This document shows, in pieces, positions 1 through 64,000 of a DNA stretch of 64,000 bases. The stretch spans positions 62,001 to 126,000 of the forward strand of contig NZ_UCNN01000019.1 in the NCBI RefSeq assembly GCF_900473935.1, read 5' to 3'. The notes under the pieces were generated by a model. The model was not told the DNA's origin and searched no databases. It saw only the letters and a program-made list of their open reading frames with translations. Made by a program: the position numbers and the translations under genes. The DNA is from Synechococcus sp. UW105 (lineage in GTDB: Bacteria > Cyanobacteriota > Cyanobacteriia > PCC-6307 > Cyanobiaceae). Within the stretch, counting starts at the first letter, position 1; every line of letters begins with the position of its first letter.

Positions 1-510
1 AAGATGCACATTGTTGATTGGTGCGCAGATTGAACTCGTTAGCAGCTCACCTTTGCTGAGCTGCGTGATATTGCATGAAAAATTTGACTTGGAATAGTAT
101 TCATTGTAGTGATTCTTGCAATATGACTCCATTCCAAGTAAATCGCTGAAGATATATTCTTTTGCTTTTCTTGCTTTCATCTTTGCTGTCCCCTAAAGAG
201 TTGGTTGAGCATTTCTATAGGTTTTTATATATTAGCCTCTTTTTTGACTGTTTTCAGTTGCGTGAACTTCTTTGACTGTTGCGCTTTCCGGCCAGGCGAG
301 CTCCCGAATGCTCCATGTTGCGTTATGTTGTGTTGCTGGGGATCCAGCCATGCCCTGTGCAATGACGCAAGTGTGCATTGACGCTCCTCTTATTTTCTAA
401 ATTGCGTCCTTCTTAGGTGCGTTGATGATTCACTATTAAAAACAGTACTTCTATTTGGGCTCCCATTTCTGACTGGTTCGGTGTATGAATGACCTAGAGG
501 TGCAAATGCC
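1..510. other. AT-rich intergenic stretch, no gene seen
   Basis: No reading frame with convincing coding character was found on either strand; all frames are broken by frequent stops. The stretch is visibly richer in A and T than the rest of the window, which fits an accessory or regulatory region. A perfect 10-bp direct repeat, TTTGACTGTT, occurs at 243-252 and 271-280. Its meaning is unknown. A gene ending just left of the window cannot be excluded. Confidence 0.5.
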
Positions 511-834
511 ATGTCTAAAGAACAGTTGCATGCATTTATTGACAGGGCACGCGCTGATGAAAACTTTCGTTCTCAGCTTGCCACGCTAGATCCTCAGCAA
601 ATCATCGACTTTGCTGCTCAAAATGGCTTTGATTTTTCGGATGAAATCAAAGGGAGATTTATTAATCGGTGGAAAGGTGTTTATTTTTGCCCACAGGCCA
701 TTGAGGTTGGCCAACTGTGTCCGGGATTGGTGCCAGAAGGTTATAAAAATCTGATTCACTATGCGCAAACCACCTGTAGTTCTTCCACTCTCAAGGAAGA
801 GGAGAATGATTTTCGATCAGGTCAGCGATATTAG
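511..834 (+). CDS. Nif11-like leader peptide family protein
   Basis: The first ~50 residues match the Nif11 domain: MSKEQLHAFIDRARAD, then a short helix, then an acidic stretch ending near FDFSDEI. In this family the domain often serves as the leader of ribosomally made, modified peptides, and marine Synechococcus carry many copies. After the leader come ~55 residues with three cysteines (FCPQ, LCPG, TTCS). There is no double-glycine cleavage site at the junction, so a precursor role is unproven. The start is supported by an AGAGGTG ribosome site upstream of the ATG. The 3' end overlaps the convergent DUF2237 gene by 4 bp. No modifying enzyme is nearby. The family call is firm; the function is open. 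Confidence 0.8.
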   Translation: MSKEQLHAFIDRARADENFRSQLATLDPQQIIDFAAQNGFDFSDEIKGRFINRWKGVYFCPQAIEVGQLCPGLVPEGYKNLIHYAQTTCSSSTLKEEENDFRSGQRY

Positions 835-1196
835 TGGTTTTGTGTAGAAAATAATTTTAGGATTGCAAGTGGGATTGCTCGAGCTGCAGAGCAGTCTGTT
901 GATTCGAGCATCACAGGTGGTGCCATTCCGTCACGCCTTGCTTGATCCCATCGTGACGAGCATAAACACCAATGATCACCAGGTTTGAGTCCTGGAAAAT
1001 CGAGGAATGGGATCGGATCAATGAGATTATTGCCCTGAGAATACGTGTAGGAAAGAAAGTTTTCAGTCATGATGCAACACACTGAATGGTTGCCTAAGTC
1101 TGAGGGGTCTGTTCTGCAGTAACCATCCAAGTACCACCCCGTTATTGGCTTGCAGCCACATTCGAGCAATGGTTCTCCGAATACATTTAATAGCAT
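831..1196 (-). CDS. DUF2237 family protein
   Basis: A 121-residue protein matching the DUF2237 family over its whole length. Hallmarks are the N-terminal NVFGEPLLECGCKP, a TGWYLDGYCRTDPSDLGNHSVC segment here split as TGWYLDGYC and DLGNHSVC, an MTENFL segment, and FPGLKPGDHWCLC followed by RWDQA. The conserved cysteines and the GDxWCLC motif are intact. The family is widespread in bacteria and its biochemical role is not established; metal or thiol chemistry would fit the cysteines but is only inference. It lies convergent to the Nif11-like gene and has no operon partner. Confidence 0.85.
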   Translation of the reverse strand: MLLNVFGEPLLECGCKPITGWYLDGYCRTDPSDLGNHSVCCIMTENFLSYTYSQGNNLIDPIPFLDFPGLKPGDHWCLCSSRWDQARRDGMAPPVMLESTDCSAARAIPLAILKLFSTQNH

Positions 1197-1648
1197 CTCT
1201 CAGTCGCTTAAGGCCCTGTACCTAAGGCTCATATGATCCCTTGAATTGTAAATTTAGGCCCTTAAGTTGTTCAATCAGCACTAATGCTCACAGTGGCTTG
1301 TTGCACTGCTGTTGTGTTTTGCTGCACTTGCATTCTTTCTTTCCTGGACTGTTTCATGGCTCTGTCTGAACGTCCTGATGCTTTTCGTTGGATTGACCAT
1401 GCTGTTCGCTGCAGTTTTGGTTGGTTGCTAACGACATGATTGGCTTGTTTTTCTGCCGCTTCATCGCATGCCCAGCTCTTGCCTCGGGATCAATGCTTTT
1501 ATTCATATGATCTTCTTCCTGTGGTCTAGATGTTCGTGGTGATCATGTCTATGAATTTCGTCTTGATTGTTTGGTGTTTCTAAGTTTTTCTTTCCCACTC
1601 CCCCTTTGGAAATGGTGGTATTGCTTGAGATGCCTATTTTTACTCTCG
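1197..1648. other. Intergenic stretch with only a weak small ORF
   Basis: No recognisable gene. The only candidate is the 51-codon cysteine-rich frame listed separately at 1284-1439. The remainder is T-rich with no hairpin followed by a T-run. Promoters for the DUF2237 gene should lie at its left end, but no convincing -10/-35 pair could be picked. Confidence 0.4.
1284..1439 (+). CDS. Possible small cysteine-rich peptide (weak)
   Basis: An ATG-started frame of 51 codons. The first half is hydrophobic with six cysteines (MLTVACCTAVVFCCTC and a later Cys); the second half is polar and begins at an internal Met (MALSERPDAF). No Shine-Dalgarno sequence stands out and no family is recognised. Codon use is not clearly coding. 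It may be chance or a gene remnant; it is listed because it is the only open frame in this gap. Confidence 0.18.
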   Translation: MLTVACCTAVVFCCTCILSFLDCFMALSERPDAFRWIDHAVRCSFGWLLTT

Positions 1649-2080
1649 TTAGTTGCGGCAGCAGCTCAAGGCAATGGAGCGGTAATTGAAGTAATCGTTG
1701 TTGATGATGAAATCAACATCGCCTGAAACGAATTCCTCAGACTGAATGCCGAACAAACGGAATTGGAAGCTTTCCTGTGGAGCGATCACTTTGTTGATCG
1801 TGTATGAAATTGTGTTGTCGATTGGGGTGAAGCTGCCGCGTGCTCCATCGGCTGTCTGTAGCTGTAGGGCGTTGTGCAGGCGTTGATCGACATCGAGATC
1901 ATTGAAGGTTTTGGGTTCAGCTGAGAAATTGCTGACTTCTGCGATCAACTCCAGTTGGCGGCTGCCTCGCTCTTCGATGGATGCTTTGAAGCTCATCTCA
2001 CGTGTGGGGTCGCTGCACGCTGTTAGCACGACCGCTAGTGCGCTGGCACCAACTGCCAGGCGACCTGGAGCAAAGACCAT
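1649..2080 (-). CDS. Hypothetical lipoprotein
   Basis: A 143-residue protein with a lipoprotein signal: a hydrophobic segment after GRL, then the lipobox LTAC with the lipidated cysteine at residue 22, followed by SDPT. The mature part is mostly beta-like (IEERGSRQLELIAEVSNFS), which suggests a small extracytoplasmic domain. No known family was recognised. It stands alone, with gaps on both sides. The export call is well supported by the lipobox; the function is unknown. Confidence 0.7.
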   Translation of the reverse strand: MVFAPGRLAVGASALAVVLTACSDPTREMSFKASIEERGSRQLELIAEVSNFSAEPKTFNDLDVDQRLHNALQLQTADGARGSFTPIDNTISYTINKVIAPQESFQFRLFGIQSEEFVSGDVDFIINNDYFNYRSIALSCCRN

Positions 2081-2163
2081 TATGTTTCCTCCAGCACTCC
2101 GAAAGTGTGGTTTGATCTAAGCATCCTAATCATTGGTTTTCAGTAAGGATCGGATTTGCTGTT

Positions 2164-2352
2164 GTGATTTGCATTTGTTTGTATGGAGTCGCTTGGGCTC
2201 TTGGTTTTGCTTGGGCTCTCATTTCCGGCTTGGGCTCACTTCAAGGCTTAATTCATCTCGTGGTTGGCTTTGCTTTTTTGGGACTTTCCGGTATTGGCGA
2301 TCTTCGTGATGTGGATGGTTGGCTCCCTTTTTCTTCTCTATCCTTCGCATAG
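2164..2352 (+). CDS. Possible small membrane protein (weak)
   Basis: A GTG-started frame of 62 codons, mostly hydrophobic, with about two possible membrane segments (residues ~5-22 and ~28-45). It has no internal Met to offer a better start and no clear ribosome site. It ends 27 bp before the NHLP-like gene, so co-transcription is possible. No family recognised. It is included as a low-confidence candidate in the 300-bp gap. Confidence 0.25.
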   Translation: MICICLYGVAWALGFAWALISGLGSLQGLIHLVVGFAFLGLSGIGDLRDVDGWLPFSSLSFA

Positions 2353-2379
2353 ATCATTTCACAGCATTGCTGGCGAGTA

Positions 2380-2787
2380 ATGGCGTTTCAACTTCAGGAT
2401 TTCTTTGCTCCGTGGTTGAACAGCACGCCAGAGCGGCGTGCACTCTTCCTTTCGGATCCTCGCCGTGCCATGGAAGAAATCGTGGGTGTGCCGGAAGACA
2501 TTCCAGTGCGCGTTGAGCACTTGAGCGGACAGGTTTGGTTCCAGGCTTCGATTCCCAAGCTTCCGATGGAGGGTGAGGGGTCATTGTTGGCCATGCGCCA
2601 GAGCAATGAACGAATCAATCGCTGTCCTGTACTCAGGGTGTCAGGCCGTGAATTTATCAAGAATCATGTTCAGATCCTCGCTGAGTATGGGATCAAAGTG
2701 CCTGAAGATGTGATTGTTCGGATTGATGATCGACCGGATGGATATCTTCATTTTCGAGTGCGTCTTGACACCCTTTATCAGGCTTGA
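2380..2787 (+). CDS. Protein with two NHLP-leader-like modules
   Basis: A 135-residue protein in which two stretches resemble the N-terminal domain of nitrile hydratase alpha and the NHLP leader of modified peptides. The first runs about residues 16-60 (DPRRAMEEIVGVPEDIPVRV). The second runs about 88-131 (HVQILAEYGIKVPEDVIVRI, followed by a YLHFRV strand). In both, a helix leads into a G-x-x-V/I-P-E-D turn and a V-R-V/I strand. The spacer is ~25 residues. There is no double-glycine cleavage site and no Cys/Ser/Thr-rich core at the C-terminus, so it is probably not a classical precursor. The nearby Nif11-like gene belongs to the other leader class. Homology is inferred by eye; function unknown. 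Confidence 0.6.
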   Translation: MAFQLQDFFAPWLNSTPERRALFLSDPRRAMEEIVGVPEDIPVRVEHLSGQVWFQASIPKLPMEGEGSLLAMRQSNERINRCPVLRVSGREFIKNHVQILAEYGIKVPEDVIVRIDDRPDGYLHFRVRLDTLYQA

Positions 2788-2794
2788 GTCTTTC

Positions 2795-3052
2795 TTAGGA
2801 ATGAAAGAGTAGAACCAGTCCCTGGGTGACCTGATGGAATTCTCTCTCTTCCCTGCTTAGATCTAGGCCCACTTCCAATCCTTCTTTCAGGGCATGATCA
2901 AAAGGTGGGGTTGAAGGCGTGCTGCCATTGCTCCAAAGAGCTGCAATTCCTACTGGTGTGGCATGCCAACTAAAACAATCGGTCGTTCCGATTGCTGGTT
3001 CGCTGAGGGAATCCTCCAGCAATGCGTTGATCGGCAGTGGTTTGGTCGCCAT
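2795..3052 (-). CDS. Conserved-looking hypothetical protein
   Basis: An 85-residue protein counted from the Met of MATKPLPINALLEDSL; the frame extends 12 codons further upstream to another Met, but that would run toward the divergent glycosyltransferase promoter. The protein is soluble, with no signal or membrane segment, and ends in a hydrophobic GLVLLFHS. It lies 7 bp from the convergent NHLP-like gene. No family was recognised. Codon use is consistent with a real gene. Confidence 0.5.
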   Translation of the reverse strand: MATKPLPINALLEDSLSEPAIGTTDCFSWHATPVGIAALWSNGSTPSTPPFDHALKEGLEVGLDLSREEREFHQVTQGLVLLFHS

Positions 3053-3127
3053 GTCCCATAGCTTCGGGATTCGCTCTTGCCTGTGCAATCAGCTGAGAGA
3101 CTTCGTGATGTAGATGTTTGCGGTGGC

Positions 3128-4366
3128 ATGACCGTCCAGCCCTCCATGGACTTGCCGCAGCGCATTGCTTTGGTACATGAGTGGTTCACCCCCCGTTCTG
3201 TTGGTGGTGCAGAGCAGGTTGTCGAAGCGATCGATCGCTTGCTCATTGCCCAAGGCCGAAGGCCTGACCTGGCGGCACTCGTTGATGGAGAAAGCAACCT
3301 TTCCCACAGTCCATGGAGTGGTCGCCGCATCCTGACCAGTCCCATTCAACATTTGCCCTGGGGAGTGAGTCATGTGCAGCAATACCTGCCTCTGCTCCCC
3401 TTGGCGATTGAGCAGATCGATCTCACTGACTACCCCCTGGTGATCAGCAGCAGCCACCTCGTCGCCAAAGGGGTGCTCACCTCCCCGGATCAGTTGCACG
3501 TCAGTTATGTCCACACCCCAGTCCGTTACGCCTGGGATCAGATGCATGCCTACCTGCGTCGTTCCGCCCTGGCGCGTCGTGGCCTCGGCCCGCTGATCCG
3601 CTGGCAATTGCATGCCTTGCGCCAATGGGACCAGCTCAGTGCGGCCAGGGTGGATGTTCTTGTTGCTAACTCTCGATTCACGGCAAGACGGATCCGTCAG
3701 TTCTGGCGCCGTGAGGCTCAGGTGCTTCATCCGCCTGTGCAGGTCGATCGTTTCCGTTGGGATCAGCCCCGGGATGAGGTTTACCTCTGCGTTTGCCGTC
3801 TTGTCCCCTACAAGCGTGTGGATGTGGTTGTCGAGGCTTTCAATCGGATGCGCCTTCCGCTTCTGGTGGTGGGCGACGGTCCTGAACGCAGTCGACTGGA
3901 ACGTTGTGCCGGCCCCACAGTGCAGATCCTTGGTCGCCAGAGTCCAGCGCAGGTCGAGGCTCTGATGGCGCGCTGTCGGGCTTTTGTGTATGCAGGTCTT
4001 GAGGATTTCGGCATCGCTCCTGTTGAGGCGATGGCTTCTGGTGCGCCGGTGATTGGTCTGGCGCGTGGCGGGCTGCTCGATAGTGTGCGTTGTGCCGCTG
4101 CAGGTGTGAAGCAGCCAACTGGGGTGCTTTTCCCACACCAGACTGCTGAGTCTGTTGTTGACGCCGTTGAGTGGTTTGAGCAGGCCAGGCTTTGGCGTGA
4201 ACTGGTGCCTGAGCAGATGCGGCAATGGGCGGAACGGTTCAGACCGGAGGCATTCGCATCGCGTTTTGAGACGTTGTTAAGACGGGCCTGGGAAGATCAC
4301 TCCCAGGCCTATGCCGTTGCCGCGAGTGACCCTGCAGCGCTGCTGGGTTTGAGCGACTGCGATTGA
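3128..4366 (+). CDS. Glycosyltransferase, GT4 family
   Basis: A GT-B fold glycosyltransferase that transfers a sugar from an activated donor, probably during surface polysaccharide or O-antigen assembly. The N-terminal domain opens with IALVHEWFTPRSVGGAEQV, the GT4 acceptor-side glycine loop, and holds YVHTPVRYAWD. The C-terminal domain has VCRLVPYKRVDVVVEAF and the donor-binding EDFGIAPVEAMASG with its E-x7-E pair. Two starts are possible: the ATG used here (MTVQPSMDLP) or one 17 codons upstream; the conserved sequence begins just after. The next gene is a polyprenyl-phosphate sugar transferase ~26 bp downstream, which supports a joint role in glycan synthesis at the inner membrane. The sugar specificity cannot be read. 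Confidence 0.9.
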   Translation: MTVQPSMDLPQRIALVHEWFTPRSVGGAEQVVEAIDRLLIAQGRRPDLAALVDGESNLSHSPWSGRRILTSPIQHLPWGVSHVQQYLPLLPLAIEQIDLTDYPLVISSSHLVAKGVLTSPDQLHVSYVHTPVRYAWDQMHAYLRRSALARRGLGPLIRWQLHALRQWDQLSAARVDVLVANSRFTARRIRQFWRREAQVLHPPVQVDRFRWDQPRDEVYLCVCRLVPYKRVDVVVEAFNRMRLPLLVVGDGPERSRLERCAGPTVQILGRQSPAQVEALMARCRAFVYAGLEDFGIAPVEAMASGAPVIGLARGGLLDSVRCAAAGVKQPTGVLFPHQTAESVVDAVEWFEQARLWRELVPEQMRQWAERFRPEAFASRFETLLRRAWEDHSQAYAVAASDPAALLGLSDCD

Positions 4367-4392
4367 GTAGGGTGAGACGCATGGGAGACAGG

Positions 4393-5151
4393 ATGGCCAA
4401 TGCCCCGCGTCGCATTGTGTTTCCTGGCCGTGGTGCGTCCCTGAAGCGAAGGGCCAGCCGTCGTCATCTCGCTCTGCTTGCAGCACCTCCTTCGACCCTC
4501 ACTGCCAGGGCTCTCGTCCGTCGCCAGAGCACCACAGGTCGCAGCCTCAAGCGCACCGGTGACGTGCTGTTCGCTCTGAGCATGCTCATTCTTGGCTCGC
4601 CGCTCTTTCTTGCCCTGGCCTTGCTCGTGAAGGTGAGTTCACCAGGTCCGGTCTTCTATGTGCAGCGCCGGGTGGGCCGTGGTTATCGCCATTTCGGATG
4701 CATCAAGTTCCGAACCATGCGTTCGGATGCCGATCGCGTGCTCGCCAGCGTGCTGGCTGAATCAGCCGAGATGCGGGCTGAATTTGAAAGGGATTTCAAG
4801 CTGCGCCAAGATCCTCGGATCACCAGGATCGGTCGTTTCTTACGCCGTTCGAGCTTGGATGAACTGCCCCAGTTCCTCAATGTGCTTCTGGGTGAGATGA
4901 GTGTGGTCGGTCCACGTCCCATCGTCGACAAGGAGATCGAGCGTTATGGCCCTTACATGCAGGAAGTGTTGGCTGTTCGGCCTGGTCTCACAGGGCTGTG
5001 GCAGGTGAGCGGGCGCAATAACCTCAGCTATGCCAAGCGGGTGCGCCTCGATGTGGCCTATGCCCGCGGCCGCTCTTTCCTGCTCGATTTCGCCATCATC
5101 CTCCGGACCTTCGGGGTGCTTCTGTTGCCAATGGATCGCGGTGCCTATTGA
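4393..5151 (+). CDS. Polyprenyl-phosphate sugar transferase (WcaJ/PglC type)
   Basis: Transfers a sugar phosphate from a nucleotide sugar to undecaprenyl phosphate, the first membrane step of exopolysaccharide or O-antigen units. The sequence has the family order: a basic N-terminus, KRTGDVLFA leading into one membrane hairpin, then SPGPVFYVQRRVG, IKFRTMRSDAD, LRRSSLDELPQFLNVL, GPRPIV and RPGLTGLWQVSGR. It is a short form without the multi-spanning N-terminal region of WbaP. The chosen ATG has GGAG five bases upstream; TTG at 4363 and ATG at 4381 are alternatives. It follows the GT4 gene closely and its 3' end overlaps the convergent cbiB by 7 bp. Confidence 0.92.
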   Translation: MANAPRRIVFPGRGASLKRRASRRHLALLAAPPSTLTARALVRRQSTTGRSLKRTGDVLFALSMLILGSPLFLALALLVKVSSPGPVFYVQRRVGRGYRHFGCIKFRTMRSDADRVLASVLAESAEMRAEFERDFKLRQDPRITRIGRFLRRSSLDELPQFLNVLLGEMSVVGPRPIVDKEIERYGPYMQEVLAVRPGLTGLWQVSGRNNLSYAKRVRLDVAYARGRSFLLDFAIILRTFGVLLLPMDRGAY

Positions 5152-6188
5152 GGCCACAGTCCAGCGCTTAACAGGCCAATGCCAAGGGGAACCAGCAGCC
5201 ATAACCCTTCCAGCCGCATGCTGAAGTTCAGGATTCGTCGTACCCCAGCAGCATCGGCATCGGGGAAGCCTTCTGCCAGCAAGGGTTTGTTCACCCAGTG
5301 GTCTTGGTAACGGTTGCGTCCACCAAGGCACAGTCCGGCGCAGTGGGCGTAGATCGCTTCGGCCCTGCCTGCATTGGGAGATGGGTCTGGCTTCCCGTCC
5401 CGTTCGGCGGCGGTCACGAGGTCCCACCATTGCCTCCAGGAGCGTGTGGTGAGGGGCAGGCTCAGCATCACAAGCCGGCACGGTACCCACACCATCAGGT
5501 CGTCCAGGCGGGCGCCGGCACTTCCTAGCCAGCGCAGACGTTCTCGGCGGTATCCCAGCATGGAATCCAGGGTGCTGGCGGCCTTGAAGGCCCAGGCCAG
5601 GGCCAAAGGACCTGGCCACGCATCGTTGATGAGCCAGACCATCAATCCCATCACCATCCAGAACAACGGTGCAAACAGACCGTCGACGGCATTTTCGGCT
5701 GCTGTTTCGGCTGCCGCACGCAGCATTTCGTTGGCTTCCAGCTTGCTGGTGTCTCGGCCCACGATCCATTGGAGGCGAGTACGGGCTTTGGCGAGGTCAT
5801 CGTGCTCGAGGGCAGTGAGGACCGCCAGAACGGCTTGCTCCAGGCTGCGCCCGGCGAGGGCACTGGCCAGTCCGATCACCGTTAGCGTCATCGCCGAGAT
5901 GGCCACCCAATCGAGATGGCCGAGCCAACGACCCAAGCTCAGTTGTTCCAGGAGCCAACCGCTAAGCCCGCTCACACCCACCATTGACACGGTGATCACC
6001 AGGCCGGAGAGTTTTAGCTGCTTCGGGTTGTCTCCGGCCCAGGCTTCCGCTCGCTGGCGCATCTGGGAGATCCACCAACCCATGACCATCACGGGATGGG
6101 GCCATCCGAGCGGATCGCCGATGCAGCGATCGATCAGAGCTGCCACCAGGATGGCTTCGGCTGCCAAGGCAGCTGAGGACAGCATCAT
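5145..6188 (-). CDS. cbiB: Adenosylcobinamide-phosphate synthase CbiB/CobD
   Basis: A membrane enzyme of cobalamin (here probably pseudocobalamin) synthesis that attaches the aminopropanol-type linker to adenosylcobyric acid. The N-terminus has the family's IDRCIGDPLGWPHPVMVMGW motif, followed by four to five membrane segments and the conserved AAETAAENAVDGLFAPLFW and KAASTLDSMLGY blocks near the middle. The length of 347 residues is normal. It overlaps the upstream permease by 4 bp (ATGA), so the two are translationally coupled. No cobalamin riboswitch was seen upstream. Confidence 0.93.
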   Translation of the reverse strand: MMLSSAALAAEAILVAALIDRCIGDPLGWPHPVMVMGWWISQMRQRAEAWAGDNPKQLKLSGLVITVSMVGVSGLSGWLLEQLSLGRWLGHLDWVAISAMTLTVIGLASALAGRSLEQAVLAVLTALEHDDLAKARTRLQWIVGRDTSKLEANEMLRAAAETAAENAVDGLFAPLFWMVMGLMVWLINDAWPGPLALAWAFKAASTLDSMLGYRRERLRWLGSAGARLDDLMVWVPCRLVMLSLPLTTRSWRQWWDLVTAAERDGKPDPSPNAGRAEAIYAHCAGLCLGGRNRYQDHWVNKPLLAEGFPDADAAGVRRILNFSMRLEGLWLLVPLGIGLLSAGLWPQ

Positions 6189-7243
6189 GGCTGCAGCGAT
6201 GCCGTTGCTCGCGCCTGGGTTATGGCTAGCAGGATGAAGCCCGCTGCGACGAGAGGCAGGGCCACATCCAGAGACATCAGCTGGCAGATCAAGCCGAGGC
6301 CGATACTGCCGACCAGACCGCCCACGGCACCGGAGCGCACCAGCACCTGCCAGCGCAGGGGGGCATCCCCAAGTGGTGTGAGCTGATCGACGAGGGCGGC
6401 ATCACTTGCAGCGGCCATGGCCCCAATCGGGATGAACAGCATCACAGCCAACCAGGCCGGCACACTCCACTGGCTCAAGACAAGCAGTGCACAGATCAGT
6501 AGATAGCGCAGAGACCGGTGCATGCTTGGCGTCCAGCGGACGAGAGCACGACCCAGTCCATAGGCCGCCAGCACCATGGCGAAATCGAAGCATTTGCCTC
6601 CATCCACCTCACGCACCCAGAGAGCCAGAAGGGCAAACAGACCACCCATCACCATGCCTTGCAGTGCGCAGGAGCGGCTCCAGGGCAGCGTGATTGCAGC
6701 CGTACCGGTGCCTGGTGATGGTCTGTCAGAGGTGTCTCTTCGTGCGGCCACAACGGCCAGAGGTAGCAGCAGGATCAGAGCTGGGAGGAACTGGCGGAGC
6801 GCAGGAAACAGCATCGCTGCGAGCAGATTGCCGATCAGGGCACCGATCTCCTGACCACTGCGCAACCGTTGCATCGAGCCTCCGGCGTGGCTGATCAAGT
6901 GCCGCTGCAGCGGCAGGATCGAGATTTCTTGGCCAAGAGCAAACAGCAGCACTGCTAGATAGCTGCCCAGCAGCAGGAGGGAGGGCTGGCTGGCCATGGG
7001 CTTCATGGCCAGGCTGATCCCGATCAAGGCCAACACCGCCAGAAGCTGAAGGCCATAACCGCGGGAATGACGCTTGAGCTGCAGCAGCAGAGGCAGGGCC
7101 CCCAGGGCAGGTAGCAGGCTGTTGAGGAGAGGAGAGGCGGTCAGTCCGCTCACCATCCAGACCGTTGCCGCCAGTGTGAGATTGACTCCGGCCTGGGCTG
7201 AGGCCTGGAGCAACATGGGCGTTGGACGCAATCGATCTGCCAT
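6185..7243 (-). CDS. MFS-like membrane transporter, substrate unknown
   Basis: A 352-residue integral membrane protein with about ten hydrophobic segments and short polar loops, resembling a shortened major facilitator permease. A loop with QRHLISHAGGSMQRLRSGQE between early and middle helices is typical of such carriers. Its stop overlaps the start of cbiB, so it may move a corrinoid, a precursor or an unrelated solute; this is inference from context only. It is shorter than the usual 12-helix MFS protein. It lies 157 bp downstream of ilvC and is separated from it by a strong hairpin, so the pair probably has its own promoter. Confidence 0.6.
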   Translation of the reverse strand: MADRLRPTPMLLQASAQAGVNLTLAATVWMVSGLTASPLLNSLLPALGALPLLLQLKRHSRGYGLQLLAVLALIGISLAMKPMASQPSLLLLGSYLAVLLFALGQEISILPLQRHLISHAGGSMQRLRSGQEIGALIGNLLAAMLFPALRQFLPALILLLPLAVVAARRDTSDRPSPGTGTAAITLPWSRSCALQGMVMGGLFALLALWVREVDGGKCFDFAMVLAAYGLGRALVRWTPSMHRSLRYLLICALLVLSQWSVPAWLAVMLFIPIGAMAAASDAALVDQLTPLGDAPLRWQVLVRSGAVGGLVGSIGLGLICQLMSLDVALPLVAAGFILLAITQARATASLQP

Positions 7244-7351
7244 CGCCGCAGGGAGTGTGGGGTGATTGCTTGCTCTTTCACCTTGCCTGTTCTCGAGCCC
7301 CGGTGCATCGGATGCAAAAGCTCGAATCGGGCGCGCGCTGCCTCGACAGAT

Positions 7352-7382
7352 CCAGGGGTGGGGCCTCAGGCTCCACCCCTGG
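7352..7382 (-). terminator. Hairpin terminator after ilvC
   Basis: A 14-bp stem (CCAGGGGTGGGGCC paired with GGCTCCACCCCTGG, one G-T pair) with a 3-base loop, 18 bp past the ilvC stop. No T-run follows on the minus strand, so termination may be imperfect or the hairpin may mainly protect the 3' end. Confidence 0.6.
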
Positions 7383-7399
7383 AGAGATCACTCGTTCAA

Positions 7400-8467
<1,068 letters not shown>

Positions 8468-8593
8468 TCATCACTGCGGTCTTGATTGTGATGAGTGCTT
8501 TCACCAGGTTTTTTTCTCTGGCCAAGGCTGTGGACCGCTTGGTCCAATCCCCAGCCAATGATGCCTCGGTCGACGCCTGTCAGTGGGTGGGAA

Positions 8594-9196
8594 TCAGGCG
8601 TCGTTGGGATGGGCGATGACGCGATCGATCAGGCCGTAGTTTTTCGCTTCTTCCGCGCTGAGGAAGTAGTCGCGATCGGTGTCCTTTTCGATCTTCTCGA
8701 AGCTCTGGCCTGTCATGTCGGCCATCGAGCGGTTCAGCATTTCTTTCATTCGAAGGATTTCGCGGGCTTCGATCTCGATATCGCTTGCCTGGCGCTGCGC
8801 TGTTCCTCCCAGGGGTTGGTGGATCATGATCCGGCTATGGGGCAATGCCAGGCGTTTGCCTTTGGTGCCTGCACCCAGCAGGAATGCGCCCATGGAGGCC
8901 GCGAGGCCAACGCAGATCGTTACCACGTCACTTTTGACGTATTGCATGGTGTCGTAAATCGCCAGGCCGGCGGTCACCGATCCGCCTGGAGAGTTGATGT
9001 AGAGATAGATCGGCTTGCTGCTGTCTTCGGAGTCGAGGTAGAGCATCTGGGCAACCAGGCTGTTGGCGATGCCGTCATTCACCTCCTGGCCAAGGAAGAG
9101 GATGCGTTCGACGCCGAGGCGGGTGTAGATGTCGACCCAGCGCTCCATCTGGCTGCCGGGCAGGCGGTAGGGGACGCTGGGGGTACCGATCGGCAT
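8594..9196 (-). CDS. clpP3: ATP-dependent Clp protease proteolytic subunit ClpP3
   Basis: A catalytic serine peptidase subunit of the cyanobacterial ClpP3/ClpR core, which pairs with ClpC for protein turnover. The catalytic Ser is in LAASMGAF (residue 101) and the catalytic His in MIHQP (residue 126); the Asp lies in the DTDRD segment. The start used gives [14 protein letters not shown], the usual N-terminus; a longer frame upstream is proline-rich and unlikely. It lies 64 bp downstream of clpR, the conserved cyanobacterial order, so the two are probably co-transcribed. Confidence 0.94.
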
Positions 9197-9260
9197 GGGT
9201 CCGTTGGGTGGGTTGAAAGGAAGCGGAAGAGGTTGAGGCTGCTGAGGGGTGGGCTGCGGG

Positions 9261-9926
9261 TCAGACCGTTGGGCTAGGCAACTCCTTGCGGCTGCTGAGC
9301 ACACGATCGATCAGGCCGAATTCAACGGCTTGTTCGGGAGTGAGATAGCTCATCCGATCGGAATCCTGGGCCAGCTGTTCAATGCTTCGCCCCGTGTTGT
9401 TCGACAGGATTTCCAGCATCGAACGCTTGTTCTGAAGCACTTCCTTGGCACGGATCTGGATGTCTGTGGCCTGGCCGCGCGCACCGCTCCTGGGCTGGTG
9501 CAGCACGATCGAGGAATGGGGCAGCGCAGCCCGTTGGCCTTTGGTGCCGGCAGAGAGGATCACCGCGGCGGTGCCCATGGCTTGGCCAATGCAGATGGTA
9601 TGCACCGGGGGCTTGACGTAGCGGAGGGTGTCGCAGATGGCGAAGGCTTCGGTTTCAAAGCCGATCGCGTCGCCGGAGTACCAGCTGGTGCCCGTGGAGT
9701 TGATATAGAAGTAAATCGGCTTCTCGGGGTTGTCGAACTCGAGATAGAGAAGCTGGGCGATGATCAGTTCGGTGACATCCAGTCCGAGCTGACGCTTGGT
9801 GTTGTCATCAGAGAACAGTGGCAGACCGAGGTAGACGATCCGTTCCTTGAGCATCAGCGACGGCAAGTCCGGAGGTGGCGTCCGCAACACCGTGGAGTCT
9901 CCGTAGTAAGGAGCTGAGGTGGTCAT
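9261..9926 (-). CDS. clpR: ClpR, inactive Clp protease subunit
   Basis: A ClpP paralogue that joins ClpP3 in mixed rings but cannot cut peptide bonds. Aligning its [11 protein letters not shown] with [11 protein letters not shown] of the neighbouring ClpP3 puts Gly118 where the catalytic Ser should be; the His of VLHQP is kept. The ~10-residue insertion near [20 protein letters not shown] is also typical of ClpR. Length is 221 residues. It is the first gene of the clpR-clpP3 pair, 30 bp downstream of the PIN/TRAM gene on the same strand. Confidence 0.93.
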
Positions 9927-9956
9927 TCGTGGCGCGTCCCCTGGCGTGGTGGGAGC

Positions 9957-11126
9957 CTAGCGGGGGCCTGCGGTGTCGCGCTCGTTCGGATTGTTCGGTT
10001 TGGACGATTTGCCCTTTCCGCTGCGGGAGGGTTTGCCCGATTTTGCTGTTTTCGCCGATGTGCCCTCATCCAGACGGGCAAAAACCATGCGGCCGGTCGG
10101 GGTTTGCAGAGCTCCAGTGACCACCACGGGGTGGCGGCTGCCAATCAGTGCTCGAGCATCGTCGACAACCACCATCGTGCCGTCTTCCAAATAGCCCACC
10201 CCTTGGCTTTCTTCTTTGCCTTCGCGCACGATTTTGAGCTTCAGTTCATCGCCGGGCTGCACCTCCGGTCGCAGAGCGATCACCAGTTCGCTCAGGTTCA
10301 TCACCTTCAAGTCCTTCACCTGGGCCACCTGGGACAGGTTGAAGTCCGCTGTCACCAGAGTGCCGCCCGTGTCTTCGGTGAGCTGGAGCAACCGGTCGTC
10401 GGTGCCAGCACCGTCGTAACGGGTGGTGTTGATCACCAGCCGTCTGCCGTAGCTCTCGCGCAATTCTGTGAGCAGCTTGAGACCGCGGCGTCCCTTGGCC
10501 CGTTTTTCCAGGTTCGTGGAGTCGGCCAGCTTCTGCATTTCATCGATCACGGTCTCGGCCACAATCACCTGCCCTTCCAGTAGGCCACAGGCGAGCATGC
10601 CGCGGATGCGGCCGTCGATGATCACGCTCGTGTCGAGAATTTTGGCGGTTGCCGGCGTGAGGACGCCGTCGGCCACCAGGAGTGCTTCGGTGGAGGTGGG
10701 ATTGAACAACCGCAGCAGGGTGCGGCCATGCACCTCGGCAAGGTTGTACCCCAGAACCCCAAAGAAAACGTTGCTGATCACAGCCACCAAAGGCTTCACA
10801 AGGGCGGAGCTGCCCGCTAAGGGCAGCAAGAGCACTGGTGCCAGCAGCAGGTTGGCCACAAGTAGCCCAAGGATCAGGCCAACGGCACGACTCACCAGCA
10901 GGTCGGTGGGCATCGTGCGCACTTGGCGCATGAGCTGTAGCCGCAAGCGACGGAACACCAGCCCGGCGACAAGACCGATCACGGCACCACCAGAGGTGAG
11001 GCCCCATCGCACCAGCTCCACATCGGTGCCCGCAGCCAAGAGCTCCTGCGGCAGCAGATGAACTCCCATCCATCCGGTAGCCGCACCGGAGATCACGAAC
11101 AGAATCAGGATGAGCAGTTCAACCAT
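9957..11126 (-). CDS. PIN/TRAM domain membrane protein (YacL-like)
   Basis: A 389-residue protein with four N-terminal membrane segments (residues ~1-140), then a PIN nuclease-like domain (~160-280) beginning ILDTSVIIDGRI with acidic residues at VIDEMQKLAD, DDRLL and TADFNLSQ, then a TRAM RNA-binding domain (PGDELKLKIVREGKEESQG), and a basic Lys/Ser-rich tail. The PIN acidic residues are present, so RNase activity is plausible but not shown for this family. It resembles YacL of Firmicutes. It lies upstream of clpR and divergent from hemW. Confidence 0.9.
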   Translation of the reverse strand: MVELLILILFVISGAATGWMGVHLLPQELLAAGTDVELVRWGLTSGGAVIGLVAGLVFRRLRLQLMRQVRTMPTDLLVSRAVGLILGLLVANLLLAPVLLLPLAGSSALVKPLVAVISNVFFGVLGYNLAEVHGRTLLRLFNPTSTEALLVADGVLTPATAKILDTSVIIDGRIRGMLACGLLEGQVIVAETVIDEMQKLADSTNLEKRAKGRRGLKLLTELRESYGRRLVINTTRYDGAGTDDRLLQLTEDTGGTLVTADFNLSQVAQVKDLKVMNLSELVIALRPEVQPGDELKLKIVREGKEESQGVGYLEDGTMVVVDDARALIGSRHPVVVTGALQTPTGRMVFARLDEGTSAKTAKSGKPSRSGKGKSSKPNNPNERDTAGPR

Positions 11127-11196
11127 GGTTCGGTTAGTGGCGGCTCAGTCCATCTGCAGGCAGCATGCACCATCTTCCGACGGATGGCCTGGGCAG

Positions 11197-12441
11197 ATGT
11201 CCGCACCGCGCACCGCTTATGTGCATATCCCCTTCTGCCATCGGCGCTGTTTCTATTGCGATTTCGCTGTCGTGCCCCTGGGGGATAAGGCCGGAGGGGG
11301 AGGAGGTCCCGGCAGTGCCTCAATCGATTCTTACCTGGAACAGTTGCATGCTGAGATCGCCCTTTCCCCAAAAGGCCCTCCGCTGGCCACCGTTTATATC
11401 GGCGGGGGAACTCCGTCGCTTCTGACGCCTGAGCAGATCCATGCCTTGCTCAACCGGTTGTGTCGGCAGTTTGGCGTTCAGGCCGGAGCGGAGATCACCC
11501 TGGAGATGGATCCAGCCAGCTTTGATCAGCATGATCTTCAGGCCTTGATCGCTGCCGGCATCAATCGGGTCAGTCTCGGTGGCCAAAGTTTCGATGATGG
11601 TGTGCTCGAGACCCTCGGCCGTCGTCACCGCTCCGATGCCTTGATGCAGTGCTGTCGCTGGCTGGCGCAGGCTTGTCACGAAGGAGAGCTGCGCAGCTGG
11701 AGTCTGGATTTGATCCGTAACCTGCCGAACCAAACCCTCGAGGGGTGGTGCGAACAACTTGAGCAGGCCCTGGCGGTTGCGGCTCCCCACTTGTCGATTT
11801 ACGACCTGCAGGTCGAGCCAGGCACGGTGTTTGCCTGGCGGCAACAACGCGGTGAGCTGCCACTGCCCGATGACGATTTGGCGGCTGATCTGATGGCCAG
11901 CACCAGTCAGCGGCTCCGCCGTGCTGGCTTCTGTCGCTACGAAATCTCGAACTACGCCAGGCCTGGCCATGCTTCCCGTCACAACCGCGTCTACTGGAGC
12001 GGTGCGGGTTGGTGGGGGTTTGGTCTCGGTGCCACGAGTGCCCCCTGGGGAGAGCGGCTTGCTCGCCCCAGGACTCGGGAGGCTTACGGCTTGTGGCTGA
12101 CGGATCAGCATCAAGCGGTGCATCCCTCCCTGCATCGGCAGTCAGCCGCAGCACTGCCCCTGGATGACCGTCTGCTGGTGGGTCTCCGTCGTCATGAGGG
12201 GGTTCACCTGCTCGATCAGGCCCGAGCCTGTGGCTGGGATGAGCGCAGTTGCAATCGCTATCTCCCGGCTCTCGAGCGTCGTTGGACCAAGGCCCTGCAG
12301 CAGCGATTGCTGCTGCAGGAGGGGGGGCGTTGGCGTCTGAGCGACCCCGAGGGGATGGCCCTCAGCAACCAGGTGCTTGTGGAGCTGATGTGCTGGTGGG
12401 AGTCGCTGCCTGCTGACGTTGTTCGCTCACCCAGCCCCTGA
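11197..12441 (+). CDS. hemW: HemW-like radical SAM protein
   Basis: A radical SAM protein of the HemN/HemW family; HemW is regarded as a heme chaperone rather than a coproporphyrinogen oxidase. The cluster motif is C14-x3-C18-x2-C21 in [11 protein letters not shown], the HemW form without the extra Cys of HemN. Other blocks are [26 protein letters not shown] and [10 protein letters not shown]. The start used gives [13 protein letters not shown] and avoids overlapping the divergent PIN/TRAM gene. Older annotations call such proteins oxygen-independent coproporphyrinogen III oxidase. Its 3' end overlaps the convergent panB by 80 bp. Confidence 0.9.
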
Positions 12442-13180
12442 GAGCCTCTAAGCACAGCTGTCGGCCTGGGATCAGGGCCGGGCTGAACGGGGGCTGCTTG
12501 GCGGTGAGGCCCAGAAGATCAGCTGTGACCCGAACCTGGCCATCACAGCCGTCCCCGGCTCCGATGCCGATCACGGCAATGGAAAGCAGTTGTTGCAGTT
12601 CAGAGGCAAGGTTTGTAGGGATGTGCTCCAAGACCAAGGAGCAGCAGCCAGCCGCTTCCAGGGCAAGGGCCTGTCGTTTGAGTTTGTCTTGGCTGTTGGG
12701 GTCCTGGGCCTGGCGGCGGTAGCCGAGACGATGCACGGCCTGTGGAGTGAGGCCTAGATGCCCCATCACTGGAATGCCCATTCGCACGAGCCGGTCGATC
12801 ACGGTGAGCACCTCTGGCTCTGCTCCTTCCAGCTTCACGGCCGCGGCTCCTGACTGTTTCAGCAACGTGCCAGCGGCCGCCACGGCTCGATCGGCACCGC
12901 ACTGGTAGCTGAGGAACGGGAGATCGACGACCACCAGCGGCTGTTCACTGATTGGGCCCATCAAGCCGCGGCACACCGCTTGGCTATGCAGCAACATCTG
13001 CTCCAGGGTCACTGGAAGGGTGGTGGCATGGCCTAAAACGACCATGGCAAGCGAATCTCCCACCAGCACCACATCGGCTCCAGCTTCTTGCACTAGAGAC
13101 GCGGAGAGGCTGTCCCAGGCGGTGAGCACGGTGATCGCACGACCGGACTGCTTGAAGCGGCTGAGATCACCAGGGCGCAT
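12362..13180 (-). CDS. panB: 3-methyl-2-oxobutanoate hydroxymethyltransferase
   Basis: Adds a hydroxymethyl group from methylene-tetrahydrofolate to ketoisovalerate, the first step to pantothenate and CoA. Family motifs are [60 protein letters not shown] and [13 protein letters not shown]. The core ends around ALRGWVSE. The last ~20 residues are a Thr/Ser/Pro/Ala-rich tail that lies inside the 80-bp antisense overlap with hemW. Length is 272 residues, normal for the family. The gene appears monocistronic. Confidence 0.95.
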
Positions 13181-13222
13181 CCGCCTCTCCAGGCCTGCGG
13201 AGGTCCATTGCTAGCATTACGA

Positions 13223-13319
13223 GGACTCGGACCCATGCGGTCCAGACGCCCAAACCTGGTCAGGACCGGAAGGGAGCAGCCACACGGGATGCTCTGGGCA
13301 GGCGTGGACTCCGGGTCAC
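13223..13319 (+). ncRNA. ffs: Signal recognition particle RNA (4.5S type)
   Basis: A ~97-nt RNA with the universal SRP apical motif GGTCAGGACCGGAAGGGAGC: the GGAA tetraloop with the internal loops bound by Ffh. The arms close as a long hairpin, with CCAGACGCCC pairing GGGCAGGCGTGG, and the 3' end is followed by ATTTTTCT. A TAGCAT box at 13212-13217 could serve as the -10 element. It lies between panB (divergent) and ftsZ (convergent). Its protein partner gene ffh is elsewhere in this window. Confidence 0.95.
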
Positions 13320-13354
13320 CATTTTTCTGGACCCAGTGGTTTCATCAGTGCATC

Positions 13355-13381
13355 AAAAAAGCCCTGTGATCGACAGGGCCT
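13355..13381 (-). terminator. Rho-independent terminator of ftsZ
   Basis: On the minus strand, GGCCCTGT, a short CGATC loop and ACAGGGC are followed by TTTTTT, 26 bp past the ftsZ stop. It is a textbook intrinsic terminator. It also separates ftsZ from the convergent SRP RNA gene. Confidence 0.9.
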
Positions 13382-13406
13382 TCTTGATGATTGATCAGAA
13401 GAAGGA

Positions 13407-14564
13407 TCAGCCTTCGCCTGAATCGGAACGCATCTGACGCTGACGCAGAAATTCGGGAATGCGGGCACCGGATTCTGTTGGGTCTGGTGCGGCGAACGAC
13501 ATGGCGCTTGGCCGACTTTTGGCGCGCTCATTGCGATAGGGCTGGCCGTTTTCGAAGCCTGTCGCGATCACGGTGACGTGGATTTCGCCCTCGAGACGTT
13601 CATCAACCACCGCTCCGACAATGATGTTGGCCTCGGGGTCCACGACGTCGTAAATCACTTCGGACGCAGACGTCATGTCCTCGAGGGTCATGTCTCTGCC
13701 GCCGCTGATATTGATCACACAGCCCTTGGCCCCATCGATTTGGGCCGCCTCGAGCAGGGGGCTGTTGATCGCGCTTTGGGCCGCTTCGATGGCGCGGGAA
13801 CGGCCGGATCCCACACCGATGCCGAGCAGAGCCGTGCCGGCTTCTGTCATCACCGAGCGCACATCGGCGAAGTCCACATTCACAAGGCCGGGGCAGGTAA
13901 TGATGTCGCTGATGCCCTTCACGCCCATGCGCAACACATCATCGGCGCTGCGGAAGGCTTCCTGAAGCGGAGCACTGCCGATGGCGTCACGCAGTCGATC
14001 GTTGGGGATCACAATCAAGGTGTCGACATGCTCAGCCAGCCTGGCAATGCCCTCATCGGCCTGACGCATGCGTCGGCGACCCTCAAAGCTGAAGGGTTTG
14101 GTGACGATGCCTACGGTGAGAGCTCCGCTTTCCTTGGCCACTTCTGCGACCACTGGTGCGGCACCGGTCCCGGTGCCGCCGCCCATCCCGGCGGCGATGA
14201 ACACCAGATCGGTTCCCTGTAGAGCTTGCTGAAGGTCAGCACGTGATTCCTCAGCGGCTTTCTGGCCGATGCTGGGATTGCCACCGGCGCCAAGACCGCG
14301 GGTGAGGGTCTGACCGAGTTGCACGCGGTTTTGCGAGGCCGATTGAAGTAACGCTTGGGCGTCGGTGTTGAGAACGCTGTATCCGACTCCTTCTAGATCG
14401 CTTTGGATCATTCGGTTTACAGCGTTGCTGCCACCCCCTCCGACCCCGATCACCTCGATACGCGCCGATTGACTGGGAAGGATGCCACTGGTCTCAGGAC
14501 CCTCTGATTGGTGGTGGGGCATCATCTCCATCGTTGAGGCTTGGCCGTTGAGCTGTGGATGCAT
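13407..14564 (-). CDS. ftsZ: Cell division protein FtsZ
   Basis: The tubulin-like GTPase that forms the division ring. The N-terminal domain starts near [17 protein letters not shown]; the GTP signature is [17 protein letters not shown], followed by [12 protein letters not shown] and the T7 catalytic loop around [11 protein letters not shown]. The C-terminal peptide [12 protein letters not shown] is the anchor for membrane tethers. It has a ~35-residue polar N-terminal extension before the conserved core, as in other cyanobacteria. It follows ftsQ by 74 bp on the same strand and ends at an intrinsic terminator. Confidence 0.98.
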
Positions 14565-14638
14565 TATGTCGTTGCGGACGGCATCCGCCTTTAAATCTGG
14601 TCAGCCTTGTGGATTCGAGCTAAATCCGCAACACAGCG

Positions 14639-15472
14639 TCAGGGTTCGCTTGTTTTTGCCTTGGCGGGCTTCGCTTGGGCAGGTAGCTGCAGTTCTGGTT
14701 GACGAGGGTCACTCAAGTCGATGCTGCTCCCGGCCTGACGGCGGAGCTCCGGCGGCAGGCTGCGGCTCAGCTGGCTCAGCGTGATCAACTGCTGCTCGAG
14801 GAGGCGAGGATCGTTGCCCAGTTGCACCAGGCCAAGGGCGGCTGTGCGCAGGCTGAGGGAGCCGTCTGCTCCGATCTCGATGCTCTCAAGGGGGCTGCCG
14901 AGCTGATCCCTCTGTTCCAGTAATCGGGCCACCGAGCCCCGTTGCGCCGGTGTCCAGCCCCTCACTTCAATCGTGGTTTCGGGCTCTTCGCCGTGGTCTG
15001 ACGCGGTGCGTGCCATCCACTGTCCACGCCGATCGACCATGCCGCGGAGCAGGCCTTTCTCGCCTTGACGGGTGGCTGCTGCCAGCGGACGACGATCCTC
15101 GAGTTCAACCGTCAACCCAGGTGGCAGCAGCCGTCGTTCCACCGCAACGGCCTGGACCGGCAGTTTCTTGAGTAGCTCAGCCTCCACCTCACCAGGACGC
15201 AGGCTCAGCAGAGGCAGGGGAAAGCTGAGAGCCGCCGCTTCGATCACTGCGTCACGGCCCAGGCGCTGGCTGCCGCTCACCTGCACTTGGTCTTGATGAC
15301 GGAGGGTCCAGCCATGGGTGAGCAGGACCCAGCCCAACCCGGTGGCTGCTGAAGCCAGGAACGTGAGCCGCCAGCATTGAATCCATCGTTCTCGCCTGCG
15401 CTCCTGACGCAGCCTGCGGCGCCTCTCAACGCCAGGAGGCAGGGGGGAGTTGGAGGAGCTATCGCCGCTCAC
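14639..15472 (-). CDS. ftsQ: Cell division protein FtsQ
   Basis: A single-pass membrane protein of the divisome. It has an Arg-rich cytoplasmic tail (VERRRRLRQERRRERW), one membrane segment (residues ~33-52) and a POTRA domain starting at VQVSGSQRLGRDAVIEA with the typical VERRLLPPGLTVELEDRRPL strand. The C-terminus is a Pro/Lys/Ala tail. It overlaps the upstream small gene by 4 bp and precedes ftsZ, giving the cyanobacterial ddl-(x)-ftsQ-ftsZ order. Confidence 0.93.
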   Translation of the reverse strand: MSGDSSSNSPLPPGVERRRRLRQERRRERWIQCWRLTFLASAATGLGWVLLTHGWTLRHQDQVQVSGSQRLGRDAVIEAAALSFPLPLLSLRPGEVEAELLKKLPVQAVAVERRLLPPGLTVELEDRRPLAAATRQGEKGLLRGMVDRRGQWMARTASDHGEEPETTIEVRGWTPAQRGSVARLLEQRDQLGSPLESIEIGADGSLSLRTAALGLVQLGNDPRLLEQQLITLSQLSRSLPPELRRQAGSSIDLSDPRQPELQLPAQAKPAKAKTSEP

Positions 15473-15879
15473 AGATCGCAGCGAGCAGTGCTCATCAACT
15501 GGTCAATCCAACGACGGGCTCGATCGGCATCGGAGAAGGGAACATCCATCTGGGCTCCACCGCCGATCAGTCTCAGCCGACAGCGTCCTTGGGATTCATT
15601 CGCTAGCGGTGCTTCTCCAGATGCAAGGGCCATTAGTTCGACGACCTCAAGGCTTTTGATCTCGAACCGTCCCTGCTGTTCAAATTTGCCTGCGGAAAAG
15701 CGGCTCCAGGTGAGTTGGCCATCCTTCACGCAGGCCGCACAGCACCCATCCAGTTTTGCTAATTCAGATCCTTCTGACCAGGCCAAGAAGAGGTTCTGAC
15801 GCCGCCGTTCCAGCCATCCCAGAGATGCCAGCAAAACAAATACCAGCAGGAGTGGGAACCAGAGCAGACCGTGAAGCAT
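15469..15879 (-). CDS. Conserved hypothetical membrane-anchored protein
   Basis: A 136-residue protein starting MLHGLLWFPLLLVFVLLASL, one N-terminal membrane segment, then a soluble domain with CCAACVKDGQLTWSRFS and a C-terminal RWIDQLMSTARCDL. The soluble part looks like a small beta-rich domain and ends with a helix. The shorter start is chosen because the longer frame would run into ddlA. It overlaps ftsQ by 4 bp and follows ddlA closely, so it is probably co-transcribed with the division genes. No named family was recognised. Confidence 0.75.
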   Translation of the reverse strand: MLHGLLWFPLLLVFVLLASLGWLERRRQNLFLAWSEGSELAKLDGCCAACVKDGQLTWSRFSAGKFEQQGRFEIKSLEVVELMALASGEAPLANESQGRCRLRLIGGGAQMDVPFSDADRARRWIDQLMSTARCDL

Positions 15880-15913
15880 GAATCGTGTCGGAGCAAGCCT
15901 GCTGTAGGGCCCC

Positions 15914-16978
15914 TCATTCTCGCGCGCTGTCGACCAACTGTGCCACCAGTTGCTCCAGCTGGATGCCACTGGCTTCCCAGAGCATCGGATACATGCTCAA
16001 GGAGGTGAAGCCAGGCAAGGTGTTGATCTCGTTGATCCAGAGGCAGTCGGTGCTGTCGTCGTAGAAGAAATCAACCCGTGCCATGCCCTCAACGCATAAC
16101 GCCCGACAGGCATCAAGGGCCATCGTCTGCACTTGCTCTTGAAGGGTTGGCTCAATCGGAGCCGGGATCAGGGTGTGGCTCAGCCCATCGCTGTATTTGG
16201 TTGTGTAGTCATACCAATCGGCATCGAAACGGATCTCGCCCACAACCGAGGCTTTGAGCTGGCGTTTTCCTAAAACGGCACATTCCAGCTCCCTGGCATT
16301 CACGCCTTGCTCGACAACGATGCGGGGATCAAGCTGTGCAGCTTGTTCAAGGCCCTCGAGGAGTTGGTCACGGTCTCTTGCCTTGCTGATGCCAACGGAG
16401 GAGCCAAGATTCGCCGGTTTGACGAAGCAGGGGTAGCCGAGTTCCTGTTCGATTCGTTGCACCAAGGCCTGACGGCGATCGTTCTGGTGAAGATCGGAGG
16501 CATTCAGACCCACATAGGGCACTTGCTTGAGTCCGGCGGCATCAAAGGCGGCCTTCATGGCCAGTTTGTCCATCGCCACGGCAGAGCCGAGGACCCCTGC
16601 TCCCACAAATGGTTTCCCCATCAGCGTGAACAATCCCTGCACGGTGCCGTCTTCACCATTGGGTCCATGCAGCACCGGGTACCAGACATCCACAGCATCG
16701 GCTCCCCCCGGAAGCTTGTGCAGTCCAGGGGCGGGCAGGGGCGTGGGCAGTTGGTCTGTTTCAGCTGGCAGACCTGTGGCCAGCACGGGACGGGCAATGT
16801 CTTCAGGCCACCAGCGGCCATCCCTGTCGATGTAGAAGGCTGTGACGCTGAATCGCTCTTTGTTCTGCCCCTGTTCGAGTGCGGCGATCACCGTGGCGGC
16901 AGAACGGATCGACACGGCATGCTCTCCGGACGCACCGCCGAACACAAGGCCGATGCGAACGGGGGGAGTTGTCATCAA
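15914..16978 (-). CDS. ddlA: D-alanine--D-alanine ligase
   Basis: Joins two D-alanines for the peptidoglycan precursor, using ATP. ATP-grasp features are present: [15 protein letters not shown] at the N-terminus, [44 protein letters not shown] for nucleotide binding, and metal-binding [13 protein letters not shown] near the end. Length is 354 residues, normal. It lies between miaB and the ftsQ/ftsZ run on the minus strand. Confidence 0.97.
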
Positions 16979-17014
16979 GGGCAGGCCGGCGGCCAGGCAT
17001 GAGCGCCAAAGGTA

Positions 17015-18412
17015 TCAGTGGTTCACCGGGATGCCACTCAGGGAGAACGAGCGCACTGCATCGATCCGCACCGTTACGAGATCACCTGGCTTGAAGCGGT
17101 GACCATTGCTCGCCTCGGAACTGAAGAAGGTGAGTCGGTTGGTCCGCGTCCGTCCCATCAGTTGGGACGGATCCTTTGGGTTGATCCCTTCGGCAAGCAC
17201 TTCTTCGCGGCGGCCTGCATAACGAGCGTTGCGGTCACGGGCGCAACGCTCGACTAGGGCATTAATTTCCCTGAGGCGTTCCACTTTCACCTCTTCCGGA
17301 AGCTGGTTGTCCCAGTCGGCTGCTGGCGTATTCGGCCGCGGGGAATAAGCAGCAGTGTTCACCTGGTCGAATCCGATCTCTTCAATTAAGTGGAGGGTGC
17401 GGCGAAACTGAACCTCGGTTTCACCAGGGAACGCCACGATGACGTCGGCGCTAAGTGCCGCATCGGGCATGCGCACCTTGATCCGATCGATGATCCGCCG
17501 GTAGCGCTCAATCGTGTAGCCCCGGGCCATGGCTCGCAAGACATCGTTATCGCCGCTCTGGAAGGGGATATGGAAGTGCTCGCACAGCTTGGGAAGATCG
17601 GCGCAAGCATCAATCAGCCGTTCGGTGAAGTAACGCGGGTGGCTGGTGGCGAAGCGGATGCGTTCGATTCCCCTGACGTCATGAACGTGATGGAGCAGGT
17701 CGGTGAGCGTGTGCTGGCGCCGGCCCTCCGCGGTGATGCCAGGTAGATCCCGCCCATAGGCATCAATGTTCTGGCCTAGCAGGGTGATTTCCTTAAAACC
17801 CTGCGCTGCAAGGCCTTCCATCTCCAGCTTGATGGCCTCTGGATGCCGGGATTGCTCTTTGCCCCGTACCGAGGGCACCACGCAATACGTACAGCGTTCG
17901 TTGCAGCCGTAGATCACATTGACCCAGGCACAGATGTCACTGTCGCGACGGGCGGTGGTGAGATCTTCAAGGATGTGATGCTCTTCGGTGGCGACCACTT
18001 GTTGGCCCGTTTCCACCTGGGTGAGCAACGTTTCCAAACGGTTGGCATGCTGCGGACCCATCACCAGGTCGAGTTCGGGTACTCGGCGCAGCAGGGATTC
18101 ACCTTCCTGCTGGGCGACGCAACCGGCCACGATCAGAGTGAGGTTGGGATTCTCTCGTTTGCGCTGGGCCTGGCGGCCCAAATAGCTGTACACCTTTTGT
18201 TCCGCGTTGTCGCGGATTGTGCAGGTGTTGTAGAGCACGAGGTCGGCATCGAGCTCGGCTTGGGCCTCGCTGTAGCCCATGGTTTGCAAGATCCCCGCCA
18301 TCCGCTCGGAATCCGCCTTGTTCATCTGGCAGCCAAAGGTGGTGATCCAGTAGCTGCCGCGTTCGTGGCGAGATGCAGGCGTTGCTGTGGTGGGTGAAGC
18401 GGAAACGACCAA
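17015..18412 (-). CDS. miaB: tRNA-2-methylthio-N6-dimethylallyladenosine synthase
   Basis: A radical SAM methylthiotransferase that modifies A37 of tRNAs reading UNN codons. The N-terminal UPF0004 domain has [12 protein letters not shown] and two further cysteines ([17 protein letters not shown]) for the auxiliary cluster. The radical SAM triad is [10 protein letters not shown]-terminal TRAM domain begins near [12 protein letters not shown]. At 465 residues it is full length. It is transcribed divergently from the racemase operon, with ~95 bp between the starts. Confidence 0.97.
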
Positions 18413-18507
18413 GGCTGTCAGCGGTGTGGGAGACCGGTGATGGAGAGCTCAGATCAGTGTCGGTCACGACGGGTCTGTGTCAGTTTGAGAATCGTTGCGG
18501 TAGCGGT

Positions 18508-19590
18508 ATGGGCTGGAGCCTGCGGCGGTTTTCTTTAACCAAGGCGGTGCCCCTGGCCATCAGTCGAGGCACCACCTCTGTTGTGGATCATCTCGAGGTG
18601 TCCCTCAGCGCTGAAGGTGTCACCGGCCGGGGCGAGGCCGGTGGACTGGACACGGGCCATCGCAGTTACGGAACGGATGCGATTGAGGCGGAGTTGCAGC
18701 AGCTCCTGCCACGTCTTGATGGGCTTGATCCTTTGAATCGGCTCAGGTTCGATGCTCTGCTCGCGGCTCTGTCCCCCCCGGCGCGTTGCGCCATTGATCT
18801 GGCGCTGTGGGATTGGAGGGGGCAGCGTTTGGGCGAACCGCTTTGGCGGTTATGGGGTCTGGATGGCTCTCGGCGCGTGGCCACCAGCGTCACCCTCGGG
18901 CTTGGCAGTGTGGAGCAGGTGCTTGCCCGGCTTGATCGCTGGTGGGGGCAGCTGCCGGCGAGACGTATCAAGCTCAAGTTGGGCAGTCCGGATGGGCTCG
19001 ACCATGACCGTCAGCTGCTTGAGGCCGTGGCCCAGGCTCTCAACGGCCATCAGCAACAACAACAGCTGCCGCTTGAGCTGCAGGTGGATGCCAATGGAGG
19101 TTGGACGCTGGATCAGGCCAGACGGATGATCCCAGACCTAATGCGGCTGGGGGTGGTCTTGCTGGAGCAGCCGTTGGCCGCGGCGAGTGATGCAGACCGG
19201 GATACAGCATCTTTCGCGGCCCTGAAGCCCGATTGCCCTTTGCCCTTGGTGGCGGATGAGAGCTGCTGGACTTTGATCGACCTGCTGCGGTTGGCCCCCC
19301 ATGTCGATGGGGTCAATCTGAAACTGCTGAAGACAGGTGGTCTGAGTGAGGCGCTTTTGATGGCGCAGCTGGCGCGTCGGCTCGATCTTGATCTGATGGT
19401 GGGTTGCTATTCAGATAGCTGTCTGCTGAATGGTGCTGCCGCCCAGTTGTTGCCGCTGATTCGCTGGCCTGATCTGGATAGTCACCTCAATCTTGTTGAT
19501 GATCCCTTCTGGGGGTTGCCGATGGACGGTGATGAGCAATGGGCTCCTGAGGGGGCTGGGCTAGGGATCGGTTTCCGGGAGGACGGCTGA
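18508..19590 (+). CDS. Enolase-superfamily racemase/epimerase (DgcA-like)
   Basis: A 360-residue member of the mandelate racemase/muconate-lactonizing group, closest to L-Ala-D/L-Glu epimerases. The catalytic lysines fit K155-x-K157 (RRIKLKLG) and K272 (VNLKLLKTGG); metal ligands fit D194 (QVDANGGW), E220 (LLEQPL) and D250 (VADESCW). All key residues are intact. Such enzymes racemise Ala-Glu dipeptides in wall recycling. When the next gene is a DUF1611 protein, as here, the pair matches DgcA/DgcN, in which DgcA racemises N-acetyl-D-glutamate to the L form. The choice between the two rests on this context. The start gives MGWSLRRFSLTK; its stop overlaps the next start (TGATG). Confidence 0.85.
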   Translation: MGWSLRRFSLTKAVPLAISRGTTSVVDHLEVSLSAEGVTGRGEAGGLDTGHRSYGTDAIEAELQQLLPRLDGLDPLNRLRFDALLAALSPPARCAIDLALWDWRGQRLGEPLWRLWGLDGSRRVATSVTLGLGSVEQVLARLDRWWGQLPARRIKLKLGSPDGLDHDRQLLEAVAQALNGHQQQQQLPLELQVDANGGWTLDQARRMIPDLMRLGVVLLEQPLAAASDADRDTASFAALKPDCPLPLVADESCWTLIDLLRLAPHVDGVNLKLLKTGGLSEALLMAQLARRLDLDLMVGCYSDSCLLNGAAAQLLPLIRWPDLDSHLNLVDDPFWGLPMDGDEQWAPEGAGLGIGFREDG

Positions 19591-20654
19591 TGCTTCGCCC
19601 TGACGATCGGGTCGTGCTGCTTCAGCACGGAGGTCTCGGCTCTCTCACTGGAAAAACCGGTTTAGCGATGCTGCGTCATCGGCATGGCCCGATCGTTGCA
19701 GTGATCGATCCTGACTACGCCGGCTCAAATCTTGAAGCGATCACGGGTATTGCTCGGTCTGTGCCTGTCGTGGCCGACCTTGGCGAGGCCATGGCCTTTG
19801 GCCCGGAGGTTGCCGTGGTGGGGCTTGCTCCCTCGGGCGGTCAACTGCCGGAGCCATTACGTCGGGATGCTCTGGCGGCGCTGCAGTCTGGTCTTTCTCT
19901 GGCAAGTGGTTTGCACACGCGCCTTGGAGATGATCCGGTTTTTAATGCTGCTTGTCAGGACGGACGTTGGATCTGGGATCTTCGTCAGGAGCCTGTCGAT
20001 CTGACGGTGGCCCAGGCTCGGGCTGCGTCTCTGCCCTGTCAGAGGATCTTGGCTGTGGGCACCGACATGGCAGTGGGCAAGATGAGCGCTTGCCTCGCCG
20101 TTCGTGATGCGGCCAAGCGTGAGGGCGTCAGTTGTCGTTTTGTCGGCACCGGTCAGGCCGGCATCCTGATCAGTGGACGGGGTGTGGCCCTTGATGCTGT
20201 GCGGGTGGATTACGCCGCCGGTGCGGTTGAGTCAGCTGTGATTGCAGAAGCTGAGGGGCTGACCTCCGACGACATGCTGCTGGTGGAAGGGCAGGGATCT
20301 CTCTGCCATCCCGGATCCACCGCCACCCTGCCGCTGCTGCGGGGCAGTCAGCCCACTGGGTTGCTGTTGGTGCATCGGGCTGCACAGGCCACGATTTCTC
20401 GCCTACCGCAGGTGCCTTTGCCGCCGCTCTCAGAGCTGGTTCAGCTCTACGAAGCTTTGGCTGCGATCGCACGGCCTGCTGGAGCGAGCCCTGCCGTCAA
20501 GGTGCGGGCCGTGGCGCTGAACACTGCGCATCTCGACGATGACGATGCCAACAGGTGGTTAACCGCAACGGAAAATGAATTGAATCTTCCCTGCGTGGAT
20601 CCGATTCGCCATGGCGCAGAAACACTGCTGAAAGCATTGAGAATCCAGTTTTGA
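19590..20654 (+). CDS. DUF1611 family protein (DgcN-like)
   Basis: A 354-residue DUF1611 protein: an N-terminal Rossmann-like domain (PIVAVIDPDYAG, VVGLAPSGGQLP) and a C-terminal P-loop-like domain with GTDMAVGKMS (residues 157-166), LVEGQGSLCHPG and NTAHLDDDDA. In marine Proteobacteria a DUF1611 protein, DgcN, N-acetylates D-glutamate before racemisation by DgcA. The immediate upstream gene here is a DgcA-type enzyme, with overlapping stop and start, so the same route is likely but not proven. The gene ends just before tRNA-His on the opposite strand. Confidence 0.85.
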   Translation: MLRPDDRVVLLQHGGLGSLTGKTGLAMLRHRHGPIVAVIDPDYAGSNLEAITGIARSVPVVADLGEAMAFGPEVAVVGLAPSGGQLPEPLRRDALAALQSGLSLASGLHTRLGDDPVFNAACQDGRWIWDLRQEPVDLTVAQARAASLPCQRILAVGTDMAVGKMSACLAVRDAAKREGVSCRFVGTGQAGILISGRGVALDAVRVDYAAGAVESAVIAEAEGLTSDDMLLVEGQGSLCHPGSTATLPLLRGSQPTGLLLVHRAAQATISRLPQVPLPPLSELVQLYEALAAIARPAGASPAVKVRAVALNTAHLDDDDANRWLTATENELNLPCVDPIRHGAETLLKALRIQF

Positions 20655-20675
20655 CGCAGGATCTCGAATGAAAAG

Positions 20676-20749
20676 GGCGAGCGAGGGGATTCGAACCCCC
20701 GAATAGCGGCGCCACAAGCCGCTGCCTTAACCACTTGGCGACGCCCGCC
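20676..20749 (-). tRNA. tRNA-His (anticodon GTG)
   Basis: The cloverleaf folds with acceptor GCGGGCG/CGCTCGC (one G-U), a T-arm with TTCGAAT, and an anticodon loop TTGTGGC giving GTG. The base before the acceptor is G and the discriminator is C, the extra G-1:C73 pair that marks tRNA-His. CCA is not encoded. It is antisense to the run of genes on either side. Confidence 0.96.
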
Positions 20750-20818
20750 GCGTCGACCAGAATCTACCAACTCGCCTCCAGTCCCCTGCGTACGGCTTTC
20801 TCAAGCTCAGGCCAATGG

Positions 20819-21220
20819 TTGACCGGTCGGTTGACGCTGGGATTGGCCTTGCTTGGATCGGGCGTTGCTTTGCTGGTGACGAATCCGACCATGGAGGACT
20901 ATCAGACCCATGCCGGCGAGGAGCTGGTGGAGTTGGCGACAGAAGAGATCTGCGGCCAAAACGGCATGCCCATCTTGATGCAGTTGTGGGTCAAGGATTG
21001 TCCGGGGTTGATTGCTAGCCAGCAGTCCAGTCTGGCGGCGCTTTCAGGGCAATTCACCACGCGCCTCAACCTCGGTTTGTTGAGCGTTTTCACCACTGAA
21101 GTGGGCGGGCAGAAGTTGCTGCCTGCCTTGCGGCTTCCGCGTTACCAGGTCACCACGGTGGGGGTGGCGGGGCATTTCCTCACGGTGAACTCACGATCGG
21201 AGCAGGCTGATCTGAAGTGA
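20819..21220 (+). CDS. DUF4359 domain protein
   Basis: A cyanobacterial protein of unknown function: one N-terminal membrane segment (TLGLALLGSGVALLVTNP), then TMEDYQTHAGEELVELATEE, two cysteines (EICGQ, DCPG), and a C-terminal beta-rich part with VTTVGVAGHFLTV. This order matches DUF4359. The in-frame ATG at 20735 lies inside the tRNA-His gene on the other strand, so a TTG at 20819 just before the membrane segment is preferred; nearby TTGs at 20831-20849 are alternatives. It overlaps the next gene by GTGA. Confidence 0.7.
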   Translation: MTGRLTLGLALLGSGVALLVTNPTMEDYQTHAGEELVELATEEICGQNGMPILMQLWVKDCPGLIASQQSSLAALSGQFTTRLNLGLLSVFTTEVGGQKLLPALRLPRYQVTTVGVAGHFLTVNSRSEQADLK

Positions 21221-22500
21221 GCACTGTTGCTTCGGGCCAGGTGCTGGGCTGGGCCCCCCGTGGGTTGATTGAACTCCAAGACGGACAGGCTCCGCTTCCG
21301 CCTGCCGGTGTGGATGGTCTCGTGGCAGTAGCGCTCAGCTGGCGCAATGGTGCCCTCCACGGCATCAGTCCGGTGGAGGGGAACCATCCTGTGCCGCAAC
21401 GCCTCCTTCTGCCCAGGTTGGTCGAGCCCCACGCCCATCTCGACAAGGCTTTTAGCTGGAGCCAGGCGCCGAACCTAGGCGGTACTTACTCCGGTGCCTT
21501 AGAAGCCAATTTGCACGAGCATCACGCACGTACTCAGGTGCAGGTGCGAGAGCGTGCGGAGCGTGCCCTCGCCCTGGCCTTTCGACAGGGCTTGCGCGCG
21601 ATCCGTAGCCATGTGGACAGTGTTGGCCCAGGTGCTGCTTGCAGCTGGGAGGCCTTGCTGGATGCTCAGCGTTGCTGGCGAGAGCGGATCAGCTTGCAGC
21701 TGGTGGCTTTGGGGCCGATTGAGCATTGGTCCACAGCGGATGGACAGGCCCTGGCGCGGCGCGTGTCTGCTGCCGGTGGACTGCTGGGGGGTGTCCTCGT
21801 TCCTCCCTGTTCCGGTGGTGCCATTCGTAAGGCATTGGTTCAGTTGCTGCGGCTGGCCGATCAATTGGGCTGTGGAATTGATCTGCACATCGACGAATCC
21901 CAGACGGGGCCTGCTGAAGGTCTGATTCAGTTGTTGCGGGCGCTCGATCAGGCTCCCGTCCAGGTGCCGATCACCTGCAGCCATGCCAGCAGCCTGTCTT
22001 TACTGCCTGATCGTCGGCTGCAGCGCCTGATCGCACGGATGGCCCATCACCGCCTACAGGTGATCGCGCTGCCAATCACCAATGCCTGGCTGTTGGGGCG
22101 TCGTGAGGGGAAGTCTCCGCTTGTGCGTCCACAAGCACCGATTCGGCAGCTGCAGCGCGGCGGTGTGAGGGTGGCTGTGGGGGCAGACAACGTTCAAGAT
22201 CCTTGGTTCCCAGGCGGCAATTTCGATCCTTTGGCTTTGATGGCGCAGGTGTTGCCGCTAGCCCAGCTGGCGCCGTGGGAAAGGTTGGGCTTGATGCCCT
22301 TCACCACGGAAGCGGCTCGGGTGCTTGCATTGTCCTGGGATGGCACGTTGCGAGTGGGAGCCCCTGCGGATCTGCTGATCCTCAAGGCGGCTTCATGGGT
22401 TGAGGCTCTGGCGCAGCCGCCCGCGCGTGAATTGGTCGTGGCTGGTGTGCCGCTGCCCTCCTCCGGCAGTGCTCAAATCCTCCACACTGAACGTCCCTAA
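21217..22500 (+). CDS. Amidohydrolase, cytosine deaminase-like
   Basis: A 427-residue metal-dependent hydrolase of the CodA-like branch. Metal-site residues are intact: H72-x-H74 in PHAHLDKAF, H224 in DLHIDE, H256 in CSHASS and D324 in GADNVQDPW; the last motif and the GGNFDPL that follows are typical of cytosine deaminase and its relatives. The substrate could be cytosine, a related amidine, or a cyclic amide, and cannot be fixed by sequence alone. The start is a GTG overlapping the DUF4359 stop by 4 bp; the FAD-linked oxidase begins 11 bp after the stop. Confidence 0.85.
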   Translation: MSTVASGQVLGWAPRGLIELQDGQAPLPPAGVDGLVAVALSWRNGALHGISPVEGNHPVPQRLLLPRLVEPHAHLDKAFSWSQAPNLGGTYSGALEANLHEHHARTQVQVRERAERALALAFRQGLRAIRSHVDSVGPGAACSWEALLDAQRCWRERISLQLVALGPIEHWSTADGQALARRVSAAGGLLGGVLVPPCSGGAIRKALVQLLRLADQLGCGIDLHIDESQTGPAEGLIQLLRALDQAPVQVPITCSHASSLSLLPDRRLQRLIARMAHHRLQVIALPITNAWLLGRREGKSPLVRPQAPIRQLQRGGVRVAVGADNVQDPWFPGGNFDPLALMAQVLPLAQLAPWERLGLMPFTTEAARVLALSWDGTLRVGAPADLLILKAASWVEALAQPPARELVVAGVPLPSSGSAQILHTERP

Positions 22501-22511
22501 ACGTTTGGATC

Positions 22512-23858
22512 ATGGATTGCTCCTCTCAGGCGCTTCTGGCGGTCCGGGAGGCGTTGACGGTGGTGGAAGAGCTGGAGCTGCTTACCTTGCCGTCGGATCT
22601 AGAGCGTTACTCCCGTGATGCTCACGATTATTCGCCGGTTCTGGTGAAGCGTTTCCACGGTTGTCGGGCCCAGCTGGTCGTTCGTCCCCATTCGGTCGCC
22701 GCTGTCGCCGCTGTGGCCGGAGCCTGTTTCCAGGCCGGAGTTCCGCTCACTCTGCGCGGATCGGGAACAGGTAATTACGGACAGTGCGTTCCACTCGATG
22801 GAGGCGTTGTGATGCTGATGACCGAGCTGCGGGCGCTACGCAGGATCGATCACCACTCCGGTGTGGTGGAAGTGGAGAGCGGTTGTTTACTCAAAGATCT
22901 CGACCGTGAACTGGCACCCCATGGTCGTCAACTGAGGCTGATGCCCAGTACGTGGCGCAGTGCCAGCGTCGGCGGGTTCATCGCCGGCGGGTCTGGGGGG
23001 ATCGGCTCGGTGCGCTGGGGATTCCTGCGCGATCCAGGCCACCTGCTGGGCCTTGAAGTGGTGACGATGGAGGCAGAACCTCGCATCCTCCATCTCAATG
23101 CCGCTGATGCTGAGGCGCTGAACCACGCCTATGGCACCAATGGAATTATCACGGCACTGACCCTGACGACAGCTCCGCGGGTGGCTTGGCAGGAGGTGTG
23201 CATTGATGTCGACGACTGGGGTGACGCGGTGGCGTTGGCTCTGCGCTGTCAGCAGGCGGCTGTTGATTTGCACCTGTGCACAGTGCTGGATCAGGCGATT
23301 GTGGATGCTCTTCCCCCCTGGACTGGTGTGCCGCAGGGGGGGCATCGTCTGCTGATGCTGGTGAGTCCTGATGGGGTGAGCACGTTGCAGTGTCTGGCGC
23401 AGGCCTACGGGGCTCGCTTTTGTTGCCTCGGTGAGGAGGAGGCACATCGCGGCAACGGCCTACGGGAGCTGAGTTGGAACCACACCACCCTGCACATGCG
23501 TCAGCAGGACCCGAGTTGGACCTATCTGCAGATGTTGCTGCCCCAGCCAGAATCGGTGGCGATGGATGCCTTGTCGGCCCGTTGGGGTGATCACCTGCTC
23601 TGGCACCTAGAGGGGGTCCGTCAAGCCGGTACGTCTCGATTGGCGGGTCTGCCTCTGGTGCGTTGGCGTGGAGAGGAGGATCTAGACCGTTTGATCAACG
23701 CCTGCCGGGAGCTTGGTGCTGTGGTCTTCAATCCCCATGTCATCACCGTTGAAGACGGCGGCTTGGGGATTGTCGATGGTGATCAGGTGGCGGCCAAAGG
23801 TCGCCATGATCCCAGCGGCCTCCTTAACCCAGGCAAGCTCAAGGGATGGGTGGGCTGA
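22512..23858 (+). CDS. FAD-linked oxidase (GlcD/VAO type)
   Basis: A 448-residue flavoprotein of the vanillyl-alcohol-oxidase fold. The PP-loop for FAD is TLRGSGTGNYGQCVPLDGG (residues ~77-95), followed by VEVESGCLLKDLDREL and SVGGFIAGGSGGIGSVRWG. The C-terminal cap ends with HDPSGLLNPGKL, the usual closing motif of glycolate-oxidase-like subunits. Relatives oxidise 2-hydroxy acids or D-amino-acid-derived substrates; the substrate here is unknown. It is the last gene of the operon and its stop lies 9 bp from the convergent pentapeptide gene. Confidence 0.88.
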   Translation: MDCSSQALLAVREALTVVEELELLTLPSDLERYSRDAHDYSPVLVKRFHGCRAQLVVRPHSVAAVAAVAGACFQAGVPLTLRGSGTGNYGQCVPLDGGVVMLMTELRALRRIDHHSGVVEVESGCLLKDLDRELAPHGRQLRLMPSTWRSASVGGFIAGGSGGIGSVRWGFLRDPGHLLGLEVVTMEAEPRILHLNAADAEALNHAYGTNGIITALTLTTAPRVAWQEVCIDVDDWGDAVALALRCQQAAVDLHLCTVLDQAIVDALPPWTGVPQGGHRLLMLVSPDGVSTLQCLAQAYGARFCCLGEEEAHRGNGLRELSWNHTTLHMRQQDPSWTYLQMLLPQPESVAMDALSARWGDHLLWHLEGVRQAGTSRLAGLPLVRWRGEEDLDRLINACRELGAVVFNPHVITVEDGGLGIVDGDQVAAKGRHDPSGLLNPGKLKGWVG

Positions 23859-23867
23859 GCCGGGGCA

Positions 23868-24431
23868 TCAGCATTCCAAGCTGTCGCGTGTGGCCATTCC
23901 AGTGGTGGGGTTCACCCCTTCGGCATCTCGGCAAAGGCGCACCACATCATCGCGATCGAGCAGAGCATCGCTGAAATCAGCTCCTTCAATGCTTGCTCCA
24001 GCAAAACTGCTGCCGGAGGCGATCACACCATTGAGCAGGGCATTGGTGAGGTTGGTGCCGGTGAAGTCGGCACGATCCATCAGCACATCGGATAGGTCAG
24101 CATCGCTGAAATCGGCATCCGAGAATGAGCCTTGCGTGAAGATCGCCCCGTGTAGATCTGCTCCGGAGAAGTTGGCTCCCCGAGCAGTCGCACCAGCGAA
24201 CGAGGTGTTGGTCAATGTCTGTCCGTGGAAATCCACCTCGCTCTGATTGGTGAGTGTGTAGTCAACTCGTTCTTGGAAGAGAGCTTTGTCCTGCATGCCA
24301 ACGCCTGCTGCGGTGTCCAAGGCGGCTGCAGGGTTGGCACCAAGCCAGCTTCCGATCAGAACTAAGAGGCTGCAGAACAAACTGGTGAATCTGCGCTTCG
24401 CGGAAGGGCCTTCCAGGCGATTAGCTGCCAT
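23868..24431 (-). CDS. Exported pentapeptide repeat protein
   Basis: A 187-residue protein with a signal peptide (basic KRRF, a hydrophobic LFCSLLVLIGSWLG core, cleavage near NPAAA) and about 60 residues of pentapeptide repeats of A(D/N)LXX type (GANFSGADLHGAIF, SDADFSDADLSDVL, ADFTGTNLTNALL). It should form a right-handed beta-helix rod in the lumen or periplasm; thylakoid lumen proteins of this kind are known in cyanobacteria. Two Met codons upstream could lengthen the protein; the one used gives a standard signal. A Cys pair near the C-terminus (LCRDAEG, LEC) may form a disulfide. Confidence 0.85.
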   Translation of the reverse strand: MAANRLEGPSAKRRFTSLFCSLLVLIGSWLGANPAAALDTAAGVGMQDKALFQERVDYTLTNQSEVDFHGQTLTNTSFAGATARGANFSGADLHGAIFTQGSFSDADFSDADLSDVLMDRADFTGTNLTNALLNGVIASGSSFAGASIEGADFSDALLDRDDVVRLCRDAEGVNPTTGMATRDSLEC

Positions 24432-24537
24432 GACATCGGATGTGCTGGTGAGATCACTTTGCATCGCTTCTGTGGTCTGTTGCCTAGCCAAGACGCTTCT
24501 GGGATGGATCGCCTCGACAACTGGCCTATGGGGTGGC

Positions 24538-24565
24538 TTGCAGATTCAACATCGCTGATTACTTT
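24538..24565 (+). promoter_or_regulatory. Possible promoter of the Yfr2-type RNA
   Basis: A TTGCAG hexamer and a TACTTT hexamer (TA-x3-T form) 16 bp apart place a start near 24572. Both boxes are weak matches to the sigma-70 consensus; the call rests on their spacing and on the RNA that follows. Confidence 0.4.
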
Positions 24566-24571
24566 TAACAG

Positions 24572-24660
24572 GTGAGGAGTTGAGCTCTTCCGTGGAGTGG
24601 AAACAAGGAAACACGCCCACTTGAGTTCACAAAAAGCCCTGCCTTCGGCGGGGCTTTTTT
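24572..24660 (+). ncRNA. yfr2: Yfr2-family small RNA
   Basis: About 89 nt with the marks of the cyanobacterial Yfr2 family. A stem of GAGCTC (24582-24587) with GAGTTC (24623-24628), and above it GTGG with CCAC, presents a loop holding two GGAAACA motifs (24599-24605 and 24607-24613). It ends in an intrinsic terminator, AGCCCTGCC/GGCGGGGCT with a 3-base loop and TTTTTT. Yfr2 RNAs are abundant in picocyanobacteria; their role is not settled. The 5' end carries GTGAGGAG, complementary to a repeated motif of the RNA candidate facing it. It is divergent from the pentapeptide gene. Confidence 0.78.
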
Positions 24661-24693
24661 GTTGCCTTTTGATCCTTTGTTGGATCAAGCCAC

Positions 24694-24764
24694 AAAAAAG
24701 GGGCCTGACGGCCCCCTGGGTGGTGTGAGGAGATCAACTTCGTGTGAGGAGAGTTGATCCACCA
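24694..24764 (-). ncRNA. Yfr1-like small RNA candidate, downstream of folC
   Basis: Read on the minus strand: stem GATCAACT/AGTTGATC (8 perfect bp), a 12-nt loop CTCCTCACACGA, a linker TCCTCACACCACCCA, then terminator GGGGCC-GTCA-GGCCCC and TTTTTT. This is the layout of Yfr1: a hairpin, an unpaired CTCCTCACACC-type segment and a terminator hairpin. Here the motif is doubled, once in the loop and once in the linker. The known Yfr1 gene of picocyanobacteria lies near guaB/trxA, which are not here, so this would be an extra locus. The 5' end is undefined; it could be an independent RNA or be cut from the folC 3' UTR, whose stop lies ~50 bp upstream. Confidence 0.55.
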
Positions 24765-24814
24765 CAGTGGTAGCCCGTTTTGCCAGAGTTTGGTGTTGCT
24801 TTTACTTCGAGTTA

Positions 24815-26071
24815 TCAATTCATTGATGTTCGGCTTGGAGCGAGGCGGCCTTCGTTGATCAGCGCACCCAGCAGATAAAGCGACCCTGCGATGACGGGAT
24901 CAGCCTTCGGCCATCCTTGCTGTTCCAGTCTTTCAAGCACTTTGACAACCGCCTGACTCGAGTCGGGGTTGTTGGGTTGCTCCGGAAGCTCCAGCAGTTG
25001 ACCGGACCAGGTTGGAGTGTCCCTGATCAGCATTGCCCGGGTCCAGCTGCGGTGCCCTGGGACCGGCAGGATCCATGCCTGGTCCTGGGGATGCAGCAAT
25101 GCTCTGAGCATGGCCGGCGCCTGCTTATGCGATTGGATGGCCAGGATCCAAGTGATGCCCTCCTGAGCATGGGGCCAGTGGTGGCGTTCTTGGCTGAGCG
25201 CTTCCGCTGCAGGGGGGTTATGGGCGCCATCGATCAGCACTGCATGGTTGCGCCAGGTCATGGCTTGCAGTCGTCCTGGCCAGTGAGCCGTGGCCAACCC
25301 GTTGCGAATACTGGCGTGATCGAGTTCCCATCCCATGGCCTGGATCTGCTCCAGCACAGCTTTGGCGACGGCCGCATTGCTGCGCTGGACGTGGCCATCC
25401 AGACCAAGGATCCAGTCGCTGCTCAGGGGGGCCACCCAGGACAGCGTTGCTCCGATCTGGGTGCATCGTTGTTGGAGTACGGCGGCGACCTCTGGAGGTT
25501 GGTCTGCGCTGATTACGATGGCGCCCGTTTGGATTGCAGCGGCTTTCTCCTCCGCGATTGCCGTAAGGGTGCCTCCGAGATGTTCACAGTGGTCGAGGCC
25601 GATGGAGGCCACCGCCAGCAAAGGGCGATGCGGATGGGCGGTGGTGGCATCGAGACGCCCACCTAATCCCGCCTCCAGCACCAGCCAGTTGACTTTCTCC
25701 GCCGCGAAGTGCATGAGAGCTGCCGTGATCAGCAGTTCAAAAGGGGTGAGCGCCTCAGCCTTCGTCAGCGGCTGCAGAGCCACCAACTCCTCCCTTAGGC
25801 GGCTGTGGCTGATCTGCTGGTGATCGACCCGGATCCGCTCCGTCCAATCCACCAGATGGGGCGATGTCGTCAGACCGGTGCGGATTCCTGCTGCTACTAG
25901 GCCGCTATGCACAAAGGTGGCAATGGAACCCTTGCCGTTGGTGCCGATGACCTGAACCGCTGGGATTGAGCCACAGGGCTGGTTCAGAGTCTTCAGAGCC
26001 CGGACCATGCGATCGAGGCAAAGGTCCATGCCTCGCTGCTCAAATGGGGGCAGCAGATCGCTGAAGGTCAC
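24815..26071 (-). CDS. folC: Dihydrofolate / folylpolyglutamate synthase
   Basis: Adds L-glutamate to dihydropteroate and folates. Mur-ligase features are VIGTNGKGSIATFV for ATP binding (residues ~42-55), TTSPHLVDWTERI, EAGLGGRLDATTA, SIGLDHCEHLGGT and, in the C-terminal domain, LIDGAHNPPAAEAL. At 418 residues it is full length. It overlaps argD by 4 bp (ATGA), so the two are translationally coupled. A terminator with a T-run lies ~100 bp downstream, at the end of the Yfr1-like candidate. Confidence 0.96.
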   Translation of the reverse strand: MTFSDLLPPFEQRGMDLCLDRMVRALKTLNQPCGSIPAVQVIGTNGKGSIATFVHSGLVAAGIRTGLTTSPHLVDWTERIRVDHQQISHSRLREELVALQPLTKAEALTPFELLITAALMHFAAEKVNWLVLEAGLGGRLDATTAHPHRPLLAVASIGLDHCEHLGGTLTAIAEEKAAAIQTGAIVISADQPPEVAAVLQQRCTQIGATLSWVAPLSSDWILGLDGHVQRSNAAVAKAVLEQIQAMGWELDHASIRNGLATAHWPGRLQAMTWRNHAVLIDGAHNPPAAEALSQERHHWPHAQEGITWILAIQSHKQAPAMLRALLHPQDQAWILPVPGHRSWTRAMLIRDTPTWSGQLLELPEQPNNPDSSQAVVKVLERLEQQGWPKADPVIAGSLYLLGALINEGRLAPSRTSMN

Positions 26072-27252
26072 GCGCTCAGTGTCGCCAGTGTTGCGTCAAG
26101 TCGCGCCAGCAAGGTGTTGACCTCGCGTTTGGAGATCACAAGGGCGGGAACCATCCGGACCACCTTGGGCCCCGCCGGCACCAGTAAAAGGCGCTGCTCA
26201 ATCGCGTGTTTCACGACGTCAATCGCAGCGAGATCAGCATCATCACGAAGCACTAAGCCCTGCAGCAGTCCCCAGCCACGGACGCCTTGCAGCAGCTTGG
26301 GGTAGCGCTGTACCAAGCTGTTGAGGCCGCGATCAAGTTGATCACTGCGTTGTTGCACGTTGTGGATCAGATTGCGTCGTTGGAGTTCGCGGGCCACGGT
26401 CAGTCCGGCGCGGCAGGCGAAAGGGTTGCCCCCAAAGGTGCTGGCGTGATCCCCCGGCACGAAATGGTCGGCATGCTTTTTGACGAGCAAGGCTCCGATG
26501 GCATGGCCGCCTCCCAATCCCTTCGCAAGGGTGAAGGCGTCGGGCTCCACGCCCAGACGTTCGTAGCCCCAGAGAGTGCCGCATCGCCCCATCCCCACCT
26601 GGACTTCATCGAAGATCAGCAGGATGTTGCGGGCGCTGCAGTGTTCACGGATCGCCTCAAAGACCGCTGGATCGCCAGGATGCACTCCTCCTTCTCCCTG
26701 CAGCGGTTCGATCAATACAGCCGCGACCCTTGGTCCGTACGCCTCCATGCGGTTGAGCAGGCTCTCAAAAGAGGCGAGATCGTTGTAGGTGAAGGTCTCA
26801 AACCCTTCCACCATTGGCTCAAATCCCTTGTGGTAATTGGGTTGGCCAGTCGCGCTGACGGCGGCGAGGGTCCGTCCATGAAAGCTTGCCCTAGCGGTGA
26901 GGATCACCGGACGCTCAATCTTGCGCACCGTGTGGCCGTGCTTGCGGGCCAGTTTGATGGCGGCCTCATTCGCTTCTGCGCCGGAATTGCAGAAGAACAC
27001 GCTGTCGGCGCAGCTGTGGTGGACAAGCCAGCTGGCGAGTTCGATCTGCTCAGGGATCGCATAGAGATTCGACACGTGCTGAAGGCGCCGAAGCTGCCTT
27101 GTGAGGGCATGGCGCATCGCCCGGTCGCTATGGCCGAGGGTGCAGGTTGCAATGCCTGCGACGGCATCCAGATAGCGGTTGCCGCAGTCGTCATTCACCC
27201 AACAGCCCTTGCCTCGGGTGAGGGTGAGTGGGAACCGTCCGTAGGTCCCCAT
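26068..27252 (-). CDS. argD: Acetylornithine aminotransferase
   Basis: A PLP enzyme of arginine synthesis that makes N-acetylornithine. Hallmarks are FCNSGAEANEAAIKLAR, ASFHGRTLAAVSATGQ, IFDEVQVGMGRCGTLW and the Schiff-base lysine in FTLAKGLGGGHAIGALL. The frame opens 27 codons further upstream, but those codons are a translated tRNA-Leu gene; MGTYGRFPLTLTRGKG is the right start. It lies just downstream of tRNA-Leu and overlaps folC by 4 bp. Confidence 0.96.
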   Translation of the reverse strand: MGTYGRFPLTLTRGKGCWVNDDCGNRYLDAVAGIATCTLGHSDRAMRHALTRQLRRLQHVSNLYAIPEQIELASWLVHHSCADSVFFCNSGAEANEAAIKLARKHGHTVRKIERPVILTARASFHGRTLAAVSATGQPNYHKGFEPMVEGFETFTYNDLASFESLLNRMEAYGPRVAAVLIEPLQGEGGVHPGDPAVFEAIREHCSARNILLIFDEVQVGMGRCGTLWGYERLGVEPDAFTLAKGLGGGHAIGALLVKKHADHFVPGDHASTFGGNPFACRAGLTVARELQRRNLIHNVQQRSDQLDRGLNSLVQRYPKLLQGVRGWGLLQGLVLRDDADLAAIDVVKHAIEQRLLLVPAGPKVVRMVPALVISKREVNTLLARLDATLATLSA

Positions 27253-27265
27253 AACAGCTGAGGGA

Positions 27266-27348
27266 TGGGAGCCGGGGGACTTGAACCCCCAAGACCAGTG
27301 GCCGGCTGATTTTGAGTCAGCTGCGTCTACCAATTCCGCCAGGCTCCC
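27266..27348 (-). tRNA. tRNA-Leu (anticodon CAA)
   Basis: An 83-nt type II tRNA: acceptor GGGAGCC/GGCTCCC with discriminator A, a long variable arm, T-stem GGGGG/CCCCC, and anticodon stem GCTGA/TCAGC around CTCAAAA, which gives CAA. CCA is not encoded. It lies between murA and argD, all on the minus strand. Confidence 0.96.
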
Positions 27349-27390
27349 GCGGATTCAAATGTTATGCGACATCCTGCAGGCTTGAAAGGC

Positions 27391-28689
27391 TTATGACTGA
27401 CGGCGATGCAGCTGGGCACCACTGGCTGTGAGTTTGGCTTCGATGGCGTCGTAGCCGCGGTCGAGGTGGTTGAGCCCCGACACCTTGCTGGTGCCCTTGG
27501 CAGTCAGAGACGCCAGCACCATGGCGGCAGCTGCCCGCAGGTCGCTTCCGGTGACGGGTGCGGCACTGAGTTGGGGCACGCCTTCGACCACGGCAGTATT
27601 GCCTTGAAGCCGGATGGATGCACCCATGCGTTGCAGCTCTGCCACGTGCTGCATGCGGTTTTCGTAAATCTTCTCGGTGATCACACTCGTTCCACTCGCA
27701 GTCGCGAGTAAGGCCATGAATGGGGCTTGAAGGTCGGTGGGAAAACCTGGAAACGGCTGGGTGGTGATATCGACTCCTTTGATCTCGCCAGGGGTGATCG
27801 TGATTCCTCCATCTTCGATCTCGAGAGTGCAACCACAGTCGCGAAGTTTCTGCAGAACAGCGCTGAGGTGCTCCGGTATGACTGGGGCCACGCGCATGCG
27901 TGAACGGGTGATGGCGGCTGCGAGCAAAAACGTTCCGGCTTCGATCCGATCTGGAATGACCGAGTAATCACAACTCCGCAATTTTTCGACGCCTTCGATC
28001 GTGATCGTTGGTCCCCCAGCACCTCTGATCTGGGCACCCATGGTGTTAAGCAGATTGGCCAGATCCTGCACTTCTGGCTCCTGGGCAGCGTTCTCAATCA
28101 CGCTTGTCCCTTCGGCTAGTACTGCTGCCATCAGGATTGTTTCGGTGGCGCCAACGCTCGGGCAGTCGAGCACGATCGACGCACCGGTGAGGCGACGACG
28201 ACGACCCGGCAGGGAGGCGCTCACCACACCGTGCTCAACGCTGACGATCGCACCGAGGGCTTTCAGGCCGCGGATGTGTTCCACCACGGGGCGGGCACCA
28301 ATCCTGCAACCGCCTGGCAGAGGCACCTTGGCCTGACCAAGACGACCAAGAAGAGGGCCGATGGCGAAAAAGCTGGCCCTGAGACCATTCACCAGTTCAT
28401 AGGGGGGTTCGCCATGGCTGAGCTCCTTGGCGTTGATATGAACGGTCTCATGACTGCGCGTCACCGCAACGCCGAGGGCTGTGAGGATCTCAGCCATGCC
28501 TTGGATGTCGGTGAGCTCTGGCACGTTGGTCAGGGTCACTGGCTCGTCGCTGAGCAGAGCCGCTGTCATCAAGACGAGAGCAGAATTCTTGGCACCACTG
28601 ACGCGGAGCTCTCCACTCAGACCATGCCCGCCTGTGATGTCCAGATGCGGCTTGAGAATCTCTTGAGACGCTGGCGCCGCAGCCGGCAT
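27391..28689 (-). CDS. murA: UDP-N-acetylglucosamine 1-carboxyvinyltransferase
   Basis: Transfers enolpyruvate to UDP-GlcNAc, the first committed step of peptidoglycan synthesis. The two-domain enolpyruvyl transferase fold is visible: [20 protein letters not shown] at the N-terminus, the fosfomycin-target Cys128 in [15 protein letters not shown], and [20 protein letters not shown] in the C-terminal half. The start [14 protein letters not shown] is preferred over a Met 24 codons upstream because conserved sequence begins here. A second, polar start region upstream cannot be excluded. It is followed by tRNA-Leu and argD. Confidence 0.97.
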
Positions 28690-28844
28690 GGCAATTGAAG
28701 TTTGGATTTCCGCACCATCCTGGCAAGGGTTTTTGAGACCGTCTAGACGGCCGGCGCTCAAACTGGATCGAGCCTTGTTTCAGTCCTGTGGGCCCAGGGT
28801 TGGCGATGGCGTATGGTCTATCTCGTCGCTTTTGCGGCGCGCCA

Positions 28845-28928
28845 GCGGATGTGGCGGAATTGGTAGACGCGCTAGTTTCAGGTACTAGTGGCAGCAATGT
28901 CGTGGGAGTTCAAGTCTCCCCATCCGCA
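28845..28928 (+). tRNA. tRNA-Leu (anticodon CAG)
   Basis: An 84-nt type II tRNA: acceptor GCGGATG/CATCCGC with discriminator A, anticodon stem CTAGT/ACTAG around TTCAGGT giving CAG, and T-arm GGGAG-TTCAAGT-CTCCC. It is divergent from murA. An imperfect copy of its last 21 bases lies 841 bp downstream, listed separately. Confidence 0.96.
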
Positions 28929-29748
28929 TCGATATTCATCAAGAGCCTGATCAATCCAGAGGGTTTGTATCTGCAGCGTTTGTATCCGCTAGTTGCTGTG
29001 AATCTTTGGTGTCTCATTGAGGAATAAGGCGTGGTTCGCTGTCGAGTGAAATGATCCACTAGCGAGGGATCCGTTACTCCTGAATCAAGCCGCCTGATCA
29101 GCATGGTCAAGCTCACCAGAAGACGGCGAATCGTTCTGACTGTTCTGCTTTCGGCGATGTTCGTTCCAGTCATGACCCCGCTGTCGCTCTGGTGCCTCAG
29201 CAGCGGCCTTGTCCGAGATCGGCTTCGGGATTGAGCGATTGGATGCCGCCTGAGGCTGTTGGTCCTGTTGCTGCTGGTGCCATGCGCTCATCGGCTTTGT
29301 GGTCACCTCAGGTCTTTTCGCTTCGATCCTCGCCAGGATCTGGACGACCTCATCATGAGGATGTGAGGGTTGCTTGAGAAGGATTCGTGCAGGGGAGGGG
29401 TCCCGCCTAGACGAAGCGATCGGCAAAATTCTCAATTTGAGGGGCAGAAGCTTTGCTTTCTGAGTGAGTGAATTTTTCGTCAGTGCATTCAAGCTCCCGT
29501 CCACCCTTGATGTTCCCCCTCTTCGAGGCCGTGGAATGTGCCGCCCATGGCGTTGTTGCCAATCCCAGGACACCTTCGATTCCTGCTGGGGGTGTTGACG
29601 CAAACCGAGTCCACAACCTTCTGCTGCACTGGGATCGGTGGAACTAGCGCCCTCGACCGAGGCCACGGCAGCAGGCCACCGACTCAGGCAAGGGGCCCAC
29701 TGTTGCCTTCCGATCTGATCTGGTTCAGAGAATCGATGATCGCTGAGC
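28929..29748. other. Gene-poor gap between tRNA-Leu and its partial copy
   Basis: No recognisable gene. Reading frames on both strands exist but are low in coding character: a 193-codon minus-strand frame is Gln/Arg/Pro-rich and a 43-codon plus-strand frame is listed separately. No insertion sequence ends, integrase or phage gene was seen. The stretch may be the decayed content of a small tRNA-targeted island. Confidence 0.45.
29103..29234 (+). CDS. Possible small membrane peptide (weak)
   Basis: A 43-codon ATG frame: a basic start (MVKLTRRRRIV), one hydrophobic stretch of about 20 residues, and a charged end (GLVRDRLRD). The charge pattern fits a single-pass peptide, but no ribosome site is obvious and no family is known. 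It lies in the gap behind tRNA-Leu. Confidence 0.22.
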   Translation: MVKLTRRRRIVLTVLLSAMFVPVMTPLSLWCLSSGLVRDRLRD

Positions 29749-29806
29749 GTTCAAGTCTCCCTATTCGCACTATTTTGAAGGGGTCAATCAAGCCCTGAGC
29801 CCCACC

Positions 29807-30055
29807 ATGATCGTGTTGAAGATCTCCAATTCCTCGGAGGTTGTCGCTGCGAAGGTTGGCAAGTTCCTTGAGTTTTTGACTCCAGACTCGATCGATCACA
29901 CCACTGTTGAAGACCAGGTGATCAAGAAGCTTGTGGAGAATCTTGCGGCCGAAGGGATTAAGGGCGAGATCGCGGCAGTGAAGGGGATTGATCTGGATGG
30001 TCAGGAAATCAGTCTTCGCGATGGGATGAAGGTGCGAAAGCACGAGTCGTTCTGA
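29807..30055 (+). CDS. Conserved hypothetical small protein
   Basis: An 82-residue acidic protein starting MIVLKISNSSEVVAAKVGKF, with an amphipathic helix around EDQVIKKLVENLAAEG and a C-terminal DLDGQEISLRDGMKVRKHES that reads as a pair of strands. It has no signal or membrane segment. Codon use is good. It begins right after the tRNA-Leu 3' copy and ends 25 bp before the RNA methyltransferase, so the two may share a transcript. No family recognised. Confidence 0.65.
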   Translation: MIVLKISNSSEVVAAKVGKFLEFLTPDSIDHTTVEDQVIKKLVENLAAEGIKGEIAAVKGIDLDGQEISLRDGMKVRKHESF

Positions 30056-30080
30056 TCGTCTCCGACGTGTGTGCAGGGTG

Positions 30081-30935
30081 ATGCAGCCGTTGATCACCAG
30101 TCGTCGTAATCCTCTCGTGCGCCGTCTCCGGGCCCTGGCAGGGCGCAAAGGGCGTGAGCAGGAAGGATTGGTCTTGTTGGAAGGCACCCATCTTCTCCAA
30201 GAGCTGGCACCCTTGCTCGAGCACAAGGATCTCGAGCTTGAGCTTGTGGCCACGCCCGCCTGGATCGACGGACATCAGCCGCTGCTGGCTCTGTTCAAGC
30301 CAATGCTCCGGCTGCAGTTGGTGAGCGAAGAGGTGCTTCAGGCGGCCTTGTCAACCGTGCATCCCGATGGCGTCGCTGCCCTGATGCCTTTAGCCCTGTT
30401 GCCCCAGTGCCCGGCGCTACCCACGTTCGTGCTCGCGTTGGACCGGGTTCAGGATCCAGGCAATCTCGGCACCCTGTTGCGCACTGCCCTAGCTGCGGAT
30501 GTGGAGATGGTCTGGCAGGGGTCCGGCGCAGATCCGCTCAGTCCCAAGGTGGTGCGTAGTTCGGCTGGTGCGCTCCTGCGGCTGCCGCATCAGCGTTTTG
30601 GTCCCTCTGAAGCGATGGGTGTGGAGGGCTTGCGGCAGGCCCTATTGGATGGGCAGGACCGTGGCCTTCAGGTGGTGGGCACCGTGGTGCCAGGGACAGG
30701 TCCCGCGCTGCCCGTTTGCTCGTACTGGGAGCTTGACTGGACCCGACCGACGGTGCTTGTTCTCGGTAATGAGGGCAGTGGGCTCCATCCCGATCTGCAG
30801 GGATGCTGCACCCACGCAGTCACCCTCCCCCACAGCACGGCTGTGGAGTCGTTGAATGTGGCATCTGCGGCTGTTCCGCTCCTTCTGGAACGGCGAAGGG
30901 CGACAATGACCGCTTCCTCGCAGCAGTCCGGGTGA
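30081..30935 (+). CDS. TrmH/SpoU family RNA methyltransferase
   Basis: A SAM-dependent 2'-O-methyltransferase of the SPOUT class, acting on rRNA or tRNA. The N-terminal substrate-binding domain has ITSRRNPLVRRLRAL and EGLVLLEGTHLL. The SPOUT core has LALDRVQDPGNLGTLLRTA, LVLGNEGSGLHPDL and VTLPHSTAVESLNVASAAVPL, the three SpoU motifs, all intact. The start MQPLITS is used; a GTG four codons upstream is also possible. It overlaps lpd by 4 bp. The target nucleotide is unknown. Confidence 0.92.
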   Translation: MQPLITSRRNPLVRRLRALAGRKGREQEGLVLLEGTHLLQELAPLLEHKDLELELVATPAWIDGHQPLLALFKPMLRLQLVSEEVLQAALSTVHPDGVAALMPLALLPQCPALPTFVLALDRVQDPGNLGTLLRTALAADVEMVWQGSGADPLSPKVVRSSAGALLRLPHQRFGPSEAMGVEGLRQALLDGQDRGLQVVGTVVPGTGPALPVCSYWELDWTRPTVLVLGNEGSGLHPDLQGCCTHAVTLPHSTAVESLNVASAAVPLLLERRRATMTASSQQSG

Positions 30936-32374
30936 GCGACGCCAGTTTCGACTTCGATGTGATCGTGATCGGTGCCGGCTATGGCGGCTTCGATGCAGCC
31001 AAGCATGCGGCAGAGCACGGCCTCAAAGTGGCGATCATTGAATCCCGCGACATGGGTGGCACCTGTGTGAATCGCGGCTGCGTCCCTTCGAAGGCTTTGC
31101 TGGCGGCCAGTGGCAGGGTGCGGGAGCTCGCCGATGCTGAGCATCTGCAGGGTTTCGGTATTCATTCAGCCCCGGTGCGTTTCGAACGCCAAAAGATCGC
31201 TGACCATGCCAATCAACTGGTGGCCTCGATCCGCACCAATCTCACCAAGAGCTTGCAGCGGGCTGGGGTCACCATCATCCGTGGAACGGGGCGACTGGAA
31301 GGGACCCAGGCAGTGGGTGTGCGGGAAATCAATGGCGTCGATCGCGTGCTCAGTGCCCGCGACGTGATCATTGCCACCGGTTCTGATCCCTTCGTTCCTC
31401 CTGGTATCGAGATCGATGGCCGGAGCGTGTTCACCAGCGATGAGGCGGTCAACTTGGAGTGGTTGCCCCGTTGGATTGCCATCATTGGCAGCGGTTACAT
31501 CGGCCTGGAATTTGCTGACGTCTATACGGCGTTGGGCTGTGAAGTGACGATGATCGAGGCCTTGGATCGGGTGATGCCCACCTTTGACCCCGATATCGCC
31601 AAGCTGGCCGCCCGCAAACTGATCGACGGCCGTGACATCGATGCACGCTCCGGTGTGTTGGCCCAATCGATCAAGCCTGGTGCGCCAGTTCAAATCGAGT
31701 TGGTTGATATGCAAACCCGCGAGCCCGTTGAAACCCTGGAAGTGGATGCTGTGCTTGTGGCGACTGGGCGTGTACCCAGCAGCAAGACTCTCAATCTTGA
31801 GGCCCTGGGCATTGAAACCAACCGTGGTTTCGTGCCGATTGACGACAGCATGCATGTGCTGGTGGATGGTCAGCCCATCCCTCATTTGTGGGCCGTCGGT
31901 GATGTCACCGGCAAGTTGATGCTGGCCCATACCGCTGCCGCCCAGGGCACGGTGGCCGTGGACAACATCCTTGGGCATCAGCGGCAGATCGATTACCGCA
32001 GCATCCCTGCGGCCACCTTCACCCATCCCGAGATCAGTTCCGTGGGCTTGAGCGAGGCTGACGCCAAGCAGCTCGCCACCGATCAGGGCTTTGAGTTGGG
32101 TGCTGTGCGCAGCTACTTCAAAGCCAATTCCAAGGCTCTGGCGGAGCTTGAGAGTGATGGCCTGATGAAACTGCTGTTCAATAAAACCAGCGGTGAAGTT
32201 CTGGGGGCCCATATCTATGGTCTGCATGCTGCCGACCTCATTCAGGAGGTGGCGAACGCCGTCGCCCGTCGTCAGAGCGTGCGTGAGCTGTCGACCGAAG
32301 TGCACACACACCCAACATTGAGCGAAGTGGTGGAAGTGGCCTACAAGCAGGCTGCTCACGCTCTCGCAGCCTGA
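30932..32374 (+). CDS. lpd: Dihydrolipoyl dehydrogenase
   Basis: The FAD- and NAD-dependent E3 of the pyruvate dehydrogenase complex (and of glycine cleavage). The FAD loop VIVIGAGYGGFDAAKHA is followed by the redox disulfide GGTCVNRGCVPSK. A second loop, IAIIGSGYIGLEFADVY, binds NAD; then VATGRVPSS, LWAVGDVTGKLMLAH and, at the C-terminus, HTHPTLSEVVEVA with the His-Glu pair. The start is a GTG overlapping the methyltransferase stop (GTGA). At 480 residues it is normal. The E1 alpha gene pdhA lies elsewhere in this window; trpC follows after 9 bp. Confidence 0.96.
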   Translation: MSDASFDFDVIVIGAGYGGFDAAKHAAEHGLKVAIIESRDMGGTCVNRGCVPSKALLAASGRVRELADAEHLQGFGIHSAPVRFERQKIADHANQLVASIRTNLTKSLQRAGVTIIRGTGRLEGTQAVGVREINGVDRVLSARDVIIATGSDPFVPPGIEIDGRSVFTSDEAVNLEWLPRWIAIIGSGYIGLEFADVYTALGCEVTMIEALDRVMPTFDPDIAKLAARKLIDGRDIDARSGVLAQSIKPGAPVQIELVDMQTREPVETLEVDAVLVATGRVPSSKTLNLEALGIETNRGFVPIDDSMHVLVDGQPIPHLWAVGDVTGKLMLAHTAAAQGTVAVDNILGHQRQIDYRSIPAATFTHPEISSVGLSEADAKQLATDQGFELGAVRSYFKANSKALAELESDGLMKLLFNKTSGEVLGAHIYGLHAADLIQEVANAVARRQSVRELSTEVHTHPTLSEVVEVAYKQAAHALAA

Positions 32375-32383
32375 GGACGATCT

Positions 32384-33268
32384 ATGGACATCCGCCGCAG
32401 ACCACCTAACCCTTCGGTGCAGGTGGCCCATCTCGAATACGGCATTCCCCACAAGGACGCTGAGCCTCGTCACATCCTTGAGAAGATCGTTTGGGAAAAG
32501 GACCGCGAAGTTTCAGTGGCCCGTGAGCGGATGCCGCTCGATCAGCTCAAGGCGAAGGTTGTGAAGCTTCCGCCGGCGAGAGATTTCCTGGCTGCACTGC
32601 GACAGCCGACCGTGAAGCCTGCGGTGATCGCTGAGGTGAAGAAAGCGAGCCCGAGCAAGGGGGTGATCCGGGAGGATTTCGATCCCGTGTCTATCGCTAC
32701 GGCCTATGCCGCTGGGGGTGCAAGCTGTCTCTCAGTGCTGACCGATAAGACCTTCTTCCAGGGTGGTTTTGAGGTGTTGGTGGATGTGAGGGATGCCGTT
32801 GTCTTGCCATTGCTCTGCAAGGACTTCATCCTCAGCCCCTATCAGCTCTATCAGGCTCGGGCCGCCGGCGCTGATGCTGCCCTTTTGATTGCCGCGATCC
32901 TCTCGGACCAGGATCTTCATTACCTCTCCAAAGTGGCAGCTGCGCTTGGCCTCACTGTGTTGGTTGAGGTGCACAATGCAGAGGAATTGGACCGTGTGCT
33001 CAGCCTGGGAGGCTTCCCTTTGATTGGCATCAACAACCGCGATCTCACGACGTTCGAGACCGATCTGAGCACCACTGAAACCCTCTCAGCGCAGTTCGGT
33101 GACCGACTGAAGCAGCAAAATGCGCTGTTGGTGAGTGAATCAGGTCTGTTCTCGCGCGCTGATCTCGACCGTGTTCAGGCTGCAGGTGCTGGGGCGGTGT
33201 TGGTGGGTGAGGCTCTGATGCGTCAGCAGGATGTCGAAGCGGCCCTGAAAAGTCTGATATCAGGCTGA
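32384..33268 (+). CDS. trpC: Indole-3-glycerol phosphate synthase
   Basis: Closes the indole ring in tryptophan synthesis. A TIM barrel with [20 protein letters not shown] (catalytic Lys), [49 protein letters not shown] and [13 protein letters not shown] ~45-residue N-terminal extension before the core is usual in cyanobacteria. It follows lpd by 9 bp and is followed by an intrinsic hairpin, so it ends the transcript that begins upstream of the RNA methyltransferase. Confidence 0.97.
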
Positions 33269-33312
33269 CTGCAAGGCCCTTTCTGCGCTGAGTTTGCTTT
33301 GGTTTGTGCTTT

Positions 33313-33345
33313 GCAAAAGCCCCCCGTTAGATCGGGGACTTTTGC
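33313..33345 (+). terminator. Hairpin terminator after trpC
   Basis: GCAAAAG and CCCC pair with GGGG and CTTTTGC around a TTAGAT loop, with one C-A mismatch. The T-run lies in the 3' arm, so it can act in both directions. It is 45 bp past the trpC stop. Confidence 0.75.
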
Positions 33346-33533
33346 ATGGTCTATGCACTCTCAATGCCTTGGCGGTCTGGTTGGCTGCCAAGCAATACCC
33401 ATTCACCAGCGGCCTTGGACTGGTCCACGAAGGCGTCATCGCTGCTGAAATCGGACTCGATCCTCTCGCGCAGCGTTCCTGTGGGTTGGCCGCCGCCACC
33501 TGGCTTCATGTTCGGCCTGTCGAGGCTGTGGTT

Positions 33534-33764
33534 CTAGACCTGGGCAGCATTGTTGAACACCCCGATCCGGCTGGCATCTCCGGCACTGGTGGTGATGAGG
33601 TCTTCCAGGCTCTTGCCTTCGAGCTCAGTGCCTTCAATCCCCTTGTTCAGGTTGGTGACCGAGGCGTAGTGATGCCTGCCGTGGAGGAACGCAAGGGTCG
33701 ACCGGGAGAGATGAGGTATCCAGCTCATCAAGGCCGTTAGGCCGCTGGGCAGGGTATGGGCCAT
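33534..33764 (-). CDS. Small hypothetical protein
   Basis: A 76-residue protein from MAHTLPSGLTALMSWIP to FNNAAQV. The second half (NLNKGIEGTELEGKSLEDLI, then TTSAGDASRIGVF) has strongly coding-like third positions, with mostly G or C. The frame is open upstream, but the extra part is low in coding character, so the Met used here is favoured. No family recognised. It lies alone between trpC and the nickel permease; a longer plus-strand frame across it looks like its shadow. Confidence 0.5.
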   Translation of the reverse strand: MAHTLPSGLTALMSWIPHLSRSTLAFLHGRHHYASVTNLNKGIEGTELEGKSLEDLITTSAGDASRIGVFNNAAQV

Positions 33765-33887
33765 GCATGCAGCATTTTTACGAGCGATTGTGAAATTTGA
33801 TCGTGGTCTGGGTTGGCTTTTCGCGCGTTCGCTTGCACGCGTCAGAGGCAGCCTCTGTTGCAGAATCAATGATTCGGAATCTGTCTC

Positions 33888-34556
33888 TTGCTGATCAGTG
33901 TTCTGACTGGACTGGCTGCTGGGGCGATGCATGTTGTCAGTGGAGCCGACCATTTGGTCGCCATGGCTCCATTTTCGCTTCGTAGGCCCGTCGAGGCTTT
34001 GCGTGCGGGCTTGGTCTGGGGGGCAGGACATTCGATTGGTGTGGTCCTTCTTGGCCTTTCAGGCGTGTTCCTGAAGGATCTGATTCATGCCGAAACCATG
34101 TCGGCCTGGGCCGAATTTCTGGTTGGTCTGAGTCTGTTGATCGTGGGTGTTCTGGCGCTTCGCACCGCCTTTGGTCTCGAGCTGCATACCCATGAGCATC
34201 ATCACGATGGTGTCTCATCCCATCGGCACCTGCATTTGCATGTGCGAGGCCAAGGCAATCACTGGCGCCATGCGCACGCTGTCTCAGGTCTTGGCTTGCT
34301 GCATGGACTGGCAGGGGCTGGACACCTGCTGGCTGTGATTCCCGCTCTTGCCTTGCCTCTGCATGGAGCGATTCTCTATCTGATGGCCTATTTGTTGGGG
34401 TCGATTGCTGCCATGGTGGCTGTGGTGACAGTGATTGCTCTGCTGACGCGAGCCAGCAGTGTTCGCGCACTGCCGGTGCTCGTTGGTTTGACCGGTGGCT
34501 TATCGATCTTCACTGGGGCTCTTTGGTTGCACAAGACAACGCCGAACGTGTTCTGA
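33888..34556 (+). CDS. UreH/NiCoT-like permease, probable nickel uptake
   Basis: A 222-residue membrane protein with six segments in two similar halves. The first half has the metal-transport signature GAMHVVSGADHLVAM (H-x4-DH type) and the second GLLHGLAGAGHLLAV. Between them lies a His-rich loop (HTHEHHHDG, HRHLHLH). These are marks of UreH/NicO-type nickel or cobalt carriers. The neighbours sodX and sodN need nickel, which supports nickel uptake for superoxide dismutase; this is inference from context. The start is a TTG, as no ATG precedes the first helix. It ends 3 bp from the convergent sodX. Confidence 0.82.
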   Translation: MLISVLTGLAAGAMHVVSGADHLVAMAPFSLRRPVEALRAGLVWGAGHSIGVVLLGLSGVFLKDLIHAETMSAWAEFLVGLSLLIVGVLALRTAFGLELHTHEHHHDGVSSHRHLHLHVRGQGNHWRHAHAVSGLGLLHGLAGAGHLLAVIPALALPLHGAILYLMAYLLGSIAAMVAVVTVIALLTRASSVRALPVLVGLTGGLSIFTGALWLHKTTPNVF

Positions 34557-34559
34557 GTT

Positions 34560-34931
34560 TTAGGTGTCAGCCTTGCCAGGCATGGGCACTTTGGCCATCA
34601 CCTCACCGATCAGAAGAGGGATAGGAACAGAACCAAACTGTCGGCTATCGGTGCTCATCTCAGGATTGTCTCCCTGAAGGATCATCCTGTCTCGATCGAT
34701 GCTGATCAGGCGTTTGGTGATGATCACCCCTGTTTTTTGAGGGTGACGGCAGACGAGGATCTGACCCGGTGATGGCAGAGCTCCTCCCCTCTGAAAAGGC
34801 TTGACCAGCAGGCGGTCACTGGGTCGCAAGGTCGGCCACATCGACAAGCCTTCGACTTGCATCAGGCGTCGCTTGCCACAAAAAAGCAGCAACAGATCAT
34901 GGAGACCTGCTGCTGCAACATCGGATTGCAC
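34560..34931 (-). CDS. sodX: Nickel superoxide dismutase maturation protease
   Basis: An S26-type (signal-peptidase-like) protease expected to remove the propeptide of SodN so that the mature N-terminal His can bind nickel. The catalytic Ser is in VEGLSMWPTLRP and the Lys in IITKRLI; then LQGDNPEMSTDSR matches the box D region. There is no long membrane anchor, as in other SodX proteins. It is downstream of sodN by 27 bp on the same strand. A later Met (MQVEGLS) would be too close to the active site. Confidence 0.93.
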   Translation of the reverse strand: MQSDVAAAGLHDLLLLFCGKRRLMQVEGLSMWPTLRPSDRLLVKPFQRGGALPSPGQILVCRHPQKTGVIITKRLISIDRDRMILQGDNPEMSTDSRQFGSVPIPLLIGEVMAKVPMPGKADT

Positions 34932-34958
34932 CGAAGTAATAGCGCTAATGGAGGCGGC

Positions 34959-35429
34959 TCAGGATGCGGTCACCCAGGCGTCATTGCGACCTTTGGACGT
35001 CCAGAACATGCCGTGGATTTTTTCCACGGCCGCCATCAGCTCCTCAGCCTTGGCTTGGTCGATGTTCACCTTGCAGGCGCTGCAAAGCTTGGAGGCTTTC
35101 CAGAAGACATCGTGCAGATCAGGGAAGGTTGCGAGGTGGTCGGGCTTGAAATAGTCCGTCCAAAGGATCAGAAGTTCTTTCTTGGTCTTCTGAGCCTCTT
35201 CCTCCTTGATGGCCACATAGCGGGAGAAGGTGTTGTAAGCGGCCAGTGCTGCGGTGTCTCCAGCAGCAGGGGCTTCCATGGCTTTTAGTTTTTTGGTCAT
35301 GGAAAGCACCGCTTCAGCTGCAACACGAGCGGATGCGGGGTCATAGACACCACAGGGGCCATCACAGTGAGCTTCAACCACCTCTGCGGGTAGTGAGCGA
35401 ACGATGGCTGAAAGGGCCGAGCGGAGCAT
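34959..35429 (-). CDS. sodN: Nickel superoxide dismutase
   Basis: Dismutates superoxide with a nickel hook. The mature N-terminus HCDGPCGVYDP holds all nickel ligands (His1, Cys2, Cys6). It is preceded by a 20-residue propeptide, MLRSALSAIVRSLPAEVVEA, that SodX should remove. A four-helix body follows (KKELLILWTDYFKPDHL; KVNIDQAKAEELMAAVEKI). The frame opens ten codons further upstream at another Met; the shorter form matches the usual propeptide. Use of Ni-SOD in place of Fe-SOD is typical of marine picocyanobacteria and saves iron. Confidence 0.96.
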   Translation of the reverse strand: MLRSALSAIVRSLPAEVVEAHCDGPCGVYDPASARVAAEAVLSMTKKLKAMEAPAAGDTAALAAYNTFSRYVAIKEEEAQKTKKELLILWTDYFKPDHLATFPDLHDVFWKASKLCSACKVNIDQAKAEELMAAVEKIHGMFWTSKGRNDAWVTAS

Positions 35430-35472
35430 CTGCGTAGAAACGTAATTGCTGTGGTTCAAGACTAACCGCGGC

Positions 35473-36090
35473 TCACTTCTTGATGTCGAGGAGCTCGACC
35501 TCGAAAATCAGGGTGGCGTTGGGTGGGATCACACCACCAGCCCCGCGGGCGCCATAGCCGAGATCCGAGGGGATCACCAATTTCCTCTTGCCACCGACCT
35601 TCATGCCCTGTACGCCTTCGTCCCAGCCCTTGATGACCCGGCCGGCTCCGAGGGGGAAGGTGAAAGGAGTGCCGCGGTCGTAGCTGGCGTCGAATTGGGT
35701 GCCGTCCTCAAGAGTGCCGCGGTAGTGAACCACCACGGTCTGACCAGAGCTGGCTTCAGGACCGGTGCCGACTTCGATATCGGTGATGCGCAAGCCGCTT
35801 GCTGTGAGTTGGGACGTTTCGGCCTGCAGTGCACCACCGAGGGCGGAGGCGTCAGCTTGGTTGGAATCAGCTGCCATGGCGAAGAGAGTGGGGTTTGAAT
35901 CCTCAGGATCGAGCTCCAGAGGTGTGGCCTGGATCGATTGGGCGGAGCTGCTGCGGGCCACGGCCTCCATTGCGGAGGGTTCACCGATTGGTGGCGCTGC
36001 CCCAACTGTGGAGGGAGCCACGATCTGGCTCACCAGGGCCACCACCAGGCAGACCACACAGACCGCAGAACTGATCAGGATGTCGCGCAC
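35473..36090 (-). CDS. FKBP-type peptidyl-prolyl isomerase, membrane-anchored or exported
   Basis: A 205-residue protein with an N-terminal hydrophobic segment ([19 protein letters not shown]) that may be a signal or anchor, a ~75-residue acidic linker, and one FKBP domain (~100-205). The domain has [58 protein letters not shown] and [16 protein letters not shown], the full set of FKBP motifs. It probably folds proteins outside the cytoplasm or in the lumen. It lies 38 bp downstream of the phasin-like gene. Confidence 0.93.
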
Positions 36091-36128
36091 GGCGTACAGC
36101 AGTTGGAAACGGACCGATTCTGGCAGGT

Positions 36129-36458
36129 TCAGTCCTGCCGTTCTCGTTGGCGCAACTGTTGCTCCAGTCGGTCGATGCGGCCGCGCAATTCATCCAGTTC
36201 TCGCTGACTGGCCAGACCAAGATCCTGAAGCAGATTGTCGCGGTTGCGTTCCAGGTTCCTCCCCATCTGTTGCTCCAGCTCGGGCGTATCGCCTCGCAGG
36301 GCCTTGAGCACGTCGTCCACCAGGGCCGAGGCGTGGCTGGAATCGAGGCGACCACTGCTCACCCATTCCTGGGTGACGTAGCGCAAGCGGTCGGCCACAA
36401 GGGTTGTGGTGCCAAGGCCACGAAGGAGCAGTTGCTGCAATGGATTGGCGCTCTCCAT
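36129..36458 (-). CDS. Phasin-like coiled-coil protein
   Basis: A 109-residue helical protein: [19 protein letters not shown], then an acidic middle, and a C-terminal coiled coil ([20 protein letters not shown] followed by QQLRQRE). This order resembles the phasin / PHA granule regulator-like superfamily, common in cyanobacteria even without PHA. No signal peptide. It is divergent from lnt and upstream of the FKBP gene. Function unknown. Confidence 0.72.
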
Positions 36459-36513
36459 GACCGGTCGCTCTACGCGGATGGCTTCAGGATGGCTTGATCA
36501 CCCTCTGCTGACC

Positions 36514-38046
36514 ATGGGCAATGACCGATCCTCGGCATGGCTACAGGCCTTCGCTGGCGGTGGACTGGCGGGTCTTGCTCTGAGTGCCCCGGGCTGGAGT
36601 TCAGCTGGACCTTGGTTGATGCTGCCTGCCTTGGCGCTGCTCTGGTCGATTGCTCGCTGCCCACCGGCTGCAGGGCTTTGGGGCTGTGTTGCGGTCTTGG
36701 TCAGCCATCGCTGGTTGCTGGCCTTGCATCCACTGACTTGGATCGGTGTACCGGCTGCTCTGAGCTTGCCGGTGGCTGTAGCTATCTGGAGTTTCTGTGG
36801 CCTAGCCGCAGCGGGTTTGGTCGCCAGCTGGGCGCTACTGGCGCGATGGTGTCGTCGCAGCCGCTGGAGCACAGCTCTGCTGATGGCCTCTCTCTGGGGA
36901 CTGGTCGAGGTGTTGTTGGCATCGGGCCCGCTGTTCTGGATCGGCGTCGGCTCGAGTCTTTTGCCTGGTGATCCACTCCTCGCGGGTTTGGCACGCTGGC
37001 TGGGCAGTGGTGGGCTGGCTGCTTGTCAGCTGCTGGCGGGTTGGTGGTTGTGGCAGTTGGTGGCTAGGCGTCTACTTCTTTGGCGCCGCTGGTTGGTCGC
37101 TGGACTGATGGCCTTGTTGATGGCCCATGGCTGCGGTTGGTGGCTTCTGCACAGCGTTGGTTCCGGTGCGATTCCTGCTGATTCGCCCTCCCTTGCTCGG
37201 GTTGGGCTTTGGCAGCCATCGCTGCCCACTCGCGAGAAATTCAGCTCTGAACAACAGCGGCGCTTGCCGGCGCGTCTCCAGCGGGCTTTGCAGGCTGCAG
37301 CCCTCCAGGGAGCTGACTGGCTGGTGGCACCGGAGGGAACCCTGCCACTGGAGCGACGATTGCTGGAGCCAGCACCACTGCCCTTGCTCAGCGGCGGCTT
37401 CCGCTGGACGCAAGGCCAGCAGCGCAGTGCCCTGCTGCTGGTGGAGCGAGGGGCGCAGCAACCATCAGCGGCGCTTGACAAGCACCGGCTTGTTCCCCTC
37501 GGCGAGTGGATCCCGGCCTGGCTCGGAAGCGCCGGAGGACTGTCTGCAGTCGGCGGTGTGACGCCGGGAGTTGCAGACCGCCTATGGCGCTGGGATGGCC
37601 CTCCGGCCGCAGTGGCGATTTGCTACGAGCTCAGTGATGGGGCGGCGATAGCCAGAGCGGTGGGCCATGGAGCCGAGTGGTTATTGGCCATTGCCAATCT
37701 CGACCCCTACCCCTTGCTGCTGCAGCGGCAGTTTTTGGCGCTGGCCCAGCTGCGCAGCATCGAAACCAACCGTCCGTTGCTGAGTGTCGCCAACACTGGC
37801 CCAACGGCTGCGGTGTCGGCCACGGCGAACGTGGAGCAGTTGCTCGAGCCGATGCTGCCTGGGCTTGCGATCACCGAGCTTGAGCCCCTGATCGGCATGA
37901 CGCCCTATGTGTTCTGGGGTGAACGGCCCTTGCAGCTGGTTGTCGCGGTGGTGGTGTTGGCCCGTATCAGGGAGCGGGTCGCTGGATCAAGCCGCCGCCA
38001 AGCACCCTCTCCCCGTCGTAAAACACCGCCGCCTGGCCAGGTGTGA
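36514..38046 (+). CDS. lnt: Apolipoprotein N-acyltransferase
   Basis: Adds the third acyl chain to bacterial lipoproteins at the membrane. About six N-terminal membrane helices (Trp/Leu-rich, residues ~10-230) precede a nitrilase-like domain with the catalytic triad positions Glu in VAPEGTLPL, Lys in [12 protein letters not shown] and Cys in [10 protein letters not shown] last membrane segment follows near [11 protein letters not shown]. The C-terminal ~25 residues are a basic Pro/Arg tail that lies antisense to mnmA. The start [10 protein letters not shown] is chosen; an upstream Met would overlap the divergent gene. Tail function unknown. Confidence 0.93.
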
Positions 38047-39169
38047 TTGAGAACTGGGCCTGATCGAATCTCAGTTGGCAGCGGTGGGGGCGTCCTCCGG
38101 CGGCATCGTCGCTGGTGGGACTGATCACCTCCAGCCAAGCGCCTACAGGCTCACTGCGGTATCGCACTTGCACCTCCACCCGCTGACGTGTGCCGAGGGC
38201 CGGTTGTGCCATGGAGACCCAGTTCAAGGCTCCGACCACACAGCTGTCGGTGCCGGCTTCCTCCCGCGTGGCCACAACCACGCGGTTCATGGCTGCTTCC
38301 AGTCGGACGACATGCAGCGGTTCGCTCCAGGCCACCCCCAGCCCCTTGCGCTGCCCGATGGTGAAATGTTCGATGCCGTCATGCTTTCCCACCACCGTGC
38401 CATTGAGGAGCACGATCTCCCCCTCCCGTGCAGGTAGATAGGTGTCAAGGAAGGCACGCATCGAACCGTGATGGTCAGCGAGGCAAAGGTCCTGGCTTTC
38501 CGGTTTCTGTGCCGTCCGCAAGCCGAAGCGTTCCGCTTCCAGTCTTGTGTCGGGTTTGGTTAGTTCGCCAAGCGGAAAGACCAACTTGCCCAGGGCTTCC
38601 TGCGGTAGGTCGTAGAGGAAATAACTCTGGTCTTTGCGATGGTCCAGTCCGCGCAGCAGCTGATGACGACCGTTGTCGCTCTGGTCTGCAGGACGGACGC
38701 GGGCGTAATGGCCTGTAGCGATTCGCCCGATTGACCGGTTCTCCTCGGCCCAGGAGATCATCGGCCCGAATTTGACCTCTCGATTGCAGCGGGAACAGGG
38801 CAGAGGCGTCAGCCCTTCGGCATAGCCGTCCACCAGGAACTGAACAATCTGTTCCTTGAAATGCTCTCTGAAATCAACGACGTGGTGGGGAATGCCCAGC
38901 TGTTCGCAAATGCCGGCGGCATCCACGAGGCCTTCAGCGCAGCAGGCTCCTTTGCCACTCATCAGCCAGAGGGTCAGTCCCTCCACCTCCCAGCCAGCTT
39001 CCACCAGCAAGGCGGCAGTGAGAGAGCTGTCCACACCGCCGGAGAGTCCAACGGCCACGCGATGCTCTCCAGGCCAGTGCCGCAGGCGCTCTAGAGCCTG
39101 CGCGCCTGCTTCAGTGGCCGTGGTGGGTGACTCGGCCTGGCGGATCGACATGACGGGTTCGGGCGGCAT
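37967..39169 (-). CDS. mnmA: tRNA-specific 2-thiouridylase
   Basis: Thiolates U34 of tRNA-Lys, -Glu and -Gln. The ATP PP-loop [17 protein letters not shown] is followed by [15 protein letters not shown], a catalytic-site Cys, then [24 protein letters not shown] and [11 protein letters not shown] with the second Cys; the C-terminal domain has [11 protein letters not shown]. The frame extends far upstream but the extra part is not conserved; the Met of [11 protein letters not shown], or the later MSIRQ, is the start. Its core 3' end overlaps the basic tail of lnt by 80 bp on the other strand. Confidence 0.95.
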
Positions 39170-39217
39170 TGGCGGCACCGCTGGATCTCTCCATAGTGAG
39201 ATCCCGGCTGTCCCTCC

Positions 39218-40795
39218 GTGTCCTGGCCCCCGATTGATGCCGATCACTGTCTTGTGAGTACGGCTGAAATGGTGGCGCTGGAACAGGAATGGCTGGCGAG
39301 TGGTCTGCCGGTTCCCGCTCTGATGGAGAAGGTCGGTCTGGCGATGGCGGCCTGGTGTCTTCAACAGCCTGGCCTGCTGGAGCAGGGTGTGCTGGTGCTG
39401 GTCGGTCCAGGCCATAACGGTGGCGATGGCTTGGTGGTGGCCCGGGAGCTCGCACAGGTGGGGATTGCTGTGCGGATTGTCTGCCCTTTACCCCTGCGTC
39501 AGCCACTCACACAACAGCACTATCAGCATGTTCGCTGGTTGGGGGTGCCTGAGCTTGAAGGTGAGCCAGATCCAGACGACCCCTCTCTCTGGATCGAAGC
39601 GTTGTTCGGTCTGGGGCAGACCCGTCCCCTGCCTTTGGGTCTGGCCACTTTGCTGCAGCAACGTCAGAGAACACAACCTGGACGATTGGTCAGCCTCGAT
39701 CTGCCAGCGGGACTGGATGGTGACAGCGGTCGCCCGTTCGCTGGTGGAGCAGCGATGGCAAGCGCCACGCTCACGGTTGGCTTGATCAAGCGAGGTTTGG
39801 TGCAGGACTGTGCGCTTGCCTATGTCGGCCGTTTGCATCGGATTGATGCTGGGGTGCCACGTCGTCTGTTCCCGCCTTTCTCCAACCGTCTCGCCAACAG
39901 TGCGGTGTTGATGATTGGCGAGAACGATCTGCAGACGCTGCCTAGGCCTCATCCGCCTCGGTCAGCGATGAAATATGAGCGTGGTCGGGTTTTGGTGGTG
40001 GCGGGCAGCGAGCGCTATCGCGGCGCTGCTCTGTTGGCTCTCCAGGGAGTCCTGGCGAGTGGAGTCGGCAGCGTGCAGGCAGCTCTGCCACAGTCAGTTG
40101 CGGCAGAGATCTGGCAGCTGATTCCGGAAGTTGTGCTGGCCGCAGCATTGCCGGCTACCGACCAATCCGGTCTCGACTGGGGAGGCTGGCTGGCCGGGCA
40201 CGATCTTCAGCGGCTGGATGCCCTGCTGCTTGGGCCTGGGCTGGGGGAGAACGGTGGTGACTGGGCGCAGCAGGCAGAGCCATTACGGACATTTCCAGGC
40301 TTGTTGGTGCTGGATGCTGATGGCCTGAATCAGATGGCGGCCTCTCCCTGTGGTTGGCAGTGGATCAGAGGGCGCCTTGGTCCGACTTTGATCACGCCTC
40401 ATGCCGGCGAGTTCGCGCGTGTGTTCCCCAAGATCAGTCTCGATCAGCCTCTGGAGGCCGCCCGTGCTGCTGCTGCATGCTCCGGAGCCACAGTGCTTTT
40501 GAAAGGGGCGCATCCCCTGCTGGCGTCACCGCAAGGGAGCGTGCACCAGCTGATCAGCGGTAACCCCAGGGCCGCAAGGACTGGCCTGGGCGACGTCCTG
40601 GCTGGATTCACTGCTGGCTGGGGTGCGCAGGTCATCTCTGATCAGACCACGCACCAGAGCTTGGACGAGATGCTTGCAGCGGCGGCACTGCTCCATGGCG
40701 AAGCGGCCCGCTCCTGCGATCAGGCCAGCACGGCTCGGGCTGTGGCCAGCCAGCTCTCGGCAATGGTTTTGCATCTCAATTCGCCGGCCGGCTGA
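39218..40795 (+). CDS. nnrD: Bifunctional NAD(P)H-hydrate epimerase / ADP-dependent dehydratase
   Basis: Repairs damaged NAD(P)H. The N-terminal YjeF epimerase domain (residues ~10-220) has [11 protein letters not shown] and [18 protein letters not shown]. The C-terminal ribokinase-like dehydratase domain has [49 protein letters not shown] and the closing [19 protein letters not shown]. Both halves look intact at 525 residues. The next gene downstream on this strand is the sigma factor, after 159 bp, so it is probably monocistronic. Later Met codons near MVALEQEW are alternative starts. Confidence 0.95.
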
Positions 40796-40954
40796 GACGC
40801 CCTGCAATCACTCGGAGAAGTTGTTTTTGTAACAAGCATGTCGCGACTTTTGTGTCGATTTCACCTCATGAATCTGAAGGGTTGCTGAAAACACAACGCC
40901 TATTTGGATTTCCATAGGAAAGTCTTCCCATCGAATACAAAGTCGGAGATCAAC

Positions 40955-41896
40955 ATGGCCTCTCTGGCAGCCGGTCTTGCTGAATCCCAGCGCCGCCGAA
41001 GTAGTGATCCGATCAGTTGGTATCTCGCCACGATCGGAAGAATCCCTCTGCTTACTCCAGCTGAAGAGATTGAACTGGGCAATCAAGTTCAGCAGATGAT
41101 GACTCTCACTGAAGACGGTTCCATCGCCGTCGATAGTGATCAGTTCAGCTCCCATGACCGGCGCATGATCCGGGTTGGGCGCCGAGCCAAGCAGCGAATG
41201 ATGAAGGCCAACCTTCGTCTTGTCGTGAGTGTTGCCAAGAAATATCAAGGCAAAGGTTTGGAACTGCTTGATCTGATTCAGGAGGGTTCCCTTGGCCTGG
41301 AGCGAGCAGTTGAGAAGTTCGACCCCACCCGTGGTTACAAGTTTTCGACGTATGCCTTCTGGTGGATTCGCCAGAGCATGACCCGTGCCATTGCCTGCCA
41401 GTCGCGAACAATCCGTCTTCCTGTTCACCTGAGCGAGCGTTTAACCACGATTCGCAAGGTGAGCCTCGATTTGGCCCACAAGCTGGGTGCCATGCCCTCG
41501 CGGATCGAAATCGCTGAGGCCATGGACATGCCTTTAGACGAGCTGGATTCCCTTCTTCGTCAGGCATTGACCACCAGCAGCCTCGATGCGCCTGTGAACG
41601 GTGAAGAAGGGCGCAGCTTCCTCGGTGATCTGATCGCAGACAACTCTTGTGATGAGCCTCTGGCCAAAGTGGAACAGAGCATTCATCACGAGCAGCTCGG
41701 GCGTTGGCTCAGCCATCTCAGTGACCAAGAGCAGCATGTTCTCAGCCTGCGCTTCGGCCTGAATGGCAATGAGCGTCACACCTTGGCAGAGATCGGTCGC
41801 ATGCTGGAAGTGTCCCGCGAAAGGGTGCGCCAGGTTGAGCTGAAGGCGTTGCGAAAACTGCGCAACCTCACCCGCAGGGTTCCTCCACAGTTCTGA
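40955..41896 (+). CDS. Group 2 sigma-70 factor
   Basis: A 313-residue RNA polymerase sigma factor close to RpoD but lacking its acidic N-terminus. Region 1.2 is DPISWYLATIGRIPLLTPAEE; region 2 includes NLRLVVSVAKKYQGKGLELL, GSLGLERAVEKFDPTRGYKF and STYAFWWIRQSMTRAIA; region 4 has LAEIGRMLEVSRERVRQVEL. Picocyanobacteria use such factors for stress, light or clock responses; the exact sigma cannot be assigned here. The start MASLAAGLAES has GGAG eight bases upstream; an ATG 17 codons earlier is possible. It has its own 159-bp promoter region. Confidence 0.92.
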   Translation: MASLAAGLAESQRRRSSDPISWYLATIGRIPLLTPAEEIELGNQVQQMMTLTEDGSIAVDSDQFSSHDRRMIRVGRRAKQRMMKANLRLVVSVAKKYQGKGLELLDLIQEGSLGLERAVEKFDPTRGYKFSTYAFWWIRQSMTRAIACQSRTIRLPVHLSERLTTIRKVSLDLAHKLGAMPSRIEIAEAMDMPLDELDSLLRQALTTSSLDAPVNGEEGRSFLGDLIADNSCDEPLAKVEQSIHHEQLGRWLSHLSDQEQHVLSLRFGLNGNERHTLAEIGRMLEVSRERVRQVELKALRKLRNLTRRVPPQF

Positions 41897-41918
41897 AATT
41901 TCCGATCAGATCCGATTT

Positions 41919-41958
41919 CAGATCAGGGCTTGTTCAGTCCTGATCTGTAGTGGTTTTG
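41919..41958. terminator. Shared hairpin terminator between sigma factor and pdhA
   Basis: CAGATCAGG and CCTGATCTG form a perfect 9-bp stem around an 11-base loop; GGTTTT follows on the plus strand. It lies in the 76-bp gap between the two convergent stops and may serve both. The minus-strand side lacks a T-run. Confidence 0.6.
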
Positions 41959-41972
41959 ATCCCAAGAGGAAT

Positions 41973-43064
41973 TCAGTCTTCCGCCCAGATGTAGCGAGTG
42001 AGCTCGGAGCTATCCGGTTCTGGAGCGCTGAGTGCGAAATCAACGCAATCCTGCACTTCTGCGTCGATTTCCTTCTCGATGGCCCGCAGCTCCTCGCTGC
42101 TGACCAGGCCGGCTGAGACAAGATCGCGCTCAAGGGCCTTGAGCGGGTCTCGCTGTGCCCAGAACTGTTTCTCCTCTTCGGCCCGCAGCTCATCAGGGTC
42201 GGCCAGGGAGTGGCCACGGAAGCGGTAGGTGAGGCATTCGAGCAGGGTGGGGCCTTCGCCTGCTCGGGCTCGGGCAACAGCTCGTTCAGCCGCAGCGCGA
42301 ACCGCCAGTACGTCCATGCCATCCACTTCCTCTCCGGCCATGCCGAAGGAAGCCGCCTTACGCCAAATCTCAGGATCACTGGTGGCACGGTTGTGGTCCA
42401 TACCGATGGCCCACTTGTTGTTTTCCACCACGAAGATGATCGGCAGCTTCCAAAGCTGCGCCATGTTCAGGCATTCATAAAACTGACCGATGTTGCAGGT
42501 CCCGTCACCAAAAAAGGCGGCTGTTACGGAGTCGCTATCTGCTTCACCCAGGGCCTCACGCTTGTAGCGGCTTGTGAAGGCAGCTCCGAGGGCGACTGGG
42601 ATGCCTTCGCCGATGAAGGCGTAGCCACCAAGCAAGTGATGCTCTTTTGAGAACAAGTGCATGGAGCCGCCTCGGCCCTTGCTGCAGCCGGTTTCTTTGC
42701 CGAAGAGCTCGCTCATGACCTCGCGGGCGGGAACGCCGGCGCTGAGGGCATGGACGTGGTCGCGATAGGTGCTGCAGAACCAGTCGTGCTGTCGCTTCAT
42801 CGCACCAATGACACCGGTGCTGACTGCTTCCTGGCCGTTATAGAGATGCACGAAGCCAAACATTTTGCCCCGGTAGTACATCTCGGCGCACTTGTCTTCA
42901 AAGCGCCGACCCAGGGTCATATCGCGATACAAGGTCAGACCGGTTTCGCGGTCGACTTGGGCGCGACTAGCGGTGACCAGACTTGAGAGACGCTCTGCAT
43001 GGGCACCAGTTAGGCCTGTGCCAACTGCAGTCCGCTCGGTCTCCATCGCGATGTCCTGGCCCAT
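41973..43064 (-). CDS. pdhA: Pyruvate dehydrogenase E1 component, alpha subunit
   Basis: The thiamine-diphosphate-binding alpha chain of the alpha2beta2 E1. Motifs are [42 protein letters not shown], the TPP site [12 protein letters not shown] with its later NNKWAIGM, and [14 protein letters not shown]. At 363 residues it has a ~25-residue N-terminal extension. The beta subunit and E2 are not in this window; lpd (E3) is. It is divergent from ftn2. Confidence 0.96.
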
Positions 43065-43170
43065 GACACGCCACTCATTGACGTCTGACTGTAAGGGTCA
43101 GCGGATGATCAATGGGCAAAAACCCTTGTTCTGCCTACAGTTTGCTGCCAATGGAAAGGGCTCAGAAAAG

Positions 43171-45345
43171 GTGGAACTGCCGATTGATCATTTCCGCCTT
43201 CTCGGCGTAAGCCCCTCTGCCGAGGCCGAAACGATGTTGCGCACTCTCCAGTTGCGTATCGATCGGCCCCCATCTCAGGGATTTACCCAGGAGGCATTGC
43301 AGCAGCGGTCGGAGCTGCTACGCCTCTCGTCGGATCTGCTCACAGACCCTGAACGCCGAGCGGAGTATGAAGCGGCACTGCTTGAGCTGGGTCGGGAGCA
43401 TCCCGGCGAAATCGCCGGGCTGGAGCTGTCTTCCTCCCGCGAAGTTGCTGGTCTGATGCTTCTTTGGGAAGCCAGTTCCCCTCATGAAGCCTTTCAACTC
43501 GCACGCCAGGCTCTACAGCCCCCTCAGGCTCCGGCCCTTGGCAGCAACCGCGAGGCTGATCTCGCCTTGCTGGCCGCTCTTGCTTGTCGCGATGCCTCCC
43601 GACAGGATCAGGAAAGCCGTCGTTATGAATCGGCAGCGGGCCTGCTGACCGATGGCCTGCAGCTGCTTCAACGGGTGGGCAAGCTCCCGGATCAGCGTCA
43701 AGAGATCGAGCAGGATCTGCTCCAGCTCACGCCTTATCGGATTCTTGACCTCCTCAGCCGCGATCTGGCTGAGGAGGTGTCGCGTCAACAGGGTTTGCAA
43801 CTCCTGGATGAACTGGTGAATGAGCGGGGGGGGCTTGAAGGCTCAACACTGAACAACGACAGTCACAGCCTTAGCCAGGGTGAATTTGAGCTGTTCTTTC
43901 AGCAGATTCGCCGCTTCCTCACCGTTCAAGAACAGTTGGATCTCTATCAGCGCTGGCAGCGAGGCGGCTCCAGCGATGCCGCCTTCCTGGAGGTGATGGC
44001 CCTCAGCGCAGCTGGGTTCTCTCGGCGTAAGCCGGAGCGGCTTGAGGAAGCGCGTCAGCGTCTGCAGTCCTTGGAAGTGGATGGTCTGGATATGCGGCCG
44101 CTGCAGGGATGCCTTGACCTCCTGCTCGGTGATGTGGATCGTGCCCAGACCCATGTACTCGCGTCTTCGGATAGCGATTTACAGCAATGGTTGCTGAAGC
44201 ATCCCGGAGATGATCTCGCCGCTCTTTGCGACTACTGCAGGGCCTGGTTGCGGCGTGATGTGCTGCCGGGTTTCCGAGACGTGGATGCCGAGGCGGTGGA
44301 TCTTGAGGCTTGGTTCGCGGATCGGGATGTACAGGCGTTTGTTGAACGTCTCGAACGGATTGAAGGTCGCCAGCTCAGTCGTGTGAAGGAGTCCTCCCCT
44401 TCCTCGGCCCAGGAGCAAGACCCCTTCCCTGCGTTCCCTCTCGATCCGGATGGCTTGATGCCTCTGCCCATCGGTGAAGCCTCATCCGCTTTGGCTGAGG
44501 AGGCTGATCAAAGCAGTCCGACCAAACAGGCTTCGACCGATTGGCTCGATCGCTTGGCCGGCCTGTCTCGTCCGCAGTGGTCCAGGCCGCAGTGGTCCAT
44601 GGCGGAGTGGTCGATGCCGCAGTGGTCGATCCCGAAGGTGACGCTCCCTCGCCCAGCACTCCCTCTGCCTCCTCTCAATCCTCCCAGTCGTCCAGTGGTG
44701 ATCGGTTCAGCGGTGTTTGCTGGTGTGGTGGCTGTTGTTGCTGCTTTCAGTGTGGTTGGTCTCCGGCAGGAATCCAGTCCCAGTGCCGATCAAGCAGGCA
44801 GCTCCCAAGGCCTTTCCCAAGCTCAGCCTCAGACCCAGTCCTCTCAGACGGATCTCAATCAGGCGGATCTCAGCCGAAACAGGGCCAGCCAGACCGAGTC
44901 AACCGCGTCAACGGCTTCGCCAGCACTGTTGAAGCCTGCTCAGGCTTATGCCCTTAGGGATGATCAGCCCACCACCGCCCAATTAGAGGGGTTGTTGCAA
45001 GCCTGGTTGGATCGCAAGGCCCAGGTGCTGGCCGGGGGCTCCTTGGCGGATGCACGACTAGCGGATGTGGCCCGGGATGGGCTTCTGGCTCAGGTGCAGT
45101 CGCAGCGCCAACGGGATGCTGCGATCGGAGCGAACCAGAAGGTGGCAGCCACGATCACCTCCGTGGAGGTGGTGAGTAGCAATGCCAATCGCATTGAGAT
45201 CAAGGCAAAGGTGGCCTACAGCGATGAGCGCCTCGATGCCAGCGGCCAGGTGATGGAACGCACTGCAGCCACCTCCTTGCCGATCACTTACATCCTTGGC
45301 CGTGACGGCCAGCAATGGCGCCTGCATGCCTATTTCGGCAGCTGA
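43171..45345 (+). CDS. ftn2: Cell division protein Ftn2/ZipN (ARC6 homologue)
   Basis: A membrane anchor and organiser of the Z ring in cyanobacteria and plastids. The N-terminal J-like domain begins ELPIDHFRLLGVSPSAEAE, followed by a long helical region (~130-430), a Trp-rich linker with PQWS repeats (SRPQWSRPQWSMAEWS), one membrane segment (VIGSAVFAGVVAVVAAFSVV, ~residue 510-530) and a C-terminal IMS-type domain ending in YILGRDGQQWRLHAYF. The GTG just before ELPID is chosen because family members begin there; an ATG 22 codons upstream is possible. The linker is rich in Gln and Ser. Confidence 0.9.
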   Translation: MELPIDHFRLLGVSPSAEAETMLRTLQLRIDRPPSQGFTQEALQQRSELLRLSSDLLTDPERRAEYEAALLELGREHPGEIAGLELSSSREVAGLMLLWEASSPHEAFQLARQALQPPQAPALGSNREADLALLAALACRDASRQDQESRRYESAAGLLTDGLQLLQRVGKLPDQRQEIEQDLLQLTPYRILDLLSRDLAEEVSRQQGLQLLDELVNERGGLEGSTLNNDSHSLSQGEFELFFQQIRRFLTVQEQLDLYQRWQRGGSSDAAFLEVMALSAAGFSRRKPERLEEARQRLQSLEVDGLDMRPLQGCLDLLLGDVDRAQTHVLASSDSDLQQWLLKHPGDDLAALCDYCRAWLRRDVLPGFRDVDAEAVDLEAWFADRDVQAFVERLERIEGRQLSRVKESSPSSAQEQDPFPAFPLDPDGLMPLPIGEASSALAEEADQSSPTKQASTDWLDRLAGLSRPQWSRPQWSMAEWSMPQWSIPKVTLPRPALPLPPLNPPSRPVVIGSAVFAGVVAVVAAFSVVGLRQESSPSADQAGSSQGLSQAQPQTQSSQTDLNQADLSRNRASQTESTASTASPALLKPAQAYALRDDQPTTAQLEGLLQAWLDRKAQVLAGGSLADARLADVARDGLLAQVQSQRQRDAAIGANQKVAATITSVEVVSSNANRIEIKAKVAYSDERLDASGQVMERTAATSLPITYILGRDGQQWRLHAYFGS

Positions 45346-45428
45346 GCTTCAGCCAGAGCAGTGGCTGACGCAAGCGGTGAGAAAGGTGGCTTTTACCATC
45401 AACACATCACCGTTTGCGGATCGCTTCC

Positions 45429-46922
45429 ATGTTCGATGAGCTGTCAGCCCGCTTTGAAGATGCGGTTAAGGGGCTGAGGGGTCAGGACAAGATCTCAGAT
45501 ACCAATGTGGAGGGTGCCCTCAAGGAGGTGCGTCGGGCCCTGCTCGAGGCCGACGTCAGTCTCCCGGTGGTGAAGGATTTTGTGGCTGAGGTGCGCGACA
45601 AGGCCGTTGGAGCCGATGTGGTCCGAGGCGTCAGCCCCGATCAGAAGTTCATCCAGGTGGTGCACGAACAGTTGGTCGAGGTGATGGGTGGCGACAACGC
45701 CCCTCTGGCCAAGGCTGATCAGGCACCCACGGTCGTGCTGATGGCTGGTTTGCAGGGTGCCGGTAAAACCACGGCCACGGCCAAGCTTGGCCTCCATCTC
45801 AAGGATCAGGGTCGCAAGGCTCTGATGGTGGGTGCAGACGTTTATCGCCCTGCCGCGATCGAGCAGCTCCGGACTCTTGGCGAGCAGATCGGTGTGGAGG
45901 TGTTCAGTCTTGGTGCTGAGGCCAAACCGGAGGACATCGCTTCTGCCGGTTTGGCCAAGGCCAAAGAAGAGGGGTTCGACACCTTGCTGGTCGATACCGC
46001 TGGTCGGCTTCAGATCGACACGTCGATGATGGAGGAGATGGTGCGGATCCGCACCGCAGTGCAGCCCGATGAGGTGCTGCTGGTGGTGGATTCGATGATC
46101 GGCCAGGAGGCGGCCGAACTCACCCGTGCTTTCCACGATCAGGTCGGAATCACCGGGGCGGTGCTCACCAAGCTCGACGGTGATTCACGCGGTGGTGCTG
46201 CTCTTTCGATTCGGAAGGTCAGCGGTCAGCCGATCAAGTTCATCGGCACCGGCGAAAAGGTTGAGGCACTCCAGCCCTTCCACCCGGAGCGGATGGCGAG
46301 CCGAATCCTCGGCATGGGGGACGTGCTCACCTTGGTGGAGAAGGCCCAGAAGGAGGTCGAGCTCGCCGATGTTGAGCAGATGCAGAAGAAGCTGCAGGAG
46401 GCGTCGTTTGACTTCTCCGACTTCTTGAAGCAGATGCGTCTGATCAAGCGGATGGGATCGCTCGGGGGATTGATGAAGATGATCCCGGGCATGAACAAGC
46501 TCGATGACGGCATGCTCAAACAGGGGGAGCAGCAGTTAAAGAAGATCGAGGCGATGATCGGTTCGATGACGGCCGCCGAGCGCACCCAGCCCGAGCTTTT
46601 GGCGGCTCAGCCGTCGCGGCGACGGCGGATTGCCTCTGGTTGTGGTTACCAGCCTGCGGATGTGGACAAGGTGCTGGCTGACTTCCAGAAGATGCGCGGG
46701 TTCATGCAGCAGATGACGCGCGGCGGCGGCATGCCTGGCATGGGTGGTGGTATGCCGGGGATGCCGGGCATGGGAATGCCTGGGATGGGCGGTGGCATGC
46801 CAGGGATGCCAGGCATGGGAATGCCTGGGATGGGCGGTGGTGGTGGTCGCCCCTCGCGTGGTGGCGGTCCTCCCCGCCGACAGCGCCCGGTCAAGAAGAA
46901 AAAGGGGTTCGGAGACCTGTGA
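45429..46922 (+). CDS. ffh: Signal recognition particle protein Ffh
   Basis: The SRP GTPase that targets nascent membrane proteins. The NG domain (residues ~1-295) has [15 protein letters not shown] (P-loop), [26 protein letters not shown] and [14 protein letters not shown]. The M domain binds the [26 protein letters not shown] and the [15 protein letters not shown]-binding loop. The C-terminus is an unusual Met/Gly/Pro tail in two near-identical 15-residue units, then KKKKGFGDL. The ATG used gives [13 protein letters not shown]. The matching RNA gene lies at 13223. rpsP follows. Confidence 0.97.
46752..46841 (+). repeat. 45-bp tandem repeat in ffh (Met/Gly-rich tail)
   Basis: Two adjacent 45-bp units differing at only a few positions encode [15 protein letters not shown] twice. 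It is an in-frame duplication in the methionine-rich tail of the M domain, where hydrophobic signal peptides bind, and could vary in copy number between strains. Confidence 0.85.
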
Positions 46923-46998
46923 CACCCCGCAAGGTATGGTTACTGTTTGGCACGCGGTTTTCAATCCGTGCCGAGTTCCACCAACAAGTAGCGCCACG

Positions 46999-47403
46999 AT
47001 GATCAAGCTCCGCCTGAAGCGGTTCGGTAAGAAGCGGGAAGCGAGCTTCCGCCTCGTGGCCTGCAACAGCACGTCTCGTCGTGACGGTCGCCCCTTGGAG
47101 GAACTCGGTTATTACAATCCGCGCACCAAAGAGACTCGCCTTGATGCTGAGGGTCTGCGCTCGAGGTTGAGCCAGGGAGCTCAGCCCACCGACGCTGTCC
47201 GTTCCCTGCTCGAGAAGGGCGGACTGCTCGAGAAGAGTGTGCGTCCTGCTGAAATTGTCGGCAAGGCCAAGCAGAACGCAGCTCGTGAGGCTGCTGCCAA
47301 GCAAGCCGCGAAAGAGGCTGCTGAGGCGAAGACTGCCGCCGCCGCTGAAGCTGCTGCTGAATCCTCCGATGAAGGGGCCTCCAAGGCCGGCGCTGAAGCC
47401 TGA
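46999..47403 (+). CDS. rpsP: 30S ribosomal protein S16
   Basis: A small-subunit protein. The core (residues 1-80) has [33 protein letters not shown] and [15 protein letters not shown] ~45-residue Ala/Lys/Glu-rich C-terminal extension makes it 134 residues, longer than in E. coli but seen in picocyanobacteria. The start has no strong ribosome site, though codons match the family N-terminus. It lies between ffh and the phoH-like gene, 8 bp before the latter. Confidence 0.97.
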
Positions 47404-47411
47404 TTGAGGTC

Positions 47412-48425
47412 ATGGTCGAGGCCACAACTGCCGGCCGTTTCCTCTTTGATCTCCCAACTCCGGAAGCGGCTCTGGCCCTCTCCGGAGCATCCGAACAGAC
47501 CCTGCGTCAACTCGAAGCACTGACCGGTGTTTCCTTGGTGATGCGGGGTCTTCAGCTTGAGATCCGTGGCAGACCCAGCCAATTGGAGAGGGCTGCTGGT
47601 GTTGTCGAGCTATTGCGCCCCTTCTGGCAGGAGGGGGAGAGCGTGTCATCGGTTGATGTACAAGCGGCGCTTCAGTCTCTCGATACCGGTCGGCACCAGG
47701 ATCATGAGGCGATGGGTCAGCAGGTGTTGGCCCGAAGCCAGCGGGGCAATCTGCTCAGGCCGCGGACCTTGCGGCAGAAAAACTACGTCGAGGCGATGGA
47801 GCGACACGACCTCACGTTGGCCCTTGGTCCTGCTGGAACCGGCAAAACCTTTTTGGCCACGGTGCTGGCCGTGCGCATGCTCACTGAACGCAAGGTGGAG
47901 CGATTGATTCTCACCCGTCCAGCGGTGGAGGCGGGAGAACGGCTCGGTTTTCTGCCGGGTGATCTGCAGCAGAAGGTGGATCCCTACCTGCGCCCCCTCT
48001 ATGACGCCTTGCATGCCCTGTTGGGACCCGAAAAAACCAGCGCCTTGCTCGAAAAAGGTGTGATTGAAGTGGCCCCCTTGGCCTACATGCGTGGTCGCAC
48101 CCTGTCGGAAGCGTTTGTGATTCTCGATGAAGCGCAGAACACCACGCCGGCGCAGATGCGCATGGTGCTCACCCGGCTTGGGGAGCGCTCTCGCATGGTG
48201 GTGACTGGAGACATCACCCAGGTTGATCTGCCTCAGGGGCAGCTCAGTGGCTTGGTCGAAGCGGCTCAGGTGCTTGAGGGGGTTGAGGGGGTTGCCGTTT
48301 GCAAGCTCACCGCAGCCGATGTGGTTCGCCATCCCATGGTGCAACGGGTTGTGGAGGCCTATGCCCGGCGGGACAAAGCCAACGGTGGGCCGGCTGGATC
48401 CGGCGGACAGAGGCCGCGGCGCTAA
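47412..48425 (+). CDS. PhoH-like ATPase
   Basis: A 337-residue PhoH/PhoL family protein: a short N-terminal KH-like region (residues ~20-70), then a P-loop ATPase with LALGPAGTGKTFLATVLAVR, ILTRPAVEAGERLGFLPGD, VILDEAQNTTPAQMRMVLTR and MVVTGDITQVDLPQG. The family is linked to RNA metabolism and, in E. coli, to phosphate stress; in cyanobacteria the gene often sits near ribosome or era genes, as here. It follows rpsP by 8 bp. The C-terminus is a Gly/Arg tail. Confidence 0.93.
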   Translation: MVEATTAGRFLFDLPTPEAALALSGASEQTLRQLEALTGVSLVMRGLQLEIRGRPSQLERAAGVVELLRPFWQEGESVSSVDVQAALQSLDTGRHQDHEAMGQQVLARSQRGNLLRPRTLRQKNYVEAMERHDLTLALGPAGTGKTFLATVLAVRMLTERKVERLILTRPAVEAGERLGFLPGDLQQKVDPYLRPLYDALHALLGPEKTSALLEKGVIEVAPLAYMRGRTLSEAFVILDEAQNTTPAQMRMVLTRLGERSRMVVTGDITQVDLPQGQLSGLVEAAQVLEGVEGVAVCKLTAADVVRHPMVQRVVEAYARRDKANGGPAGSGGQRPRR

Positions 48426-48520
48426 TGCACTGCAACAGGAATTGATGGGGAGATCCGAACCTGTTTTCTGCCCAAAACCTTGTCAGGGCTGGCAAAGTAT
48501 TGACAGTGATCAGGAGATCC

Positions 48521-49255
48521 ATGCCAGCCAGCAGTAATTTCCAGGAGGCCATTCGCGAGGCGCAATCGAGCGCTCTGGTTGGCCCCAACGTTGTCAATAA
48601 AGCCTTGCCCTACGTGGGTGGTGGCATGGTGCTGACCGCCGGAGGTGTGCTCGGTGGTATGGCCACCATGGCCTCGATCGGTTACCAGGCCTTCAACGGC
48701 CTTTCGATGGTCGCGATCATTCCGTGGTTCATCCTGTTTTTCGTCGCCCAGAACGCGGCCAAGAAGGCCAACAACGGCACCGCGTTGCCACTGATGGCCA
48801 CCTTTAGTTTGCTCACTGGCTTCACCCTCACTGGCCTTGTCGTTCAGGCGATCTATGTGGCAGGTGCCGCATCGATTGGCATCGCAGCGTTGGCCACCGG
48901 TCTCACCTTTGTGGTGGCCTCCGTGTTTGGACGTCGCATGAGCGACAGCGTGGGTCAGGCGCTCACCTCGGTGGTCAGCCTTGGTTTGTTTGGCCTGGTG
49001 ATCGCGATGGTTGGCATCTTTATTGCCAGCTTCTTTATTCCTGGCCTGTATGAAATCACCAATCTCGCGATCGCCGGCTTTGGCACGGTGCTGTTCGTGG
49101 GAATGGCTTTCGTCGATTTCTATACGATGCCTAGGATGTATCGCGATGATCAGTACCTCTCAGGAGCCCTGGGGATGTATCTGACGTACATCAACCTGTT
49201 CGTCTTTGTATTGCGTCTAATCATTGCTCTGCAGGGTGGTGGTCGTCGCGACTGA
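48521..49255 (+). CDS. Bax inhibitor-1 / YccA family membrane protein
   Basis: A 244-residue protein with seven hydrophobic segments starting at YVGGGMVLTAGGVLGGMATM, ending in LTYINLFVFVLRLIIAL, and a cytosolic N-terminus. The last loop has FYTMPRMYRDD, with the acidic residues proposed to gate calcium in BI-1 homologues. The family is linked to ion balance or protein quality control in bacteria. AGGAG lies six bases before the ATG used; seven codons upstream is another Met. A strong terminator follows. Confidence 0.88.
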   Translation: MPASSNFQEAIREAQSSALVGPNVVNKALPYVGGGMVLTAGGVLGGMATMASIGYQAFNGLSMVAIIPWFILFFVAQNAAKKANNGTALPLMATFSLLTGFTLTGLVVQAIYVAGAASIGIAALATGLTFVVASVFGRRMSDSVGQALTSVVSLGLFGLVIAMVGIFIASFFIPGLYEITNLAIAGFGTVLFVGMAFVDFYTMPRMYRDDQYLSGALGMYLTYINLFVFVLRLIIALQGGGRRD

Positions 49256-49290
49256 GCGTGATCCCTGAGCTGGTTGTTCGACCAGCCTTG

Positions 49291-49316
49291 GCCCCGGCGA
49301 GAGCCGGGGCTTTGTT
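49291..49316 (+). terminator. Intrinsic terminator after the BI-1 gene
   Basis: GCCCCGGC and GCCGGGGC form a perfect 8-bp stem with a GAGA loop, followed by TTTGTTG. It is 35 bp past the stop and ends the ftn2-to-BI-1 plus-strand run. Confidence 0.85.
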
Positions 49317-49370
49317 GTGTCTAGGCCTGCTTCGCTTCGGCCACTGATCCCCTCGAAGCTGGTGTTTGGC

Positions 49371-49889
49371 TTACTCCGCAACGGCGTTAATCGCGGCATG
49401 GATGGCGGCCTTCTGGGCGTCGTTGTAGCCCCATCGCTCTAGAAAACTGACATCCTCACCACGGTTGTGGGCCGCGGCATCAAGCAGGGTGTCGAGACGC
49501 ACTTTGACGCGAGCGGATTCGAGTTGGCGCAGCAGTTCAATGCAGCGGCTGTTCACGCGTTCCGATCCGGCAGCCTGTTCGCCGTCGCCGTTGCCCTGGT
49601 GGTGATGGACCATGGCGGCACTCATGGCCAGGTTTCGGGCCGTCAGGTCAACCACGCCATCACCGGCTTCCCGCAGTTTGATCAGAAGGGCTTCCGGCAG
49701 GCGGTCCATCAGGGCGCTGTCACCGGCCAGGCTCACCACGAAAAACCCGCGCGCTCCGTCACGGCTGGCGACCAGTTCGCCCACCCTGTCGGCGATCACC
49801 TCGTCGCTGATTTCCTCGTCATCCCATTGCTTCAGCCATCCGGCGGCGATCTCCATCGCCTGCTGGAAACTGGGCTCAAGCCTGCTCAT
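49371..49889 (-). CDS. Conserved hypothetical protein
   Basis: A 172-residue soluble protein: a helical N-terminus (FQQAMEIAAGWLKQWDDEEI, then SDEVIADRVGELVAS), a middle with GFFVVSLAGDSALMDRLPEA and AMVHHHQGNG, and a C-terminal helix pair (QLESARVKVRLDTLLDAAAH; KAAIHAAINAV). The histidine cluster is notable but not diagnostic. This composition matches a cyanobacterial family of unknown function. It is a single gene convergent with the BI-1 gene and divergent from era, 76 bp apart. Confidence 0.75.
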   Translation of the reverse strand: MSRLEPSFQQAMEIAAGWLKQWDDEEISDEVIADRVGELVASRDGARGFFVVSLAGDSALMDRLPEALLIKLREAGDGVVDLTARNLAMSAAMVHHHQGNGDGEQAAGSERVNSRCIELLRQLESARVKVRLDTLLDAAAHNRGEDVSFLERWGYNDAQKAAIHAAINAVAE

Positions 49890-49965
49890 CTGTGGGATCC
49901 AACCATGGCCTCAGCCTATGGGCTGATGAGCTGAGAGGCTGGAGGACAGGCGAACCAGGCGTTTA

Positions 49966-50913
49966 ATGGATCACACGGGACCCGACGAGCAAGGAGTGTT
50001 CCGTTCCGGCTTTGTGGCCCTGATCGGCCGCCCCAATGTGGGCAAGTCCACCCTGGTGAATCAGCTGGTGGGAGACAAGGTGGCGATCACCTCGCCAGTG
50101 GCCCAGACCACCCGCAACCGCTTACGGGCCATCCTCACAACTGCGGAGGCCCAATTGATCCTGGTGGATACTCCCGGCATCCATAAACCCCACCACCTTC
50201 TGGGAGAGCGTTTGGTGCAGAGCGCCCGGGCAGCCATTGGCGAAGTGGACCAGGTGTTGTTGTTGCTGGAGGGCTGTGAGAAGCCAGGCCGCGGCGATGC
50301 TTTTATCGTCAATCTGCTGCAGCAGCAGCGCTTGCCTGTGCAGGTGGTACTCAACAAATGGGACAAGGTCCCAGTGGATCAACGGCCGCAGGCCGATGCC
50401 GCGTATCGCGAGCTGTTGGCCGAAACTGACTGGCCTCTGCTGCATTGCAGTGCTCTCAGTGGCGAAGGCTGTCCTGATCTCGTCGCCGCGATCAGTGCCC
50501 GGATGCCTGAAGGGCCACAGCTCTACCCCCCCGACATGGTGAGCGACCAGCCCGAACGCCTCCTGATGGGGGAGCTGATTCGCGAACAGGTGCTGGCTCA
50601 CACCAGGGAGGAAGTGCCTCACAGCGTGGCGGTGCAGATCGAACGCGTGGAAGACATGCCGACAAAGGGCAAGGGAAGCAAGCCCCGCACCGCTGTGCTG
50701 GCAACGGTGCTGGTGGAGCGAAAAAGCCAGAAAGGGATCTTGATCGGCAAGGGTGGCGCCATGCTCAAGACCATTGGACAGGGCGCACGTCTTCAGATGC
50801 AGACCCTGATTGATGGTTCCGTGTACCTGGAATTGTTCGTGAAGGTGGTGCCGAATTGGCGAACAAGCCCAGCCCGCTTAAACGAACTTGGCTACAGCGA
50901 AGAGCACCTCTGA
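49966..50913 (+). CDS. era: GTPase Era
   Basis: A ribosome-assembly GTPase that binds the 3' end of 16S rRNA. The GTPase domain has GRPNVGKSTLVNQLVGDKVA (G1), TTRNR (G2), DTPGIHKPHHLLG (G3) and NKWDKVP (G4). The C-terminal KH domain has KGILIGKGGAMLKTIGQGAR. At 315 residues it is normal. The start is MDHTGPDEQGVFRSGFVALI. A hairpin lies 8 bp past the stop. Confidence 0.97.
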   Translation: MDHTGPDEQGVFRSGFVALIGRPNVGKSTLVNQLVGDKVAITSPVAQTTRNRLRAILTTAEAQLILVDTPGIHKPHHLLGERLVQSARAAIGEVDQVLLLLEGCEKPGRGDAFIVNLLQQQRLPVQVVLNKWDKVPVDQRPQADAAYRELLAETDWPLLHCSALSGEGCPDLVAAISARMPEGPQLYPPDMVSDQPERLLMGELIREQVLAHTREEVPHSVAVQIERVEDMPTKGKGSKPRTAVLATVLVERKSQKGILIGKGGAMLKTIGQGARLQMQTLIDGSVYLELFVKVVPNWRTSPARLNELGYSEEHL

Positions 50914-50920
50914 CAGGCCA

Positions 50921-50944
50921 AGCCCCCCATGCAAATGGGAGGCT
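50921..50944. terminator. Hairpin between era and a convergent gene
   Basis: AGCCCCCCAT and ATGGGAGGCT pair around GCAA with one mismatch. No T-run follows on either strand, so it is a weak or accessory terminator for era and the convergent exported protein gene. Confidence 0.5.
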
Positions 50945-50965
50945 CGCGAATCGGCTATCTGTGAC

Positions 50966-51499
50966 TCACCACATCCGGTAGACGGGGCTATAGATCAACT
51001 TGCGACCGTTGCGGGTTTCGACGAGGTTGCCGTGACGAAGATCAAAGCGCGTGCTCACGGGAGACCAGCCTGCCTGAATGGTGTGCCATTGCCCCACATA
51101 ACCAACCGCAGCAGAGCGACAGTGACTACCGTCCACCCAGGTCTTGGTGACCTTCGGCGAGTAGGCAGGGCTGATCTGGAATCGGGCACCATTGATGGCT
51201 GCGAACTGACCACGGGCATGTAAGGCGTGGCAGCGGCGCTGGCTCACATTGGGATAAACAGGCCTGATTTCGGGATAGCCGGCGATTGGGGCCAACACGG
51301 AGTCGATGATGTTGCCGACGGTCATGTCGGTTCCGTAGTCGGGGTGCGGCGCGAAGCCAGGATCGATGCCGTACCCAGGATCGATGCCGTAACCAGGATG
51401 CATGCCGTAATCCGGATGCATGCCGTAGTGCTGGGCCTGGGCTGGAGCGACGATGGCTGCAGGAAGGACTGCGGCCAGGGTGAGAGCAAGGAGTTTCAT
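50966..51499 (-). CDS. Exported protein with YGMHP-type repeats
   Basis: A 177-residue protein starting MKLLALTLAAVLPAAIVAPA with cleavage after AQA. The mature N-terminus has four to five six-residue repeats (YGMHPD, YGMHPG, YGIDPG, YGIDPG, then FAPHPD). A second domain (~95-177) has two cysteines (RRCHAL, GSHCRSA) and YVGQWHTIQAGWSPV. The repeats, with Tyr, Met and His, could bind metal; this is a guess. The short start gives a standard signal peptide. No family recognised for the C-terminal domain. Confidence 0.78.
   Translation of the reverse strand: MKLLALTLAAVLPAAIVAPAQAQHYGMHPDYGMHPGYGIDPGYGIDPGFAPHPDYGTDMTVGNIIDSVLAPIAGYPEIRPVYPNVSQRRCHALHARGQFAAINGARFQISPAYSPKVTKTWVDGSHCRSAAVGYVGQWHTIQAGWSPVSTRFDLRHGNLVETRNGRKLIYSPVYRMW
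51346..51435 (-). repeat. 18-bp in-frame repeats in the exported protein gene
   Basis: Four to five 18-bp units encode YG(M/I)(H/D)P(D/G). Neighbouring units are nearly identical at the DNA level (for example GGATCGATGCCGTA and GGATGCATGCCGTA), which points to recent slippage or duplication. Confidence 0.75.
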
Positions 51500-51562
51500 G
51501 GGGGTGAACTGGTTCGATGTCCTCACCATCTCGCTACCAGTAGCCGCGTGAATTGACGACCG

Positions 51563-51859
51563 TCAGTCATCGCTGTGATCTTGCTCACGTGTTGTTTGAT
51601 TGGCCAGCAGTTGGAGGCTTTCCAGTCGTTCAAGCGTTTGTTGTGCCTGGGTGAGCATGGCGCGGCCATGGGGAGCGCAGACTGCCACCAGCGAGGCGCC
51701 TTCGGAGGCTTCGATTCGCGTCTGGTCGATGCAATCGGCGATGCGTGCTCTGGGGTCGCCCTCCATGGACTTGGTGGCTTGCACCATGGCTGGGTTCACC
51801 AAGGCGCGCAGCAGCACCGTGAGGGCTTGATCCAAGCTCTTGGGAGGGGTGTGTGGCAC
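51563..51859 (-). CDS. Conserved hypothetical protein
   Basis: A 98-residue, mostly helical soluble protein (LDQALTVLLRALVNPAMVQA; RIADCIDQTRIEASEGASLV; LTQAQQTLERLESLQLLANQ). It has no signal and no known domain; a single Cys lies in IADCID and one in AVCAPHG. It is 63 bp upstream of the exported protein gene on the same strand, so the two may share a promoter. Codon use is consistent with a real gene. Confidence 0.6.
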   Translation of the reverse strand: MPHTPPKSLDQALTVLLRALVNPAMVQATKSMEGDPRARIADCIDQTRIEASEGASLVAVCAPHGRAMLTQAQQTLERLESLQLLANQTTREQDHSDD

Positions 51860-51977
51860 AGACAGGGAAACTCAGTCGTCACCAGTCTGTTGAATAGCTT
51901 TGTTTGAGCGCTTCGGCTGAGCGTGAGCTCTCTTCAATGCTCTGCCGGCGTTACGTTGCCATTAGTGGGGAAGGGTG

Positions 51978-52388
51978 ATGAAACGCGCACGGCTCCGTCA
52001 ACGGCTTCAGCAGCTCCCCCCCTGGCTTGAGAAGACCTTGCCGGCTGAACGCAATTTCTACGTCTTTGTGGCCGTCGCCTTTGGCGTTGTGGGCTATCTC
52101 GCCGGAGTGTCGCTGCTGGGCCGCTTTGAGTCGCCGCCGATCAGCCTGGACGAGACGCCGCTGCCTCCGGTTGAAGGTGGAGTGAATCCAGTCCTGCCAG
52201 GGACGGCTCCGGCTGAGCCCATCAATGACCCTGCTGAGTTGACAACCCCGTCTGTCCCTGCGCCAGAGATCAAGCCTGCACCGGTCCCTGACCGATCCGA
52301 GTTCACCGAGGCAGAAAACTGTCGGATCTGGAAACGAACCTTCCCAGAAGCAGCGGCCAAATTGAAACCTGGTGATTCCTGTTATTGA
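51978..52388 (+). CDS. Hypothetical single-pass membrane protein, Pro-rich
   Basis: A 136-residue protein: a basic start (MKRARLRQRLQQLPPWLEKT), one membrane segment (FYVFVAVAFGVVGYLAGVSL), a ~60-residue Pro/Glu-rich linker and a short end with two Cys (ENCRIWKR, GDSCY). The ATG has GGGGAAGG upstream. The end looks like a small disulfide-linked unit in the periplasm or lumen, by inference. No family recognised. Confidence 0.65.
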   Translation: MKRARLRQRLQQLPPWLEKTLPAERNFYVFVAVAFGVVGYLAGVSLLGRFESPPISLDETPLPPVEGGVNPVLPGTAPAEPINDPAELTTPSVPAPEIKPAPVPDRSEFTEAENCRIWKRTFPEAAAKLKPGDSCY

Positions 52389-52631
52389 GGCTGTCGCCAA
52401 GCTCTGTTCGCCTGCTCCGGTGCAGCCGCTAAGAACAGAGTGCATCGGCACACCCGCTTCAAGCTCAGATAGCGGTTGGGTCGGTCCGGTAGAGATCCGT
52501 CACGAGTCCAGTGCGGAAGACGGTTTGCTCGCGCTTTTCGCCCCGATCAGCGGTGAATTTCGTTGTGGTTATTGCTGCTGTGCTCGGTGCAGTGTTGCCA
52601 GGTTGTGAGGCAGGGCTGAGAGAATCGCCAC

Positions 52632-53141
52632 ATGACTGATGCCCCTGCCCCTACGGCTGTGTCTCCGGTGGCCGACCTTCCCTTCCCGCCCGAAACCCTG
52701 CAAGCTTTCTCGCAGCTCTGTGTCGGTCGCTGGATGAGCCTGCGAAGCACCTTTGCCCTCGATGGCTCGGAGGAGTGGCATCAAAGTGAGCGCGGCGAGG
52801 TCGAAATCCGGTCTGACGACGATCCGACCGGTTGCGCTGCCTTGACGGTGAGCGACGGCGAGGGCAAGCCGCTCAGTCGCCTGGTCTTCAGTGCTGATGG
52901 TGTGGTTCAGCGTGCGGGTGGTGCGGCCCAGGCCATCCAGTCGGGGGGCTGGCAATTGCGGAAGGATGGTTGCCTCGAGCTCCGTTTTCCTGCGGATGAT
53001 GATGCCGAGGTGCTGGAGCGCGTTTGGTTCATCAAGGCCAATCTGCGCCTGCGCACGACCACGCTGGTGGACCGGTCGGGGACTCCTCAGCAGGCGAGCT
53101 TCTGTTCCGAGATCCGTCGGGTCTCCTCTCCCGCTCGCTAA
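52632..53141 (+). CDS. Phycobiliprotein chromophore lyase, CpcS/CpeS type
   Basis: A 169-residue lipocalin-fold lyase that attaches bilins to Cys-82-type sites of phycobiliproteins. The conserved entry helix and strand are FSQLCVGRWMSLRSTFALDG; then VEIRSDDDPTG, QRAGGAAQAIQSGGWQLRKD and a C-terminal FIKANLRLRTTTLVDRSGTP with ASFCSEIRRV. The ~20-residue N-terminal extension is polar. Whether it acts on phycoerythrin or phycocyanin cannot be decided here. It lies 6 bp before trmD, so they may be co-transcribed. Its presence supports a phycobilisome-bearing organism. Confidence 0.88.
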   Translation: MTDAPAPTAVSPVADLPFPPETLQAFSQLCVGRWMSLRSTFALDGSEEWHQSERGEVEIRSDDDPTGCAALTVSDGEGKPLSRLVFSADGVVQRAGGAAQAIQSGGWQLRKDGCLELRFPADDDAEVLERVWFIKANLRLRTTTLVDRSGTPQQASFCSEIRRVSSPAR

Positions 53142-53147
53142 GGCCTG

Positions 53148-53849
53148 ATGGCGCCCTTTCGTTTGGATGTGCTCAGCCTGGTGCCCCAGGCTTTCGCTCC
53201 TCTGCTGGAGCTCGGTGTGATCGGTCGCGCTTTCGCTGCCGGCATCGCTGAGCTGCATCTGCACAATCCTCGCGATCACACCACCGATCGCCATCACAAG
53301 GTCGATGACATCCCCTATGGCGGAGGGGCTGGCATGGTGCTGAAACCGGAACCTGTCTATGCGGCCTTTGAGGCACTGCCCGTTCTGCCGCGTCGGCGTG
53401 TGCTGATGATGAGCCCACAGGGCCAGCCCCTGAAGCAGGCTGATCTTCAGCGCTGGGCAGAAGACTTTGATCAGTTGGTGCTTCTGTGCGGCCACTACGA
53501 AGGCTTTGATGAGCGCATTCGCGGTTTGGCTGATGAGGAGGTGTCGTTAGGGGATTTTGTGCTCACCGGTGGCGAATTGCCGGCGATGACCATCATTAAT
53601 GGGGTTGTACGCCTGTTGCCCGGCACGGTGGGAACCGCCGCGTCCTTGGTGGATGAGAGTCACAGTGATCTGTTGCTGGAGCATCCCCACTACACCCGGC
53701 CGGCGGAGTTCCGTGGGATGACGGTTCCGGATGTCTTGCGCAGTGGTGATCATGGCGCCATCGATGCCTGGCGCCAGGCTCAGCGGGAGCAGCGCACGAG
53801 GGAACGACGTCCGGATCTGCATCGACGTTGGCAGGAGAAACAGCAGTAG
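53148..53849 (+). CDS. trmD: tRNA (guanine37-N1)-methyltransferase
   Basis: A SPOUT enzyme that methylates G37 of tRNAs reading CNN and GNN codons. The sequence has LDVLSLVPQAF, DDIPYGGGAGMVLKPEP, LLCGHYEGFDERI (the trefoil-knot SAM site), GDFVLTGGELPAMTIING and the C-terminal VPDVLRSGDHGAIDAWR. At 233 residues it is normal. It starts with ATG just after the lyase gene. Confidence 0.97.
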   Translation: MAPFRLDVLSLVPQAFAPLLELGVIGRAFAAGIAELHLHNPRDHTTDRHHKVDDIPYGGGAGMVLKPEPVYAAFEALPVLPRRRVLMMSPQGQPLKQADLQRWAEDFDQLVLLCGHYEGFDERIRGLADEEVSLGDFVLTGGELPAMTIINGVVRLLPGTVGTAASLVDESHSDLLLEHPHYTRPAEFRGMTVPDVLRSGDHGAIDAWRQAQREQRTRERRPDLHRRWQEKQQ

Positions 53850-53905
53850 TCGGCTGCAGCTGCTGGGCTGGTCGTTGAGAATGCCAAGGGTTGGGCCAGG
53901 CATTC

Positions 53906-54391
53906 ATGCAGCTGCGCATCGGCAATGGTTATGACATCCACCGGCTTGTTCCGGGTCGTCCCCTGATCCTTGGGGGGCAGCAGCTTGATCATCCGGCTGG
54001 CCTGGGGCTTGATGGCCACAGTGATGCCGATGTTCTGGTTCACGCGATCATGGATGCCTTGCTCGGTGCCCTTTCGCTTGGAGACATCGGTAAGTACTTC
54101 CCCCCCGATGACCCTCAGTGGAAGGGAGCCGACAGCCTGGTGTTACTGAACCAGGTGGTAGCGCTGGTGCGTGATCAGGGCTGGCAGGTGGTGAATGTGG
54201 ATTCGGTGCTGATTGCTGAGCGCCCCAAGTTGAAGCCTCATATCGAAGCGATGCGCCATGCGATCGCCAGCTGCATTGGCATTGAGCCCGAACGGGTGGG
54301 TGTGAAAGCAACGACCAACGAAAAGCTTGGACCCGAAGGGCGGGAGGAGGGCATTTCTTGTCAGGCTGTTGCCCTACTGCAAACCGCATGA
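53906..54391 (+). CDS. ispF: 2-C-methyl-D-erythritol 2,4-cyclodiphosphate synthase
   Basis: A step of the MEP isoprenoid pathway. Metal-binding and substrate motifs are intact: [11 protein letters not shown] (Asp and His ligands), [30 protein letters not shown] and the C-terminal [17 protein letters not shown]. The ATG used starts at [10 protein letters not shown]; one five codons upstream is possible. Its stop overlaps the next gene by ATGA, and a run of coupled genes follows to larB. Confidence 0.97.
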
Positions 54392-54816
54392 CCCTGCTGC
54401 TGCGTATCGTCTGCTGGCTTGCGGCCGCTCTGATGTGGTGGGTGCCTGCCTCGTTCGCCTCTGCCGCTATGGCTTCAAACGTTTCCGACTCCTCTGATGC
54501 TGCCGTTGTTGAGCATCTGCGGGTCAAAGTGCCCGTGGAAGCACGAGCCATTTGGCTCGAGGCGGAGCAGGGCAGCTGGGAGCCTTGGTTGGCACAGCAG
54601 GATGGCTTTCTCGGCCGTGATCTGCTCTGGGATGCCACGACTGAGGAAGGAACTCTGCTGATTCGCTGGCAGAGCAGGGCGCAGTGGAAGGCTATTCCGC
54701 AGGCCGATGTGAACAAGGTTCAGGATCAGTTTGAGCGACTGGCCCGGGAGGGCACTGGTCTTGCCAGTGGTAATCCCTTCCCACTCGTCTTTGAAGGTGA
54801 GTTGTTGCCGCAGTGA
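54388..54816 (+). CDS. TIGR03792-like exported protein
   Basis: A 142-residue protein with a signal-like start ([20 protein letters not shown], cleavage near FASA) and a mature domain with [40 protein letters not shown] and [18 protein letters not shown]. This pattern matches a cyanobacterial family related to the antibiotic-biosynthesis-monooxygenase fold (TIGR03792). Function unknown. It overlaps ispF upstream and larB downstream by 4 bp each, so all three are translationally coupled. Confidence 0.8.
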
Positions 54817-55535
54817 GCGACTTTCCAGCCTCCGATCAGCAGCAGCGCGATGACGTCCGCTTCGACTGGGGACGACCCGCTCGTATCGGCTTGCATGAAG
54901 CGATATGGGGTGAACACAAAAGCGCTGAGCAGATCGCTGCGATCTTGAATCAGTTGGCAGAGCGGGATCAGCTCGCTTTGGTCACTCGTGTGAGTGAGGA
55001 GAAGGCACGCACGGTGCGAACCTTGCTTGCGGCTCAATCAGAAGCAGCAGTGCTGCGTTGGTACGCGTCTGCCCGCTGTCTCAGCTTCGGGAGGTTGCCT
55101 GTTCGGCGTGCAGAGCTGGGAGAGGTGATGGTGCTTGGTGCAGGCACGAGTGATCTCACGGTTGCGTCAGAAGCGCAGTTGGCTCTGCAGTGCCACGGTG
55201 TTGCATGCGGCTTGATGCTTGATGTGGGGGTGGCCGGGCTTCATCGTCTGCTGGAGCAGTTGCCTCGACTAAAGCCTTGCCAGGTTTTGATTGCCTGCGC
55301 GGGGATGGAAGGAGCCTTGCCCACGGTGCTGGCCGGTTTGGTGCCCCAGCCGGTGATCGGTGTGCCGGTGTCCGTTGGCTATGGAGTCAGTGCAGGCGGG
55401 CGCACAGCCCTGGAGGGCATGCTCGCGAGCTGTGCACCGGGGCTGACGGTGGTCAACATCGACAACGGTTATGGAGCGGCGATGGCGGCCCTGCGCATTC
55501 TTCAGTCCAACGGCGGGACAGGGCTCAGTCGTTGA
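54813..55535 (+). CDS. larB: LarB, nickel-pincer cofactor synthesis (AIR-carboxylase-like)
   Basis: A 240-residue LarB protein, which carboxylates the pyridinium ring of NaAD at the start of nickel-pincer cofactor synthesis. The C-terminal PurE-like domain has VMVLGAGTSDLTVASEAQLA, CGLMLDVGVAGLHRL, ACAGMEGALPTVLAGLVPQP and the closing VVNIDNGYGAAMAAL. LarC, LarE and LarA are not in this window, so the pathway cannot be shown complete. It starts with GTG overlapping the previous stop. Confidence 0.9.
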   Translation: MSDFPASDQQQRDDVRFDWGRPARIGLHEAIWGEHKSAEQIAAILNQLAERDQLALVTRVSEEKARTVRTLLAAQSEAAVLRWYASARCLSFGRLPVRRAELGEVMVLGAGTSDLTVASEAQLALQCHGVACGLMLDVGVAGLHRLLEQLPRLKPCQVLIACAGMEGALPTVLAGLVPQPVIGVPVSVGYGVSAGGRTALEGMLASCAPGLTVVNIDNGYGAAMAALRILQSNGGTGLSR

Positions 55536-55707
55536 AGATGGGATGGGGGCTTGGCAGAAGAGCTGCCGTTGATGCCTCGTCGGTGTTGAGATCGAGCAAT
55601 TCTTCGACCCAACGTTTCATCGAGAGAGGTAAACGACCTTCCTGATAGCGCATCAGTGCTTCCATCAGCACAGACGAATTGATCCACTGAGGGGAACGCC
55701 GAGCCAT
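55525..55707 (-). CDS. Small hypothetical protein
   Basis: A 60-residue protein, MARRSPQWINSSVLMEALMR at the start, then a helix with KRWVEELLDLNTDE and a polar end LLPSPHPIFND. It overlaps the larB 3' end by 11 bp on the other strand. No family recognised. It may belong with the small frame just upstream on the same strand. Evidence is only its length and amphipathic pattern. Confidence 0.4.
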   Translation of the reverse strand: MARRSPQWINSSVLMEALMRYQEGRLPLSMKRWVEELLDLNTDEASTAALLPSPHPIFND

Positions 55708-55773
55708 GACCCGATGCAGGTTGGGCGAAGGATGAAGCAGCTCAGAAGCTGGCGCAATGGGACAAGCCTTGAA

Positions 55774-55953
55774 TCAATCCGTTGATTCGACTTGGCTGCT
55801 TAGCCGATGGAGTTCGCTTCTGAGCTCAGGACCTTCGACGTCACCAAGGAGACGAACGAGATCAAATAACTCGTTTCGATCGAGCTCACCATTCGCCTGC
55901 CATTGCATGGAGCGGGGGTCGAGGCAGGAGGCGGGAGCCAAGGTCAGGAGCAA
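55774..55953 (-). CDS. Possible small protein (weak)
   Basis: A 59-codon frame counted from a TTG; an ATG at codon 16 would give a 44-residue form (MQWQANGELDRNELFDLVRL). The helical stretch with ELDRNELFDLVRLLGD and ELRSELHRLSSQ looks protein-like, but no ribosome site stands out. It lies 66 bp upstream of the 60-residue gene on the same strand. Confidence 0.35.
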   Translation of the reverse strand: MLLTLAPASCLDPRSMQWQANGELDRNELFDLVRLLGDVEGPELRSELHRLSSQVESTD

Positions 55954-56092
55954 TTGACAATCATTGGACCTTAGAGAGTTTGCGCCGAATTGAAAGCGCT
56001 GAAATCTGTACTTGATCAGAAGAATTCAGGCTTGTCATGCGTGGCGTGATCGCGCAACCTGACTTCCAATTGGGTTTGGGGAGTTCACCCGC

Positions 56093-57067
56093 TTAGAGGT
56101 GCTGGAGATTGGGATACACAGTGACCAGCTCTTCGGCGCTGAGCACGTCCCCAGCACCATCCGGTTGCCAGATCACCTCGAGGGCCATCAGATCGGTGGA
56201 GGAGGTGGAGCCGAGGATGCGTAGAGACTCGCGTAGCCCTTCACTGGTGTCGATCCGTTTGATCTTCACCGGACTGCGGCTCGCCACCAGCACGGTGACG
56301 GCGATGTATTCATTCGTGGCATCAGCATCACCGACGGCTTGAATGTCGCCGCTATCACTGTTCTTTCGACCACCCACATTGGACGTGAGTTCTTCGCGCA
56401 ACTTGCTGCGCTCGGTCATCGACAGGCGGTTGAAAGTTGATTCCGCAGCATTGAAAGGAACGCTGCCGTTTTCAACGGCGGCGTAAACCCAAAGATCAGG
56501 CTGACGCAGGAGTGCCAGGGTGGTTTCTTGGAGAACACGCTGGAGCCCACTGGAAGAACCGGTGTCGGCGCTCGCGGCCAGTTGGCGGAGATCTTGCTGC
56601 AGAGCCTTGGCATTGGCTAGCAGTCCGATCTGGAGTTGCACCAGGGTGACGGGCCCACTGCTTAAAGACTGCGGACGCTCATACCCACCCATGGCTGCAC
56701 CGCCGCTGTTGCTGCGGAAAGCGTTCATCACCACGCCGGCAATCGCCATGATCGCGAACAGGCCCAGCAGGCCGCCACCACCACCGAGGCCGATGGGGAT
56801 CAAGAAGGGAAAGCCGATACCACCGCCGCCATAGCCGCGCCCGTAGCCACCACCGCCATAGCTGCGGCCGTAACCGCCGCCCCTTGGCATGGAAGGGGCA
56901 CGGAAGCTACCGCCTCCGATTCGCCCTCCACGGGCTGCGTGACTGGGCTGCGGTTGGAGCACAAGCAGGCCTGCGACCAAGACCGGCACCAACAATGCCG
57001 ACAGTCCGCGCCGCAGGATCCGGCTGATCTGGCTGGAGCGGAGGGAGAGCGACGAACGCTTCAACAC
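56093..57067 (-). CDS. DUF1517 family exported protein
   Basis: A 324-residue protein. It has a basic N-terminus, a hydrophobic segment (GLSALLVPVLVAGLLVLQP) with cleavage near SHA, and a Gly/Tyr/Arg-rich low-complexity stretch (GGGYGRSYGGGGYGRGYGGG). A second hydrophobic part (LGLFAIMAIAGVVMNAF) follows, then a ~190-residue domain (QLQIGLLANAKALQQDLRQL; SMTERSKLREELTSNVGG; YIAVTVLVASRSPVKI). This is the DUF1517 order, found in cyanobacteria and plastids; role unknown, probably at a membrane. It is downstream of thiS by 21 bp. Confidence 0.88.
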   Translation of the reverse strand: MLKRSSLSLRSSQISRILRRGLSALLVPVLVAGLLVLQPQPSHAARGGRIGGGSFRAPSMPRGGGYGRSYGGGGYGRGYGGGGIGFPFLIPIGLGGGGGLLGLFAIMAIAGVVMNAFRSNSGGAAMGGYERPQSLSSGPVTLVQLQIGLLANAKALQQDLRQLAASADTGSSSGLQRVLQETTLALLRQPDLWVYAAVENGSVPFNAAESTFNRLSMTERSKLREELTSNVGGRKNSDSGDIQAVGDADATNEYIAVTVLVASRSPVKIKRIDTSEGLRESLRILGSTSSTDLMALEVIWQPDGAGDVLSAEELVTVYPNLQHL

Positions 57068-57088
57068 AGCGAGGCGAATGAGATGACT

Positions 57089-57304
57089 CTAGGAACCACC
57101 ACCCACGATGGTGACGATTTCGAGCTTGTCGCCGTTCTGAACCATCTGTTCTGCCCATCGCTCCGGGGTCAGGATCAGTCCGTTGAATTCCACCACCACC
57201 AGTTTGGGGTGATGCCCAAGGCGCTCCACCACACAAGCCAGCGTGGAGGGGCTTGCCTCCACCGTGCGCTCCGTGCCGTTCACCTGAATTGTGAGTGTTG
57301 CCAT
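57089..57304 (-). CDS. thiS: Sulfur carrier protein ThiS
   Basis: A 71-residue ubiquitin-fold carrier that delivers sulfur as a C-terminal thiocarboxylate for the thiazole ring of thiamine. It begins MATLTIQVNGTERTVEASPS, has the middle LVVVEFNGLILTPERW and ends DKLEIVTIVGGGS. The active end should be Gly-Gly; here a Ser follows the glycines, so either processing or a Gly-Gly-Gly-Ser variant is implied. The start is the internal Met of a longer frame. It follows thiE by 28 bp. Confidence 0.9.
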   Translation of the reverse strand: MATLTIQVNGTERTVEASPSTLACVVERLGHHPKLVVVEFNGLILTPERWAEQMVQNGDKLEIVTIVGGGS

Positions 57305-57332
57305 CGGAGCTGTGCTGAGCGAAGGATGTGGA

Positions 57333-58379
57333 TCAGGCCAGCGCGGCCAGAAGCACTTGGCTGGAGGCCTGAGGGTCGTCAGCAGCCATGATCGCGCCCA
57401 CCACCGCAACCCTGCGAACGCCCGCTTGCCGCAGCTCCGGGATGCGATCGGCATGGATGCCACCAATGGCGAACCAGGGCAGGCTTGCCTGCTCGCTGGC
57501 CTGTACTGCCCAATGGAGCCCCTGGGCGGTGCTGTCCGGTTTGGTGTCGGTGGCGTAGATCGGCCCCACTCCGAGGTAATCGCAATCTTCCTGCTGGGCC
57601 TGCTGCAGTTGCTCCAGGTTGTGGGTGCTGCGCCCGAGTAGTCGACCGTCGCCGATCAGGCTGCGGGCGGCTGCGGTGGGTAGATCGTCTTGGCCAAGGT
57701 GAACACCGTCCGCATCTACCAGCAGGGCCAGATCGATGCGGTCATTGACGATGAACAACGCTCCATGGTCACGGCATAGCCCGGCAATCGCTTGGGCTTC
57801 GGCGAGTCGGTCGCGGTCATGACCCTGTTTCGCGCGGTATTGCACCAGCGAGACTCCGGCGCTGAGGGCGGCTCGTACCCGCTCCAGCATCCCTTCTGCC
57901 GGGGCCGTAATCAGGCAGAGGTGGCATTGGTCCAGGCGTTGGCGGCGCTCGGCGCGTTTGCCGGCCTGGAGGATTGTGACTTCGAGGTCGTAAAGGCCGT
58001 AGCGAATGGTGGCTGCAGTGCGGGCCAGCTCCGCATCCTGGTCGCGGCCAAATTCTTCAAGAACTCTCAGGGCTTCCTGCACCCGGGCGCAGTTGGCCTC
58101 CACAATCTGCTTTGGCTGGGTTCGCTGCTGCTGGGCAGGGTGAGCCATTCCCGCCGCGGTGTCTTCGGCGGTGGAGCGGGCCTGTTTGTAGTGCTCACGG
58201 TGGCGTTGCCCAAGCTGCTGGCGCCAATCTTTAAGGGGTTGCACCAGGTCGGCACGATCCAGCCCGAAGCGGCACCAGTCCTCCACCACGCGTAAGCCCT
58301 CGCGGGCACGGTCGAGGTTGGCATCAATCAGCCTCGCCACACACTGCTCGCTGCGGGGGGCCACAGGCATCGATTTCAT
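57333..58379 (-). CDS. thiE: Thiamine-phosphate synthase
   Basis: Joins the thiazole and pyrimidine parts of thiamine. The C-terminal ~210 residues form the ThiE barrel: AALSAGVSLVQYRAKQ, LFIVNDRIDLALLVD, DGVHLGQDDLPTAAAR, GRSTHN and CDYLGVGPIYATDTK. The N-terminal ~130 residues (LIDANLDRAREGLRVVEDWC; NCARVQEALRVLEEFGRD) are the helical extension usual in cyanobacteria. The start MKSMPVAPRSEQ is preferred; a Met three codons later is possible. No TPP riboswitch was seen upstream. Co-oriented with thiS. Confidence 0.94.
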   Translation of the reverse strand: MKSMPVAPRSEQCVARLIDANLDRAREGLRVVEDWCRFGLDRADLVQPLKDWRQQLGQRHREHYKQARSTAEDTAAGMAHPAQQQRTQPKQIVEANCARVQEALRVLEEFGRDQDAELARTAATIRYGLYDLEVTILQAGKRAERRQRLDQCHLCLITAPAEGMLERVRAALSAGVSLVQYRAKQGHDRDRLAEAQAIAGLCRDHGALFIVNDRIDLALLVDADGVHLGQDDLPTAAARSLIGDGRLLGRSTHNLEQLQQAQQEDCDYLGVGPIYATDTKPDSTAQGLHWAVQASEQASLPWFAIGGIHADRIPELRQAGVRRVAVVGAIMAADDPQASSQVLLAALA

Positions 58380-58415
58380 GGCAGGGTTGGAACGATCACA
58401 TGTTCGATGGTTTCC

Positions 58416-58538
58416 ATGGACAACGGTGGATCCGACAGCCCGATGCACGTGTTGGTGTGGGGGATCCTTTTGCTGGGGGGCATCGGTGTGTTCATTGTCT
58501 GGGGCTTGACCAACGCCTATCCAGGTTCCGTCATTTGA
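58416..58538 (+). CDS. Small single-pass membrane protein (40 residues)
   Basis: An ATG frame too short for most gene finders: a polar N-terminus (MDNGGSDSPMH), one clean membrane helix (VLVWGILLLGGIGVFIVWGL) and a short end TNAYPGSVI. Third positions look coding, and the pattern resembles the small subunits of photosynthetic complexes, though no family can be named. It is divergent from thiE and overlaps the ribF 3' end by 22 bp on the other strand. Confidence 0.6.
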   Translation: MDNGGSDSPMHVLVWGILLLGGIGVFIVWGLTNAYPGSVI

Positions 58539-59494
58539 ACCGGGTCGTCAGTGAGGCGGCGACGGGCCTGCTCAGCATCCCGGCCGATCTGGTTGCTGAG
58601 TTCCTCCAGGCCTGAAAAGCGTTGTTGGCCGCGTAGGCGTTGCACGGGCTCAACGGTGAGCGTGGTCCCGACCAGTTCAAGGCTGGTGTCGAGCAGGTGC
58701 ACCTCCACCGCGGAGGGCGAGTCTGGATCCACGGTGGGCTGGGGGCCGAGGTTCATGACCGCAGGCAAGCGCTCTGGCTGATCTCCCACCCGGGCCCAGG
58801 CGGCATACACCCCAAGGCCGGGTAGAAATTTGCGCCCATCCACTTGCAGATTGGCGGTGGGCCAGCCGAGCTTGTGCCCCAGTCCCCTGCCCCGCACAAC
58901 GGTGCCGCTGAAGCGATAGGGGCGACCGAGCAGTGCGCTCGCCACGTCTAGTTCACCGTCGCCAAGGGCGGTGCGGATGCGGCTGCTGCTCATCCTTCCG
59001 CTGGAGTCCTCCAGGATCGGCAGCACAGTGACGCGCACATTGGCCTCAGCGCAGATCTGTTGCAGGGTTTGCGTGCTCCCCTGGCGTCCGCGTCCAAAGC
59101 GGAAATTGGCGCCCACGGCGATGTGTCGGGCTTGAAGGGTGTCGAGCAGCATCGTGCGAACGAAGTCTTCGGCGCTGAGTTGGGCCAGGGCCCGATCAAA
59201 GGGCACCAGGACCAGCTGGTCGATCCCGAGCGGTTGCAGCAGCTCTAATTTCTCTCCGGGTAGGTCGAGGCGAAGGCGGGCTTCGCCATGGAGCACTTCC
59301 CTGGGATGAGGCCAGAAGCTGACCACCGTGGGCACGCCACCACAGGGCTGACTGCATACGGCATCGATCACGCGGCGGTGGCCTGCATGGAGGCCGTCAA
59401 AGCTTCCGAGAGCTAGGGCCGTGGGGGTACGGGCCTGCTGTGGTGAGCAGAGGGGTATCAAGACGGCCGTGCATCCGGCAAGGGTTGATGGCAA
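58517..59494 (-). CDS. ribF: Bifunctional riboflavin kinase / FAD synthetase
   Basis: Makes FMN and FAD from riboflavin. The N-terminal FAD synthetase domain has ALALGSFDGLHAGHRRVIDA, VSFWPHPREVL, FVRTMLLDTLQARHIAVGAN and FRFGRGRQGS. The C-terminal kinase domain has SGTVVRGRGLGHKLGWPTAN, GVYAAWARV and VMNLGPQPTVDPDSPSAVEV. At 325 residues both domains are complete. The start MPSTLAGC is the longest; a shorter one cannot be excluded. It is divergent from the DUF3611 gene. Confidence 0.96.
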   Translation of the reverse strand: MPSTLAGCTAVLIPLCSPQQARTPTALALGSFDGLHAGHRRVIDAVCSQPCGGVPTVVSFWPHPREVLHGEARLRLDLPGEKLELLQPLGIDQLVLVPFDRALAQLSAEDFVRTMLLDTLQARHIAVGANFRFGRGRQGSTQTLQQICAEANVRVTVLPILEDSSGRMSSSRIRTALGDGELDVASALLGRPYRFSGTVVRGRGLGHKLGWPTANLQVDGRKFLPGLGVYAAWARVGDQPERLPAVMNLGPQPTVDPDSPSAVEVHLLDTSLELVGTTLTVEPVQRLRGQQRFSGLEELSNQIGRDAEQARRRLTDDPVQMTEPG

Positions 59495-59520
59495 GTTTGG
59501 ACGACTGCCGAACAGCTCGC

Positions 59521-60066
59521 ATGGCTGACCGTCTTGATCTCCAGATGCTTGCCCTCGGATTGCGGCGGATGGCCTGGATCCGCTTCTGGATTCAAACCGC
59601 CCTTGGCATCGTGGTGATGGGGCTTCTCATCTTCAACAACATCGGTGGCCGCCTTAGTCGTGAGTCCAATCGAGCTCTTGGCCTGAGCCCGGGACTATCT
59701 CTCACCACTCTGGCGTTCCTTGTGCTGCTGTTCAGCCTCTGGCAAGGCTGGTTGATGGTGGGTCTCGGTCGTGCTCTGGGAAGCAATGCTCGCCCTAGTC
59801 GTGGAGAAGCGAGTCGCACAATCAAGCGTGGTTTGCTTGCCGATCTGATTGGTCTGGTCTTCGCTGTTCTGGGCTACCAGGCTCTGGCTGGCATCTTGTT
59901 TTTTCAGGCTTCACAGCAGACTCCCGGCCAGGTCCTGGGGCGGCAAGAGTCGATTACTTCACTGGAAATGCTCTCGGTGCTCAGCAACACCCAGGTGTTG
60001 TTTGCCCATTTGATTGGTCTGCTGTTCTCGCTCTGGTTCTTGCAGCGGATCTACCGCGCCCGTTGA
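59521..60066 (+). CDS. DUF3611 family membrane protein
   Basis: A 181-residue protein with four hydrophobic segments: FWIQTALGIVVMGLLIF, LTTLAFLVLLFSLWQGWLMV, LLADLIGLVFAVLGYQALAG and LFAHLIGLLFSLWFLQ. The loop RPSRGEASRTIKRG between the second and third segments is typical of DUF3611, a family of cyanobacteria and plants with unknown function. The start MADRLDLQML is used because the upstream frame lies over the divergent ribF. Confidence 0.85.
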   Translation: MADRLDLQMLALGLRRMAWIRFWIQTALGIVVMGLLIFNNIGGRLSRESNRALGLSPGLSLTTLAFLVLLFSLWQGWLMVGLGRALGSNARPSRGEASRTIKRGLLADLIGLVFAVLGYQALAGILFFQASQQTPGQVLGRQESITSLEMLSVLSNTQVLFAHLIGLLFSLWFLQRIYRAR

Positions 60067-60120
60067 ACCGCGCCCGTTCAATCGAGCCAAGGTTGGCTGC
60101 GTCGAACACCGCTTCGGTGC

Positions 60121-60930
60121 TTAACGCACGGCCTGGCCACTCAGGTTGATGCTGGGGAGGGCTGACAGGCCTCCTCGCCAGAAAAGCTCCGGCTGGATTG
60201 GGGTGAGTGATGGGGCATTGGTCTGGATCTGGGCGACGTCCGTGGGCCAGTCACGCGGACCATCGCCGCCGGATTCGAGATCTTCCACAGCTTCCCCCGC
60301 TAGCCAGTAGTAGGTGCGACCACGGGGGTCCTTGCGGGGGCTGAACTGCTCTTCGTACCGTCGGATCGAGAGCCGTGTCCAGCGCAGAGGCCCCATTGCA
60401 TCGGGGTGGCAGGGGGGAATGTTGAGATTGAGCAGCAGGTTGTCTGGCCAGCCGTCCCGAAGGGCTGATTCCGCCACATCCAGGGCCAGCTCACCGGCGC
60501 CCTCGAACTGACGCCACTGGAAGCAGGCGCTGCTCACTGCCATGGCCGGCAGTTGTTCCAGGGTGCCTTCCATGGCTGCAGCAACGGTGCCGGAGCAGAA
60601 CACATCTGTGCCCAGGTTGGGGCCGTGGTTGATCCCCGATAGCACCAGGTCAGGGGGGGAATCCAGCAGTTCAAACAGGGCCAGCTTCATGCAGTCGGCA
60701 GGCGTGCCGCTGCAAGCCCAGGCGGTGACCCCTTGGCCGAACAACTCATCAGCGCGTTCGGCCCGGATTGGTTGCTGGAGGGTGAGGCCATGGCCGGTGG
60801 CAGAGCGCTCCTGATCGGGGCACACCACCGTGACCAGGTGGCCGCGGGCGGCGGCGGCCAGGGCCAGAGCTTTGATGCCATCGGCGAAGACGCCGTCGTC
60901 ATTGCTGATCAGGATCCGCAGCGGGGGCAT
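60121..60930 (-). CDS. surE: 5'/3'-nucleotidase SurE
   Basis: A metal-dependent phosphatase acting on nucleoside monophosphates. The N-terminal metal site [14 protein letters not shown] (Asp11, Asp12) is followed by [37 protein letters not shown] and [20 protein letters not shown], a set diagnostic of SurE. At 269 residues it is normal. It is divergent from pheS, 73 bp apart, and has no operon partner here. Confidence 0.96.
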
Positions 60931-61003
60931 GGCATGCCGGAGGGGGCTGAGGGGAACCTAAGCGTCGCTGCTGCTTACAGTCAGTCGCTGCGATCCCAAT
61001 GCC

Positions 61004-62011
61004 GTGAGCGCCACAGTGTCTCTTCAGCAGCTCACCGACCAGCTGGAGGCCCTGGAAACAGAGGCCGCTGCAGAGATTGCTGCTGCAGCCGATGCCGATG
61101 CCCTTGAGCAATTACGGGTGAGTTTGCTGGGCAAGAAAGGGCGCCTCTCCGGGGTGCTTGGTGCCATGGGCAAGCTTCCGGGCAACGAACGCCCGCTGGT
61201 GGGTCAGCGGGCCAACGTGCTCAAAACCCAAGTGCAGGCGCTGCTTAGTGAGCGCTTGCAGGCAGTGAAGAGTGCGGCTCTGGACGCCCGCCTCGCGCGT
61301 GAAACTCTCGATGTGACGGCGGCGGCTTCTGGCGTGCCGATGGGCCATCGACACCCCCTGATCACCACCACAGAAGAGATCGTTGATCTTTTCTGTGGCC
61401 TTGGTTATCGGATGGTGGAAGGCCCTGAGGTGGAGACCGATCACTACAACTTCACCGCACTCAACATCCCGCCCGACCATCCGGCCCGGGACATGCAGGA
61501 CACGTTCTATTTGAAAGACAACCTGCTGCTGCGCACTCACACCTCTCCGGTGCAGATCCGCCAGTTGGAGCAGACCCCTCCACCGGTTCGGATCGTGGCT
61601 CCAGGAAGGGTTTACCGCCGCGATGCGGTGGATGCCACCCACTCGCCTGTGTTTCATCAGGTGGAGGTGCTGGCGATCGACGAGGGGCTCGATTTCAGCC
61701 ATCTCCGCGGCACGGTGATGGCGTTTCTGAAAGCATTCTTCGGTGATTTGCCGGTGCGCTTCCGGGCCAGTTATTTCCCCTTTACAGAGCCCTCGGCGGA
61801 GGTGGATGTGCAATGGCGCGGCCGCTGGCTTGAGGTGATGGGCTGCGGCATGGTCGACCCTGCTGTGTTGGAAGGCCTGGGACTCGACCCTGAGCGCTTC
61901 AGCGGCTTCGCTGCCGGCCTGGGTGTGGAGCGCTTCTGCATGGTGCGCCATGGAATCGATGACATTCGCAGGCTGTACACCAGCGATCTGCGCTTCTTGG
62001 AGCAGTTCTGA
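61004..62011 (+). CDS. pheS: Phenylalanyl-tRNA synthetase alpha subunit
   Basis: The catalytic alpha chain of the alpha2beta2 enzyme. An N-terminal coiled coil ([20 protein letters not shown]) precedes [16 protein letters not shown]. The class II core has [52 protein letters not shown] (motif 2 region), [18 protein letters not shown], and [18 protein letters not shown] (motif 3). At 335 residues it is normal. The start is GTG. pheT is not in this window. Confidence 0.97.
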
Positions 62012-62016
62012 GCCCA

Positions 62017-62262
62017 TTGCTCGGCCTGGGCGACAGCGCAGAAACCTGTCTGCCCTTTTCTTCTGAACAACCAAGCCTGACCTGCTTTGCGACGACCCCA
62101 TCACAGCTCACAGCCGTTTGCAGCGGCTGTGAAGGCGGTGGCTGTGGGGGCGGTGGCTGTGGGGGCGGTGGCTGTGTGGGCGGTGGCTGTGTGGGCGGTG
62201 GCTGTGTGGGCGGTGGCTGTGTGGGCGGTGGAGGTGCTGCGACCCTCTTGGGGCTCGCGTGA
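62017..62262 (+). CDS. Possible Cys/Gly-repeat peptide over a minisatellite (weak)
   Basis: A TTG-started frame of 81 codons directly after pheS. It has several cysteines (SAETCLPF, SLTCFATT, AVCSGC) and then a run of five-residue GGGC(G/V) repeats encoded by the 15-bp minisatellite. Other frames across the repeat are also open, so the frame may be an accident of the repeat. No ribosome site or family supports it. Confidence 0.25.
   Translation: MLGLGDSAETCLPFSSEQPSLTCFATTPSQLTAVCSGCEGGGCGGGGCGGGGCVGGGCVGGGCVGGGCVGGGGAATLLGLA
62134..62238 (+). repeat. 15-bp minisatellite, seven units
   Basis: Six near-perfect copies of GGCGGTGGCTGTGTG (the first two end in GGG) run from 62134 to 62223, with a degenerate seventh to 62238. 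The unit length is a multiple of three, so copy changes would keep any reading frame. It sits between pheS and the convergent propeller gene. Confidence 0.9.
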
Positions 62263-62298
62263 ATCGTGGCGCTGCTGCGCTCCAGCTGACGCTGAGGC

Positions 62299-64000
62299 TT
62301 AGTCGGGTTTGCGCACTGGGCCCATCAGGGGGTTCTGAACTGGTGCTGCGACGCCATAAGTCACAACAAGGCCCTGCCCTCCGGGAAAGGTGGAGGTTCG
62401 AGCGTTTGGCGTTTTGTTGATGACCACCTCACCGTCAAACCAGTTGTTGGCACTCCAGAGATTGCCGGCATCGTCAACGATCACATCGGTGGTGATTTGG
62501 ATGACTCCACTTTGGTAATTGTGAATGACATCACCCGTGCTTTTCCCCTCAGGGCATGTGCTCGGTTGCATCCCACAGATGTGAATCAAGCTTTGTCCAT
62601 AGAGGTTGCCGATCCAGACATTGTCGTTGCCGTCAATCGTGACCCCCCAGGGAATGTATGCGATCCCTTTTGCGATGTCGTTCTTGACAACTTTTAGGTC
62701 TGGTGAGATGACAGCAGCAACCCCAGACTGCGTCAGCGTGGGATTGTCAACATAGAACTCCGCCCCCGCCGCAAATTCCTGCATAATTGTTTTCGGTTGG
62801 GGTGGATTGGCGGGGATTCCCGGTGGGATCTTGGCGCCTGGTGCTAGAGCGCCTTCTGGCGAGTGGGTTTGTTGGGCGATCCATACATGGCCGGTTGAAT
62901 CCACGGCAATTCCGCGAGTGCCAAGATTGACCTCGATGGCAGTTGATTGTTCAGGTGAATCCGCTGGGAAAACGGTGATTTTGTTATTAAAGCTGCTACT
63001 GACCCAGACGCGATTTTGAGCATCAATGGCTACACCAAAAGGTGCCTGAAGGCCCTTGATTGAGATTCTTTTCCCCTGGGTATAGTCGCCACCGGGAAAA
63101 TGAATCATGTGGTTTCCGGTGTTGTCGGCGATCCAAACGTCTCCATTTCCTGCAGTGCCGACCCCTTGCAGTTGGCCCACGGGTTGATCGATGGTGGCAG
63201 GACCAAGGGCCTTGCCGTCTTCCAGTGAAAAAACGCCGACTCGGTTATTGAATGTGCCAACCCATGCATACTTTTCTGAGATTCCTGTCCCCCAACCGGT
63301 TCCGTTCAGACCCTGGCCGTTGTAGCCAGTGATGGGAGGAGAGAGGGCCTTACCTCCTGGGCCAAAATGCGTCACACCTCCGCCAATGCTGTTGACCACG
63401 CCAGATTGCGATCCCGGCATCCAATTGGCACCACTCCAGGCGTTGCCTTTGTGATCAAACATCAACTTGCCGAGGGCGAGTGCGCCACCGCCATCGAGCC
63501 GGATTGACAAGGAAAAATTATCGGGCTGGAAGAGCAGGTAAGGAAGGCTTGCGCTGGAACGAAGTTGTGTGGCCTGATCAACGGGGTAGTTGCTCTCGAA
63601 TAATTGGTAGAGAGCTGCAACATTGTTCCAGGGCTGGCGGGCGATGGAGATCATCGCCGCAAGGGTGTTGTCTGCTCTAGTCAGGCTTAGGAGTGAAGTA
63701 CAGCCAGTGGACTGAGAGGTTTGTCCGCAGAGAGCTAACAGGTTTGAAAGCACGTTCATGCGAACGGCTGTTTCGGAGTTGAGCAGATTGGCGCTGTTTA
63801 ACAGGGTGTCACCGAAGGTCCCTGATGTTTGGTTGACAAGGTTGTGGACTTGGCTGGAGCCAATCGCCAGTGCACTGGTGCTGCCTGTGAGTTGATCTCC
63901 TTCGAATAACTGGGCATTGGGCCATACCGAGCCGACGGTTGTCAGTTCATTGATATGGACGCTTTCAGTGGTGTTTTGATCCAGAACGGTCAACATCGTG
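62299..64000 (-). CDS. Large beta-propeller (NHL/Vgb-like) protein, 5' end beyond window
   Basis: The frame is open to the right edge, so this is a C-terminal part of at least 566 codons. An N-terminal region, rich in Ser/Asn/Leu (SANLLNSETAVRMNVLSNLL), precedes a run of propeller blades: VGTAGNGDVWIADNTGNHMI, APFGVAIDAQNRVWVSSSFN, LGTRGIAVDSTGHVWIAQQ, PWGVTIDGNDNVWIGNLYG and DVIVDDAGNLWSANNWF. The G-V-A-I-D-x-x-x-x-V-W-V rhythm is that of NHL or virginiamycin-lyase-like propellers. It is probably secreted or surface-bound; ligand unknown. The Met at the edge is unlikely to be the true start. Confidence 0.75.
   Translation of the reverse strand, partial: TMLTVLDQNTTESVHINELTTVGSVWPNAQLFEGDQLTGSTSALAIGSSQVHNLVNQTSGTFGDTLLNSANLLNSETAVRMNVLSNLLALCGQTSQSTGCTSLLSLTRADNTLAAMISIARQPWNNVAALYQLFESNYPVDQATQLRSSASLPYLLFQPDNFSLSIRLDGGGALALGKLMFDHKGNAWSGANWMPGSQSGVVNSIGGGVTHFGPGGKALSPPITGYNGQGLNGTGWGTGISEKYAWVGTFNNRVGVFSLEDGKALGPATIDQPVGQLQGVGTAGNGDVWIADNTGNHMIHFPGGDYTQGKRISIKGLQAPFGVAIDAQNRVWVSSSFNNKITVFPADSPEQSTAIEVNLGTRGIAVDSTGHVWIAQQTHSPEGALAPGAKIPPGIPANPPQPKTIMQEFAAGAEFYVDNPTLTQSGVAAVISPDLKVVKNDIAKGIAYIPWGVTIDGNDNVWIGNLYGQSLIHICGMQPSTCPEGKSTGDVIHNYQSGVIQITTDVIVDDAGNLWSANNWFDGEVVINKTPNARTSTFPGGQGLVVTYGVAAPVQNPLMGPVRKPD

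Follow-up and report, generated by a model that had tools for sequence, protein, structure and literature searches.

A candidate Yfr10-type small RNA with two copies of the Yfr1 motif in Synechococcus sp. UW105

We analysed 64,000 nucleotides of DNA from Synechococcus sp. UW105; this whole stretch is called the window in the following. With a probability of about three in four, a locus on its minus strand encodes a free-standing small RNA (sRNA) of approximately 70 nt, which would be a variant of the Yfr10 kind with two CUCCUCACA(C) seeds and would pair with Yfr2 and with mRNAs. This reading is carried by the two seeds themselves, a covarying hairpin, a terminator, the multicopy recurrence of the arrangement across the genus, and the frequent adjacency of a Yfr2 gene.

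Structure of the locus

On the minus strand, positions 24694-24759 contain CTCCTCACAC twice, followed by an intrinsic terminator. The putative RNA (24694..24763) was delimited by means of a covariance model, R1, which is described below; its 5' end at 24763 is assumed on account of a -10-like box which two relatives have. The 5' hairpin (24732..24759), deduced from the fold and from helix covariation across relatives, has a stem of eight perfect pairs between the arms GATCAACT (24759-24752) and AGTTGATC (24739-24732). Its loop, CTCCTCACACGA (24751-24740), presents motif 1 (24742..24751). Motif 2 (24723..24732) lies in the interval between hairpin and terminator, and its first C doubles as the last base of the stem. 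Both copies of CTCCTCACAC are exact, as an earlier note made from the sequence alone had claimed, including the placement of one of them in the loop above the perfect stem. The terminator (24694..24717) comprises a stem of eight pairs (24717-24698) and a T run extending to 24694. These are the only exact copies of CTCCTCACAC in the 64-kb window, for which a mean of 0.27 is expected by chance; two or more copies occurred in 2 of 100 shuffles. The genome as a whole contains seven: one in Yfr1, the two described here, two antisense to a pair of Cyano-1 copies, and a further two inside long open frames.

The 89-nt stretch 24687-24775 folded better than all of 200 shuffled versions (z = -3.52). In the fold predicted for the 70-nt RNA (24763-24694), the 5' GGUG is paired with a CACC which covers the final three bases of motif 2, leaving six bases of this motif (UCCUCA) in a bulge and not in a free linker. 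The earlier note had assigned motif 2 to a single-stranded linker before the terminator; its position and the terminator were confirmed, whereas the free linker gives way to a predicted, partly paired bulge. The predicted probability of being unpaired is 0.14 for base 1 of motif 2, 0.69-0.99 for bases 2-7 and 0.51-0.31 thereafter; for motif 1 the values are between 0.45 and 1.0. The cores of both motifs are predicted to be mostly unpaired. A scan for consensus sigma-70 promoters found none at the locus; therefore, the putative -10 box CTACCACT (24766..24773, minus strand), which was chosen by eye and corresponds to CTAGCACT in the relatives' loci L034 and L015, has to be considered weak.

The upstream neighbour on the same strand is folC (24815..26071; TIGR01499, 264.6 bits with a cut-off of 162.65), in agreement with the location proposed earlier, and the putative RNA begins about 50 bp behind it. 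On the plus strand, a gene for a Yfr2-family sRNA (Rfam Cyano-1, RF01701; 24566..24632, 49.0 bits with a gathering score of 41) with a terminator at 24631..24659, detected by a terminator scan, is arranged tail-to-tail with the doubled-motif RNA; this adjoining gene had been missed in the earlier note. We take Cyano-1 to be the Yfr2 family; its GTGAGGAG, GUGAGGAG, GGAAACAAGGAAACA and GGAAACA stretches agree. The 5' end of the neighbouring Yfr2, GGTGAGGAG, is complementary to the motif, and the genome contains four Cyano-1 matches altogether, with Yfr2 copies at C29:388021 and C19:14974 besides the neighbour. The loci L034 (FolC 92% identical) and L015 (74%) have the same flanks, namely FolC and a pentapeptide-repeat gene, with a convergent Cyano-1 gene also lying between the two. 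This shared synteny indicates that this branch has had the locus for a long time.

Recurrence in the genus and covariation

Of the 31 genus genomes, 22 contain the pattern CTCCTCACA-N4..34-CTCCTCACA, at 33 places in total, and none contains its reversed control. Among 400 genomes of the bacterial family, which include these 31, it occurs in 27; only five of the 369 genomes outside the genus contain it. Judged by these sequence counts, the doubled motif is not noise. It is indeed unusual, as had been suggested, but it is not a peculiarity of one locus, since it characterizes a genus-wide family of loci. According to their stems, these loci were grouped into type A (GCCAA/TTGGC), type B (GCCA/TGGC), type C (GTTGG/CCAAC), type D (GGAAAG/CTTTTC), and type E (GATCAACT/AGTTGATC), to which the window locus, L015 and L034 belong. 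Among the 33 strict members, the distance from one motif start to the next is 17 nt in 23 and 19 nt in 10.

R1 was trained on 19 of the 20 sequences with stem types A, B and D, the omitted one being the type-B locus L037. Training was limited to these types because MAFFT, applied to all types, misaligned the first motif; types C and E were kept outside and used as a test. R1 finds the window locus at 24694-24768 with 38.2 bits (E = 1.6e-6), which is the only match of its own genome at E <= 0.1. At this threshold, 26 of the 31 genus genomes have a match and eight of them have five to seven; at E <= 3.8e-6 the number of genomes is 22. A sample of 151 genomes of the bacterial family gave matches at E <= 0.01 in 16, ten of which are from other genera (best E 7.4e-5). 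Only two of these ten (L246, L247) have CTCCTCAC near the match, in one copy each; the remaining other-genus matches are therefore probably due to chance or to a shared hairpin shape. When the 30 loci L013-L042 were scanned with Rfam, no family reached its gathering score over the doubled-motif RNAs themselves, which is why a covariance model of the doubled-motif family would help annotation.

The retention of the motifs was read in 56 of the 60 R1 matches at E <= 1e-4. CTCCTCACA is exact at the linker place in 52 members, at the loop place in 34 and at both places in 33; the exact loop motif is gone in 22 of the 56, and CTCCTCAC is still in the loop in 39. Nine of the 31 genus genomes lack the exact doubled motif. 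Two of them (G012, G023) possess a single-motif form with the order hairpin TTGGTGAAACACCAA, CTCCTCACAC, terminator; two (G002, G022) have weak R1 matches only, with no CTCCTCAC close by; and for five (G004, G010, G020, G026, G030) the R1 search at E <= 0.1 gave no match, three of these genomes (G020, G026, G030) being 63-85% complete.

In order to assess covariation, we used an alignment of 38 rows (37 distinct), which includes two antisense terminator matches (of L035 and L037). Since the rows were aligned to fit the structure, the following counts are biased: 98.6% of the cells were paired, compared with 82.7% in shuffles; 83 cells were changed on both sides, compared with 20.7; and the covariation score was 0.500, compared with 0.214, none of 500 shuffles being as high in any of these three values. 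Sliding the partners by 1-3 columns reduced the score to at most 0.192. Two measures were less distinctive: both-side changes occurred in eight pairs, a number reached by 8 of 500 shuffles, and the 20 further pair types were reached by 203 of 500. In helix 1, the motif-bearing hairpin, three of the five pairs show both-side changes, and at least three pair types were seen in each of these. When stem arms were exchanged between loci, the mean number of pairs was 4.6, compared with 5.2 in the native combination; this comparison carries no weight, since most loci have similar stems. The conservation of stem and motif among relatives, on which the earlier note had made its proposal depend, was thus found in 22 of 31 genomes, with a helix that covaries.

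Yfr2 genes as neighbours and putative partners

Cyano-1 was detected in all 31 genus genomes at E <= 0.01, at 111 places in total, and above the cut-off in 29 genomes. A Cyano-1 match lies within 1 kb of 43 of the 60 R1 matches (E <= 1e-4); the orientation is divergent in 37 cases, convergent in six and tandem in none. For 32 divergent pairs the distance is within 150 bp, and the ends of the two models are mostly 74-75 bp apart. The other 17 R1 matches fall into five on contigs lacking Cyano-1, seven with a tandem Cyano-1 at 3-9 kb, and five for which it is farther off or, if divergent, at a distance of at least 2.5 kb. The strict doubled places gave a similar picture: 27 of the 33 have Cyano-1 within 700 bp, never on the same strand (divergent at 23 places, convergent at 4), and 22 of these 27 within 160 bp. 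Among the six places without such a neighbour, three are located on two contigs of the draft genome G015, the one in G024 has Cyano-1 at 2.8 kb, and for the type-D places in G003 and G018 a Cyano-1 search of their 3-kb loci (L014, L027) gave no match. The copy numbers of R1 (E <= 1e-3) and Cyano-1 are correlated with a Spearman coefficient of 0.735 for the 31 genomes and 0.71 for the 24 fuller ones, both values being uncorrected for kinship.

Pairing energies were computed for segments containing motif 1 and motif 2, respectively; they exclude the cost of opening structure, and whole-molecule runs of the same program preferred other sites. With this reservation, the values were -22.5/-22.1 and -21.7/-18.3 kcal/mol for the 5' ends of the Yfr2 copies L009 and L011, -13.1/-12.4 kcal/mol for copy L008, and -14.6/-14.6 kcal/mol for the neighbouring Yfr2 (L010). 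As the predicted pairing with the adjacent Yfr2 spans only 8 bp at -14.6 kcal/mol, the best partner lies elsewhere in the genome. A genome-wide search for mRNA sites of the form GTGAGGAG-N3..12-ATG gave 17 matches, some of them overlapping, compared with one in the reversed control. At 12 such loci, which represent 10 distinct sites, a long frame opened at the respective ATG in only two. Given the few long frames and the bias which Shine-Dalgarno sequences introduce into the control, none of these sites is claimed as a target.

Comparison with known RNAs and alternative explanations

In Yfr10 a stem is topped by a loop which holds the Yfr1 motif (PMC6778093), and in Prochlorococcus MED4 the RNAs Yfr10, Yfr12 and Yfr18 directly adjoin Yfr2, Yfr4 and Yfr5 (PMC2518516, PMC6778093). 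In this strain Yfr1, Yfr10 and Yfr18 carry a single copy of the motif each, and Yfr10 has a length of 78 nt (PMC2518516). Prochlorococcus Yfr10 lies upstream of a Yfr2-family gene on the same strand, the adjacency being described for HL-adapted strains (PMC2518516); Yfr10 has also been reported for Synechococcus WH8102 (PMC2518516, PMC6778093). The RNA of the window resembles Yfr10 in that it is small, carries CUCCUCACAC in a loop atop a stem, and is encoded away from guaB/trxA beside a Yfr2-family gene. It differs in having two motif copies instead of the single one of the MED4 RNAs, and in the orientation of its Yfr2 partner, which is convergent here and divergent in most relatives, whereas in Prochlorococcus it follows downstream on the same strand. 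Yfr2/Cyano-1 itself is a separate RNA family, the neighbour and complementary partner of the doubled-motif RNA, and carries the complementary sense of the motif (GUGAGGAG). The earlier note had regarded a second locus with a doubled, partly loop-exposed motif as probably new; a second locus as such is not new, because Yfr10 is a published kind with a loop-borne motif and an adjacent Yfr2 (PMC2518516, PMC6778093). What we did not find in the literature is the doubled motif, maintained genus-wide in multicopy families which are often divergent from Yfr2: neither two motifs in one RNA nor the divergent layout is described in the passages covered of PMC2518516, PMC6778093, PMC2190773, PMC2662882, PMC5069720 and PMC7368042, and the titles and opening abstract lines of other papers on these RNAs gave no hint of a doubling, although an earlier description is possible.

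The locus had originally been proposed to encode a Yfr1-like RNA, and one alternative is that it is a second true Yfr1 gene. It contains the CUCCUCACAC motif, even twice, and shares with Yfr1 the order of hairpin, motif and terminator (PMC2190773), the ultraconserved motif being located between a 5' hairpin and a terminator hairpin. Motif and RNA-like layout could thus be retained from the proposal, but membership in Yfr1 could not: RF01116 gave no match here at E <= 5, and its sole match in the genome at E <= 0.001 is the canonical Yfr1 at C18:38155-38211 (67.8 bits), whose locus (L012) is flanked by GuaB-like and thioredoxin-like (trxA-like) ORFs, as named by eye. The window RNA differs in its extra loop motif and in its location next to folC and Yfr2 instead of guaB/trxA; moreover, the 30 loci L013-L042 gave no Yfr1 match above the gathering score. 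We consider a second Yfr1 very improbable; on the strength of sequence features, the RNA is not Rfam's Yfr1 and fits Yfr10. Somewhat more weight, although still little, is due to the idea that the RNA is the 3' untranslated end of folC, perhaps cut into a 3'UTR-derived sRNA and lacking a promoter of its own. Such an origin is possible because the sigma-70 scan found no promoter; the RNA also starts closely behind folC on the same strand, and folC is the upstream gene at both other type E loci. Against this stands that, apart from L015 and L034, a search with FolC matched none of the loci of the RNA family covered (L013-L042, L164-L213), so that the family is not tied to folC. Furthermore, the distant relative L015 has diverged upstream DNA, yet keeps CTAGCACT and the RNA, and visual inspection of stem types B and C showed -10-like boxes preceded at 16-17 bp by TTGACT or TTGAAT.

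A different question is whether both motifs are in use. The linker copy could be the only working one, as in Yfr1, and the loop copy a lingering duplication without a role. The more frequent retention of the linker motif (52 versus 34 of 56 members) and the single-motif forms with hairpin, motif and terminator in two genus genomes (L217, L243) agree with this explanation, which we nevertheless regard as doubtful. Both copies are exact in 33 of 56 members over diverged stem sequences, and a loop position can be active, because the motif of the published Yfr10 sits in a loop (PMC6778093). The doubled seed, retained over diverged stems in a large part of the genus and with up to seven R1 matches per genome (E <= 0.1), suggests selection on seed number or titration.

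Possible function

To our knowledge, networks in which sRNAs act on sRNAs are few. In marine picocyanobacteria, Yfr1, Yfr2 and Yfr10 form such a network, which is tied to carbon and nitrogen metabolism (PMC6778093). In the same account, Yfr2 pulled down Yfr1 and Yfr10, lifted the repression of a reporter by Yfr1, and kept Yfr1 and Yfr10 off ppa (PMC6778093). From the published Prochlorococcus system we infer the following mechanism for the Yfr10-type RNA with two seeds. Seed 1 would be offered in the 5' hairpin loop and seed 2 between hairpin and terminator. Each seed would pair with the complementary 5' end of Yfr2, which is GUGUGAGGAG in two other copies and GGUGAGGAG in the neighbour, and might also pair with GUGAGGAG-like mRNA sites. 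By analogy with Yfr1/Yfr10 and Yfr2 of Prochlorococcus MED4, for which this was reported, Yfr2 and the doubled-motif RNA would titrate each other, and a second seed would give each molecule a higher binding capacity or apparent affinity.

A bolder version, which we advance tentatively and with less than even confidence, is that of a genus-specific bivalent anti-sRNA. Its two Yfr2 seeds, with starts 17 or 19 nt apart, would let it bind a pair of Yfr2 molecules, or a Yfr2 together with an mRNA. It would have spread along with Yfr2 by duplication of a two-gene cassette, in which the genes are usually divergent, the RNA models are separated by about 75 bp and a promoter region is shared. Due to this shared region, regulator and sponge would rise together.

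Further observations

The five doubled-motif loci outside the genus (L159-L163) are not matched by R1 in any case. In L159 (genus g6), the doubled motif at 1500 has a longer, GC-rich spacer and, by eye, a terminator-like stretch behind it; it may represent a parallel doubling in another genus. The loci L161, L162 and L163 (genus g56) contain at about 1500 three to four repeats of CTCCTCACAAC-like units within an AT-rich spacer, and in L161 and L162 there is a tRNA match at 1660-1748. Inspection by eye revealed no terminator in view behind the doubled motif of L160 and L161-L163; the repeats of L161-L163 are for this reason perhaps a DNA-level feature. A scan of named genomes for the doubled motif gave at least 116 stretches; among the matches listed are Synechococcus sp. 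AG-686-F08, AG-679-C18 and SP2, many unrelated Fischerella repeats, and scattered matches in other phyla. The Fischerella CTCCTCACA-N-CTCCTCACAC matches (L048, L049, L053 and others) were rejected as instances of the same RNA; they look like dispersed repeats.

In the spacer between Yfr2 and the divergent doubled-motif RNA, a perfect palindrome, TGGCACNGTGCCA, is found in L018 and L026 (at 1426) and in L019, L022 and L033 (at 1591). Before the Yfr2 gene of the window it was not found with up to two mismatches; it also occurs immediately upstream of another Yfr2 gene in the same genome (L009, at 1589). The palindrome is a candidate operator. Pairs of copies of the RNA on the same strand, a few hundred bases apart, are present in L016 (1252-1327), L029 (1248-1323), L038 (1119-1194) and L041 (1233-1308); similarly, L039 has two same-strand copies at 825 and 1569, as if a tandem duplication had occurred. 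Finally, the relative's locus L021 contains a match to the Glutamine-II riboswitch at 322-381 (57.1 bits).
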